This document shows positions 1 through 64,000 of a stretch of DNA of 64,000 nt, one piece after another. A program made the position numbers and the translations under genes. The number at the start of each line of letters is the position of its first letter. Within the stretch, counting starts at the first letter, position 1. The notes under the pieces were generated by a model. It saw only the letters and a program-made list of their open reading frames with translations, was not told the origin of the DNA and ran no database searches. Origin of the DNA: Pohlia nutans (lineage: Eukaryota > Streptophyta > Bryopsida > Bryales > Mniaceae); contig CM040088.1 in NCBI GenBank assembly GCA_022496805.1, forward strand, positions 9,145,001 to 9,209,000, written 5' to 3'.

Positions 1-373
1 ATCGAGCAGTGCGGGAAAAAATGCGATGATTGTGCTGCAGCAACATAGAGAAGGTGGTAAGGCAAAAACAAGGTCTCTTGGATCGATGCTGACAATGTCC
101 TCCGCCCTTGACGACGATGATGCTCGTGCTGTTAGTGCTCATAGGCCCCCTTTCTCAAACTCTTTGGCGCCTATCACCGTGATCCATCCATACCTCCTTA
201 ATATCAACTTCTCTAATATCACACCCTTTATCCTCTCACCCAATCTTGGTGAATGGTTTAATGTGAACTATCCTATGTGTGCCACTCCATGGTCATTATG
301 TACCAGAGCTTTACATTTGGAATTATGATATGTATATCACTAGTACATAGTGGCACAAATAGCCATAAGAGAA

Positions 374-566
374 CATTTTGGTCCAAAAATTATTTTATAT
401 TATTGTTTTAATTATTTATATACATACAATCTTAGAATACCTTTTCACTGTAGTTAACTTTTTGCCAAAAAACTAATTTCAATGATCGATAGAAAATGTT
501 TACTGCCACATTTCGCTTGTTATGCAATGTCACACTACACATTTTGGACGCCCTACCATAAAACAC
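374..566 (+). repeat. Dispersed repeat, copy 1
   Basis: ATTTTGGTCCAAAAATTATT through ACGCCCTACCAT; about 85-90 percent alike by eye to 63655-63850, same orientation. Confidence 0.85.
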
Positions 567-779
567 CCCAATAGTACAGAAGAATGCACAAAAGTCAAAT
601 CAACAAGCCAGAGTAATTTTAAATGGCAGGAAGACGGGCACTCTCCACTTGCACATAGTTGACCGAAAGCATAATTTTGTGCCGCAACGACTCTGCTGAG
701 TGTGCACGACATTTTGGGATGGTGCTCACGGACGTGACGAATATTATTGGAATCTCCTATGTGTCACAGGCTCAATTGG
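567..779. other. No gene seen
   Basis: Between the first dispersed repeat and the interrupted fragment; no supported feature. Confidence 0.5.
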
Positions 780-1347
780 ATCCTAAATAGGCCCCGCTCA
801 TTCAGAGGTGAAGACCCTGGATGCACAAGCTGCTCGTAGAAGTCTTTCACAGAGGGGAGCATTTGGGGATATTAACCTGGGGAAGTCACTGTCAAAAATT
901 TAAATAACTATAAGAGAACAAATATAGGATGTCTTTTATTCATTTGAGATAAAAATTATAAATTTATAGAAGTAATATAGGGTGCTATAAAACCAATTTA
1001 GAAATATTCTTGGAATACATATGGAATATGCCCTAAATATACTATAAATAGTATAATATTCCAATTATTTCATAGCCCCCATTAAATACCCTTTGTACGC
1101 TCATATGTACCCAAAATTTATACTAAGTGACTTCCCCGAGGATATTAATATAGACCTTCGTGTTGATGGGCGATTGTATCCAATGGATACTCAAACACAA
1201 CAACCACCAGCATTCACAAGCACCACGCAGTACCTTGAATTTCTTTGTGAAGGTGAGAGTGGCATGTTGGATTACATAGAGCACTTAGAAACACAAACGG
1301 TATCAGTGTCGATAGTAGTGTCATCACACTACAGTGTAGAATTGTAA
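780..1347 (+). pseudogene. Interrupted gene fragment, family uncertain
   Basis: Without the 264-bp MITE and one copy of the duplicated site, a frame runs from about 780 to the stop at 1345-1347, roughly 100 codons, containing RRSLSQRGAFGDIN and later TQYLEFLCEGES. A second short frame just upstream reads VLTDVTNI. Both faintly recall the N-terminal part of mitotic cyclins, but this is weak and I do not assign a family. Confidence 0.3.
876..1139. mobile_element. MITE with GGGGAAGTCACT inverted ends
   Basis: Ends CCTGGGGAAGTCACT and AGTGACTTCCCCGA, with GGATATTAA on both sides (867-875 and 1140-1148). A 7-9 bp duplication fits hAT or Mutator-type transposition. It interrupts a frame described separately. 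Confidence 0.65.
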
Positions 1348-1594
1348 CTTATGAAATTGAGCTTCAGCAACCGCATGTTCTCTACCATTGCTTTGAAGCC
1401 AAGGCATGAAAGCTTGTATGTGAGCGGAGAAAAAAGAACGGAAAGCGGAGAGCGGAAAACTCCCATCCAATTATTCGAATTTGAAAGAAACGAACCTCTA
1501 TGACTCCAAAGTTTTGAGAATTGTATTAAGAAAATTTGAATTTTCTTCGTGAAAAAGGCATGAATGACCATGGAAATTAATCTAAATTCACGTT

Positions 1595-1765
1595 CACAAA
1601 TCTATAATCATGTGACCTTTGTGACCATGTAACCTTATAACCGTGTGACTATGTAACCTTATAAGCGTGTGACCATCTATTTGTGTGCAACCACTTGACC
1701 TTGTAACCAAGTAATCATGTGTCCATGTGACCGTATGACTCAAAGACCTTATAACCGAGCATGTA
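1595..1765 (+). repeat. Degenerate short tandem repeat
   Basis: Repeats of the form GTGACCnTGTAACCTTATAACC with variable spacing. Confidence 0.7.
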
Positions 1766-2289
1766 GAAAAAACCCTATACTACGTAGTTATAAATCAAAT
1801 TGTCGAGTGCGTAAAAAAAACTTTACCAGATAATAAGCATTTACTGCATTAACTAATTACTTATCGTGTAACTACCAAATGAAGCACATTGATTTTAACA
1901 TGTTGAATCCCTAAACATGATTAAGTTATTGTAAATCTCTAAACGTCACTTCTATTGCTCAAAGCCTATGGACCTGGCTATACTTCCCCACCTTCATTAG
2001 TTCTAATGTTGCTTACTACCTTAGTCTATCCTCTTCACATCTCTTGTATTTCATCAACTTAGGACAATTGCACGCTTTGCACAGCTATGAGAGTTTTTTG
2101 TGCAAGAGTGGGTATCTTTTAGCATTATGCCAAATATATTTTTCCTTGCTAGTTCAAATTGATGATAGAAAATTTGTTGAAAAGTTGGCAAAGATTCAAG
2201 AGCTATTGAGTGTGCATTACATGAATAATTATATTATGCACTCGCAATCAAGGCCATCATTGTCAAGAATCATTTGTTAGTCTCTTTGC

Positions 2290-2460
2290 TAACTAGGTTG
2301 ATTCTCAATCCTGTTGGAACCTAATTGACCTTAGATTTAGCTCGATTAACGAGGATTAGGTTTCTCTCAACCTCACCGGACTTAGCAGGATTAGGTTGTA
2401 TTTGTTTCTCTCTCTTCTTGCACTAAAGGGTCCCCTTTATTTGTGTCAAAACATAAAAAT
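2290..2460 (+). mobile_element. Possible SINE, same 3' end as the 40.9-kb insert
   Basis: Ends CTAAAGGGTCCCCTTTATTT then TGTG and an A-rich tail. The 5' boundary is not clear. Confidence 0.4.
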
Positions 2461-2469
2461 AAAAATTAT

Positions 2470-3475
2470 TTGCTAGGTACTGAGTCATTTGGAGATAGTC
2501 AACATATTTGTGAAACTTGATTTATAAATTCAATTACAGGATTTGACTATTTGAAGATAGTCACAATTGGTGATAAATATTTTTTAAATAAATGCCCAAA
2601 TTTCAAGAATTCTTTTCCAAATTTTCTCTTATTTGAAATGAGAATTTTAAAGAATATTCAGGAGTTTAGCGTCTACCAAACCTTCTTTGAAAATAAATTA
2701 AAAAATCAGCAGGGAAGTGCAAACGACTCTGCTCACCTACAGCATAGAATAACTAGTTTCTGTGGGCTACGACACCCACCTTAGATTCCTTGCAAAGGCA
2801 ACCATGAAAGCTAACAGCATTGGTAAACCAGGAAAAAAAAATTCTATCTCTCAAATCAATTGCTAGTGCACACCAAACGAATTGATCAACCTCACCACTA
2901 TACAATGCCGACAAAGTTCTGTCTCCTTAGCTCTTCAGCACGCAATAGCAGCTTGAGAACAATCAGTCTTATGGTAGTACCACATACTTACATTTTAGGG
3001 ACCCAAGGGATTCAACTCATTTTCATCAACCAGTATCCATTCCTCTTCAAGATTTTCACACAATTCAAAATTCATGGACCGCATAAATCCAAAGCAGACT
3101 AAATTGAGTCGTCAATTCACGCTAATATTCTTACACTAAGTATACGGTAATCAGTCACGGAGCTACATCCGAGGCAGCCCACACATTGTTGTTGTCATCC
3201 CTTTTGAACAACAAACAACAATGCATTTGAAATATCTCCTAACGTTTGAAATCGGGTAAAAAAAAACCAAAGTTCCTACATCCTCATACTTTCATGGAGC
3301 TACATCCGAGGTAAAAAACATACAAGAGAAGAAGCACCGCAGTTAGTTTGTTGTCACGTTTCTTCACTACTACTAGACCTACATCCAAATGGGGTTGGGG
3401 TTTTCCCGATATATAATTTCCTGACTAATATGGCACAAGGTACAAACTTTACAGAATCAGAAACTCCCAGACAGA
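2470..3475. other. Intergenic, 3' flank of the fusion gene
   Basis: AT-rich, no convincing coding. The last part is the probable 3' untranslated region. GGAGCTACATCCGAGG occurs twice (about 3160 and 3297). Confidence 0.5.
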
Positions 3476-5428
3476 CTATGAAGCGAACCAGCCATAGCTG
3501 TGCAATCCCTTGCCCAGCAAGTTGACACCCAAGTAACAAATCCAAATGACGAAGAAGCCTCCAGACGCCACTATAGCCGGTTTCTTCCCCTGCCAGCCTT
3601 TGTTCATCCGCGTGTGAACATAAATTGCAAAAACCAACCATGTGATGAGCGCCCATGTTTCTTTAGGATCCCAGCTCCAGTAAGAGCCCCAGGCTTCATT
3701 CGCCCACACTGCTCCGGAGAGAATGCCAATAGTCAAGAGAGGAAAACCTAACGTGATGCTTCGGTAGCTGTAGTGGTCCAGTTGTTGACCTAAGTTCGAC
3801 CTCTGCGCAGCCTTGGTGTCCACGAACAGGAAGGCAATGGCGAGCAAGGAGCCGATCATGAGTGTGGAATAGCTGAAGATCATCATGGACACGTGCATCA
3901 TGAGCCAGTTGGATTGCAACGCAGGCACCAACGCCGTGGATTGCTGCATCTCCTTAGGAATCCCCAGCGTTGCAAACGCATTCGTAAGCAGCGCACTCGG
4001 AGCAGTGATAACCCCAATCCAATCAGTCTTGGCTTGATTCTCAAGCACTAAATGAATCGTGCAGAAGCACCAGGAAAGAAACATAGAGGATTCGTACAAA
4101 TTGCTCAGGGGCAAATGCCCTGATGAAGCCCATCGGCTGAGGAGAATCCCGGTCAGGCACGCGTAGGAAACGCCCATAGCAACCTTGCCGACAAGCTTCA
4201 ATCCCTCATTCTTCATGTACAGAGGCTTCCCCCAGTGAATTAGGGTTGTAAGAAACAGAGTAGCGAACGAGGTGCGCGTCAAGAGAGGCTCGCCCAATGC
4301 GGAGCTCGTAACGTACGTCGCGAGGTTATTGGAAAAAGGATCTGTTACATGGTCAATTAGGTTTTTCACTGGCCCTTTGCCTGTCACGACCGCCTGCGCG
4401 GAGAATCCAAGCAACGAGACTAAAGCGAGACGGCCATTCTTGATCTCCTTCACAGTTAGGGTCACAAGATCATCAGAGCTTTTCGCCAGCCCCAACGGAT
4501 CAAACGAGTCACCTCCAAAAGGTCCTCCAAAAACTCCCAGCGCTCCCACGACCATCACCTGGCAAGCAAGAATGGCGCCAAGGGTTTGAACTTCCCCGAG
4601 CGCACTCAGGTTTCCAAACTCCACGCCGAGAAGCTCCGGGGCAATGCATCCCAGGGACACCAGCATGGCCAGCCGCCCCTGCGTGACCTCCAAGGCGCGG
4701 TTCCTGACGAAGCTCTCCGGGTCGAAAGCAATTCCGCCACTCTCATCACCGACATAGCCACTCTCGCCGAATTCCTCAGACAAATACGACGGCGTCTCAC
4801 TTGAAAGAGAGCCTATCCTCTTCGGCCTGTCAAGCTGGCTCTGCCTGCCATTGCAATTCGACATCAAACGATCGTCTCATCTCTCCCGCTAACCCTAAAA
4901 TTCACCTTTCCCGAATGGGTAGATCAAAATTCGAATTGAGTGCGGTTTGAAGGCAATGTAGGGAATGAGTTCGAGATTTCCGAGAGCAAAAGTGAAGCTA
5001 GCATCGCTCACATTCTAATGAGTGGACTCTAATTACCGTCGTTCAGTTGCTGTACTAACACACAGACTGGATCGAGATACTCGTAAAACGTCATGAGCCC
5101 TTTCATGTAATGAAAAATCACATTGGTGCTATCAACTTTACCAATCCACAAGATATGAAATAGAGGCCTGGACAAATCGATCACACGTGCATTATACACA
5201 TTACCACCTTCAAAAAACGCACACAAACGCAAAGTCCCATTGATTCGAAAATTGGAGGCCGGGGGTGCGTGCTTACCGATTTTTCTCGCTGGACCTTCGC
5301 TTGACGGTCCGCTTGCTGCGCATGGTGACGCGGGGATGGCCATGCTTCCCGAGCTTGCGCGTGAATTCGTTGTGGAGCTGCAACAAGGAGCGGCCCAGGA
5401 ACGCGGTGGGCGCACAGGCAGCAGCCAT
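3476..5428 (-). CDS. LHC (Lhcb-like) - CcsA fusion protein, nuclear-encoded, plastid-targeted
   Basis: Two exons: 5428-5277 and 4844-3476, joined across a GT-AG intron (donor GTAAGC, acceptor TGGCAG) that restores the frame at an Arg codon; 506 residues. Residues 1-50 look like an Lhcb transit peptide (MAAAC start, RVTMR near the processing region). Residues 51-228 follow LHCII: DRPK, ETPSYL, helix B EVTQGRLAML, helix C with ACQV, helix A VKEIKNGRLAL, then GKGP and DHVTDP. Residues about 235-506 are a full-length CcsA: HLPLSNLYES, APSALLTNAFATLG, VPALQSNWLMMHVSMM, the tryptophan-rich haem-handling WWD segment at about 431-448, and LHSYGW at the C-terminus. CcsA works with Ccs1 to attach haem to apocytochromes f and c6 on the lumen side of thylakoids. 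It is normally encoded in the plastid. Exon 2 is one uninterrupted frame through both halves, so the join is not an assembly of neighbouring exons. The start at 5428 lies in a good GCCATGGCT context; an in-frame codon at 5491 would add 21 residues. Confidence 0.93.
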
Positions 5429-5810
5429 GGCCACCTGAGGATTCAGGGGAACACAGCAATGATGAGCAGCAAGGGAAGTCTGTGATGGCATTCAGAGGTA
5501 GCCGCGGGAGCGTGTGTGCAGCAGCGGCAGCAATGGACGGGGAGTGTCATGGTGCTTCTTCAGGGTCCATGGACTGGGAGTGTGGTTGGTTTGGTTGAGG
5601 AAGAGGATAAGGGACGCAGTGGATGGCTGGTAGCCGTTGGATGCCCCGCCCTACCTCCACGGTTCCGATTTCTCCGTCAGATTTGCACTGTGCGACGTTT
5701 TGGATGACTTCCTGTCGGCCTCCGTCATATGGATGGTAAAGATATCATTCGTTCATGTTTTCGTAAGTAGGACTTTGTTCAAGTGGAATGAAAACACGAT
5801 CATAAGGTTC
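5429..5810. other. Upstream region of the fusion gene
   Basis: G-rich patch with no certain TATA box; expected to hold the promoter and leader of the minus-strand LHC-CcsA gene. Confidence 0.45.
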
Positions 5811-6397
5811 TTAACCCCTAAACGTCACAGCGTCCAGTTTCTGGACAACTAACAGATTCAAACTCACTTTACGTTTTCATCAATGATTGGATGAAATCAT
5901 TTAACTTTTTGGAGAGACTTCATCAAGTTTTTGTCCTATCCAATGGTTGGATTTGATGATAATAGAGTAAATTATTATTTTTAAATTACAAATGTAGAAG
6001 TATGTCAAGTTGTTGATCAAGCTAAAATTGCATTGACTGTAGTTTAAAAGTGGCCTTGCCAAAATGAGGTCATAGATTTAATTAGTACAAAAATCTCAAA
6101 GAATCACCACGTTAAGAGTATCTCATTTCAAATCCATTCCAACAAATTTTACTCAAAAAATGGTAATGTTTTGTTTGTAATCAAATTTGAAAGAAATTTT
6201 ATAATTTTAACTTTCAAATTTTATAACAAAATATTGGTGATAATATTGGTAAATCAAACCGTACGGATGGAATCTAAAATTCAAATCTAGAACCTTCATT
6301 TGTATATCAATTCCAAAATATTCTTCTAAATAGTACTTCATGATGATTTTTTTCAAATCGTCAATTCTAGGGTCACCCTAGTATGTTTAGGGATTAA
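5811..6397 (+). mobile_element. TTAA element, family B (divergent copy)
   Basis: Starts TTAA-CCCCTAAACGTC and ends GTTTAGGGA-TTAA. Its right half aligns with the other family B copies (TAACCGTATGGATAGAAT-like block, then TATATCAAGTTC-like block). Its right TTAA is also the left TTAA of the next element. Confidence 0.65.
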
Positions 6398-6734
6398 CCC
6401 CTAAACGTTCAACCGTTTAGAAAGTGGACGATGTATAGAATCAAACACACTTTTCTCATCCGTCATTGACTTTTTGCAGCGTGGATTTTTTATCATATAT
6501 TTTATGGGAAATTAGCTTCATGCATGTGTGATTCGATTAGAAAGGGGATGACTTGTGAAATTTTTATGCCTCATTTCATGTTGTAGTGATTCACCCAAAA
6601 TTATGAAGATTTCAGTGTAAAAGTGCTTTGAAAAAAGTCAACTCATATCAAATTAAGCAACCAAAAAATCTCCAAAAATCACTATTGTATACTTAGAGTA
6701 TTACGTTTCAACCAATCACAACAAATTCCATGTA

Positions 6735-7708
6735 CAATAGGGTGACATTCAAATTGGCCGTTTAGTAGTTCCAGGGATAGTGTCCTACACTGCTGCCAAC
6801 TTTGACACCCTCCCCAAAGCTGAGAAATTGTTATTTTACCATGAAAATTTGGGGACAGCATCATCTTTATGTTGAAAACATGCATACCAAATTTCAAGTC
6901 CAGGAGACTTATACAAAAAAACTTATGAAAGATCTACCAACATGGGATAGCTGTGAGAAAAGTGTCACAGCTGCCAACTTTGACACCCTCCCAAGAATTG
7001 AGGAAATTGTTTTTGCCCATGAAATTTTTGGAGCAAAAACATTTTTATGTTGTTTGCATGTGTGGAAAGCTTCAAGTCCAAAAGACCCATACAAAAAATA
7101 ATATTCCAAATCTACCAACATGTGTAGTTTTGAGAAACAAAGGGGGTTACTACTTCCAACTTTGACGCCCTCCTTAGGATTGAGTTTTTGTTGATACATA
7201 ATGAAATTTTTGGCAAAAGATCATCTCTACGCTGGTAACATGTGGGATAAATTTCAAAGCCAAAAGACATACATAAAAAAAGTTATTCCATATCTATCAA
7301 CATGTTTCTCAAAACTACACATGTTGGTAGATTTGGAATATTATTTTTTGTATGGGTCTTTTGGACTTGAAGCTTTCCACACATGCAAACAACATAAAAA
7401 TGTTTTTGCTCCAAAACTTTCGTGGGCAAAAACAATTTCCTCAATTCTTGGGAGGGTGTCAAAGTTGGCAGCTGTGACACTTTTCTCGCAGCTATCCCAT
7501 GTTGGTAGATCTTGCATAAGTTTTTTTGGTATAAGTCTCCTGGACTTGAAATTTGGTATGCATGTTTTCAACATAAAGATGATGCTGTCCCCAAATTTTC
7601 ATGGTAAAATAACAATTTCTCAGCTTTGGGGAGGGTGTCAAAGTTGGCAGCAGTGTAGGACACTATCCCTGGAACTACTAAACGGCCAATTTGAATGTCA
7701 CCCTATTG
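6735..7708. mobile_element. 974-bp foldback element, TA-flanked
   Basis: Two arms of about 400 bp (6735-7137 and 7304-7708) are near-perfect inverted copies around a 166-bp spacer. Termini CAATAGGGTGACATTC and complement; TA at 6733-6734 and 7709-7710, the second being shared with the adjacent Tc1 element. It codes for nothing convincing; open frames in the arms mirror each other. It shares the CCAACTTTGACACCCTCC block and the CAnTAGGGT start with the Tc1 element, so it is probably a non-autonomous relative. Confidence 0.9.
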
Positions 7709-7710
7709 TA

Positions 7711-10482
7711 CAGTAGGGTCCAACATGGAATGGCGTTTTTGGTTTTGCAGTGGGAAAAAAATCAAGTCTGCCTACTTTGGAAGCCTCTAGAGAGCTCAAA
7801 AATTGGTATTTTACCTTGAAAATTTTACCATAGGCTTGAAATCAAGTTGTTAGTATGCCTACCAAGTTTCAAAGCCAAACGATTCACCAAAAACAAGTTA
7901 TTTGAAATCTACCAAGATAGGTAGCTGTAAATTTTTTTTCACTCTTGCCAACTTTGACAGCCTCCCGAGAATTGAGATTATTTTTCCTTGCTTTGATTTT
8001 TTTGTGGTAGAACACAATTTGTGTTAGTCATATATGGTAAAAATCTGAAGTCCAAAATATTAGTGAAAAAAAAGATATTCCCAATCTACTAACATGTGTT
8101 ATTTTGCGGTATGCTTGTAGAAATCAACTCCACTCCAACCAACTTTGACACCCTCCCAATGGCTAAAAAATGGCCCATTTGCCATGAAATTTTTGTCACA
8201 AGATAAGCTACATGTTAATGACTAGTGTGCCAAAATTCAAGCTCTTACACAAAGAATGTAACACCTAATCTACCAACGTGTATGTCTTCCACTTGCCTCT
8301 ATCACTGATTGTAACCTAGCAGGCATGGAATGACATAGTTGAAGGAGCTTTTGACCACTTATTATCTCCTACTCTCTTGCAATAACTACTCTTAAGTCAC
8401 TTGTATTTTTAGGGCGTATTGAACCATGTTGAACTGCATCTTTCAAAATCTTCCAAAGATTCTCAATTGGATTGAGATCAAGAGAGTTTGCGGGCCAATC
8501 AAGCTTCTCTAAACGGTGTGCCTGCCTCCATTCTTTACTTAGTTTGCTTCTATGGACAGGGGCACCATCTTCCATGAGTAATCCTTGTGGTATTTTCTTC
8601 ATAAAATGAAGTAACTCCCCATTGTAAACCACTTCAACAAAATCCTTTGCAGAGCGCCGATCCTTAGGCATAAAAACAAGTCGTGACTTCTGCCCTCCAG
8701 AAAAGGCACCCCAAATCATCAATGAAGTCCTCCCACTCTTGAAAGATGGAACTATACAACTTGAAGCAAAGCGCTCATGCACAGTTCTCCAAACATGAAT
8801 TTGTCTAGAGTTTTTACCAACTTCAAACGTGGACTCATCCGTCCAAACAACTTGCTCCCACTCTTCTGCACTCCATCCACAATACTTTCAAGCAAAAACT
8901 AATCGTTGAGATATGTGACGAGGTGTCAAAAAAGGTTTTTTGACTGCAATTCGACTATGAATGCCACTATCATGTAACGCCTTTCGCATAGTATTTCTAC
9001 ATACTTTAGTAGGAAACATATTAGTAATGTCAGACAACGTGATGCGACGATCAGCTTGTAAAACACGTGTTATACCACGATCATCTCTATCACTAAGTTT
9101 TTTTTCATATTTTCTAGAAGATGCTTTACTTTTGTAGGTTTCAAATTCTCGAAAGTTCTTCACCAACCTCTGAACTGTCCTAATAGGGACTCCAGCAATA
9201 GCTGCAATTTCAACACCTTTCTTCCCTCCCTCACTCAAACCCACAATACGTGCACGGATTTCATCCGGAATAGCCATCAATCAGAACTGTAATATGAAAA
9301 TTCGATCTAAAATCTTAAGAACCCAACCACATGTCCATACAGTCATGCCCCTCTCCCAAATTAACGTTCATGAGCCTACCATATGTCCATACAGTCATGC
9401 CCTCCTCTGAAATCAACATTCATGAGCCTAATGAGGTTATGCAAATTTTCAGTCCCTAACCAGTTACTAGTATGTGTCCAGACTCCTCTCTCCTCTACAA
9501 AAGCCCTCATGTGCACATCCAGTTGCTCCCACATCACCATACATATGCTCTCCTCTCAAATAAACCCTCTCAAACTCAATCTATAACTCACAATGATTGT
9601 CAATTCTCAAAGCAAGCATTGATGTAGGGAACAAAAGCTCCTTCATGCATATGTGGCATTCAAATTCTCAACAAGTGTATTCATTGAGATATGACAAGTG
9701 TGCTTATGTGGTATGCAAATCCTAAGCAAGTATAGTCATTGGGATGTGACAAGTGTGCACAACTAAATTTGGATGTTCCTGATTTTTTGAGAAGAATTTT
9801 TATTTAGGTGTTGTATCATGTGGACAATTTCATATAGGAAGCTCACTACCCACCCTTTTAAGCATGAACATTCCAAACATGCTCTTAAATTGCTCTCACA
9901 ATTACACATGTCGGTAGATTGTGAGTAATTTTTTTGTGTAAGCTTTTAGAGCTTGAATTTTGGCACACTAGTCATTAACATGTAGCTTATCTTGTGACAA
10001 AAATTTCATGGCAAATGGGCCATTTTTTAGCCATTGGGAGGGTGTCAAAGTTGGTTGGAGTGGAGTTGATTTCTACAAGCATACCGCAAAATAACACATG
10101 TTAGTAGATTGGGAATATCTTTTTTTTCACTAATATTTTGGACTTCAGATTTTTACCATATATGACTAACACAAATTGTGTTCTACCACAAAAAAATCAA
10201 AGCAAGGAAAAATAATCTCAATTCTCGGGAGGCTGTCAAAGTTGGCAAGAGTGAAAAAAAATTTACAGCTACCTATCTTGGTAGATTTCGAATAACTTGT
10301 TTTTGGTGAATCGTTTGGCTTTGAAACTTGGTAGGCATACTAACAACTTGATTTCAAGCCTATGGTAAAATTTTCAAGGTAAAATACCAATTTTTGAGCT
10401 CTCTAGAGGCTTCCAAAGTAGGCAGACTTGTTTTTTTTCCCACTGCAAAACCAAAAACGCCATTCCATGTTGGACCCTACTG
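7711..10482 (-). mobile_element. Tc1/mariner transposon with very long inverted repeats
   Basis: Ends are CAGTAGGGTCCAACATGG and its complement, flanked by TA at 7709-7710 and 10483-10484, the TA target duplication of this superfamily. The inverted repeats are about 575 bp each (7711-8285 and 9905-10482), far longer than the 20-30 bp of many Tc1 elements. They contain a repeated CCAACTTTGACAcCCTCC block about every 185 bp. The single gene is the dead transposase on the minus strand. Confidence 0.93.
8270..9277 (-). pseudogene. Tc1-like DD34E transposase with two stop codons
   Basis: A 336-codon frame (usual Tc1 size) inside the 2.77-kb element. N-terminal helix-turn-helix: EIAAIAGVPIRTVQRLVKNF near residues 23-42. 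Catalytic residues are D147 (VVWTDES), D237 (EDGAPVH) and E272 (DLNPIENLW), with 34 residues between the second D and E, which defines Tc1-like DD34E. The C-terminus (ARLQSVIEASGRHTRW) is also typical. Two in-frame stops break it: TGA at 8890-8888 (codon 130, probably a CGA arginine changed by CpG decay) and TAG at 8371-8369 (codon 303). No frameshift is seen, so inactivation looks recent. The 3' end overlaps the left inverted repeat. Confidence 0.92.
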
Positions 10483-10676
10483 TACAAATTGTCAATATCT
10501 TATTCGTAATCAAGTTACAAAAGAATTAATAAAATAATCCAACCCTCTAACCTTCTTCGCTTGGACCAGTTGAAGTTAGAGAAAATTAAAATTCTTTGTG
10601 ATTCTTGTAATCCTTTTATAGGTGCTTGAGATTCCAAGGTGATCAGTAGGGAGGCTCAAGAACATTATGATTGAGC

Positions 10677-11735
10677 TTAACCCTTTAAACACGCAATTTG
10701 CTATTTATGCACTTGGCCAAGTGCATTCATTTCATGAGCTAATCTTGCTTAAAATAAATTGTGTAAAAGTTCTATAAAAAATAGCAATTTTCTCTTTCTA
10801 CAAATCACTTAGAATTCTTTTATTTATTTTTTATTCTTATCTTTATCTTTTCATTTATCTTCTCATTAATATTTCCTGTTATCTTTTCTTTATCTTGATT
10901 CTTTCTTGTCTTCTTTTTCTTTTCTTTCTTGTGGCAACCGAAAACCCTACACCCGCACCAAAGGAAAAAAAAACTCCCAAATTCATTTATTAATTAATTT
11001 GGTTTTCATCTTCTTTTTTGTTGAGGGCTCATGAACTTTAAAAATAGAAAATAGAAATTAAAATTAAAATTAGGGTGGAGCTGCTGGCGGCTGAAACCTA
11101 AACAACAGAAATGGGATTGGGTGCGTGGTTGCGCACCCAACAACCCTAGGCATTCTAAAAATAGAAAATAGAAAATATTTTGTTTTTTTGTTTTTGTTGT
11201 CCTTCTCCACTATTTAGGGTTCACTCACTCGCAGTTGAACACCAATTTTTTGTTTTTTTATTATTTTCTATTTTTAAGATTCACGATCCCTAAACAAAAA
11301 AAAAGACGAAAACCAAAAAAAAGGAAATTTATTATTTAAAAAAAAAAGGGTTTTTTTATCTCGGTGAGGGTGTAGGGTTTGCAGCTGCCACAAGAGAAAT
11401 GAAGAAGAAATAAAAGACAAAGAAGATGACAAGAAGGAAGACAAGAAGGACAAATAAAATAAAACAAACATGAAAGAAGACAAGAAAGGAGACAAGTAAG
11501 AAGACAAAAAAAGATACAAGAAAGAAACAAGATAAAGAAAAGATAAAAGAAAAGATACATATAAGAATAAAAAATAAATAAAAGAATTGTTTATAATGAA
11601 AGTAATTGTAGGAAGACAAAAATTGTTGTTTTATAAAGATTTTTTTTAGACAAATTCTTTAATGCGTCTGGGGGCCAAGTTCATGATTATATGGCCAAGT
11701 GCGTAAATAGTGAATTGCGTGTTTTTAGTGCCTAG
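10677..11735. mobile_element. TTAA element, family H, with pyrimidine and purine arms
   Basis: Left end TTAA-CCCTTTAAACACGCAATTTG, then TATTTATGCACTTGGCC; right end has GGCCAAGTGCGTAAATAG then GAATTGCGTGTTTTTAG. Between lie a T/C-rich tract (about 10800-10940) and an A/G-rich tract (about 11395-11600) that pair as a large foldback. The expected right TTAA is replaced by a junction with the next element. Confidence 0.65.
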
Positions 11736-12526
11736 GGTGGTTATGGGAAAACCAAATTTTTTTGGTGATTTTTTTTTAAAAACTCTCTCTGTTCAAATTA
11801 TGAATGCAATTAATAGTATTTAACCGTATAAATGTAAGCATAGCTTAAAAAAAAAAAAGTGCTAGTTGAACCTTGGTAAGATCAGATGGTTGGATAGGAA
11901 TATTATAGTGTGTCTTTGAACCGTATAGTACACACTCAAAAATGAAATTTTGGAGGGCGTGTGACTTCAAAGTTAAATAGAATTTGGATTAAATTTGCAA
12001 AAATGAAAGTGAAGAGGTTCAACAATGACCTATGTCAACACCTGTCCATAGCAATCTTTCATGTCAAGAATGGACTCACACATAATTATTGTGAATTTTA
12101 TAAGTGATAGTGACTTATCCATATACGAATTAGGACAAAATTTTATACGTTAAAATATGAAAGGAGTTGGTATATTGATCAAGATCGGAATACATACACT
12201 AATCAAACATGAATAAGAGAACATTGTTCAAAAAAATAAAACAAGATAGCAAACTTCCAAACACAAGAAATACTGCATAGTACATGTATTGTATTTGTAA
12301 GTATTTGCTGTATTTTCAAGTATTTGTAGTATTTTCACGTTTTGTTCATAGGTATTTTGATAGTTGCACAACTCCAAATTTAATTTTAGTTTTTTGAAGA
12401 TGCATATTGTAAATCTCCAACTCTGAACCTCACAATTCAAAATCCAATTGTTCACGGATTTTCTGTTATTTACGTTTTTGACACATCAGTGACCACAATA
12501 TGGTCTCCTGGGTACTAAAGAGTTAA
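11727..12526 (-). mobile_element. TTAA element, family E, reverse copy
   Basis: Right end GGTACTAAAGAG-TTAA at 12515-12526; read on the minus strand it follows the 51.1-kb copy (block TACATTTATACGG and complement, ATTTCTTGTGTTTGGAAG). Its left end is fused to the family H element. Confidence 0.65.
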
Positions 12527-13017
12527 TTGTTCTCTGGCTATGGAGAACATTGTTTTGCTGCAATTTATTGTTGTCTGCTGATTGATCGTCGTCTACATTT
12601 GTTTAGTGTGTATACTTTCAACAGTGTTGGACTGCTTCAGGCTTCTCGTAAACCATCCTTGGAAAATTTTCCATTCATTTGTAGGACAAATTATTCCTGG
12701 CAATTAGGGTTTTAGAAGCGATTATGCCTGAAATTTCGCATAATTGGGAATTATGCTATTTTCTTCAATAATATTCATGTTTGTTCAAATAAATCTTTAT
12801 CATCTTTTTTTCGTTTCCATTTCTTTGTCATTGTCTAATAAGTGCATGGAGCAATGGGAATATGCATACAAGAGTTGTATACATATTTGAAATATTTTTG
12901 ATACACATGTTACTTGAAATGTCAAGTGTGCTATTCAATTTTTTTGTTTCAACAGAAAATACAAAGAGTTTCACAAGTAAACATGGTATGAAAATCATTT
13001 CAAAATGAAAGCAAGGG

Positions 13018-13090
13018 TTAACCCTTAAGCTCCCAAGAGACCATTTTGTGGTCGTTGCCCATTTCCCCGCGCTGCCTAGGTTCAAAATTT
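13018..13090 (+). mobile_element. Short TTAA-end fragment, family E-like
   Basis: GCAAGGG-TTAA-CCCTTAAGCTCCC: ends of two elements share one TTAA. The right part resembles the family E start (GAGACCATTTTGTGGTC against GAGACCATATTGTGGTC). Confidence 0.4.
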
Positions 13091-13482
13091 TAGTTTATTT
13101 TCAAAACAAAAAGATTGATGTTAGAGGTAAACAAGTTTTCTTTCTAGTCCAATTGGAATTATGTCCATACAATCAAAACTCCACTAAGGGGAATTTTTCA
13201 AAGTGAAACACCTCAATGTTGAATGCAGCCTCAACACTTCGGGTAAGCTTGCACAAAAAAATCTGAGCCAATGAGATTCATTTTGCACCTCAAAGGAACT
13301 TTTATTCAGCTCACATGGGTTGCATGCCATGAGTTGTGGGCTCTTTCAATTGGAGGAGAGTTGAAGGGATAATTTAATTTAGCCAAAATCTCTTGCTTTC
13401 TTTCATATTCCTACCCATTACAAGGTCTTTTGAAAAAATGCTAACAAATTGAACATCGTGTCAAATTGAGTCATGCATCTTG

Positions 13483-13746
13483 TTAACCCTTAGACGTCAA
13501 AAAAGCCCCACGGGCTTGTTTTGAGAGAATAATCAAGAAAAAAGTGAATTTTCTCAACCAAAATAGAAATAGATTGGTGCTTTGGAAAGGTGATGAAAAG
13601 CAAGGCTACATTTAGCAAATACACCTATTTTAGTAAATTGTACATTCCAAGGAAATTGGAAAGAGAATTGGTGGGGAGGGAGGGGAGGGAATCAGGCAAC
13701 TTGAGATCTTGATGGATACCAAAGCTGCTAGCGTTGTTCATCAATG

Positions 13747-13797
<51 letters not shown>

Positions 13798-14014
13798 AAT
13801 AAATCTTAAATCCAAAATTGCAGAGCTCATTGCAGAGCTGGAATTTCATTGTATTTTTTAAACTTGTTTTTGGAGTAACATTGTTTATAGAGGATTTGAG
13901 GAATTCTCATTGATTGTTCACGTTACTCAAGGGGCTACAATTGGAGCAACTCTCTTAATTTATTTTATTCCTTTGGGATACCGGTCTAGGACCTTTTTGA
14001 CGTCTAAGGGTTAA
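13483..14014 (+). mobile_element. TTAA element, family A, perfect 17-bp inverted repeats
   Basis: Both ends read CCCTTAGACGTCAAAAA inward and are flanked by TTAA at 13483-13486 and 14011-14014. 532 bp including target sites. The interior carries an AT microsatellite and no gene. Confidence 0.88.
13747..13791. repeat. (AT)n microsatellite
   Basis: About 22 uninterrupted AT units inside the family A element; likely length-variable. Confidence 0.95.
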
Positions 14015-15469
14015 CTATCTCATCTTGAGGATCATAAAAAATGGCACATCATTTCAACATTTTTTTTTTTTGGTTTGGGAGTCCATCAAAGCAAGGCTGT
14101 CCGGATTTTCAAGGCTTGAAATTTCAAAATTTCAACTTCATTTGCTATAATCTTGACATCCACATGGTCAAATGTATTGAAATTTTGAGGGATGGTTTAT
14201 AAGGCTTAAGATTTCAAGATCCTACGGTTGGAATGTGGAAATAATGTTTAAAAAAGCATTTGGAGATCATCAACAAAAATGGCCAAAATAAGGCAATTTT
14301 GGGTGGGAGACCCCCTCGGACGTTATAGATCAAGAGACATGAACTGTTACAAACAATTCAAGTCGTATTGGATGACATATTTCTAAAGCAACTCCATAGG
14401 CTCACTTATCAATATGCCATGTAGAATGCAAGCTGAATTTCAACAAGAGGTGTAATTTCAACAAGAGGTAGTAGCACTGGATGGTAAATAGCATATGTGA
14501 ATCAACCAAATTATAGTATGATTTGCGACTCCAATTATACAAACTTTTTTTGGTATTCAAGTATTCTCTTCTACAACGTAATTAATTGTACAAGGTTCAA
14601 TTGAATCTCCTCATTTAAAGTAGAAACACCCAATTCCATCTTTGAACTTTAGACTTGCTCTAAAATTGTTCTACAAAGTGCTTTTGAACCATGTCTTTTC
14701 TTAACTCTCAATGATTGAATTTGAAGTTTATAGGGGTTGGATTTTTGACAAGTCCCTATGAGACAATTTAAGTGGTCAAGACAACTTTCACTTTGAAAGT
14801 TGTTAGCAATTACATGCTTAATCCAAAAGTTTTTTTTTTTTTTCCCCATAATCATTTTCACTTGCTAATACTACAAAAAAAAAACTACCTTGGAAAAGTG
14901 TCCCCAACTAAAGTACAGTTTTAGGTGTTTCTACCTTATTAAGCTTCCGATTGGACCCTGCATAAAATCAAGTCTTGAACTCTCGAACTTCCAATTGGAC
15001 CGTGCATAAGGCCAAGTCTTGAACTGTGACACCCCCTAATGAAGCTCGACACACAGCTCCAAATTCTGTAGAAATGAAATTTCTATTTCTATTTTTGATG
15101 CAACTGCTCAGGAGTGATTCGGAAGAATGTAATGGTACAACAGCGCACAATTCTGAACAGACTTCATAGTTCACAACCAGCAGACAAAGACAGATTGAGT
15201 CGAGCAAATAGCATTGCGCTCTACAGCGAGAGGTAACAAAAGTAGTGGCGTATATGTTCTTGGGATAGAATAACGGTGTGTTGACTGCAAGAGACTCAAT
15301 TCAGAGGTTTGCCACAGGAAATAGAATCAAAAGTCAGTGAGTGGCAACTTTCTCGTATGCGCAGTTTAAGTATTGGAACAAAAATCTGAATGATCCAACA
15401 TAGAAGAAAGAAAACTGCATAAGTCTCACTATGTGATGTAGGCTACATTTAAGAGGCTCTTACTCCAGC
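14015..15469. other. Intergenic, 3' flank of DAD1
   Basis: Apart from the 44-bp tandem repeat I see poly-T runs and short direct repeats only. Confidence 0.5.
14944..15025 (+). repeat. Two-copy 44-bp tandem repeat
   Basis: Unit starts CTTCCGATTGGACCCTGCAT and repeats once with a few changes; downstream of DAD1. Confidence 0.8.
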
Positions 15470-16934
15470 TTAACCCAAGAAGTTCATGATAACCAGATGA
15501 AGAACGAGATTGCACAAAACGAAATCTGCAAATGCTCTTTCTGGAGTAAGATCCTGCACAAACAATGAGGAATGTCTGGATCAGAAATGTTGAATAGCCA
15601 ATCCACCAACATAAGCACATGATTTGCGACAAACCATTTGACTCATAATGCAATGCTGCATGCAGATAATGTAGGGACCATACCTTAAATTCCTTGTTAG
15701 CCGGATTAACCTGCATCCGCAAACAGACTGTTCCCAACAACAAAAGCGTGTAAGAAAAAACTTCCCAAACCGACCTCTAGTGTGTAGTGAACCAGTAATA
15801 GCAAGAAGATAGGAGACACTTCTAAAAAAGAAATTAACCTTCTCTATTTTTTCAACTTCAAGTTAGAACAACCCGGCGTTGACTCATCACTAAAGCGTGG
15901 AGCATAGAGACACGATGCAATGCCCAATTCTGACAAAAAATAAGGTCGGAAATTATACCTCCAAGTACAGAAGTGCCAATGCATGACAAAACACCAGACA
16001 AAAAAGCATTGAAGGGAAACGTCCCCACCATTGCCATGTACACCACCTGCAAGACAGAACCAACATCTAAAAAAATTATTCAACAATATTTGATCCGGGA
16101 CAGAAGTGGATAGGGGACCTGCTGTGCAGACCGGGCGTTCTATACGGTATAGACGACGTTCTCTAGTGTATTCATAGTAACCAAAGGTCAATGAGATCAA
16201 CCCCTTCTGAGGGGAAATTTTACTTAAATTTTTATTACACCCTGTACACAGGCTCGCAGTCATTCCAGCCTTTTCACAAATCTTACTCACTCTGCTCCGA
16301 AGGGTTTGTGATTTTATGATTTTAAGGGTGGGGTCTTCAAAGCAACAGGCCTCGAGGAAGAAACCCTGTAGTATGCTGGGTTTCCTCTATTGTACAAACT
16401 AACCATTTGCTCCCAATCGGATTCGTTAAATAAAGACGAGCACAGATAAAAAAAATGCAGCAAGAAACATATGAGGAAATAAAAACGCACGTCTGTATGA
16501 ACAAAGACAACTTGCCTGTACGAATGCTGTGATCAATCCGTAGATGATATAAACATCGATGATCTACAAAAACCGAAACCGAAAATCGTTGTCAGTATGG
16601 CAGGGAAAAGCGTCACAAGAATCTCGAACCCTACAATTAGTGATGTATTTTCTTAGACCACAACGCGTATACTGCTGCTTGTGATAAACCCTAATTCTAG
16701 ATACCCTAGAACAACAACTTGCTCAATGTCTCGATCGTCACAAAGGCACCGTCGATCACAAACGTTACCATCAACTCAGGAAACCCCAGAGGTAAAGCGG
16801 ACACCGGAGTAATTCTACCAGAACAGATTGTATGGGTACCGACAAATAAATACCTTGAGCCGAGCTGGGGTCTTGGCGTAAGCGGAGCGCATCGCATTGT
16901 AGAGATCGCGCGCATCCTTGGCGGTGGACGCCAT
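15470..16934 (-). CDS. DAD1: DAD1, subunit of oligosaccharyltransferase
   Basis: Five exons: 16934-16854, 16563-16516, 16046-15959, 15727-15684 and 15553-15470, giving 114 residues, the usual plant length. Recognisable blocks in order are MASTAKDARDLYNAMRSAYA, IDVYIIYGLITAFVQ, VVYMAMVGTFPFNAFLSG, CLRMQVNPANKEFK and a C-terminus ending LVIMNFLG. DAD1 is a small three-span ER membrane subunit of the complex that transfers N-glycans to nascent proteins; loss triggers cell death in animals and plants. All junctions keep frame. The second intron (after VQ) starts with GC rather than GT (GCAAGT), a known minor donor class. The third exon ends with one base of a Val codon completed by the fourth exon. 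The second intron-rich gap (15.9-16.5 kb) contains a dispersed repeat also found in the C1-FDX-like gene intron. Confidence 0.96.
16100..16410 (-). repeat. Dispersed repeat in DAD1 intron
   Basis: Related to 22612-22895: both contain CCCTACAGTATGCTGGGTTT-like sequence followed by a CTCTATnGTACAAACTA block, in the same orientation relative to the host gene. Confidence 0.65.
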
Positions 16935-17154
16935 TGATCCAATGCTGCGCTCGCTCGATGATGCTTGAAATCAAAGCTTGAAAGTTGTTTGGAAAATTTG
17001 CAAAGACACTCTCGCTCGATCTCCTCGCTCGCCGCTAGCAGGCACGCACGTCTGTCCAAGAAGACTCTGGTTTCACGGTCTCAGGTCGCTTCCGTCCTAT
17101 GACCGTTTCTGATTTCGACCCATGCGGTCAGAGAGCATTCATTCTTGCGTACAC
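16935..17154. other. Upstream region of DAD1
   Basis: GC-richer 200 bp with repeated GCTCGCTCGAT-type motifs; likely core promoter and leader. Confidence 0.4.
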
Positions 17155-17960
17155 TTAACCCTTTAGTGCCCAGGTAACCGGTAAGTGGTTACTACATCAC
17201 CAGGAAATGAAATGTTGTAAAATTTGTGAACTACAGTATCTCAATCTTGTGTCTGAAATTTAGATGTTTAACTTTTCATATTGCAAATGATGGGAAAAAA
17301 AAAATTTAGAATCTGAATTTCTTAAATATCCAAATACTTATATACAAAACACCAAAATATTACAACTACCTCAAAATACAGCAAAATACTTACAAATCCA
17401 GCACATGCACTATGCGGTATTTCTTGTGTTTGGAAGTTTTTTATCTTGTATTTTGAAGTTTGTTATGTTGTATTTTTTTGGATTGTGTTCTCTTGTCCAT
17501 GTTCCATTAGTGTATGTATTCCGATCTTGATCAATGTACCAACTCCTTTCTTATTTTAACATATAAATTTATTTTCCTAAACCATATATAGATAAGTCAC
17601 TCTCATTTATAAAATTCACAATAATTATGTGTGAGTCCGTTCTTGACACGATAGATTGCAATGGAGAGGTGTTGACACATGTTATTGCTTGAACATCTTC
17701 ACTTTCATTTTTCAAAATTAAACCCAAATTCTATTTAACTTTGAAGTCACACACCCTCCAAAATCTCATTTTTGAATGTGCATTATACGGTTCAAAAACA
17801 TACTCAATCCAACAGTCCGATCTTACCAAGATTTAACCGAAATTTGTTTCACTAAGGTATGCTTACATTTATATGGTTGAATTCTATTAAAGATATCCCT
17901 AATTTCAACAGAAAAAGCTTAAAAACAATATCACATCGTTCCACTTTTCTATGAGCACCG
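17155..17960 (+). mobile_element. TTAA element, family E, right end lost
   Basis: TTAA-CCCTTTAGTGCCCAGG at the left. Aligns with 51144-51878 (blocks CAAATACTTATATACAAAAC-like and GATCTTGATCAATGTACC-like) until about 17960, where the copy breaks off. Confidence 0.7.
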
Positions 17961-18401
17961 TTACTGTGTGCGTTAGTGTAAATGACTTCAACATTGGGAG
18001 TAGGGGTTGATTCAAGCATAAATAGGGGTAAATTTATATTGTGAAGCTTGAATGTACTTAGAAAGTATACCGGTATATAAAGAATTGCTATCACTACCAA
18101 AAAGGATGTTATTTTCAACATTTTTTTGAAAGAATTTCAACTACTTCAAACAATATTGGCAGAAATTGATTTTAACCATTTAGATCTAAGCAATGTTTTT
18201 ATACAATTGCAGTTTTCCATATTTTTGGAGGTTTGGCTTCATTTTTTATGATCCAACTGTATAAAAATGCAGTCAATCCATTTTTGAATAGATTGTCTAA
18301 AAATATAGGGCATAATATGTATGGTGTATAGAAAAATATAAGATGTGCCTACATCCTACTAAACTTTGAATGATTTGTGATTTTTCTAATTTTGATTTGT
18401 A

Positions 18402-18938
18402 TTTACCCCTGACTGTCCAAGCATCCAATTTTTAGATGATGTACATAATCAAACTTCGTTTTCTCATCCGTCATGCATTTTTTGCGGTGTGTGATTTTTT
18501 ACTAATTTTTTTTATGGGAAGTTAGCGTCATGCATGTGTGAACCGATTAGAAAGGAGATGATTTGTGAAATTTTTATGCTACATTTTGTGTTGCACTGAT
18601 TCACCAAAAAATTCTAAGATCTTAGTTCAAAAGGTGTACTTGAAAAAATCAACTCATAAAATCAAGCAACCAAAAAAATCTCTACACTTAGAGTATTACA
18701 TTTCAACCCATCACAACAAATTTCATCCACAATTGTCAATATCTTATTTTAATTGAATTTTAAGTTTCAAATTTTGTACAAAAACATTAGTGGCAATCAT
18801 AGATCTAACTATATGGATAAAATCTAAAATCCATAATGTACAACTTTTATTCATACATCAAGTTCAAAATATCCCTATTAGTTGCATTTTATAATGCATC
18901 TTTGAAATTCTCCAAATCTGTCGGCATTTAGGAGTTGA
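18402..18938 (+). mobile_element. TTAA element, family B, decayed copy
   Basis: Begins TTTA-CCCCTGACTGTCCAAGC and ends GGCATTTAGGAG-TTGA; both TTAA sites have changed. Internal blocks (CATGCATGTGTGA, ATCAAGCAACCAAAAAA) match the other copies. Confidence 0.7.
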
Positions 18939-19893
18939 GCATTTGTTGAAAGTGAAACTACACTCAATTGTCTCTTCAACAACATCTTGTGTGGTTACAA
19001 ATGATATTTTTATTAAAAAAATAAACAATTTTCAAAGTTTGTTGAGTGGATTTTCACTCGCAAAGTTTATATGGCACAAATACTAAGCATAGTGGACACC
19101 CCAAGACTAATAAAAGTTGATAGTCATTGGGGTTGGATTCTCGACGAGGAAACAAGAGTTATTGTAGCTAAGTCTGTGTCTTCCGATGAAAGGAAACAAC
19201 TTCCGATGAAAGAAAACAACTCATTACAGTGGGGTATAGTAAGTTGGGATTGCAAGTGCTATTCACAAGTTGAACAATACCTAGGGACAAGTATTGATAA
19301 AATTTGAGAATTTGTTGAGTTAACCTTGTGTTTAGTTTGTATAGGAATTAGATAAAGAGTAGCATTAGACAAGTAGTGTTAAGAAGGCAAAAATCATAAC
19401 CACCTAGAGCTAAGGTAACCACTTAAAGTTAGGGTGAGGTGGAAACTTCTAGTTGGGTGCAAGCATCCACCACCATTTCTAAAGCAAATCTTTGATCCCC
19501 GAGCTTTGATCACTCGTGACATACACAATTTTGAAAATATGAAGTTGTATATGGTCTCATTGGATTTGTCTCAAAAAATTCTTTGACTTGGTACCCAAAT
19601 CAAAAAAAACCTGCAGATTTATGCAAGAAAATGCTCAAAAAAATTGCAATAGGGATTAAGCAACGGCTCTTCAAAAGTTCATAATTTACAAATAGTTGAG
19701 AGTTGAAGATCAAGCTTAGATTATTTGGAAAATGAAGACAATAGCCTAAAATATTAATTGGTTAATTACTTGATTCAACAAAGAATTGAGTAAAATATCA
19801 GAGGTCAAAATCAAATCTTTCCCTCATTGTGAGAGGTTGAAGTGGAAATGAACGCTCTTGGATCTATGGTGAGAGGAACCTATGAGTATTTTA
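18939..19893. other. Intergenic
   Basis: A 78-codon frame (19071-19307) contains an 18-bp duplication (CTTCCGATGAAAGnAAACAA); not supported as a gene. Confidence 0.45.
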
Positions 19894-19895
19894 TA

Positions 19896-20145
19896 CTCCC
19901 TCCGTTTCATAGTAAGAGTCCATTTTTTTTACATATTTCATCTTAACGTTTCTTTTGCCAAAAAAGTCATCTCAATACTCAAAAGATGGGCTATCTTCAA
20001 TAGTAGTATGTATTTTTGTTGTCACTCTCATTGTACCTCTTGTTTGAAGTAAACAATGCTCATATTTTGAAGTATAAAACATAGGACAAGAATCAGGAAA
20101 AAAACATGCCAAAAAAAGTGAACTCTTATTATGAAACGGAGGGAG
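19896..20145. mobile_element. Stowaway MITE
   Basis: Ends CTCCCTCCGTTTCATAGTAA and complement, flanked by TA at 19894-19895 and 20146-20147; 250 bp. This is the well-known plant Stowaway terminal sequence. Confidence 0.95.
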
Positions 20146-20339
20146 TATTGTACAATGCTATTTTTAGCTTAAAAAGCAACTTCAATGGGTGAAGTTTCTC
20201 ACTAAAAGACAAGTTTTTAGGGACTTCGGTGGACCAACACTAGAAGAATAGTGGGATTCTATGACTAGTTGTTATATGACTAGTCAGGAAATTAATTTAA
20301 ATTGATTTAAATTAATTTCTCTTCATCGTTAATTGCAAA

Positions 20340-20480
20340 AATCAACAATAATTGCTCTTACAAGTGGTGCAGTCGGCTATACAACTAGTGCAGTTGGGCA
20401 TTTGACTCGTGTAGCCGACCATATGATTGATGCGGTTGGCAATATGACTGTTGCAATTGGCAAAACGACTGCATTGCATG
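20340..20480 (+). repeat. 21/24-bp repeats in an open frame
   Basis: Five units encoding 7-8 residues each (SAVGHLT, DAVGNMT, VAIGKTT type), inside a 98-codon frame (20333-20629) that ends in a hydrophobic segment. The unit length keeps the frame. A small protein is possible but unsupported otherwise. Confidence 0.45.
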
Positions 20481-20629
20481 AACTGGTCATCAATACTAGT
20501 AAAAATTCGGTCTTCGGTGTAAACATTATTCTTGTAGTTATTCTTATAATGTTGATATTTTCCTTTGCATTCTTTAGAGACCTTTTTCTCTACATTATAT
20601 TGTATACCAAAATGAATCAAGATATGTAA

Positions 20630-21116
20630 TTTATTACCTTGATTTTCCAAATTAACAAGATTTTTTCATTGCTACAATGTAGGTCATCAACAAAAATGCT
20701 AAAAATGTCCAAAGTCCGCTACAAAAAAAAAAAAAAAAACCTCAACAATCACGATTTTGTTAAAAAAAAATTCAATTTTTTTGAGATTTTTTTGAGATAT
20801 ATAAGAAAGCTTGCATGATCTATTGCAAAAAAACTTGCAAAAAAAAAAAGTTGTTAACATCGCTAAAAATGTTCAAAGTCTGATGTGAAAAAACAAAAGA
20901 CAACTCCTATCTATGACAATTTTGTTGAAGAAAATAAAATCATTTTTTTTGAATTTTTTTCTAGTGAAACAAAGAAAGCTTGCATGATCTACTGCAAAAA
21001 AGGTTTTCACACCGCTAAAAATGTTCAAAGTTTGCTGCGAGGAAAAAAAAAAACTGCTAGACATCACAATTTCATCAAAAAGAACATTAGTCAATTTTTA
21101 ATTTTTTTTTCTACAT
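20630..21116. other. A-rich repeats
   Basis: Three imperfect copies of a block with GCTAAAAATGTTCAAAGT and TGCATGATCTACTGCAAAAA, each about 150-190 bp. Confidence 0.55.
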
Positions 21117-21273
21117 CTCACCCTCCGTGGAAAAACTAAAAGGGCTAAAATAGAATTTGGGGTGGCTAAAAATAAATGTCAGCAGAGTGTAGATCTCATT
21201 GCACCCGTCAAAAAAGTATATAGGGTCCCAAATGACTATTTGTAGCCGTTTTAGTTTTTCCATGGAGGGTGAG
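21117..21273. mobile_element. MITE with CTCACCCTCC ends
   Basis: CTCACCCTCCGTGGAAAAAC and the matching complement near 21244-21273; 157 bp, inverted over about 30 bp. Target duplication unclear. Confidence 0.75.
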
Positions 21274-21431
21274 ATATATACAAAAAAAACTTGCATGGTC
21301 TAATGCAAAAAGATTGCAATAAAAATTTTGATTTTTTGATTTTTGATTTTTTTTAACATGGCAAAAAAATCCTCAATGATAATGTATATTTATAATTAAC
21401 AAAAACTTTCAATCTCTTACACAAGCAAACT

Positions 21432-21560
21432 CATGTGGTGTGATGGTTTAGTACAAGTGTTTGTAGATAGGACGTCAAAGGTTTGAATTCGGTTGCCGTC
21501 ATTAGGACTTGGGCGGACCTCGTAGCATTGTTTTGGGCAGGGTTTGAATTTTGGGCAGGG
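21432..21560 (+). mobile_element. tRNA-derived SINE-like sequence
   Basis: TGATGGTTTAGTACAAG resembles an A box and GGTTTGAATTC a B box about 40 bp later, spaced as in a tRNA-type Pol III promoter. No cloverleaf can be folded, so it is not a tRNA gene. Confidence 0.4.
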
Positions 21561-22322
21561 CATGAATTTTTAGTTTTTGGCTGGTCCAGATTGTAAAAGA
21601 TGTTCTCAATCATTTGGTCATACAACTAGGCACAATCGTACTTTAAACTTCTCCATAATGACTAGAACACTATTTTCCCATAATTTACTGTTTTTAGTCA
21701 TATTTTTCAATCACAAAATCCCATTTTTTTGTTTTAGTGCAAGTTCCACATTTCAAGCGCACTTTTGAGAAAAAAGTCATGGAGAAGTTGTCATGAACAG
21801 ATATAGAAGAAAGAGTACTCAGTATCGCTAAGTAACGTGACAGTTCTCAGACCATTTCAAATCGTTCGAAGAGGAAATTTGCTGGAGTGCTGAAATCTAC
21901 ATGTGGAATACCGAAACCGAACATCCTGCGTTCATGAAGTATATCTGATGAAGGAAAAAGTCCAGCACTGCTCTAAGTGGAGAACTTCTCATCGTTGTAA
22001 AACTGCACACAGCTCCAATTCAACTGCAATTGCTAGTCCAAGTACCCTGCAGCCGATTTTTCATAAACCCTAATTTTCACAGTGATTTTCCTAGAGCATG
22101 AGGCCATACACCAGTTACGCTTCCCCTACAAAGAGTATCATGAAGTCTTATTCAATTTTCACCGACAAGCGTCTCAACTAACTCAAGAATCAGCTCTCAA
22201 ATGCTTTGTTCATGGAGATGCCACGAGAAAATTTCTAACTTCTCCTGGCTAACAATGACTGTTCTGAGTGTGTCCCCTAGCAATAACATGAGCGTTGCAA
22301 AACATGAACTCGTCACATTTGA
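21561..22322. other. Intergenic, 3' flank of C1-FDX-like gene
   Basis: No gene or repeat noticed. Confidence 0.5.
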
Positions 22323-23716
22323 TTACAAAGTTCTCCAGGGCTTCTCTTCCACAATGGAGACCACCATGCCTTCAAGCTCTGGCTCCAGAATGATTTGGCA
22401 ACCCAGCCTTGCATGTGGGTCAGCTTTCTTAGCATGCGTCCTGTCTTTCAACACCTCAAGCTCATCTTCACTTCTTGCAGGTAGCTTGTCCAGCCACTCA
22501 TTGGCAATGCTGACCTGCAAACCAAAGAAGAACAAAATTACAAATTAGTAACAGATAAATCTTGAGCAACTCTAACGTGAAGGAAGCATGTACATCCACC
22601 AAATGTAACACCTAAGAAAACAGGAGTAGTGTAGAGGACCCGCCATGCAAACCCGGACCCCGAGGGACCGCTTTTTCATAAATATTGTAGTATACCTTAA
22701 GAGGGATAACATGCATGAACTAGCGGCCATTATGGCCTTCTCAGAAATCCTACTCGCTCCAATCTGTATGTTTTGTGATTTATGTGGAGTCACCCTGAAG
22801 CCAGGATCGGGGTTAAAAGCATCATGCCTGCAGGGGAAAAAACCCTACAGTATGCTGGGTTTCCTCCTCCGAGTCCTCTATAGTACAAACTAGCCCAAAC
22901 ACTGAAGTCTGAAGCCTCCGTGACATTGCCAATTCCGTGTTTCATTCAGAAATTCGCATGAATTGCTCTACGCTTTGCTAAAATCTTCCAAGCAGTGAAA
23001 CTATATTGCACAGACAACGCGGGAATTGCATCCCCAATTGTGGACGGTATCTCGGTTCGTTTCCATAATGACAAGAATGTCAGATATTAACAAACAAAAC
23101 TACTCTTAAAATGGGACACCTGTAGTACTGGGGACCTCCACAGGGAAACGTCCCTATGGGGTTGCCTGTGTATTCTGCAGGGAAGGTCCCTAGTACTACA
23201 TTATTACCAATTGGGTCTTCAAATCGTGTGAAGAGATCATTGCAATGTTAGGGTTCTATTACACCCGAAAAAACCAGGCTCGTACGAAAAAGATCTTCAC
23301 ACAATTCCCACACCCAAACCCTAAAGCGCTCAAATTAAAAGAATGCATCCCGGAACCAATTCAAAAATGGTCTCATCCCATACATCCAAGCTCCCCGACA
23401 CAAAACCCTAAATTCCACCAAACCCTGCGCTCACCTCGCATTCCGCCCCGCAGGCAGTAATGTCTTCCAAGCGATGGCGCTCGGGATCGAACAAGCCCCT
23501 GTCGACGAGGGTGCGCAGCAGCGTGTGGCCGGCCAGGCCCTTGATCGGGTGACGCTGGCCGTCCTCGTCAATGGCGGTCATGTGCACAACGCGATCGGAG
23601 ACTTTGGCCGAGCCATGGCGCACCACGGAGGTCTCGGACTGCGTGGCGATGGAGCCCGCGTGACGAACGTGTTGAGAGAGGAGACGGCTCACGCCCCGGA
23701 AGCTGCGCATGGCCAT
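22323..23716 (-). CDS. C1-FDX-like mitochondrial complex I ferredoxin subunit
   Basis: Two exons, 23716-23435 and 22514-22323, phase 0, GT-AG; 157 residues. Residues 1-35 are basic and Ser/Arg-rich, a plausible mitochondrial presequence (MAMRSFRGVSRLLSQHVRH). The rest matches the plant complex I ferredoxin-like subunit (Arabidopsis At3g07480 type): AIDEDGQ, GLAGHTLLRTL, LFDPERHRLEDI, then C89 and C93, EWLDKLPAR, and RLGC at C133 followed by ELEGMVV near the end. Only three cysteines remain in positions related to the ferredoxin cluster, with spacing C-x3-C rather than C-x2-C, so a normal [2Fe-2S] cluster is unlikely. In plants this protein sits in the bridge between the membrane arm, peripheral arm and gamma carbonic anhydrases. 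The intron (about 920 bp) holds two repeats. A longer start at 23845 exists in frame but lacks the clean presequence. Confidence 0.9.
22612..22895 (-). repeat. Dispersed repeat in C1-FDX-like intron
   Basis: Second copy of the repeat in the DAD1 intron; the TATGCTGGGTTTCCTC block is identical. Confidence 0.65.
23122..23199. repeat. 78-bp palindromic element in C1-FDX-like intron
   Basis: GTAGTACTGGGGACC and GGTCCCTAGTACTAC at the ends with more inner pairing (AGGGAAACGTCCCT). Confidence 0.7.
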
Positions 23717-23936
23717 GGCTCTCGACCTTCGCGTTTCGCTGCAACAACACCTGCACTCCCGCTCGTCCAACACCACATGGACAGTAATATGCTCAGAGCT
23801 CCTTGGCTTTGCCAGTGACGATGACCGCCCTCCGTCGATCGTCACTTCATCGACGGTGAATCTTCACCTCGAGATTAGGTCATCACTGAGGGAGATATAC
23901 TGTTAAAGAAGGTGGAAGTACGTATTACCATCCATT

Positions 23937-24258
23937 TAACCCCTAAATGCTTTTGGCCTATAACCATGGAATCATGCTTTATTTGTTACACTTAATCCTG
24001 CCACTATAAATAAGATAAAAAATTAATTTTATATTTGTAGTAGATGAAGTCATGTGTCTACTACAAATCATGATTTTTTCAAAAACTTTGGTGAAAGTTT
24101 GAAATTACCATGATTTTTTGAAGTGATTTGAATGAAAATGTACTAAAATATATCATTTTTTTACCAAAGGTGTAAATTACAATGAAGAACATTACAGTAA
24201 ATGAAAATCATCCATGCATCTAAATTTAGATTTTTTTCCTACACCATGGTAATACATG
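23937..24258 (+). mobile_element. TTAA element, family J, 5' part
   Basis: Starts TTAA-CCCCTAAATGCTTTTGGCC. Runs 320 bp and stops at the TTAA of a family A fragment. The same internal sequence restarts at 24497, so the two partial copies abut through the family A piece. Confidence 0.65.
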
Positions 24259-24492
24259 TTAACCCTTAAACGTCAAAAGGGTCATGGATGGGGAGTCCTA
24301 AGGAATTTTTTTATTTTAGAAAATTGCCCTCAATAGTCGCTCTTTGAGTAACATAAACAACCCATGAGAATTCCTCAAATCTCCTATGAACAGAATGGAG
24401 TGAACAATGTCATTTTAAAAACAAATTAAAAAAATTCAATGAGATTCCGGCTCTGCAGTAAGCCCTACAATTCTAGATTAAGAATTTTTTTT
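24259..24492 (-). mobile_element. TTAA element, family A, truncated
   Basis: Begins TTAA-CCCTTAAACGTCAAAAGG and matches the reverse complement of the intact copy at 13483-14014 up to where that copy has its AT microsatellite. The rest is missing. Confidence 0.7.
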
Positions 24493-24496
24493 AAAT

Positions 24497-25189
24497 TGGC
24501 ACTATAAATAAGATAAGAATTAAACTTTATATTTTTAGTAGATGAAGCCATGTGTCTATTACAAATTGTGAACTTTTCATAAATTTTGGTGAAAATTTGA
24601 AATTACTATGATTTTCTAATGTGATTGTAAAGAAAATTCATATCAATTAAAAAAATGTACTAAAAAATTCCATGGTGTAATTTTTTTTACCCAAGGTGTA
24701 AATTACAATGAAGAATAGTGTAGTAATGAAATTCATTCGTGTATCTAAATTTAGAATAATTCCCTACACCCTGGTAATATCCATTGAATTTGTAACTCCA
24801 TTAAAACACTCAATTTTCAAAGTTTTCCAAAAATTCAAAATGGAGTAGAAACTAGACTTAGTAAGCTTCAAATTTTTAGTTCAGCTCTAATGCAATAGAA
24901 CTCATTTTCATAGCCTAAATTTAGTTTAAGTAAAAAAAATAAAAAATAAAATCCAAAATACACTACATGCTTAATCATTTTACTAATCTTTTTGTAGTTG
25001 GGACCCATGTAAAATCCAAAATAGCTTCAATGACTTTAATTTAACTTGAAGAGGTGGCATGACCAACAAAGAGACTTCACAAAAAGAATTGGATGAAAAA
25101 TCCTTCATCTACTCTGTGATACTTCAGTTCACTTGGAATGAGTTACATCCATCTGCCAGTATATGGCTGCAACGATGTTTAAGGGTTAA
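24497..25189 (+). mobile_element. TTAA element, family J, 3' part
   Basis: Second family J copy, lacking its left end, ending GATGTTTAAGGG-TTAA. Contains the GGTGTAAATTACAATGAAG block found in the other two copies. Confidence 0.65.
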
Positions 25190-25500
25190 CTGATCTAAAC
25201 ATCCTGGAAGATGTAATAAGTGTGTTACTATTTTTTAGGGAAAGAAAAATGTTAGGGAAGTTGAATTCTAGTGCAATCATATTTTTCTGATAAGATTTGT
25301 AATATTTATGAATTTCTTAAGTAGTTTGCCATGAAAATGCAAAATTGCCCCAAGGTGGGCACCATGAGTATTCGAAAAATGCTTTACAATCATTCAAAAT
25401 CAACCTATACCAATAGTTGATAGAGAAGTTACTTCAAACAACGTCATATACATCCAAGAAATCTACTTAATTATCATACTAAATTGCTTCATTTATTGTC

Positions 25501-26489
25501 TTAACCCTTAAAGGACACAAGGTGAATTGAAGGGCAACCCAAAAGAATATGTACTAATATTTCTGGTCAAGGCATCCATTTCGGGCTCAGTTCACCCATC
25601 ATTCACTTAACCCCTAACTGCCTAAGCGTCCATTTTTTGGACGATGTACAGATTTCATTCATAATTTCTCATCTGCCATGCACTTTTAGCAGTGTGGAAT
25701 TTTTATTGTAGATTCTATGGGAAGTTAGCTTCATGCATATGTGATCTGATTAGAAAGGGGATGATTTGTGAAAATTTTATGCCTCATTTCATGTTGTAGT
25801 GATTCACCCAAAATAATGAAGATTTCAGTGTAAATGTGCTCTAAAAAAAGTCAACTCATAAAATTAAGCAACCAAAAAATCTCCAAAAATCACTACACTT
25901 AGAGTATTACATTTCAACCAATCACATAAAATTTCACCCGTAGATTGTCAATATCTTATTCGTAATTGAATTACAAAATAATTTTGAATTTCACGTTTCA
26001 AATTTTATACAAAATTATTGGTAATAGCAATCATAGATCTAACCGTATGGATAGAATCCAAAATTCATAATGTACAACTTTTATTCATATATCAAGTTCA
26101 AAATATCCCTCTAAGTTGCATTTTATAATGCATCTTTGCAAAACTGCCGAATTTGGAGAAGGCTCTAGGCATTTAGGGGTTAAGTCATGTGGCTCATGGA
26201 GAACACATGAGCTCGTTGAACCTGTTTGGTTGTTTTTGGCAAATTCAACTTACACTCCCTTAATCTGCCTGCCCAAACATCCCCTCCTCCCACCCTTTGA
26301 TGCATTCACATGATTCTCACAGGATGCACAATTCTTCAACTCCAGCGGAACAAAGGAATCTAGCCTTGCAACGACAGCCCCTTTCCAAAACATTAAAATT
26401 CATAATTTTTAGTGCATGATATTTAATTTTTTTTTAATTATTTTCTCAAAACTAAGACCGAAGGACTTAGTATGTCCTTTAAGGGTAAA
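25501..26489 (+). mobile_element. TTAA element (CCCTTAAAGGACA ends), interrupted by family B
   Basis: Left end TTAA-CCCTTAAAGGACA, right end TGTCCTTTAAGGG-TAAA: a perfect 13-bp inverted repeat with one mutated target site. A family B element is nested inside at 25607-26183. The flanks join to a sequence that occurs uninterrupted at 58.86-59.02 kb. Confidence 0.8.
25607..26183 (+). mobile_element. TTAA element, family B, intact ends
   Basis: TTAA-CCCCTAACTGCCTAAGCG at the left and CATTTAGGGG-TTAA at the right; about 570 bp, no coding potential. Closest to the copy at 54486-55062. Confidence 0.85.
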
Positions 26490-26689
26490 TTGCTTAATCA
26501 TCACTTTGTGATCTCATTTTCATTCATTGAAGTACCTAAAACTGCTCTATTTACACCCAACTCTACTTATCACTTACTACATTTAGTGTTCAAATTTGAG
26601 AGTGTATATTTATGTATACTTATTTGGTTTTTGACTGCAAGTACGATGATGGTTTATGATACTCGATTTCATATCATAACGGAGTAGTG

Positions 26690-27155
26690 CAATGGAGCAC
26701 CCTTTTGAAAACTGGATCAAAAGAGAATCTTCACTTAGATTCTCTTTTCTAAGTAATGAAGGAATGTCATTTGTATTCCATGAATTTTGGGACTACCGTG
26801 TCATTACCACATAAACTTAATTTCAAATTGTAACTAGAATGTGGTCCCATTGCAAAAGGGTGTTGCCTCTCATTGCTCTTTTATGCTATATTATTGTATA
26901 TCACGATCTTTATTTAGGTGACATGATTTCACACGCTCTGTCATGGTTTGGGGTTTTAGGTGAAGAAGCTCCCTTGACTTGGCATTCTTTGCCAAATCAC
27001 ATCATATGAGCGTTCTTCAAGAGAGCCTTTGTTGTAAAAGTTTACTTGGCTAGCGAACTTGATCTTGGTGACCAAATTGAGAGCATTTCCCTTGACATAC
27101 TCTTCATTCACGGTAGTCCTTTGGGCTAGGGTTACTCTCCTCTCTCTTTGCTCAG
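26690..27155. other. Intergenic
   Basis: GATTTCACACGCTCTGTC occurs here (about 26924) and again near 27792; otherwise nothing. Confidence 0.45.
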
Positions 27156-27695
27156 TTAACCCTTAATTGTCTGCACTACAATTACCTGGTCAAACCTCAT
27201 TAATTCCTCACATTTTAAAAATACATTATATTGGTTTGGTATTTTTTTCATATAAGTTATTGTTAATCCGATTACCTTGATTTTTTCTTAATTATGTAAA
27301 TAAAATGAATTTTATAAGAATTTTCAAAATATTTTTCTTGTAAAAACCATAGTAATTACAAAAACGCTTAAATTAGTATGAATTTTTAAAGGGAAAATGA
27401 AAATAATAGTGATTATGGTATGCTTCTTGAGCTTATACAAAAAGAATTCGATAAAAAAAAAGAGATTTCTGCAGTGTATATTGGAATTTTACAGTTTAGA
27501 GCTTTAAAGTGCTTTAAAAACACAATTTTAACAATTTTGAGGAGTGGTGAATTGGACTAAAAAGTAGAAGATAACCCCACACTTCCTTGGTTGAGACTAT
27601 TTTCATTTGAGATTAGTAATTAGGTGAAAATGAGCGTTTGACTTAAAAACAACCAAACATGGCCCCGCGGGGCTCCTTGAACGTTTAGGGGTAAA
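27156..27695 (+). mobile_element. TTAA element with one lost target site
   Basis: TTAA-CCCTTAATTGTCTGC at the left; ACGTTTAGGGG-TAAA at the right. Non-coding, AT-rich, 540 bp. Confidence 0.5.
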
Positions 27696-28311
27696 AGGAA
27701 CAGGTTTTTTGTAGACAACTTTTAAGAGCAGCAACAACTTTTCCACCACGTGGCAACAGTTCGCCACGTTGCACTCTGCCATTGGAAGACCATGATTTCA
27801 CACGCTCTGTCCTCAAACAGGTGTGAACGGGGGTACCTTAGTTCGGGCTCGGAGAAGATGTTCGCTCTTGAATGCTCATCTTCTCCAAGCTCGAGGAGAT
27901 GGCAGTCTCGCGATGGCTGCACCCGAGCATTGCACGGCCACTGGAGGTTCAGCGATTGCAAATTCCTTTTACAGCTCTTAGGGATTTTCTTCTGTAGCTC
28001 ATTGTTCCATAATTCGAGCGCGTAGAAAAAGGGCGCGACAATTTATTGCGTTCAAATTGTCTTGGCGAGAGCATTGGCAACCGATGAATCAATCGTCTCT
28101 GTTTCTACTTAACCTAATTGGAGTTTCTGAGCGCCTTGAGTTCGTCGCTTTGAGTTCTGATGGATGAATATGAATTTGGAAGTTGCGGGGACGTGAAATC
28201 ATTGTGCCTTGGAAGTTTGGAATTCAGTGCCAATGGTATGCGGCGCATTTGGACTTGTTAGGGTTTAACGGGATTGTCAAGCAGAAGAGTATTTAGAGGT
28301 ATTCTTCCTGG
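27696..28311. other. Upstream region of SMP/C2 gene
   Basis: GC-richer than surroundings and probably includes promoter and 5' leader; a GTAAGC donor at about 28731 and CTAG acceptor at about 29018 would give a leader intron. Confidence 0.4.
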
Positions 28312-28630
28312 CCGAATTTAATAAACAACATTGTTTGTGAGCACATTTTCAGAAATTTGATTGTTCTTGAGTATTTCAGTATTTCTGACCTCGCATTTCT
28401 TACCAATGCTCTCTGTTTTCAATTTCGCCCGCCTTTGAATAGGGAGATTTCGAATTTTGAGATTCTCTTTCTGTCCGAATTTAATAAACAACATTGTTTG
28501 TGAGCACATTTACAGAGATTTGATTTTTCTTGAGTATTTCAATGTCTCTGAGCTCGTATTTCTTATCAAGGCTCTCCGTTTTCAATTTCGCCCGCCTTGG
28601 AGTAGGGAGATTTTGTTGAGATTCGCTGAT
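28312..28630 (+). repeat. Two-copy 160-bp tandem duplication
   Basis: CCGAATTTAATAAACAACAT begins both copies (about 28312 and 28473), with about 10 percent difference. Lies in the upstream or leader region of the SMP/C2 gene. Confidence 0.85.
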
Positions 28631-29030
28631 TGTGGCATTGTGATCTTGTAGACACTAGGAGAGCTGATTTTCCGTGAAGCGTGGACCGTGAAGGCTTTGA
28701 ATGTGCTGCAAATGAACTCATGAGAACTGGTAAGCGTTCTTGATCGGATTTCCTCTGCTGTCTAATTTTCTTTAACCGCATTGTTGTTAAAAAAATTGAA
28801 GCATTTTCTTTCAGCATTGAAACATTTCTGATGGTCATATTAGTTAAAATGGCGTGTTTCAGAGCTCTGATCGGTATAGATCTGAGACTTCAGACGGGCG
28901 CCTGGAAAAGTGCCAATATTTTGAAATTTCGTCCTATGAGGATGATTCTAGGGGTTAGCTGCATAAATCTTCAGGTGATAGTTAACCTCACTGAACATAT
29001 CCTGTTGTATGTATCTAGGGACCCGTCAAA

Positions 29031-32000
29031 ATGGTGGTACTCATAGCTACATCTACGAAGCTCTTGCCAGCCTCTGCACACAATTGTCAGCTCCCAATAA
29101 GCTCTCATACCGCACAAACTTTGCATTTTCATCCACTGAGTAACTGCTTACCTAATCAATTTCGATGTCCTAAACATCACCCTTATGGTAGCCTGCCTGA
29201 TCATTCCAGTTACAAGTTTAGAACTACATCCAAATCTTTGCAAGGAAAGAAAAACTGGCGATTGTTAGCCGGATTAGGAGATGATTTTAAGAGCAATCAA
29301 AACGCAAGGCGTAGGAGCGGACAATTTCTTGGCCGGTTCTTGAAGAGGGGCAATTCAGGGATAGACGTGAGTGATGATTCACAAGAGAGTGCGAATGACT
29401 CCTCTACAGCCAGGCAGGGGCCACGAAAGGATCGATTTAGACCGACATTTGAGTTCCTTGAAGATAGCAGTGAGCCACCTCTAAAACCATTCGAAATAGT
29501 AAAGTCCGAAACATCTATGAAAGACCGACTGTTGGAAGCGGCACTGAAGAAAGTAAATCAGGCTAAGGAGCTTGCCACCAACACGTCGAATTACTTCAGC
29601 AGCGTAGATGCTTCACCTGGTACTCCACTTCTCCCCTTCCTTGGTGACAGCTTTCTGGGACTGGGAAGTCTAGTGCTTGTGGCCATAGTTCTAGCTGGTT
29701 GGTGGAGAAAATGGCGGCTCGGAAAAAAGACTGAAGGGCCAGGCTCAACAAGTGCATCTAACACCGAAGAGGTTCTTAATGCTCAGGCTGCAGTGGCAGC
29801 TCCTGTTGCACTATCGATGTTACTGCAAAGTGATATGTTGAAGAAAGAAAGTGCAGAATGGCTGAACATGGTTTTAGGTAAGGTTTGGAACCTGTATCGT
29901 CGGACGTTGGAGAACACATTGGTTGAGGCTATACAGCCTGTTATTGATGAAATTCCAGAGAAGCCACCTCATGTAGAGCGAGTTGTTCTCAAGCAGTTCT
30001 TTTTGGGTGATGAACCGGTAACTTTGCGATCTATTGAACGTCGTACATCTCGACGTGCTAATGACCTTCAGTACGTCGCTCTCCTTATTCCTTCTTTCCC
30101 CAGGATTAGTACTAGCTTCTTGACATGGAGGACGCAGGCTGACTCATGGCCAATGAGTATGGATGGCCACGGAGCATGAAATAGAATGGCGTTGAAAATT
30201 TTGATTATATAGAGGATCATATCCGTTATTTGACATGGAATGATTTTGAGTCTTCAGGTACCACGTTGGATTACGATACACAGGCAACTCTCGCATGGTG
30301 TTCTCTATAGCCCTGAAGTTTGGTTTCCTGCCGATCAAAATTCCAGTTGCCATTCGGGGATTGGATCTAGATGGAGAAGTCTGGGTGAAGCTTAGACTAA
30401 TTCCAACAGAACCCTGGGTAGGGACTGCAACTTGGGCCTTTGTTTCTCCACCCAAAGTCACTTTGGCTTTGGCTCCATTCCGACTCTTCAATCTCATGGG
30501 TATGTAACCAAAACGATATCTTGTCGCATTTTTATACGCTGGCAATACTTAAAACACTATTTTAGCTCTTGCCCTATGTATAGTAAACACGGTACCGGTC
30601 TGATATTTTTCAAAAGTTTTCTGTTGAAGAGAGGGTCTTTGCGACCCTCATCTTTTCCCCTTCAGTTTGTGCGTTAAGGTGCTTCTAAGGCCTAATTACA
30701 GGACTACACGATTGGAAATTTCTTTTCTCAACATCCACACATGCAACAGTGTATAATACATGTATTGCAATAATTTGACGTAGGTGGCCATGGCTTGGAG
30801 TGCTTTTAAGCTTTTATTTTAGAGTGTGATTTACGGTGCTAACATTAGTTGTAATTTTCGATTCATGTTTGGCTGGGCTCTTCATCGAACAGCTATACCA
30901 TTTCTAAACATGTAAGTTTATTGACCTGCACATTTTGATTGTTTTCAAGAAGGGAAAAAAAACTGCTCAACCCTCTAGTGTTAGAAGTTTCTCTGTAAAG
31001 CATAGATCTCTCACTAGTTTCTTTGAAAGTGTTACCTTTAAAGATTGTCATTGAAGGTCATTAAAAGCAACGACACTCTGAACCACAAGTAGATGATGCA
31101 GTGCAAACGAATAGTTAGCAGATAAGAGAAGTATCTCAGTTGCTGACACGTATTTCTTATGAATCTCCTATGTACTGAAAAACCTGAAAACTTGCTTGAA
31201 TGAATGAGTGAAGTTCTTCAAAAGATTGCACTTTGTCCCGATGGTTGACGTCTTTTCCCATGAGAATAATTGCAGATTCTTGATAAAGTTGCTCACTCAA
31301 GATCTTCCACTTCTATTCGTTCGTCCCAACAAACAAGTAGTCAATTATCTCAAGGGGCAAACAGCTGGACCTCTTTCGAAGGATTTCAAGGACGGAATAT
31401 TCGAAGTAAAAGGTTTTGCTGGAGAGCTGTCAGTAACACTACTAGAAGCACGGAAACTTAATTACTTTCCCATAGGTAATTTCAGTGCCATACAAGCAGT
31501 GTGAATTCATTTGAACAGGGACTTGATATAATCGATTGCAAGAATTTGCAACTGTTGCATGTCTTTCCAACACTCAGGATCTGTTTCCTGGGGAATCGTT
31601 TCCTTTTGCAATAAACTTAATGTGTTGCATTTGCACTTCTTTCGCATGTCTGTTAATAAAATATGGTATGTTTTGTGTTGAGCAGGTAAGACAGATCCGT
31701 ATGCAGTTTTCTTATTAGGAGAGCAGGCTTTTCGAAGTAAAAGAAATAGTAAAACATCAATTACTGGACCTCCAGGCGCGCCAGTTTGGAACCAGGTAAT
31801 GCATGGGCGCCCTTTGTGTTCATGTGCTTTCAGATCATTCACATTGCACTTGATGACATTCGACGTCTGCTTAACGGTTTTCAGTACTCATATAGATTCT
31901 TGTTGATAATCAGGACTTCCGTATGCTAGTTGTCGACCCCTCGACACAGAAACTCAAGATAAGAGTCCGAGATTTTGTTGGTTATCTTGGATTGACTACT

Positions 32001-33812
32001 ATTACAGTCGGCTATGTTGAGGTACATGTCTACTAACTTTACTGAATCCTGTGTGTATTCGGTTTTTGAGGGTTTCCCCCTTTATATTGTCGATTGTGGT
32101 CCAGACAACATTTTTTGAATGTTTTTGGCTTCTGTTTAAATCTTCGTCAGCTCATCTGCTCCTAGATAGTATTTCAATCTGGACATGCAACTCATTTATG
32201 AGGGACTTCTAATATCTTAATTTATCGATTTCATTAAAACCTGTGCATCCACATAACACTTTTGAAAGGAGCTCCTAACATCTTGGGCCCATCTCCCAAT
32301 TCAAGGAAGAATCGGGGTATCCAAGATACTTTGATCCTCGGACATCTTCTTTCTTTGACACACATCCTCTTGCATCTTGAGTTCAAGAATTTGGAAGAAG
32401 GAAGCCCCTGACATCAATCACTTTAATAGCTCCTTGTCAATAGCTCGTTGCTTAACACTTGTGAGCAAGCATAAATAGCATGTTATTGCACACCATTCTC
32501 AGGCATATTAATTGAAACTAATTCACATTCTGTTTTCTTATATGTTGTCAGTTAGATGGGTGCACTCATAGAACAACTTAAAAGTGTTATGTCAGACATG
32601 AATATCTCATTCATCTCAAGTTTATCAAACCGCTCATGAATCTTGCGTGTTAGGCCTAATTCTTATGTGAAATTGTCTGAGCAGATTCCCCTTGATGATC
32701 TCCAAGACACAGTTCCTGTCAACAAAGTCCTTACCCTGAGGAATGATCGATGGTTTTTCCTTGGACGGAATGCTGGGGAGCTTCTGCTCCGTCTGACTTA
32801 TAAAGCGTATGTTGCTGAGGAGGAGGAGGAGGCTGGTGTTGGGGACAGGCCTGTAACGAACAAGGTTTGGAATGAAATTGGAAACTTTATTAGCAAAGAA
32901 ATGGAGGAAACGGATGTAAATCCAGGGAAGCGGCAGCTACGGGACGCTATTGTCATGTCAGTCGATGCTCAAAGGGGTGACCGAGGGTTTCGGTTTTCCA
33001 ATCCTTTGATGACCCAATCTACCCCAGCTATTAGTAAACCTAGTCCCGTGACAATTGATCCGGTTACTGGACTTGTTAATCCCAATGCTGTAACAAGGGG
33101 GCCTCTAAACCCGAGTTCCTCTGAACCCGAAACACCAGCAATTCGGAGCAATCCGGCTCTAGAAAATCAGGAGAAGAGGGAAGGGGAAAGTTGGGCACTG
33201 CAATTCGGTAGATTTAGACAAGAGAGTAAGTGTAACTCTTTCTTCTCTTTGTTGTGATTGTTGTCATTTTGAGTTTCTTAGCGCAGGGTGAGGATCTGCC
33301 TCAAAGTTTTACCCTTGAAATTTGGTTTATAATCGTCATTTTTTCCCTTTCCTTTAATTATGTCTTGTTTGCACGTGTGCACTGAACTCACATTATAACA
33401 GTAGAATAGTTAATAAACGTTCGTTGATATGTCACCTTCTTGTGTTTCTGTTCATATCACTGCAAAGTCATTTTTTAAAGGTCATTCTGAGTGACGGCTC
33501 TACTGGTTCTATACCACGTAGCATGGGGAGGTATTCTTATTATCATTTCGACCATAGGCAGACCTCCGTACAAATCATGGGCAAGATACTTTTTATGATG
33601 TTGAAAAGTTCTTGAAACAGTTTACCAAAAACCTTGTTGGCAACCTCCCATGGTGTTTCTGCCCTGAGGTGATGAGGTTGATTGACGATGACTGATGAGA
33701 AAGTGGTTTGGGGTTTGGTGCAGATGCGTCTTTGTTATGGCTGGCCATCGTCACTGGAGTTGCGCTGGTTGTTGCGCTTGATCTCAATTTATCTAATCTA
33801 TTCAATCCTTGA
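29031..33812 (+). CDS. SMP and C2 domain lipid-transfer protein, NTMC2 type 5-like
   Basis: Seven exons by frame and splice signals: 29031-30070, 30258-30503, 31276-31475, 31686-31795, 31914-32021, 32685-33225, 33724-33812; about 777 residues. A Ser-rich N-terminus without acidic clusters may be a plastid transit peptide. Residues about 207-224 form a membrane segment (GSLVLVAIVLAGWW). The SMP lipid-binding fold spans about 270-450 (AEWLNMVLGKVWNLYRR, HVGLRYTGNSRMVF, WAFVSPPKVTLALAPFRLFN). A C2 domain follows (GELSVTLLEARKL, TDPYAVFLLG, VWNQDFRMLV). The tail is acidic and Pro-rich and ends in a second hydrophobic stretch. SMP proteins move lipids at membrane contact sites; the Arabidopsis type 5 members are linked to chloroplasts (recalled family knowledge). 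Two points are less sure. I use a weak donor GTAACC for exon 2 because the stronger GTATGT four bases upstream breaks the frame. The last exon is chosen because it keeps frame and adds a membrane tail. Confidence 0.85.
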
Positions 33813-35409
33813 ATTTACTAGATACTGTTATCGTCGGTATTCCACTATTTTCTGAGAAGGTGCTGGCTCCTGTGCGCATCCTTGAAATCTTCCATTACGC
33901 ATGGACCACGGATGACAACTAGCAAATTCTTTATTCATTGTATAGTAGCACATGATTGTGTGATGTAGCACAGGTTCTGAAGACATGTCTTATGGAATAG
34001 GTACTGTTGCTTCTTGGGAACTGTTGTTCAGCTACTTCTTAGAGTGTCACTTATCAGGATTCCATTGTGCCATATCAGCGAAGCTTTTTTGCAGCTTGCA
34101 CCCACTTCTTTTTGTATAACATAATGATTTGATCAATTGCCATTCGCCAGGTCCGTCCCTGGCTTCCATTTCACTGCCAGGGCCACAAAAGGCTTTGGAA
34201 AAATATGATTCGGGGAATTGGAGGAAAAAACACACATTGTTTGAACACTGTAAGGTTCTACACTCTGTATTCTATTTACTGTTATTCATGGTTTCATATA
34301 ATACCAAAATAGTGTTACATAGAGTAGATGAACTTTTTTTTGGGTTAAATTGTGTATCTTGGGACGATCATCGACAAGCTTTTCAATCAATATTCACTCA
34401 AGTAAAAAGTGGCCAACACAAGTTCCAAAGTACTAGATTCGTCAATAGTACACTACTTCATGATGTTTCATAGGACTATGAAATAGTGCATAATACAATA
34501 ATTAAAATAAATCTTTGACATGATTCTCTAGTTAGGACTACTGTTGAGTTAACTGGTGAGAAATCATTGGGATAATCTAAACATGGCCTACTTTTAAGGT
34601 AATTACATTGATAATTGCACAGGGTAGTTGAAAATTTTGTGGGACAACCTAACGAAAACTATAAATGTACACCTAATTGCAACCTATATTCAAAAGTAAC
34701 ACTTATAAAACTCTTACACATAATGTATATCCACTTAAAAGAATATATCAAGATGCGTTGCAATCCACTTCAATTGCCAATTTTAAATCTAATAATAGGA
34801 AGTTAGTAACTATTTGACAAGATGCATTGACTTACCAACAAGATCCAACAAAAACGAAGAGAGTCTAATAATAAGAAGTTAGGAACCATACTTAGATGCT
34901 CGTTTGAACAAATAAAAAGGAAGTTTCATAATAAGTACCAAACTCAGATGCTTATTTGAGCGCTTTTACACGTCCATTTCTTAGTGTGAAGAACTCAAGA
35001 TAAGTTTCAAAGCTTCTACTGTAGATGATTACCCACTTTCACAGAACCGGTCTGGCTGTCAAGGCAAGTGTGGCGCTGCCTTCACTCATTTCCATGCCCT
35101 CAGACAGTCGTACAGGCTGCCACACTGATGTACAATTACACTTCATGATGATGCAGTTTACTACGTACAAAGATGCTATGGAGTACACCAGCACATAGCC
35201 TCACTGACAACCATTGATTTGAAGTGGGATTCCAAGTACTCAGTCACCTGCTTTGCAGATGCCCTGAACCATTACTCATGTTTCAAACTGCTACACAAGT
35301 TGTCTCCACTCTTGCAAAGGGATTGATAGATTGCTGGCTCTTCAGCTCACGCCAATCCAACCGTTTGCAACAACACCTCGCCTATTCTATTCTCGCTAAA
35401 CCTAACCTC
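33813..35409. other. Intergenic, 3' flank of SMP/C2 gene
   Basis: No gene seen. Confidence 0.5.
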
Positions 35410-35557
35410 CATATCATTCAGTAGCCTTCATGCTTCCTACCTTTCTTTCATGTATACCTGTCCACTTAGTTACTGATTTGGTCTTGTTGGATGTAGAATA
35501 TGCTCCACCATCTACTGTAGGGCAAGGCAGAGCCACTACAGGGTACTGAATGTTATG
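35410..35557. mobile_element. MITE, CATAACATTCAGTAGC family copy 4
   Basis: CATATCATTCAGTAGCCTTC and GGTACTGAATGTTATG ends, 148 bp. Confidence 0.5.
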
Positions 35558-35661
35558 TCTATGATACTTCTTTTGATGGCACCTTTCAAATAATTTTTGG
35601 TCTCTAAAACTAAGCTAAAGTAAGTATTTACAAAACCAACACAGAACAAAAATCTGAGCCC

Positions 35662-36135
35662 CTATCCACACACCATGGGCTCCGCTGTGGAAGCAAAATC
35701 CTCGAACCTGGCTCTCTTCACATTAACAACAGGCTCGTCTCTCGCAAACGCGCGCTTCAGAGCATTTCGAATGAACTTTTGCGCAGAAAATTGGCCCTGA
35801 GACCGAGCCAGCGTTTTGGTGGTGGTGGTGGTGGTTGCTCTTGCCTCCACGGCGCACGACCTCGGAGACTCCGCTACAGCCGGTCTTTGAAAGGTCGACG
35901 ACAGAAGCACACTCAGAGACTCCGACCAGTTCTGCTGCCACGACGTGTTGTCGCCATGGCGAGCTCGGTGGTGGTACGCCTTCGCCTGATTCCCTGGGGC
36001 GAGAAACCCCCCTTCCAAGGCCGTGGGCGCATTCTTTTTCCCGATGTGCGACGGGTACACCAAGTCCACGTCTCTTTGGAAATCCAGAAGCGCCGAGAAT
36101 CGTTGGGAAGAATACGAAGCCACCATCTCAGGCAT
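35662..36135 (-). CDS. Unidentified 157-residue protein
   Basis: A single open frame of 157 codons in a GC-richer patch. I do not recognise a family. Features: a start MPEMVASYSSQRFSALLDFQ, a run DLVYPSH at about residues 24-30, a Thr-rich stretch (TTTTTTK) near the middle, and a basic C-terminal part with FIRNALKRAFA followed by VKRARFEDF. No signal peptide or membrane segment is evident. The basic C-terminal clusters could serve nuclear localisation, but this is only a guess. A TATA-like sequence sits about 280 bases upstream. The opposite strand is also open over much of this stretch, so coding on the minus strand is inferred from the good start and the gene-like composition, not proved. 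Confidence 0.5.
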   Translation of the reverse strand: MPEMVASYSSQRFSALLDFQRDVDLVYPSHIGKKNAPTALEGGFLAPGNQAKAYHHRARHGDNTSWQQNWSESLSVLLSSTFQRPAVAESPRSCAVEARATTTTTTKTLARSQGQFSAQKFIRNALKRAFARDEPVVNVKRARFEDFASTAEPMVCG

Positions 36136-36411
36136 TTTGAAAAAAAATTAAAACCTCACAAGGCTCGATGCAACAACAAAACTCTCGCCGCAACAACAAC
36201 AACAACGCTTGGAAAGCTTTATGCACAAAAAAGATGAAACCCCAGAAAGGCGACCCAAGAAACGTGTGTAAGTACGCGGTGAGACCTCTATCCCCCTTTC
36301 CTTCGATGTCACTCTGTCTGCAAAAGAGGCCACATGCGGAGACCTGAAAGGACGGGGAGAGATGGGAAGCAGGGGAGGCAAATTGGTAGAAGAGAATGAG
36401 AGCTGGGGCTT

Positions 36412-36421
36412 GTTTATAAGG
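36412..36421 (-). promoter_or_regulatory. TATA-like box upstream of the 157-residue gene
   Basis: Read on the minus strand it is CTTATAAACA, about 280 bases before the chosen ATG, in an otherwise C/T-rich upstream region. Position fits a promoter with a 200-250 base leader. No transcript evidence. Confidence 0.3.
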
Positions 36422-36838
36422 AAACAGGAATACCGACAGTTGGTGGTGACGACCTGGCCTACTTTAGTGCCGTGCAATTCTACAGTTGGCCAGCGAGGGC
36501 GGCCATGGGGGAGGTCCTTCCCTCTGAGCCGTTAATATAAATATACTCTGTACGCAAATAACAAAAAACAAAAAAGAATACAGTCCGCCTGAACATTGAA
36601 TAATTGGTAGGCTACACTGTTCAACTACCAGACAACTGACGCTCCATAGCTGAGCTGCGACTGGCTGGCAGCAATAGCATCTCTGTAGCATTTACCTCCA
36701 ATCCCCCACTTCCTTAAAGAGGCATCTAAGCCTAAGTTATATCTGGCTACAGGTGGCTATTTCTGGAAGCTTTGAATCCTCCAAGCGACCGTGCAAGTTG
36801 CCTGGATTTTCAAATGCAGACTGTTGCTGGAATGAGTA

Positions 36839-36994
36839 ATCACCATATACTGTGGGTACGTAAATGGCGTGGGTACATTCATCCATTTAAACAACTTTTC
36901 ATCCAATTTGGATGCATTTTACCACAGTCTTTTGAAATAATAATTAATAGTAACGTCTCTTGTAAATACCGTGGGCCACAGTATATGGTGAATT
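36839..36994. repeat. Inverted-repeat element
   Basis: AATCACCATATACTGTGG and CCACAGTATATGGTGAATT flank about 120 bp. Probably a small MITE. Confidence 0.6.
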
Positions 36995-37392
36995 TGGTGT
37001 GGTGACCACCCTCCAATGCATTACTTCCACCCGGTCACTAGTAAGATAATTGCTCTTATTAGTGAATCAATCCAATGTTTTTAACACGTAATAATTTACT
37101 CATTCCCAACACACTAATCTAGTATAATACTAGTTTGCCAACCATAATGATTCTATCAAAAGTTAAGTTGATTCTGATCCTATTCTAACTAAGTATCCTT
37201 TTATGACAAGATATATCTCTTCCAAGAATCTAAGTTGACTCCCATTCAAAGTTTGACGGTTTCTACTAAACAATGTTAGAGCATGCCCAACAACATGCAA
37301 ATACTGTCACTTGGGTAGCAATAGGATGGAGGTTGATCATCGAAATACGTCCCCAACAGCGAATCATGTCACACCAAGATATTGTTAATGGA

Positions 37393-37973
37393 TTAACCCC
37401 TGAAGGACCACTACTATGTTTCTCTCCAAATACTCCAAAGCTGCCTAATAGTACTCCTCATAAAAAGGCAAATAGTTCTTGATTTAAAACCTTTTTGACC
37501 GATTCAACCGTAGGATATTTCAACCAACTTGAATTTATTGGCACTTACAAATTTTCAGTTGTTCAGGCTTATTTAAAAATAGAATTATAAGCTACAAAGT
37601 TTGCTGCACTTTTTTTTGGGTACACTACCCAAGTTTGAAACTTTCTGAAAATGCCAAAAATGCAAAGTTTAGTCTCAGATTTGGTAAAATGAATTTGGCA
37701 GTTGTGTATATGGGGTGTTAACTCATTGTGTACCAAAATTCAAATGCATAGCTTATTGTATGGAAATTTTCAAGAGCTGCCCGCAGTTAGGATTTTCACC
37801 TTTGCATGATTGTATCTTTTGATCTATACATCACCTACGTACGCAAATCACCACCCCATTTTCGTTACAAAGAATAGAATCACCACAAAAAAGTTCAAAA
37901 ATTGAAGATCAATACTCATTTGACACTAAGCTGAACAAATTTGGAAAATCAGCCTTGGTCCTTTAGGGGTTAA
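37393..37973 (+). mobile_element. TTAA element, intact ends
   Basis: TTAA-CCCCTGAAGGACC and GGTCCTTTAGGGG-TTAA; 581 bp, no second copy noticed in the window. Confidence 0.8.
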
Positions 37974-39419
37974 TGATTGGGAGACATGGTGTTGGATTGG
38001 GAGAATCTGGCTTGGTGGTTAAACTAGGGTGATGTTGGGTTTGTTGTCTCTGCCCCACCAAGGGAGAGATTACAGAAACACTTCGTTTTTCAGGAGTTAC
38101 CAGGAGTTACGTGCCTGGACGGCAAATAGAAGTTGTAAAGTAAATTTGGGATAAATACTAAGGCAGAGACTTCACGACTAGCCGCTTGTTCTTGGTTGTA
38201 GCTCCTCTACATTGAATTAATTCCCAAATCAACTTTCAGCTACTGGACATGCTCTTCTGACTCCGTTCGTAAGTAGTTGACGTAAACACTTACACATCTA
38301 ACAGAGGGATTGTAAAAAGTTAATACATAAGCATAACTTATTAAAGTAATTTGAAGAGGATCCTTCACAAAATTTATGAGTATTAGAGGATAAGATACAA
38401 ACTCCCCAAGAAAATTTGCAACAGACACTTATTTATATACTACATGTTTATAGTAAATGACATAAATAGACACTTATTTATATACTACATGTTTATAGTA
38501 AATGACATAAATAGTAAGGATAAACCATCATGCACAAAATTGGAGTTTAATTAAATGGTTGTCAATAAAACACCTCCAAGTCACTCGAAACCACATTCCA
38601 CATTGGCAACATGAGCGTTGCTTCTCACCAATGGCTTCTTTAACCAATGTTGCTTCTTCCACAAATTGCTTCCGTTTTTTCATAATTGTGATACGTTGAC
38701 AACATATTACAACCACTATTGTACACTAAAATTACCGTTCATATTGACAAACAATTTTTGATACACCAAATTGAATGTTTCATTCAACACACATTTTTAG
38801 AGGATGATGAATTAAAATTTTCCCTTACAAACACAATATGATGATTTGAAGCCCAGTCGTTTCCATATCATCAATTTTTACAACAATACAATACATTGCC
38901 TGGGACATTGCCATTTTCAAATTTTTATTCAACTTTATACAAGTATGCCTCAACTTTATACAAGTAGGAAAAGTAACTTAGAACAATACTTGGAACAACA
39001 TTGGGGTGTTATTAGAACCATATCAATCTAAGTACTTTTATATTAGCGAGTGTCAAGACTAGATGTTTGAGTTAATGATTGATTACGAGTGCCCCAATCA
39101 AAAATTAATTAAATTTGATCTAAGTGCTTTTACATTTGTGAGTGTCAAGACTGCTTATATGTTTGAGTTAATCAAAAAGAAGAGAGAATACATGTTAGGT
39201 AAGGTGAGTCTGACTGGTATTTAAAGCATCTAAACAAACTAGCATGGTTTCCAAAGAATCTAAAATAGAAAGGAGGATAAACTAGTTTTTCTATCACAAA
39301 GGTGACTAAACTCTGTCTAAAGTGAATTTATAGAGAGCCAAGGCTTGGAGGCATTGGCCCACATCCAATTTGAGATAATGGCAAGGCATGTGGCAAGCTT
39401 GAAATATAATTAGGTGATT
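37974..39419. other. Intergenic
   Basis: Holds the 45-bp duplication and a repeated GTCAAGACT-containing 60-bp block near 39050 and 39140; no gene. Confidence 0.5.
38425..38514 (+). repeat. Perfect 45-bp tandem duplication
   Basis: Unit begins ACACTTATTTATATACTACA; two identical copies. Confidence 0.95.
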
Positions 39420-40186
39420 GGTTTGAATAGGTGGCTCATGTTTAAAATTGATTTATTTTATTTTTATTTTATTTTTATTTTCTCCCTTCTTCTTCTTTGT
39501 TAGGGTTCAGCTTGCCATTTGTGGTGTTGAACCCTACCAATTTTATGATTATTTTTATTTTTATTGTTTTATTTATTTATTAAAAAAAATCCTTCTTTGT
39601 TAAGGTTCAATTTGCCATCTGTGGCGCTGAACCCTAAACGGCGGCTCAAAGGATTTTATTTATTTATTTTTAAAATAGCTTTTTTCGGCCATGGGGTGCA
39701 CGGCCGCGTATCCTATGTCACTCTCCCTCTCCCTTTCCCTTTGTGCCGATGTTTAGGGTTCAACTAGTAGCTATATCCACCCTAAATTTCATTTTTTTGG
39801 TAGGGTTTTACACCACAAATGGCAAGCTAAACCCTAACAAAGAACAAGAAGAAGGAAAAAGAAAAAAAGAAAAACAGAAACCTTAGTGTGAGTGTGGGAT
39901 TGCAACTGCACAAGATGAGCCAAAAATGAAAAGAAAAGAATAAAGGAAAAATAGAAGAAAAAGAAGAAGACAAGAGGAAGACAAAAAAGATGACAAGAAA
40001 GAAAACAAGATAAAAGAAAAGATAAAGATAAGGATAAAAAATAAAAAAAAGAATTATTTGTTTAGGATGTAAGGGATTGTAGAAAGAAAAAAATCGCTAG
40101 TTTTTAGAGAATTTTTTTAACAAATTTTTCAAAGCACTGGGGGTCAAGTGCGTAAATAGCGAACTGCGTGTTTTTAGTGCTTAGCA
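39420..40186. mobile_element. Family H-like foldback element
   Basis: The right end (GTGCGTAAATAGCGAACTGC, then GTGTTTTTAGTGCTTAG) matches the right end of the family H element at 11.7 kb. The interior has three related blocks of the AGGGTTCAGCTTGCCATTTG type (39503, 39601 and inverted at 39802) and a purine tract at 39838-40060. The left boundary is uncertain. Confidence 0.5.
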
Positions 40187-40900
40187 TCCTTCTTTTTTAG
40201 GAACAATTTACTGCTAAATTGCTATACAAAATATACTGTCCAAAAATGGACTGGTAAAATGTAACCAGAAAAGAACATTGAAAAAGGGCGTTCATCACTA
40301 CATTATGGATGAACACACAACATTTCATCCGTATGTTACATGTTTCATCCAGAGCTTCACGATTTCACTGAAAACCGTGACTTGCACTGCCTAAGTAAAT
40401 ATGAGCCTGGGAAAAAGTCACTGGCGCGTAGGTGACCTCTCAGAGATCATTGGGTCATCAGAAATGAAAGAAGCCCCGGCATGGAAATGATAATGTAGTT
40501 GTGCTCCCCCACTTGTGTCAATATTCACTGCACACCAATTCAAGCTGATGGAATCGATCGATGTAACAGGCCTGAGTTACTGCAGTCAGTACTAGCTAGC
40601 TAGCTAGCTGCGACGGAGCCGAATTGAACCAAAGGAACGGATCGGAACGGACTGATTGGCGATGAAATCATGATGCAACAATTGCCGCTGAGTGAGGGTT
40701 CATTGGGGAATTCCAGGACAAGCTTGCCGCCAGTATATATATACTGTACAGTACAATTAATATATCTCGCTAGCTGTAAAAGCACAGCACCGACCAGAGA
40801 ACCCGGCGTATTGTATAATGGAGTCTGTGTGCTTTTGTGCAAAGATATCGAATCCGTAAGTTCCACTGTACGTCGTGGCGCTCTTGCTAGCTCTTGCTCA
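40187..40900. other. Intergenic
   Basis: Contains a (TAGC)n run at about 40589-40610; another lies at 41030. No gene. Confidence 0.5.
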
Positions 40901-40915
40901 AACGGTAACTCCATC

Positions 40916-41012
40916 CTGGCTGGGTTGTTGTTGTCGATCTTTGTTTCGCAATCTGCAGTAAAGGGCTCCCTTTATTTGTGGAAAAAACAAAAACAAAAAC
41001 ACAAAAACAAAA
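40916..41012 (+). mobile_element. Short retroposon with A-rich tail
   Basis: A 97-bp insert flanked by the 15-bp direct repeat AACGGTAACTCCATC (40901-40915 and 41013-41027). It ends in an A-rich tail preceded by TAAAGGGCTCCCTTTATTTG, which also occurs near 2425. This is the structure of target-primed retroposition, for example a 5'-truncated SINE. Confidence 0.75.
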
Positions 41013-41802
41013 AACGGTAACTCCATCAGCTAGCTAGCTAGCGCGCACCAAGTGGATAGATAGATATCTCGATCATCACTCACGTACTGTTCTGGCGCCT
41101 GGATCGATTCTCTGCCACTTGACCATGGATCGAATCTACTTTGATTTGCACCATATCAATCTGCTGTGGGATGCATCGATCGCCTTCCGCTCGCTCGGTA
41201 AGATCGACTTAATTACACCACCGACCATCTGGTGGCCGGCCTGATGGATTCTGCAGTGAAATATATATGGCTCCAGCAGGGCTGTGTACAGTACGTTGTT
41301 ATGTGATGAATGGACCGGGGGACGTGGCCTCTATTAGCGCTTTCAATGATCTGGCTGAAACTCAATTCCTTCAGCATTGGAGACAAACACTGGGCCGGAG
41401 ACAATTAAAGGAGTTTGCATGAATGAATGGCTTGGCATTAGAGCTTGGCACTCAACCGTCCATTTTTTGAGCTTTCTCCATCTTGATGATGAGGTCGATC
41501 TCCTCAACGTCCTCCAATTCGTGCTTTCAATGCACCATCCTGCAATTAGTGTAGGCATTGAACCCCAATTCATTGAGCACTTGAGATCGAGACAAGGAAG
41601 AATCCCGGGAAGAATGGCACCCAACCGTCCACTTTAAGTATCAAGAGAGTAGGATTGAAGTGACATACATGAAGTTCATTGAATTTATCGAATCTGAGTA
41701 TGGAGAAGACGGAATATTAAACCTTAGTGTGATCAAAATATTCTTTTAAAGCTTTACAATTACCATCCTCAACAAAGATTTTTTATTAACACAAAAATAT
41801 AC

Positions 41803-41978
41803 CTTTCAACCGCTTTTACAAATGAACGCCTAACCATTTGACGATTCTCTCCATCATTCTTATGGCTCCACACATGATTTGGATGGTCTTCCAAATCACT
41901 CAAGGATGTTATGGAGGATGTTATGTTCCAGAGCTTCCAGTTCTTCGGCCGCTCGATCGGGTGAGGTGTCCCAAAAAT
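41803..41978 (-). pseudogene. Exon-like fragment, unidentified
   Basis: Open 58-codon stretch bounded by a good acceptor (TTTACTGCAG) and donor (AAAGGTATAT). Starts IFGTPHPIERPKNWKLWN and ends VRRSFVKAVER. A further stretch on the same strand (about 41400-41620) has frame RSQVLNELGFNAYTNCR with stops after it. Together they suggest a decayed gene or captured gene fragment; I do not recognise the family. Confidence 0.4.
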
Positions 41979-42347
41979 CTGCAGTAAAGAAAACCCCAGA
42001 TTAGTATTCTCAGAATCGTGTGGAAAAGTGGAAGACAACCTTTCCGAGCAATGGCTCCCGAGAAGGAACAAGGAGATTTTGGATTTCAAGATAGATTGCT
42101 GTGCATGCATGCATGCAGGCAGATTCCTTGTAAGAAGCTTTGTGTTTGGCCGCCCGGAATTGAAGACTACCAGGAATTGAAAACTGCATCCCACTTGCCC
42201 TAGCCTATCGATTGTATATTTGTACCTTGTAAAGCCCTGTCCAAGATATGATGCTATCACATGCATGCATGTGAGGATGGTTCCGCCGCTAAAATTGTTG
42301 TGTTGGACCTCAGCATATGTCAATCTAGCTTTTAATAGAAGAAAACA

Positions 42348-42440
42348 CTACAAGGAGAAGGCGTCGCTTTTCACTCGGTAGGTGAGTCAAACGGCGCCAA
42401 TTCACACTCACTGCCCACATTCTCAAAACTTAGTGAGTGC
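42348..42440 (+). mobile_element. Possible CACTA transposon left end
   Basis: CACTACAAGGAGAAGGCGTC followed by short GTGAGT/ACTCAC motifs in both orientations, typical of the subterminal region of plant CACTA elements. No matching right end is seen. Confidence 0.35.
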
Positions 42441-43294
42441 GATTTGTCACATAGGACAAGTGTATACAATGAACTTTGACACTATTATGAGTGAAATGAG
42501 TCTTTTATTTATTAGCGTTGGAAACATGAAGATGAATCTCCACCATTGAAAGCATGTCTTCACCACTGAAAGCATGAAGATGAGTTTATAGCATTGAAAA
42601 TTGTTATCCACTTCCTTTAGACTTATGACAATTTTCAACATGGAAAGAACTATTGAAGAGTGACATGGCAAGTTCCGGGGCACATTCTATCCCACAATGG
42701 AAGTAGCTCCTTTGAAATCTACCTATAGTAGGTTTTAATTAGACTTTTTTGACTATGATGCATTCGACAATGTATGTTTTTTTTAGTTGTGAATGTGTAT
42801 GTACAAATGACAATCTAAGAGTAGACATTCAAATCTTCAATCTTGAACTTGTTTTCAACTTCTCTTGTTTGGAAGATGGCACTGCATTGAATTGAAAATA
42901 GATTTGTGCATCATCTCCCATGTTCATTCTCTTTTAGACAATTATGCTCTTCTATTACTTAGTGTAGGTTCCAAAATAAGGTAATGCCTTACTTCTCATT
43001 GAAACATAGAGTATAAATAGTATTGTCTTAGCGGAGTGTATTGGGCCGTCCAGAACATCGTTGCAAATCAACAATCTATAACTCAAATGCCATTGTTATC
43101 CGTGGTCCCTACACTGCGCTAATGACGTCGGCAAATCACAATCTAGGAATCTAAGGAAGTATATGATTCTTGATCAATCGGGTTGACCACCTTGTGCATC
43201 TCATCATTTCACATTCTGCATGAGTTTTGTGCCATTTTTGTATATTGATAAAGATCATATAAGAAAGATAGATAGAAACTTTGGTCCTCTTTTT

Positions 43295-43372
43295 AGACCA
43301 GCGTGAATAAAGTGTCTGTTCGTAATGTCAGTGATCCAGTGCCCACTAGACAAAGGGCCATTGGAACAAAAC
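43295..43372 (+). repeat. Dispersed repeat pair, copy 1
   Basis: Shares CAAAGGGCCATTGGAACAA and the preceding 60 bases with 57240-57322. Confidence 0.8.
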
Positions 43373-43668
43373 TACTCTGCCCTATCGGGAATATAGACTA
43401 TGGTGACAAGTAACCAAGGATCATATAACACTGTGAAGGTAGTGAAAAACTCCTACACTGGTAAGTAAAGACACCCAAAATATATGGATTAGTAATGTTA
43501 TGATTTATGATGAAATTCACAAAGAAAAACAAAGATTGGAGGGACAATGTACCTAGCTACTTCAGACATTAGAGAAAATATGAATCCTCAACAAGGCCCC
43601 TACAATGTTATCAACAAAGTTAAATATTGAGTTTGGGGAGTCAACTTGTATGTAGGCTTCCTGACATA

Positions 43669-43945
43669 CCGTAGTACCATAGATGGGTCGCCAAAAAGTA
43701 ATTCCAAAAATAAAAAACCCAAAAAAATTGGAAATTATGAGGACCAAAAAAAGAAAAAAGAAAAAAGAAAAATTTTAGCTATATTTTGCTATTTCTTAGG
43801 TATTTTTGGGCCATTTTGGGTCATTTTAATCATTTTTTGCTCTAAAACAAAAACCAAGAAATTCATTTTCTGAGGAACGAACCTTATTTTTCAAAAAATA
43901 TTAAATATTTGTTCGTGGGGTGACGACCGAGCTATGGTACTACAG
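43669..43945. mobile_element. TA-flanked MITE
   Basis: Ends CCGTAGTACCATAG and CTATGGTACTACAG with TA at 43667-43668 and 43946-43947; 277 bp. Confidence 0.7.
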
Positions 43946-44215
43946 TACTTTGGGAGTTAGTTTGTGTAAATTTTGTGAAGAACAATAGCATCCAACCACA
44001 AGTGGTACCAAGTGGTTAGAGTAATTATTATTCTAGAATTTCATGAAGGACAAGTACATCCATCCTTCCCCGTGTGGAGATAGAGGAAAAAGTCATGTAG
44101 TACAAAAAAAATTTAAAATTTGTGAGACCCCTTGTGCCCATCCTCTGGGCCTAGTTGAGGATTCAGACTTTTTGAAAAGCATGGCCATTTCACTTGACAA
44201 CTTAGCTCCAATCCA

Positions 44216-44534
44216 CATAACATTCAGTAGCCTTCAAGAAGGTTGCGTGTTAGTTTCATCCACCTTTATATATGGAGTGCCTAGTAATTTGTAATTGAAT
44301 GGGCTATTGAATCAAATAAACAATTATAGGACACTGTTGAATTGTGACTGAGTGAGTGCTTTCAATTTCTGTCTACCATGGTTAGTTGCTCTTGCTTAAT
44401 GCCACCTGCCCCCATAGCTACTGATGTGATGTGGAATATCCCACATAATTTCATTGGGGATGAAAATGATGTGGGATATTCCACATCAGTTTGTTGGGGG
44501 AAGGCAGCAGTCATAGAGGCTACTGAATGTTATG
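44216..44534. mobile_element. MITE, CATAACATTCAGTAGC family copy 1
   Basis: CATAACATTCAGTAGCCTTC at the left and GGCTACTGAATGTTATG at the right; 319 bp. It contains a separate hairpin around GATGTGGGATATTCCACATC. No clear target duplication. Confidence 0.7.
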
Positions 44535-47045
44535 ATGCCAAATTTCCACTGTCAATCATAGAATAAGTTACGAGAAACTTGACCACAGAACTACTTGTTT
44601 CTTTTTAATTATCTCGGTTCCTAAGTTGTATTTCTCTGTTTTTATATTTACACAAATGAAAGAAAATTCATTGCAAAGAACCACAAATTTCTTGGCAGTC
44701 ATCTACCAGAGGCAAAGAAAGAACTCCAAGGCGTTGGAAGTTGAGAAGCCGCCTGCGAGCTCCTGCTTTTGTACAAACAATATTTTATTTCTGGAAAGGG
44801 AATTCATCTCGTACTCCGGTACATTCTGAAAATCCGACAGAGTATCATTACCGGTATAGCGAAGTCATCTGTCCGTCTGGGAGTCCTTGGGGAACAATTC
44901 GCCTCTTTCTTTCTGTCTTTCTTGAGGTGAGCACAATTCAACGAGTGATCTTTTGAATTTTTTGTGGGTAACTTCAGAGTAGCCACTTCCATTGCTGGAG
45001 GTTTTTATTGTTGAACAGAACGTGTCCTCTGGCGCACTCACATTCTTCAACAACTTTGAAAGTTGTTATTCACGAGGTACTGATTTTCAATGCTGAAACC
45101 GGTTTTTATGCTTTTGGAATTTGAGACTCATTTTCATGTTACAAATGGTAGAAACTCATCTACCTCTAATTGGAGAATTGAGAGAAAAGATGGGGTTTCA
45201 TTTTTGCCGGTAAATTCCCCTTTCCAATGTTAAAAGCACTTAACATTCAAGAACATTTTTCCTTCTTGAACTACACTATTGTTGTGTGTTGTTGTTGTTC
45301 CCATTGAACTATGAAAGGCAATAGCAATTGTTGGATACTTAGAAATTTTATTTGAGTCCATGTGGTGTAGTTAGTAAAACTACCCCTAATTTTTTCAGAT
45401 AAGAATTACTCTCTTTCTCCTCTTCTTTTATGTAGAATTTTGGTTGCTTCTTTCTCCGAGTGCACACAGTGAGTTTAGGGTTTTAAAATATTTCGAGTGA
45501 TATCTCTTCTTGGAAAGCTATTGAGAATGTACTTCTAATGAGGTATAATATGCCGCCTAACTCAGAGTATTGAGATCTTAGTAAACAATTGAAGGTGCAT
45601 GGCGAATATGACAATCTTGACTACAAAAAAAGAACTAATAAGCGGTTCGTTTTTTGAAATTTCTTGCTCGTTTTCCAAGTCAAAATCATGTGATTGATAG
45701 CTTGTTTGAAAGCTATGAATGATGCGCTTCCATCATTGTTGCCATGTTACAATTTTCAATATTGACATCATAGCAATTGTTTGAAGTTTGTTAGCTAAGA
45801 TTCCAAAGGCCATCAACAAGACTTTTTATGCCCAGTGTTCTTGTTTAATTACATCCTGGGTTTGCATTCAACCTTGTTTTTTAGGGTTACCTCAAGATTG
45901 GTTTCGGACTCCAGCATTTGACTAGGCTTCGTAGTAAATGAGCAATACAACATACCTGCACATTTAAGGATTGCATTAATCTTTAAATTTCATGTATTCT
46001 TCTAATTTTTGAGGGTCATTTGAAACTGATGGAGTGTCAATATAATGTAAATGTAGTCCAACTTTTTCCACAAAGTCAATTGTCTAAGCGAGTTCATTGT
46101 TCATATGCTTGCAAAAATCTTGTTAGAATGCTGCAATTCATCGTAGTATATTTACGTACTGTGCATTGAGTGAATAGAACCTATTTATACAAATGTGAAT
46201 AACTTGAGTTATAAGTGTTGAATTTCAGATCGGACAAGGTCATGAGATACGCATCTTGACCCACAATAAGCGTACGATTCTATATTTTCACCCGATCTTC
46301 ATGAATTGTGAATTAATTTCATGTTAGTACATTCGGTAACCACTTTTTGGTCTCTTGAGATGGAAAGGGTTAGTTTCTCTATTAATATATTCAGCCTTTA
46401 ATTTCTCTATCAGCTTCTGAAATGTCCTGTTTTGTTTGCGAGGGTAGCTTTTTGGAGGTCGATCAATCTGTGCATGATGTGATTGTCTACACCTAGTACA
46501 AATGGAAGCACTTGGTATGATGTGGAGTTACATCGTAATTACAAATAGTTTAAGTGTAAATAAAGATCGTCATACACAACAAGATTGAGTATCACGAACC
46601 AACATCAAATCTGCAATCAAAAACCAAACAAGAATGCATAACATACACACTCTCAAAGCATAGCATAGGTTTTTAATGCTGACTCCGCCAAAGCATGCAC
46701 ATGTGCTTTGAGTTTGATGTAAATTCATGATTAAGTTACCTCCAATCATGCAAGGTATGGATACATAGCTAGCAAGCATTGTGGGATGGAACACAGTTTG
46801 TAGTGCAATTTCAGCTCTTGTGCTTCTGCAGATTAGAGTAATTCAATTGTGAGCTGGGCCAGATTGAATGAGGATGAATTTAAAGAGTGGAAATAGTATA
46901 GTGATGGTGCTTTTGTTGCTTGCATTGGGCAGCACTTAAGTTGCCAACATGTCCCGCACACTTTTTTTGCCTTCAGATGTTGTACCCACAATAAGTACAA
47001 CTACTCCACTGCTCCCTTCAGGGAATATCTCAGGAAGATGAACTA
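44535..47045. other. Intergenic
   Basis: Largest stretch without a strong feature. Only the reverse part-copy of repeat N and short frames. Confidence 0.45.
46560..46690 (-). repeat. Dispersed repeat N, reverse part-copy
   Basis: The minus strand reads TTTGAGAGTGTGTATG then TTTGGTTTTTGATTGCA, matching 26590-26690. Confidence 0.6.
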
Positions 47046-47358
47046 CACTGAACGGCATAGTTAGTGTCTGAAGAGAATTGATGTTTTTTACCACAATTTG
47101 TTCAAAGGTGAAAAAAAATAGTATCCCTTGACACTGCATAGGAGTTTGTCACTTCTTGTTCTCACTTTCATGGAGAGTGTCATGTTCTTTCCAAGTAATG
47201 AGAGTGACATGCATGCCATATTTATTATAAAGTTGCCATATGTCATTGGAACAACACTACATTCATTTTTTTCTTACAAGGACACTATATCTCCCTAAAA
47301 TTAAATAGTGTCCGGGTTTAGAAATAGTGTCCCGGGACACTAAATACACCATTCAGTG
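47046..47358. mobile_element. TA-flanked MITE, CACTGAATGG family copy 1
   Basis: Ends CACTGAACGGC and CACCATTCAGTG, TA on both sides; 313 bp. Shares nearly its whole sequence with the copy at 60.4 kb. Confidence 0.82.
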
Positions 47359-48772
47359 TAGACATTGGGAGCATGGCAATAATATATCTGAACTGAAATC
47401 CCACCTGCAATGGCACTGACTCAGAACGTACTCTTTGGTAACCAACGCACATGAATTCAGTCTAACTTGCCACGTGGAAACCAAGTGTCCAATTGCATAT
47501 GTACACGATAGCAATTACTTAGTCTGCAAAAACTGGACCATTCTCAGAGTGTACTAGTGTACAGTACATCCATTCGGTGGAACAGACCTGCCAATTCAAA
47601 GATCTGTAAGTGAGCCATGCATGAACTTGCTAGACGCCTGATATATATACACACCAGTATTACCATACCTGTTACTCACATACATTAATTCGTGTTAAAT
47701 GTATACAGTATTTCATGTTTATTCATGTCATAATATGTTAAACCCCTGATATTCACATGTTAAACCCCTGATATTCACATGCATGCATATTGAAATAGAA
47801 ATCTCGTTAATTCTTTGCCTGAACTAGTTGCAATCACCCTGATAATTATATTGTGGGCTCAGCACCCAATCATACTATGCATGTGTAGGAGCTAATTAAT
47901 TAATTGACTGATAATTAGGAAATCATTCCTGAAACTTGTACGCGTTTTACAGTCAGAATTGGAGCCATGAACATACCTGAGAAAGTTCACCTATCCATTT
48001 GAACTGAAGCCATGTAAGCTCACAGTAGGAGTTATCCAAGAGTGGAAACCGGAAGGACCCCACACCCCAGCATTAATTTGCTTACTTGTGACTTTGAAAA
48101 AAAAAAGGAGAGACTCGTACTGAATGATGGGGATGAAAACGTACACTTCAGGAACATTATAATTATCTTTAGGATTTGACATGATCATCAGTTTGTTGTG
48201 GTCTAAGCAGAGTTCAAAACTCCAACTTTTAGGTTAAATTCACTTCCAAGGGTTTAATTTGAAAATCAAGAAACTAGGCAGCGGAAAAGGAACTGAAGGA
48301 ATTCTATCTCTTCTGTAATAATCTTGAAATATCCTGAAGATTATATTAAGCTAGCATGTGGAAATTAAACACACCTGTACGTTACAGTAGGGCAATCATA
48401 TTTGAAATATGACATCAAATTGGCCACGTACGTTTCATATTTGACTGTACAGCCCTAAAGCTATTGAACGTGAACCAAAAAGCATTAGTAAGAGGTTGGC
48501 TCGATGATCTAACTGTGATACTGAATTAACATTTGAAGGCCAGTCACACCTGATTTTGAGGTCCATGCATGGCTAACCTTGAATTATGACATGTCATGAT
48601 AGCTGTCTGTGCATGAAATGTTGCAGGTGCCTGTCAGCTATGAATGTGGCAAAGTATCTACAATCTTTTGTATCAGCCCAAATACGTCCTTTCTCAAAAA
48701 GAGAGGATTCCCCAAAAAAAATTATCAATGCCACCTCCATCCTCATCACCAAAAATGGAGGGCTGGAACTTA
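47359..48772. other. Intergenic
   Basis: A short tandem repeat and ATGCATGC-rich stretches; no gene. Confidence 0.45.
47733..47783 (+). repeat. 25-bp tandem duplication
   Basis: ATGTTAAACCCCTGATATTC occurs twice in a row. Despite TTAA/CCC it lacks matching opposite ends. Confidence 0.85.
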
Positions 48773-49081
48773 GAGCATCTCCACTGGCAACTCCGAATTG
48801 CACTCCGAAGGTCATCCAAAAATTATAGGGCATACCATGTAGTTCCTCACTCAATTAGACTCTGAAAACAATAAGTAAGCCACTCACAAGTCACCATGCA
48901 TGAATTGTGCAATCATGCCGTGCAATTAAGAAGAGATGATACACTAGTTTTAGTTTTTTTGAGGGCCTTAAACTAGGTTGATGTTGTATTCAGTGTTTCC
49001 CTCCAAATAAATTTTTGACCAACCCATGCATATCCAATTTGGAGAGCCAAAGAGCTATCTAGAGTGCTGGTGGAGATGCTC
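48773..49081. mobile_element. Harbinger-like MITE
   Basis: GAGCATCTCCACTGGC and GCTGGTGGAGATGCTC ends, 309 bp, close to A/T trinucleotides on each side. The end sequence resembles common plant PIF/Harbinger MITEs. Confidence 0.6.
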
Positions 49082-49221
49082 ATTACCAATTTGCTCAATT
49101 GCTACAGAACTGTGCATGTTGACACTACAAGTGCTAGTACTCCCTCCACCCTTGCCACCAGCATCCTCACAAGCTTCATTTTTATTGCCCAAGTCGCCAG
49201 CAATTAAATCATCCCCTTCTC

Positions 49222-49456
49222 AGGACGGCTTTTCATGTAGAGCCTGAACGTGCATGTGTGACATCATATGAACAGGCAGGTCTTGCAATTCTGGTTTACA
49301 AGACAGGTAATAGTTGAAACTCTATTCAGAAGGGCTTGCGACACCATATATGTAATGCCACATGGTAGAAGTATTAATGAAGGACCTTGAATTTTGGGTA
49401 AAGATGCTTTGCATGACATCAGCATGTGGATTCAGGCTCTACATGGAAAGCCGTCC
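49222..49456. repeat. Inverted repeat
   Basis: GGACGGCTTTTCATGTAGAG at the left matches CTCTACATGGAAAGCCGTCC at the right, with a further matching GACATCA block inside. Confidence 0.7.
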
Positions 49457-49545
49457 TTATATGCTGCCATCTATATGTATTGTACAACACTCATTGTTAA
49501 CCCAAATTCACAGGAGAAGGAGAAAACAGGGAGGGACATTGTTAT

Positions 49546-49657
49546 GGGACACGGTGCAAGTGTGTAAGTTGTGGTTAATGTCCTGGGTACTTGCAAAAAA
49601 ATTGAACTAACTGATGCGTGAGATATTAACCACAACTTGACACTTGCATCGTATCCC
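49546..49657. repeat. Short foldback
   Basis: GTGTAAGTTGTGGTTAATGT pairs with ATTAACCACAACTTGACACT about 40 bp on. A related, shorter foldback lies at 61516-61613. Confidence 0.65.
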
Positions 49658-50723
49658 ACCGTGGGACATGTATTGGACACCGCAGCATGGGAAGTTGTTG
49701 CTATGGTGAAAGAAGACCAGTTTTTTGGCACATGAATGTTGAAAATAATGTCAAAAACAGTGTAAAAAACAACACTCTTTTTTGGTAGTGGTAACAGAGG
49801 CTTCAGAATGGTACTCTTTTGTGCAATTATTGGGCCAAAGTATGATAGAGCACTGGACCTACGTTATCATGGAACTTGGCCAAAGAAAAATTCCATCCAA
49901 TTTCCCTATTTTGTGTCAAGACCCGTGTTGGACAAATATCAGGATATTAATTAATCCCTAGAGACCAAAAGAACTTGAAGTGGAATTTTGGAAATTTTGA
50001 ACAAACTCTAAGATTGTATTAAGTTCAATTGGTGGAGTTTTTCAATCTGAAGTTTTAGGATATGATTCATCAAGTTAGCTGAAGGGTCCTACAATCATAT
50101 AATTTACCAAGAAATTAAATAAATAAAATTCAGTACTGTTTTGTTTTAAAGAATGTGTTTTGAAGCATTTTTTGACCTCATGCTCTCAAGGAATTTGAAG
50201 AGTTCAAATACCAGGAGAATATGAATATTACTCATTTTCCCAATTACTCGTTTCATTTACTCATTACTCAAGTTTGAGATACTAAGAGAGAATGAATATA
50301 ATTACCATAAATTCTAGTTTTGATACTAGGTGGAAAATAAACACATTGCAAGTAAGTCCATACCAGTGTAAACTACAGTCAATTATTGAATATCAAAATA
50401 TTCGAGCATATTCAAGCTTATTTACAAAATATTTGAGAATATCTACACAATATTTTTATCAAAACCCCAAATTTTCCAACCCTAATTAAAAGGGCAAAGG
50501 ACCGTCCTATCCGCCAATCCACACATGAAGGGCACATATCGGATGATTCAAACCCACCCAATATGACAGCCGTGGCTTGGCACCATTCTTTAGGCAGAGA
50601 TCAGTGGACCTCACTATGATGAGCTTACACACAAATGGGAGAATGCGCTCAGGCATGTATTACAATGACATTGTAAGAATGATATTACTGTAGAATACAC
50701 TAGAATGACATTCAAACATCTTT
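49658..50723. other. Intergenic
   Basis: No gene or clear repeat seen. Confidence 0.45.
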
Positions 50724-50957
50724 TTAACCCATAAAGGGTTGATGGAGATAGTAGATACGTTGGCATATATTTGAATTTTTTTGTAAATAGACAGTTCCAA
50801 ATTGAGACCCCAATAGCTCATTAAAATCATGTCAACGTGAATTTTAACTTCACTTTTGATCTTAAACCCATAGGAGGTGTGGAACCATGCCAAATACAAT
50901 GGAATATTGTTGTATAATATTGGTCGGAAAGGGCTCTCTAGACCTTTTAAGAGTTAA
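50724..50957 (+). mobile_element. Small TTAA element
   Basis: TTAA-CCCATAAAGGGTT at the left and GACCTTTTAAGAG-TTAA at the right; 234 bp. Confidence 0.5.
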
Positions 50958-51925
50958 TTCCTAAAGAACTAAGGACTTGTGGTTCTAAAAAGAAAATTTC
51001 AATCGATCATATTGTGAAAAATATAATTTACTTGGAACCAAATTTTACATCACCAAAATTAGTAAAGAACATTGTGTGTTGGTTAGAAAACGAATAAATT
51101 CGAATAAAAGGAAGTCCATGATAGAAGACCTCCTCAAAACTACTTAATCCTTTAGTGTCCAGGTAACCAATAAGTGGTCACTAGATCACCAGAAAATGAA
51201 ATGTTGTAAAATCTGTGAACAATCTCAATCCGGTGTTGGAAGTTCAGATGTGTAACTTTTGATTCTACAAATGATGCAAAAAGAAAATTTGGAACCTGAC
51301 TTTCTCAAATATCCAAATACCTATGTACAAAACACCAAAATATTGCAAATAACTCAAAATACAACAAATATTACAAATACAACACATGTACTATGCAGTA
51401 TTTCTTGTGTTTGGAAGTTTGCTATCTTATATTATTATTTTTTGGACTGTGTTCTCTTGTTCATGTTCCATTAGTGTATGTATTCTGATCTTGATGAATG
51501 TACCAACTCCTTTCTTATTTCAACGTATAAATTATTGTCCTAAACCATATATGGATAAGTCACTCTCACTTATAAAATTCACAATAATTATGTGTGAGTC
51601 TGTTCTTGACATGAAAGATTGGAATGGAGAGGTGTTGAAACAAGTCATTGCTAACATCTCCACTTTCATTTTTGAAAATTTAATCCAAATTCTACATAAC
51701 TTTGAAGTCACACACCTCCCAACAAAATTTAACCAACACTTGTTTCGTTAAGTTATGCTTACATTGATACGATTGAATAATATTAATAGTATCTCTAATT
51801 TCAACAGAGAAAGTTTAAACAATATATCACCCAAAAAATTGTGATTTCTCCTAAACCACGTTGAGCACTAAAGGGTTAAAAGAACATAAGACCCAATTCG
51901 GAATTCTTGGTCCTCTAAGGGTTAA
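50954..51925 (+). mobile_element. TTAA element hosting a family E insertion
   Basis: Left TTAA-TTCCTAAAGAAC, right GGTCCTCTAAGGG-TTAA. After removal of 51144-51878 about 235 bp remain. Its left TTAA is shared with the neighbour at 50724. Confidence 0.55.
51144..51878 (+). mobile_element. TTAA element, family E, nested copy
   Basis: TTAA-TCCTTTAGTGTCC and GAGCACTAAAGGG-TTAA. 735 bp. Lies inside a second TTAA element (50954-51925). Confidence 0.8.
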
Positions 51926-52222
51926 TATGTTGAAACGACATTGAAATGTCTTTTTAATGTGTTAGAACAATGTGGTTACAAGGACATTTCAATGTGTTTC
52001 CGAGTGTCGTTCGAAGTTGGTCTACCCGTTTGCATTCACTTACCTAAAGTGGCCAAATTCTGATTTCCAAAGTTGTACCTGGTCCACTATGCTTGAGCTT
52101 CATGAAACTACAACTAACTAATGGTACTGCATTGACAACCACTACTTGCAAGTTACTACAATATTTCAATGCCTTGTACGAGGGCATGTATGTACTACTA
52201 TCAACACGGTTGAAATAATGCC

Positions 52223-52527
52223 CACTACATCACAAACTTGACAAGTCATGTTTTTTCAATGTTTTTCGTATGTTGTTGAGATGAACAGGGGTGATTACGT
52301 TCAACACATCATAACAGTATGTTAATTGTAAAAACATTGTACGACGGACGTACTACAAACATGCAATTTTCATCCTGATGTTTTTTGCATGTTTGTAATA
52401 CATCCTTTGTACATTATTTTTACAACAAACATATTGTTATCGTGTGTCAAATGTAATCACCCTTGTTCACCTCAACAACATACGAAAACACCTCAAAAAC
52501 ATGACTTGCCAAGTTTGTGATGTAGTG
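52223..52527. mobile_element. CACTA-like MITE
   Basis: CACTACATCACAAACTTG at the left and CAAGTTTGTGATGTAGTG at the right; 305 bp, inverted over most of its length. CACTA ends suggest the CACTA (CMC) group, but no 3-bp target duplication is evident. Confidence 0.65.
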
Positions 52528-52886
52528 TAAGATATGGTTTAGGGTCTATGAAAAAATATTATCGGAATAGTGTTTTAACCATGAAAGTGGGGTGCTTCAA
52601 CCAAAAAGGAAGAGGGCATTATTTCAACCATGTTGAAACATCCTTAGGATACAAACTAGTAAATTTAGATTGGAAATCAATAATTGATAATATAATTGAT
52701 AATATACTATCATGGAAGAGATGGTGTTTTAAAATTGTTTCAACCAATTCCTGCACTAAATAACGTCTAGATACTTGAGTTGCACTTACTAGTTGGTTCT
52801 AGGCAAAATGAAAGAATACCAGTACCATTCCAATAGTTGTCCTAACACAACATTGACATCAGTATTTTTTGAGTAACATTACATTC

Positions 52887-53863
52887 TCATTTTTCTGCAA
52901 TATGATAACGTAAAGCCACGATTTTTGGAACACTCCCCAAAACAATTGATAAGACAATACCACTTCCAAAAAATACTTCCACATCGGCATCCATGTCATT
53001 TTTCATCAATTGCCATATTTCTTGTCCATGGCCTACAAGACAAAGTGTAAAGCCCTGAAGGACAACTCCGTCCAACTTTGACAAATCGTAGGGCAAATTT
53101 TATTAGAATATGACAGAAATGTCACTTTTTGTCAAGACTAGTCTGGACAAACGTAAACCCACCCAAACTTGTATTGAAAGTGAAATACTTGTCAAACCCT
53201 TTCCTTGATGGCCAACCTTCAATGTTGTGTGGCATTCTCATTGGATTGATACTACACTTTCTGGTCTCAGGGTTACGCAGTACATTTTTTGTTGTAACGG
53301 TTCCTTTCCTCTTTTTCTTTGCAGGTTTAGAGCCGCTCCCCATGAAGCACCCGGTCCCGCTCTTGCAGATAATAAACAATCGTTTCATTGTTCAACCTCC
53401 TCTGGTTCTTCTTTAACAAAAGTGAGAGTGGGACTCTAAAAGACAGCGGCCTTGGTTTGAGGAAGTGCCAAGCCTGTCATATCACTCTAGTGTCCGTCCT
53501 CTATTCCAAAGCAAAAGTTAAAATTGGTTTATTCTCTCTGCAGAGATTGGGTGCAGGTCTCTCATGGGGACTCTCCCTTAGTCACAGTCTAAAGAATCCA
53601 TGCAAGGGCCTTGCCCAGACGTCTGTGCCAAATAATTTAATTTATTGACTAGGTGGGACAGTGTTCGAGTTAGAGGCAATCCCGGAGGCAATATTCAGAA
53701 AGGCCTTAGCGATTACGCTCGTAGTGCATGGCATCGCTCCCAAGATAGGATTAGGAAGTCTGCCCACCTTATCACTCAGGAGTATGACAAGCTTGACCGC
53801 ACTTGGGGCAAACATCAGCTTTTTGTGTGAGGCAGGTGGACATGTTACTTGGGGTGCTTTCAA
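52887..53863 (-). other. GC-richer stretch with several open frames, unresolved
   Basis: Three successive minus-strand open frames of 69, 88 and 73 codons, in a stretch less AT-rich than its surroundings. None matches a family I know. Could be a decayed gene; plus-strand frames also overlap. Confidence 0.2.
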
Positions 53864-54485
53864 CCCTTATATCTTTACTAGTTTGTTTTTTTTGTTTTTT
53901 TTCTTGCTCCGTGGCGACCTCTGTCGTGTTCGATTTGTGCCAAAAAATATTATTATTATATTATATTTATTTTATTTTATTTTATTTTAAAATTATGGAA
54001 AATGAAATATTTTTAAAAATTATTTTTGAAAATTATTTTTTTCAACACAATTAACTTGTTTGAAAGAGCATGTGTTTCTGCTGACCCTGCCCTCCAACTA
54101 CGGTACTAGTCTGCCGTCGCCGTATATTCAGACCCATCTGGAAGTTTCTGGAGGACGCGAAAGTTAAGGAAGTGCTTGAAAAGCAGAGTGAGAGAAATTC
54201 TCTACAAAAAAATGACTTGAAAAGTGTGATATTCTTTGAACGGGACTTGAAATGTCGAGCCGGGTACCTCGTTCAGGTACATCCGTCTCCGTGAAGGGAC
54301 TTTTACTCAGCTTCTAAATCATCACGGCTGTTACGTAACCTACTTTTTCAACGCAGACACGTAAAATTCTTTACAGTCGGTACTAGATTCATGGATTCAT
54401 AATGCGGCCGATCAATTTAGTTCCCACCAGCGTATTTTTATATTTTTTCTGGCATCTTGGAGTGTAGTGGCACAATCACAGTGGT
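53864..54485. other. Intergenic
   Basis: TTTTATTTTA simple sequence near 53960, then unique sequence. Confidence 0.45.
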
Positions 54486-55062
54486 TTAACCCCTAACTGC
54501 CTGAGCGTCTATTTTTTGGACGATGTACAGATTTCATCCATAATTTCTCATCCGTCATGCACTTTTTGCAGTGTGGAATTCTTACTGTAGATTTTATGGG
54601 AAGTTAGCTTCATGCATATGTGATCCGATTAGAAAGGGGATGATTTGTGAAATTTTTATGTCTCATTTCATGTTGTAGTGATTCCCCCAAAATTTTGAAG
54701 ATTTCAGTGTAAAAGTGCTCTAAAAAAAGTCAACTCATAAAATTAAACAACTAAAAAATCTCCAAAAATCACTACACTTAGAGTATTACATTTCAACCAA
54801 TCACAAAAAAATTCATCCGTAGATTGTCAATATCTTATCCGTAATTGAATTACAAAATAATTTTGAATTTCACGTTTCAAATTTTATACAAAATTATTGG
54901 TGACAGCAATCATAGATATAACCGTATGGATAGAATATAAAATTCATAATGTCCAACTTTTATTCATATATCAAGTTCAAAATATCCCTCTAGATTGCAT
55001 TTTATAATGCATCTTTGCAAAACTGCCAAATTTGGAGAGGGCTCTAGGCATTTAGGGGTTAA
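54486..55062 (+). mobile_element. TTAA element, family B, intact ends
   Basis: TTAA-CCCCTAACTGCCTGAGCG and GGCATTTAGGGG-TTAA. Nearly colinear with 25607-26183 over its whole length, suggesting recent spread relative to the other copies. Confidence 0.87.
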
Positions 55063-55149
55063 ATGTGGAGGGATCACCTTCCATTGCCTACATGGTGTAT
55101 TGCTACAGTTCAGTTAATCGAAAAGAGTGTCTCAAATTGAAAAGAAACC

Positions 55150-55700
55150 TTAACCCCTAAAAGCCCGAGGGGTATTGGACAAAACATAAATGTGTTATAA
55201 TATGTGCTTTCCATATGTTTGATGAAGTTTGGTTCAATAGAAAAAATGTAGGGCATCATCTCTACAAATTATCCGTACGGTCAAATTTCCAAAAATAAAT
55301 TTAGATCTTTTTTTATTGAATTTAAAAGCATTAACCTTTGAAAATTTGTATAAATTTTAATTTTCACTTTTAGAGTGTAAAATTTAGCATGATTGGTTAA
55401 ATTTGGTTTATCTATTGTAAACTTCAAAAAAGAAAAAGAAATGATGGAGGGAATATCATTACTTTCCCCAAATAGCAAATTTTGTAACACTAAGACAATG
55501 TTGAAATGATTCACTTCGAAAAATTCTCCCGGGTGGAGTTTAACTCGGATTGACATAATTCAAATTGGGTTGAAAATTAGACTTGATGTAGTATTTTAAA
55601 ATATTTTTTATTTTTCAAAAAAAATACTTTTTATATTCCGGGCAGCCCGTTAGATTCGGGCAGCGACTAGAAAATGGTCGTTTGGGCATTTAGGGGTTAA
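55150..55700 (+). mobile_element. TTAA element, family C, intact ends
   Basis: TTAA-CCCCTAAAAGCCCGAGG at the left and GGGCATTTAGGGG-TTAA at the right. About 550 bp, non-coding. It lies 87 bp from the family B element. Confidence 0.82.
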
Positions 55701-56029
55701 ACTGACCTTCAACTCGTTTCAGTTCAAAAAGACTGCAAAACTAGTCTATGGTGATGGCCCATTCACACCAAACCCCTGCAGCACGTGCATTTGCATTCCC
55801 GAAATGCAAGAAGGTAAAACCTAAAAACAACAAAATATTCAAAGTCTTGTCTTTTCTTGAAGCAACTATTGTTCAAGCACTATGCAGTTGCATTACAGTG
55901 CCGCAAGTAGAGCCATGGTCCTTTTCTGCGTTGCTTTCCTTTCTGTCATGCGTTAGAGTAATTTCTAATTACGTATTTTATATTTCTTGGTTGACAACAA
56001 ATTCCCTCAAAGCTACCTGAGGCACGCAT

Positions 56030-56180
56030 GTTTGCGACAGCATTGGTGTATGTGAATGGGCCATGAGTTGGAGGATAATCTAAAGCAAGGCCCTGCACCG
56101 CCCATGGGAGTGGAACTCGTGACCTCCCCAATGCTAAAGGAGAGTTCCCACAAGTTCTTCCAAACCTAAGTAATTATTCA
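56030..56180 (-). mobile_element. SINE-like sequence, minus strand
   Basis: The minus strand reads GGGGAGGTCACGAGTTCCAC, a B-box-like core common in plant SINEs. Limits and A box uncertain. Confidence 0.35.
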
Positions 56181-57239
56181 TGAAGGGACCAAGGGACTAT
56201 TCATGTGCAATCCATGTCAAAAATGAATTAAATTGGTTCTGTGACTCCACATTGACTCAGCAACACGAGCTTCTTGTTTTCAGTTAATTCATGTGCTCCA
56301 AAAAATAATTGATTCCCACCAAAAACTGCATTGTTTTCATAAGAAAGCGGTCTTGATAGTAGTGTACACGTTAGATCCAAAGGTAGCTCTCACTATCTCA
56401 ACCAACTCGTTGTAGTTAGAGCTTTTCCACTAGTCAGGCTGTGTGACTAGGCCATCGCCAAATTGCAACAAGTCTGAAATAGTGAGCCACATTCTCCAAC
56501 GCCATAGCAGGCCTCCATTGCAAGCTAAGAGCAAGCCCAGCAGTTCGAGACCAAATATGTCCGCCAAGCATTAATTTGAGGGCCATTTTTAACTTAGAGG
56601 AATGTTATACAAGAAGTAGCCCAACAACATTCCTTGTGCAAACACCAAGGCAACTAATAAAACAAAGATTTTATGAAAGTAACTTGATGACCTTAAAGCA
56701 CGGGCCGGTGAATAGTCTTCAAGCTCGTTATTTAATTGTTGATTGAGCAAAGATGCTTGCATGGTGTGAGAAATTTGCTTGCGCCAAAGCTTCTGTAAAT
56801 GGCGGGGAAACTCCAAACTTTGGGTCCAAAAACTATTTTTTAGCGTTAGTGGGTAGTTGCTGGGCCAAACTTCGAAGCAAGTGGAGATGACTACACCAAA
56901 TCTTGACGTTGGTCCCTCCAAAACACCTGCTTCTGGGCATGCTCTAATGGCTCTCCGCTAATGGGAATCGGCGTGGCCTTTTTGGGTGCTTCCAGCGGCT
57001 AATTTGGGGTTGTTATAGGTTTCACTGGAATGTAGTAAATAATCTTTATTCCACATGACGCATTAGTTATAAAGTCCTATGATGATCATTTATCATGGTA
57101 ACGTAACATCTATCTAGATATTCCTTTCAAGAATCTCTTATGAACTCAGCAGATCGTTAATGGATTAGAATGCTTTTAGAACAAGATAATGTTGAGGTAT
57201 TCAATGATACTTCTTCATTTAAATAGAAACCCCCGTCCT
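56181..57239. other. Intergenic
   Basis: A 110-codon minus frame (56589-56921) has a hydrophobic end but no recognised motif and is not supported. Confidence 0.4.
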
Positions 57240-57322
57240 CTTTCGAGGCTGGCGTGAATAAAATGTTTGTTTGTAATGTCAATGACCCAGTGCCCACCAG
57301 ACAAAGGGCCATTGGAACAATA
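57240..57322 (+). repeat. Dispersed repeat pair, copy 2
   Basis: Second copy of 43295-43372; the block CAGTGCCCAC is also shared. Confidence 0.8.
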
Positions 57323-57369
57323 AATTCTTGATTTACACCATTATCTTTTCTATTGTTTCCACTTGTATT

Positions 57370-57423
57370 CAACATTCATGCATACAACGTTGTCTTCAAC
57401 ATTCATGCATACAACGTTGTCTT
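57370..57423 (+). repeat. Perfect 27-bp tandem duplication
   Basis: CAACATTCATGCATACAACG units, two copies. Confidence 0.95.
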
Positions 57424-58639
57424 CTTCACTAATTGCAATTACACAACATATACCACATACACAATATGGACGTTTAAACGAGTTCTTCCTTCATTGTCAA
57501 AAGACTAGAATGTTTGAACAAATACAAAATATGAGAACCTCTCTCGGTAGCATTCAAACTAAAAGGGCCAAGAAAAGACTACCATGTTATTGCCTTTGCC
57601 GTTGTTTATCGTTCAACCGCCTAGAAAATTAGGATTCCTACCCAATCCAGTCAACTCCACCGTTTCATCATACTCATTTTACTTGGTGCGACTAATGACT
57701 ACTTGGAGCATCAAAATTCAAAACACGGTCTCTCCAAAAACCTAAGGTTCCAAAAAATTGAGGTCCTTGCAAACTTACAAACGTCCCTTGAACCATGGTT
57801 GTCATGTCTGACTACTCGACAAGATATCCAACACGATGTCGAAAACATACAATAGACCTCCCCCCTGTCAATTTATAATATATCTTGAATATTCTAAAAT
57901 GGGTGATGGCCTGATATGGGTACCCCCTCCAAAAATAGTGCGATTTTCGAGAAATATCTTTTTGGTAAGAAAAAAACATTGGAAAAGTATAAAAATTAGA
58001 GGGTGTTATAGACACCATGGCTGCAACTGTATACATGGTGTTAAAGACGAAATTTCTAGCACACATAAAATAAGTTAGACATAAGTCACACTATGTGAGA
58101 CGCGTAAAAGTGGTACCCATATCAGGCCATTTCCCAAATATTATTATATATTTTTATATAATTTAGAATAATCTTGGATATTCAGGAATATTTCATCCAA
58201 GTTGTTTAATATTACATTCCACGTCAAACGTCGAATATGACAAACATTGGCAGAAAAACGTCGAAGAAGACGTTCCAAGCCGGTACGTCTACGGAGAGAG
58301 GCATTGAATGGCATAAAGCTCAAGGAATATAGTACTAGCGGAAGGCTGGTGGGAAACATCAAGTGACAGTAATATTGCTACAATTAACTAGAACTCCGTT
58401 GGTGTGGTCGTTGAGTATATTGGTAGAGAAGCTTTTAGGAGAACTAAAGTAAATTCTTGTACACCCATTCTTGTACACCCATTCCAATAGTGGATATTAG
58501 TAAATAGAATCTACCTCCAAAAAGAGACACAAATGATAGACCTAGCTACCTATGTTTATAAGGAATGGATAGATGAACTTTCCCAATGAACCTTTTATTC
58601 AGAATGTCCTTTAAGCTAACCAACAAAAGTTTTGAGAGA
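57424..58639. other. Intergenic
   Basis: GATATGGGTACC/GGTACCCATATC (about 57912 and 58114) marks an inverted-repeat unit of about 220 bp; otherwise nothing. Confidence 0.45.
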
Positions 58640-59020
58640 AAATTAAATCTTGGTGGAGTCAAATACAAGGGAAATCATATTCTTCCAATAAAATTTGTAA
58701 TTTTAAAGACTTTTCAAAGTGGTTTACTCTAAAAATACAAAACCGCCCCTTGGTGGGATCCATGAACATCCTAGAAATGTTCTATAATCGTTCAAAGTTA
58801 GCTTATAGTTTAGAGAGACCTAGCCTTAAACCGCCCCATTTATATTTGATTCCATTTATTTACAGCCAAGGAATCTACTTGATTTTTCATGATAAATTGC
58901 TTCCTTCTTTGCCTTAATTGCTTAACTACCACTTTGTGAACTCATTCTCATTCATTGAAGTACCTAAAACCATCCCATATACATCCAATTTCACCTATCA
59001 CTTATTGCATTTAGTGTTCA
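58640..59020 (+). repeat. Dispersed repeat N, uninterrupted copy
   Basis: Matches 25250-25500 plus 26490-26600 (blocks CATTCATTGAAGTACCTAAA and GCATTTAGTGTTCA). Here the TTAA target is empty. A reverse part-copy lies at 46560-46690. Confidence 0.75.
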
Positions 59021-59255
59021 CTGGAAGTGAGGTGGAATTGGATCAAAACCAAAGTGGAATCCCGGGGTGGAATTAGAGGTGCATTATAGAGTGCAAAAAT
59101 TGGGATGAAGGTGAAACTGGGTATATCCACCTTATAAGTATTTATTTAGTGAACTTGGCATAGTGTTGTACACCTACCTTAGAACCTTACATCTAAAGCT
59201 TTCCAATCTTTCCAATATTTCAAACCTTTGACTTTTGAGCTCACAACTTCTGAGG

Positions 59256-59613
59256 GCCGCTTCACACTATAGTCGAAGGTCGAGAGGTCGTCGACTTCCA
59301 CCAATCAAGATTGCAAGAAACCGAGAATTCGGCCTCTCGACCCTTCATACTAGAGGCCAAAGTCCAAAGGCCGTCTTCCTCCAAAATGCCTACATGGCAG
59401 CACTTTTTGACCAAGGCGACGGATTCTCGAAGGAAGTTTGGGTCGGACAGGAATGGAGACCCAAACTATGCTCGAGAGGCTGTCCTTTCTTTTTCATAAA
59501 AAATCAAAACTATACTTTATTGCCTATTTTCAGCCATTTCTTTGGATTGTCAACAAAGTATGGCCACACAATCCCACGGCCTCTCGACTTGGACGGCCAT
59601 AGTGTGAAGCAGC
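59256..59613. mobile_element. MITE with GCCGCTTCACACTATAG ends
   Basis: Inverted ends GCCGCTTCACACTATAG and CCATAGTGTGAAGCAGC; inner repeats of GTCGAGAGG in both orientations. 358 bp, superfamily unresolved (hAT-like appearance). Confidence 0.65.
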
Positions 59614-60097
59614 ATTGAAATGCACCAAACTTCTCTTGTTAAATACACATTGTTACTTTTAAAGAAAAATAAATGATTATTTTAAAACGGGCTAATTTTC
59701 ATTTATTTTTAGTACACGAATGAAAATTATTTCATTGCAGAGGAAAAGTACAAAAGAGGCCCACCCAGTTTTCGAAATAAATAAACTCAAATTTGAAAAA
59801 AAAAACCGCCAATTTATAGAACATGACCTGGTGCTTCCGCTAATGAATTATATAAGCTGTGAATTCAATTCTAAAGTCAACAAATACAGGGCTTATAATT
59901 GAGATCATACACTACAGTAGATGAACAGGCCTGCAGGCACGATGTCACTAACCGTGCTCCCAGTCAATTGATATCTTCAGCTCGGCGAGGCTATAAGTTA
60001 TAGTAATCACATGATTTATGGGTGAACAGCCAGGCTTGGGTGAATTGAACTGTCACCTTCGTAATAAAGAAGCAGAAAGAAGAGAGTAACACCAACT

Positions 60098-60249
60098 CAT
60101 AACATTCAGTAGCATTCACTGTCTTTGGCTTGGTTCTACAATGGATGGTGTGGAATATTCCACACCCAATAGTACTTCATCAGTCGCTAAGTGGACAGGT
60201 CGAGGCTCAAGGTAATGAGCAGAGTGCATGAAGGCTACTAAATGTTATG
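60098..60249. mobile_element. MITE, CATAACATTCAGTAGC family copy 2
   Basis: 152 bp with CATAACATTCAGTAGCATTC and GGCTACTAAATGTTATG ends; also holds a GTGTGGAATATTCCACAC palindrome. Confidence 0.72.
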
Positions 60250-60362
60250 CTGAAGAAGAAACAGAAACAAAACCGGCGATGGACGGGAGTCCCGAGTTGG
60301 TTACGGGACATAACCTACAATTAAGAATTGGCTCTTTTTGAACTAATATAGAAAGAAAGCTA

Positions 60363-60620
60363 CATTGAATGGCGTATTTAGTGTCAAGAGAGAATTGATG
60401 TCTTTTACCACAATTCGTTCAAAGGTGAAGAGAAATAGTGTCCGTTGACACTACTTTTCAAGTAATGAGAGTGACATGACGTGGCATGCCATATTTATTA
60501 TAAAATTGCCACAAGTCATTGGAACACTAAATTCTTTACGAGGACACTATATCTCTCTAAAATTAAATAGTGTCTAGGTTTGATAAATAGTGTCCCGGAC
60601 ACTAAATACGCCATTCAGTG
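60363..60620. mobile_element. TA-flanked MITE, CACTGAATGG family copy 2
   Basis: Ends CATTGAATGGCGTATTTAG and its complement, TA on both sides; 258 bp. Confidence 0.82.
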
Positions 60621-60926
60621 TAGTTCTACAACACTTGCATGGAGTAAACTAAGGTAGAACTCCCCATAACTACCACTTCCCCATTCCCATATGTATCTTT
60701 GAATGGCATTCAATTCAACTACTAGAATGAATGTCATTCTAAAATACAAATGGAAATGGGGAAGTGGTGGTTAGCGGTTCAAAGAGGAAAGCACAAATTA
60801 TGAAAAATAACCCCTGAGTTACTAGCCAACCACTTTGTGCCACCTCTAAGAAACTCACCATGAAGTAGGTTATGGAATCACTTCTATATGGGCCTTGGAC
60901 ACCATGCTCTAACACTATTTCTTGGT

Positions 60927-61405
60927 CATAACATTCGGTAGCATTCAGCCACTCAACCTTTTCATCCATCGTGTGATTTGTAATGAATCATATGATTTCC
61001 ATCCATGTAGTGCATCAAGTGCAGCCCTTTATTTTTCATTTTTCAAAGAATGTGGAGGGTGGAGAAGCAAGCAGGAAGGTCATAAATCATTGTCAATGGA
61101 GGAACAAAAGAAGTGGCGCAATGTTCAAAGAATTTCTTAATTTAGGTTGTCCATTTCCTATTGGTTAACCATGCACCATAACATTCTTGGATTTAAAGTA
61201 TCATTACTTATAATGTTGCTCTCTTTAATAGTGAGGGACATGTCAGCAAAGACCATGCATGGTTACCTTCCCTTCTAGTTTTCCAAAACCTCCATCTATG
61301 GAAAAACATAGGAAGCTACTGATTGTTCTTGGATGATAATAGAGAATATGCTGCACATTCTCCTCAAGAGCAAGCAAGAGCCAGTGAAGGCTACTTTATA
61401 TTATG
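60927..61405. mobile_element. MITE, CATAACATTCAGTAGC family copy 3
   Basis: CATAACATTCGGTAGCATTC at the left; GAAGGCTACTTTATATTATG at the right. The right end is decayed. Confidence 0.45.
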
Positions 61406-61515
61406 GGTGTCCAAAATGACCATCCTTTCTACTAGTGTTGGGTACCTATACATAACATTCTCGAAACATGTTATGGTGATCCCTTCTATGATATTCATTA
61501 TAATTCTACATTCGC

Positions 61516-61613
61516 CATGCAAGTGTCTTGTTGTCCTTAATGTCCTAAGTACTTGGAAAAATGAAATGCAAGTATAGTAGCTCGTACATAAGACATTAAC
61601 CACAACATCACAG
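61516..61613. repeat. Short foldback related to 49.5 kb
   Basis: GTCTTGTTGTCCTTAATGTC and GACATTAACCACAACATCAC pair; sequence similar to 49546-49657. Confidence 0.5.
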
Positions 61614-61920
61614 TATAAATGTTTCCTAGGTAGTTTTTTTTTCTTATACTAATATCCACCACATATAACCTATTATCTTTTAAATTAGAGTGTCTCCAAC
61701 AGAGCTTAGTAAAAGTCTGACACACTCCAAACGCGGATGAAAAATGCTAAGTGCCCTTCATAAAGCCCATTGACCTTCTATCATAGCGTGTGTGATAGAT
61801 GACACTTCAAATCTAAGTCTAGTTTACTACCGGTATATTCCACATTCTACTAGTGATTGATCCACTGAATATTTGATGTTGACACTCTTGATGTTTGAAG
61901 TGCATTTGGAGTGGGGAACT

Positions 61921-63125
61921 TTAACCCCCTAAATGATATAGGGGGTAAGACTTAAAGGGCTAAACCTAGATGTGTTATAAAATGTTACTACTGTACTTTG
62001 ATGAAGTTTGGTCCAAAAGAGAAAATGAGAAGCATGGTGTTTAGTAATTATCCGTATGGTCAAACTTTCAAAAATGTTTTAGATATTCATTTAACCCCTA
62101 AATGCCACCCATACTAAAATTTGGCTTATGAATGTAACTCACTATTCAATTCTAATTGCTACATGGACGATTTTCATCCGGCTCTTTATGTGAAGGATTT
62201 TTGTTGGTCATGCCACCTCTTCAAGTTAAATTCAGATCATTCAAGCTATTTTTTTGATTTAAAATGGGGTTCCAACTATAAAAAGAGTTGTAAAAACGGT
62301 TCACCGTGTAGTGTATTTTGGATTTTTCTATTTGTTCTACTTAAGCTAAATTTAGGTTATGAAAATGAGTTCTATTACATTAGAGCCGAACTAACAATTT
62401 GAAGCTTATCAAGTCTAGTTTCTATTCCACTTTGAATTTTAGAAAAACTTTGAAAATTGAGTGTTTTATTAGAGTTATAAGTTTGACATGTGTTATCATG
62501 GTGTAGGAAAAATATCTAAATTTAGATACACTTATGATTTTCATTTACTATAATGTTATTCATTGTAATACACACCTTTGGTAAAAAAAAGTTGGAATTT
62601 TTGAGTACATTTTGTAATTGATATTAATTATCTTTCAAATCACTATAAAAAATCATAGTTATTTCAAATTTTCACTAATTTTTTGAAAACTTCATGATTA
62701 ATAGTAAACACATGGCTTCATCTACTAAAAATATAAAATTTAATTCTTATTTTATCTATAGTGGTAGAATTGAGTGTGACAAGTAAAGCATGATTCCATA
62801 GTCATAGGCCCATACATTTAGAAGTTCATGAATTTAGAAGCCTTTATCATTGAAAATTCACTGAAATTACAAATCCTATTTTTAGGATTTGAAATTTGAT
62901 CTGATTGGATAAAACTAGACATTCTAATTTTAAATTTTAAAAGGAATTTTTTTCAAAGGAGTGAATATCATCACTTTCCCGAAATAGTAAGTTTTATAAC
63001 ACTAGGACAATGTTGAGGTGTTTGTCTTTGAAAAATTCTCGTCCGCGGATTTTAATTTGGATTGACATGATTCAAATTGGGTTGGAAAGAGGACTTGATT
63101 TCCTATTTGAAATATTGTAGTCTTA
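61921..63125 (+). mobile_element. TTAA element, family C, interrupted by family J
   Basis: Starts TTAA-CCCCCTAAATGATATAGG; blocks TTTGATGAAGTTTGGTCC and ATTATCCGTATGGTCAAA match the copy at 55.15 kb. A family J element is inserted at 62091-62828, after which the alignment resumes (GATTGACATGATTCAAATTG). The right end is not recognisable. Confidence 0.7.
62091..62828 (-). mobile_element. TTAA element, family J, nested in family C
   Basis: TTAA-CCCCTAAATGCCACCC at one end; the other end has decayed to CATTTAGAAG-TTCA. Relative to the copy at 24.5-25.2 kb it is reversed (shared block GGTGTAAATTACAATGAAG and its complement form). Confidence 0.68.
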
Positions 63126-63654
63126 TTCTATTATCCAAATTTAGCCAATTGTTGAATTTTGAAGTGTAAATGGGTGTTTTCACGTTAGGGTGTCATAGTT
63201 CTCAACAAAAAAAGTTTTCTAATGTCGTAAAGCATTTGCAATAATGACGTAATATAATAAATAGGGGATATACCAAAAACATTTTGATATAGTAAAATAA
63301 AATCTTTTGGAATCTTTTGGAATGTTCTTGCCAATGTCATTTAATCCGCTTGCAAACCACGTCAAATGCATATTCTAGGCACACCACATGCTCCGTTTTA
63401 ATTAGCCAACCAAGCTCGCAAGAATGTTTTGGGAATTTGACATTTTAAAGGGCGTATAATGTAAAGGAACAAAAATTGTCGCCATAAACCTCTAATATCC
63501 ACCTTGCTCACAATTTTTTTTGGAATCTTTTTGAATACGATACCTTTATACTATAGGAATCAAAGTAAATTATTGCCATCACTATATCTTCAACGAAATG
63601 TATCAATTAAGGCAATAAGTTATTTATACTATGTCACCAAATGCAATGTATTAC
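63126..63654. other. Intergenic
   Basis: AT-rich, no gene. Confidence 0.45.
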
Positions 63655-63850
63655 ATTTTGGTCCAAATACTATTTTATGTTATTTTAAAAATTATTAATA
63701 TACATACAATCCTAGAACACCTTTTCATTGTGGTTAACTTCTTGCCAAAAAACTAATTTCAATGACCAATAGAAAATGTTTACCGCCACATTTCGCTTGT
63801 TATGCGATGTCACACCGCATTTTGAACGCCCTACCGTGAAAACACCCGAA
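63655..63850 (+). repeat. Dispersed repeat, copy 2
   Basis: Shares TGCCAAAAAACTAATTTCAA and CCGCCACATTTCGCTTGTTA-type blocks with 374-566. Confidence 0.85.
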
Positions 63851-64000
63851 TGTGATATTTATCAATTGGGAAGTATGTTCAATGGTGTAAATGCAGTAGA
63901 ATATTCATTGGTTTTGTTTTAGTCCTATCTTTAAATTCCAATAGGTTTTCAGTCAATTGGTAGGTATAACTTTATGCGAGAAAGACAAGAACTCCTTCCT

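Follow-up and report, generated by a model that had tools for sequence, protein, structure and literature searches.

The window analysed here is a stretch of 64,000 nucleotides from the moss Pohlia nutans (C4:9145001-9209000, within a 698-Mb assembly of 332 contigs), and its central feature is a minus-strand gene that joins a light-harvesting protein of the LHCII type to the cytochrome c haem ligase CcsA. An open reading frame scan gives 463 open codons at positions 3476-4867. Residue numbers in this text refer to that frame; 43 has to be added to obtain the numbering of the predicted spliced product, which has 506 residues. This product is composed of exon 1 (5277-5428), which in the spliced frame encodes an LHCII-type transit peptide of about 50 residues, and exon 2 (3476-4844), an open frame holding the LHC domain, the joint and CcsA up to the stop codon TAG. 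The two exons are separated by a predicted GT-AG intron of 432 bp (4845-5276), in phase 2 and with an AG/G acceptor. The initial annotation described a single straight reading frame; this applies to the LHC and CcsA parts, which are continuous in exon 2, but not to the transit peptide, which is encoded in a separate exon behind the predicted intron.

Splice enumeration yields many open combinations, and the intron at 4845-5276 is one of them. It was chosen because its donor, GTAAGC, is the best by eye, because the protein clusters P0001, P0004 and P0005 run through this junction, and because Lhcb genes of the same genome have an intron at the same position. In the alignment, these three clusters are continuous over the predicted exon 1/exon 2 junction. 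The junction-spanning P0001 and P0004 are at most consistent with transcription of the fusion.

The LHCII-type domain (residues 24-190, 4298-4798) is recognised by the chlorophyll a-b binding family PF00504, which matches residues 36-159 (E 4.7e-21, 76.4 bits against a cut-off of 22.3). Among PDB chains with a single LHC domain, the best matches to this half are of the Lhcb2/Lhcb1 types; when domain scores are summed, the tandem LHCI chains of 9vfj stand above them. Hydropathy predicts three membrane helices. The AlphaFold models were rejected as proof of the LHC fold, since pLDDT in this half is mostly below 50, and the three helices consequently rest on homology and hydropathy. The previously proposed Lhcb-like transit peptide and three-helix module are borne out to this extent, with the qualification that in the alignment the module is shortened between the first and second helices. 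The DPLG motif, the core of the L18 element, lies at 4490-4501; in the alignment it is present in nine of nine fusions and absent from the two reduced relatives P0009 and P0010. At the joint, the LHCII C-terminus can be aligned right up to CcsA, and the CcsA part begins near the plastid start codon, so that two nearly whole proteins stand end to end.

The CcsA part (residues 192-463, 3479-4294) has eight predicted membrane helices. PF01578 (Cytochrom_C_asm) matches residues 254-456 (E 3.9e-73, 246 bits against a cut-off of 29.9), and the NCBI equivalog TIGR03144 (CcsB/CcsA) scores 335.6 bits against a curated cut-off of 187.6. The AlphaFold model of this part consists of eight long helices, and the best Foldseek matches are the bacterial CcsBA structures 7s9y and 7s9z (E about 3e-07), with a low TM-score of 0.36-0.38 over the whole query. 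In a 15-row alignment (A1), the WWD haem-handling segment at residues 388-405 (3653-3706) is invariant at 388-397 and 399-405 and nearly so at S398. The histidines H251, H325, H418 and H456 are invariant in all 15 rows; H325 (3893-3895) stands where the fifth CcsA helix begins and H456 (3500-3502) near the C-terminus. The earlier description of a complete CcsA with its WWD segment and conserved histidines is therefore upheld. According to the part of PMC5526843 consulted, CcsA and CCS1 carry haem to the lumen and attach it to cytochromes c, the WWD segment and two histidines of CcsA being lumenal and one histidine stromal. By analogy, H325 may have a lumenal role. In another CcsA-like protein, P0017, the WWD segment is duplicated in tandem, which could be an assembly error.

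Several other features occur in the window. Two adjacent minus-strand frames at 8369-9280, with DDE_3 and a Tc3-type helix-turn-helix, form a Tc1/mariner-like transposase that is apparently split. Open reading frames on opposite strands at 6909-7716 encode nearly the same peptide (CFSKLHMLVDLEYYFLYGSFG...), which suggests an inverted repeat or foldback element. Two large plus-strand frames at 29031-33257 may belong to one multi-exon gene; the first matches the SMP domain weakly (PF25669, 20.2 bits, under the cut-off of 35) and the second has no Pfam match. An open reading frame at 23408-23845 on the minus strand resembles, by eye, a mitochondrial ferredoxin exon. An Rfam search of the whole window gave no match.

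Chromosomal copies and the plastid position of ccsA

A genome search, in which 92 of 103 candidates were scored, identifies a second intact copy of the fusion on C3, with 98% identity. Exon 2 is identical between the copies at 1344 of 1369 positions, free of gaps, and the intron at 395 of 432 columns; the second copy retains GT and the acceptor, its donor reading GTACGC as against GTAAGC in the window. Codon changes between the copies comprise 20 synonymous and 9 nonsynonymous ones (dN 0.0078 and dS 0.0574 overall), with 10 and 3, respectively, in the CcsA half. Matches are found in similar pairs on C3/C4, C17/C18 and C1/C2, which suggests a recent genome doubling (fusion dS about 0.057). Six weak matches to the fusion query occur on C7, C8 and C9 (33% identity, residues 348-419, E 5.7e-4); they are taken for other haem lyases, possibly a mitochondrial CcmF-type sequence in several copies.

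When Sphagnum CcsA is used as a query against the assembly, only the two fusion copies are hit at E <=0.001 (21 of 21 candidates scored), and no plain ccsA appears. The assembly does contain plastid DNA, with 63 matches to the PsaA/PsaB family, each of them on a contig numbered C26 or higher. Of 22 plastid pieces, 21 were scanned, the 397-base end of the 40-kb contig C66 being omitted; part of the sequence reads N. The usual position of ccsA in plastid DNA is between trnL-UAG and ndhD. Three of the 21 scanned pieces (L027, L033 and L038) carry rpl32 and trnL-UAG, and in L033, with protein genes named by eye from translations, the order is rpl21, rpl32, trnL-UAG, a spacer of 243 bp, ndhD, psaC, ndhE, ndhG and ndhI. 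In all three pieces ccsA is not there between trnL-UAG and ndhD, and the 243-bp spacer is identical. The look-up of ccsA in the plastid DNA of this species, suggested earlier, thus led to an empty slot, and an intact plastid ccsA was not found. An intact nuclear copy and an absent plastid copy, two of the observations by which endosymbiotic transfer is judged, coexist in one species.

That moss plastomes have lost ccsA is already published, and a transfer to the nucleus is suspected there. Table 4 of PMC5877570 scores ccsA as absent from the plastomes of Physcomitrella, Tetraphis, Tortula and Sanionia, and an excerpt of PMC11202921 states that nearly all mosses lack plastid ccsA, Takakia excepted. 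In the sections of PMC4035505 consulted, ccsA is not mentioned. An excerpt of PMC6726147 restricts moss plastid ccsA to Takakia, yet P0013 is a Sphagnum CcsA cluster with 84 members; from this cluster, Sphagnum appears to keep a plain ccsA. In the titles and abstract beginnings of the literature searched, no paper on an LHC-CcsA fusion or on an identified nuclear moss ccsA was found. The sequence itself is already in databases as a hypothetical protein, and it is the explanation that appears to be new. The fusion gives a location for a photosynthesis-essential gene that most moss plastomes reportedly lack.

Lhcb ancestry and relatives of the fusion

All six Lhcb genes examined in the same genome (L003-L008) encode the transit peptide in a first exon, which is followed by an intron immediately ahead of the mature part. 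The script used for these introns considered phase-2 donors only; its choice is borne out by GTGAG donors, AG/G acceptors and the joined sequence SIW-YGADRPK, to be compared with SIWYGPDRPK in Sphagnum LHCII (P0221). The intron of the fusion has the same position as in these six of six genes (phase-2 donors). The exon 1 peptide scores 54-71 against each of the six transit peptides, with none of 1000 shuffles as high in any case, and reaches a local score of 96 against the Sphagnum LHCII transit peptide (shuffled mean 22.6, 0/1000 as high). It has no match in two flowering-plant LHCII proteins, where 61 (P0177) and 687 (P0192) of 1000 shuffles score as high. Because the first exon and the intron position are shared with six of six antenna genes of the same genome, ccsA appears to have been joined to an ordinary Lhcb gene, probably by insertion into, or just ahead of, the stop codon of an Lhcb copy in the genome. 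In the LHC trees, from one of which P0008 and from the other P0007 and P0008 were omitted because their N-terminal ends are missing, the LHC halves of the fusions form one clade (100/100), and the neighbours of this clade do not identify a sister Lhcb gene. This single clade suggests one origin of the fusion. Dense clusters of Lhcb-like matches are present on C11, C12, C1 and C2, for example about ten in roughly 60 kb at C12:25.19-25.24 Mb.

The occurrence of the fusion in related species, proposed earlier as a check, is confirmed by protein clusters. The eight nearest clusters among the best 120 of 8000 (P0001-P0008) all contain both domains, with 77-85% identity, and in P0007 and P0008 the N-terminus is incomplete. 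P0005 is KC19_9G112300 of Ceratodon purpureus, the same two-domain protein on a 17.5-Mb contig. A query with the first 215 residues returns the same eight clusters as the only both-domain proteins among the best 120 of 328. P0001-P0008 and KC19_9G112300 are known as database entries only, the latter annotated as a hypothetical protein. No fusion named as Physcomitrium patens was seen by eye among the best 120 of 8000 (two lists) or the best 120 of 328.

A 22-row tree of the CcsA half, for which eight plastid copies from outside the mosses served as root, unites the nuclear forms in one clade (99/99), and this clade groups with Takakia, Sphagnum and P0011, which lies on a 135-kb contig (99/99). 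With four cyanobacteria as the outgroup of a 34-row tree, the attachment point lies beside the fusions, which are then not nested among plants. This placement is tentatively read as a long-branch effect (branch 1.39).

Two relatives, P0009 and P0010, retain only the last LHC helix, which is helix A by homology. P0009 scores 81 against the fusion P0001 and P0010 scores 81 against Sphagnum LHCII, with 0/1000 shuffles as high for either; a PF00504 search at a limit of E 10 lists neither. P0009 lies inside the fusions with a support of 95/87 in the 34-row tree and 87/87 in the 22-row tree, and this supports a secondary decay of its LHC part; the alternative order, with the nine full fusions kept together, is not rejected in the AU test (p 0.06). 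The gene model of P0010 may be incomplete. Before CcsA, a single span is predicted in P0009 (hydropathy and a low-confidence AlphaFold helix); in P0010, hydropathy indicates a further segment (42-60) that straddles the joint, which makes its span count ambiguous.

Proposed delivery of CcsA and possible roles of the LHC half

The evidence from the chromosome and the plastid supports the earlier proposal that ccsA left the plastid for the nucleus and came to stand behind an LHC gene: the fusion lies on a chromosome in two copies, no plain ccsA is matched in the assembly, the usual plastid position is vacant in all three pieces that hold it, and related proteins have the same fusion. The nuclear fusion likely replaces the missing plastid ccsA, with its LHC half as the predicted carrier into the thylakoid membrane, and this reading is given a probability of roughly three in four. 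The view of the LHC half as a delivery vehicle, also put forward earlier, fits the anatomy, namely the homology of transit peptide and intron and the DPLG motif in nine of nine fusions; from this anatomy we infer delivery itself. In the part of PMC6244792 consulted, DPLG is described as the element by which LHC proteins bind cpSRP43.

In the proposed sequence of events, a ccsA sequence would have reached the nucleus and been attached after the final codons of a genomic Lhcb gene, which would have provided a promoter, a transit peptide and signals for thylakoid targeting in a single step. The fusion precursor would enter the chloroplast and start in the stroma, where cpSRP43 would recognise the DPLG element of the LHC half and Alb3 would then insert the precursor. 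LHCII has three spans, and its C-terminal end is in the lumen. Given a stromal start and three LHC spans, the N-terminus of CcsA would be placed in the lumen. This position and the helix count would in turn make the WWD segment, H325 and H456 lumenal, with H418 facing the stromal side. The predicted lumenal side of WWD, H325 and H456 would be the one on which haem is attached to cytochrome f. The single remaining span of P0009, an odd number, would preserve the orientation of CcsA.

A more general proposal can be offered tentatively, being somewhat more apt to fail than to hold. A three-span LHC protein would have been the vehicle for the exit of an eight-span enzyme from the plastid genome, providing import, cpSRP43/Alb3 insertion and the flip of the CcsA N-terminus, and decay would always leave an odd number of spans. 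This would amount to a topological rule for moving very hydrophobic plastid genes to the nucleus, followed a single time in the history of mosses and maintained ever since.

Other roles of the LHC half were weighed against that of a retained carrier. It could be a cleaved tag, which targets the precursor and is cut off after insertion to leave free CcsA. Identity to the window among P0001-P0006 is 67-82% in the LHC half vs 89-93% in CcsA, and such faster evolution is expected of a part that serves delivery only; under the predicted topology, however, the site of cleavage would need to be lumenal, and this explanation is considered unlikely.

The LHC half could also have kept a function of its own, binding chlorophyll and tying haem attachment to antenna assembly or light; a link of this kind, between haem delivery and chlorophyll traffic, was also suggested earlier and is conjectural. 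This possibility can be judged from the chlorophyll ligands E65, H68, R70, E139, E180, N183, R185, Q197 and H212, numbered according to what we take to be the LHCII positions. E65 and R70 are kept in eight of eight fusions (P0008, which is without the first helix, being left out), and E180, N183, R185, Q197 and H212 in nine of nine, so that some pigment binding by the LHC half is possible. However, the position of H68 is occupied by Q in all eight, the stretch linking helix 1 to helix 2 is reduced in length, and E139, kept in eight of nine fusions, is lost in the window copy. The full set of these LHCII ligands is thus not found in the fusion, and its LHC half is consequently regarded as LHCII-derived and is not classed as an antenna protein. 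Moreover, P0009 and P0010 retain a single LHC helix with most ligands gone, which suggests that pigment binding is not essential everywhere. A two-function protein is considered distinctly improbable.

The decay of the LHC part in P0009 and P0010 would be expected if this half were a neutral leftover with no present role beyond its transit peptide. The changes between the two chromosomal copies, 5 nonsynonymous and 4 synonymous in the LHC half, point the same way, these numbers being too small to prove constraint. On the other side, the LHC frame and DPLG are kept in nine of nine fusions, and one helix persists even in the decayed forms; a leftover is considered very unlikely. Finally, an assembly chimera, a pseudogene or a recent insertion of plastid DNA can practically be dismissed: a second intact chromosomal copy exists, both domains recur in eight other protein clusters, so that no misassembly is found at the LHC/CcsA join, and the CcsA half has a GC content of 0.517 (GC3 0.651) vs 0.280 in the plastid piece L033.

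If the carrier role of the LHC half is confirmed, a very hydrophobic eight-span protein returns from the nucleus to the chloroplast, and the fusion becomes a direct test of hydrophobicity as the reason why genes stay in organelles. It also suggests a rule for engineering, in which an LHC leader may relocate genes of plastid membrane proteins to the nucleus.

Comparison with known systems

Compared with plastid-encoded CcsA of System II (ccsA/ycf5), the fusion contains a full CcsA with the WWD segment and conserved histidines, above the equivalog cut-off. It differs in its nuclear location and in the transit peptide and LHC domain that precede CcsA, and the aligned plastid copies have a much longer loop ahead of the last three helices. 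In bacterial CcsBA (Ccs1-CcsA), for example PDB 7s9y, CcsA likewise forms the C-terminal half of a longer membrane protein; its partner there, however, is System II CcsB/Ccs1, whereas the partner in the moss is an antenna protein. With major LHCII of the Lhcb1/2 type, the fusion shares the transit-peptide exon, the intron position, the helix A/B signatures and DPLG. Unlike LHCII, it is short between helices 1 and 2, has Q in place of H68, and continues into CcsA where the stop codon would be.

The closest precedents for such a capture by a resident gene are reportedly the nuclear transfers of rpl32 in SOD, accD behind LPD2 and rps14 in sdh2. In these cases, too, an organelle gene was made functional by joining an existing nuclear gene. 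Their cargoes are soluble, whereas the cargo of the moss fusion is an eight-span membrane protein joined to a thylakoid membrane protein.
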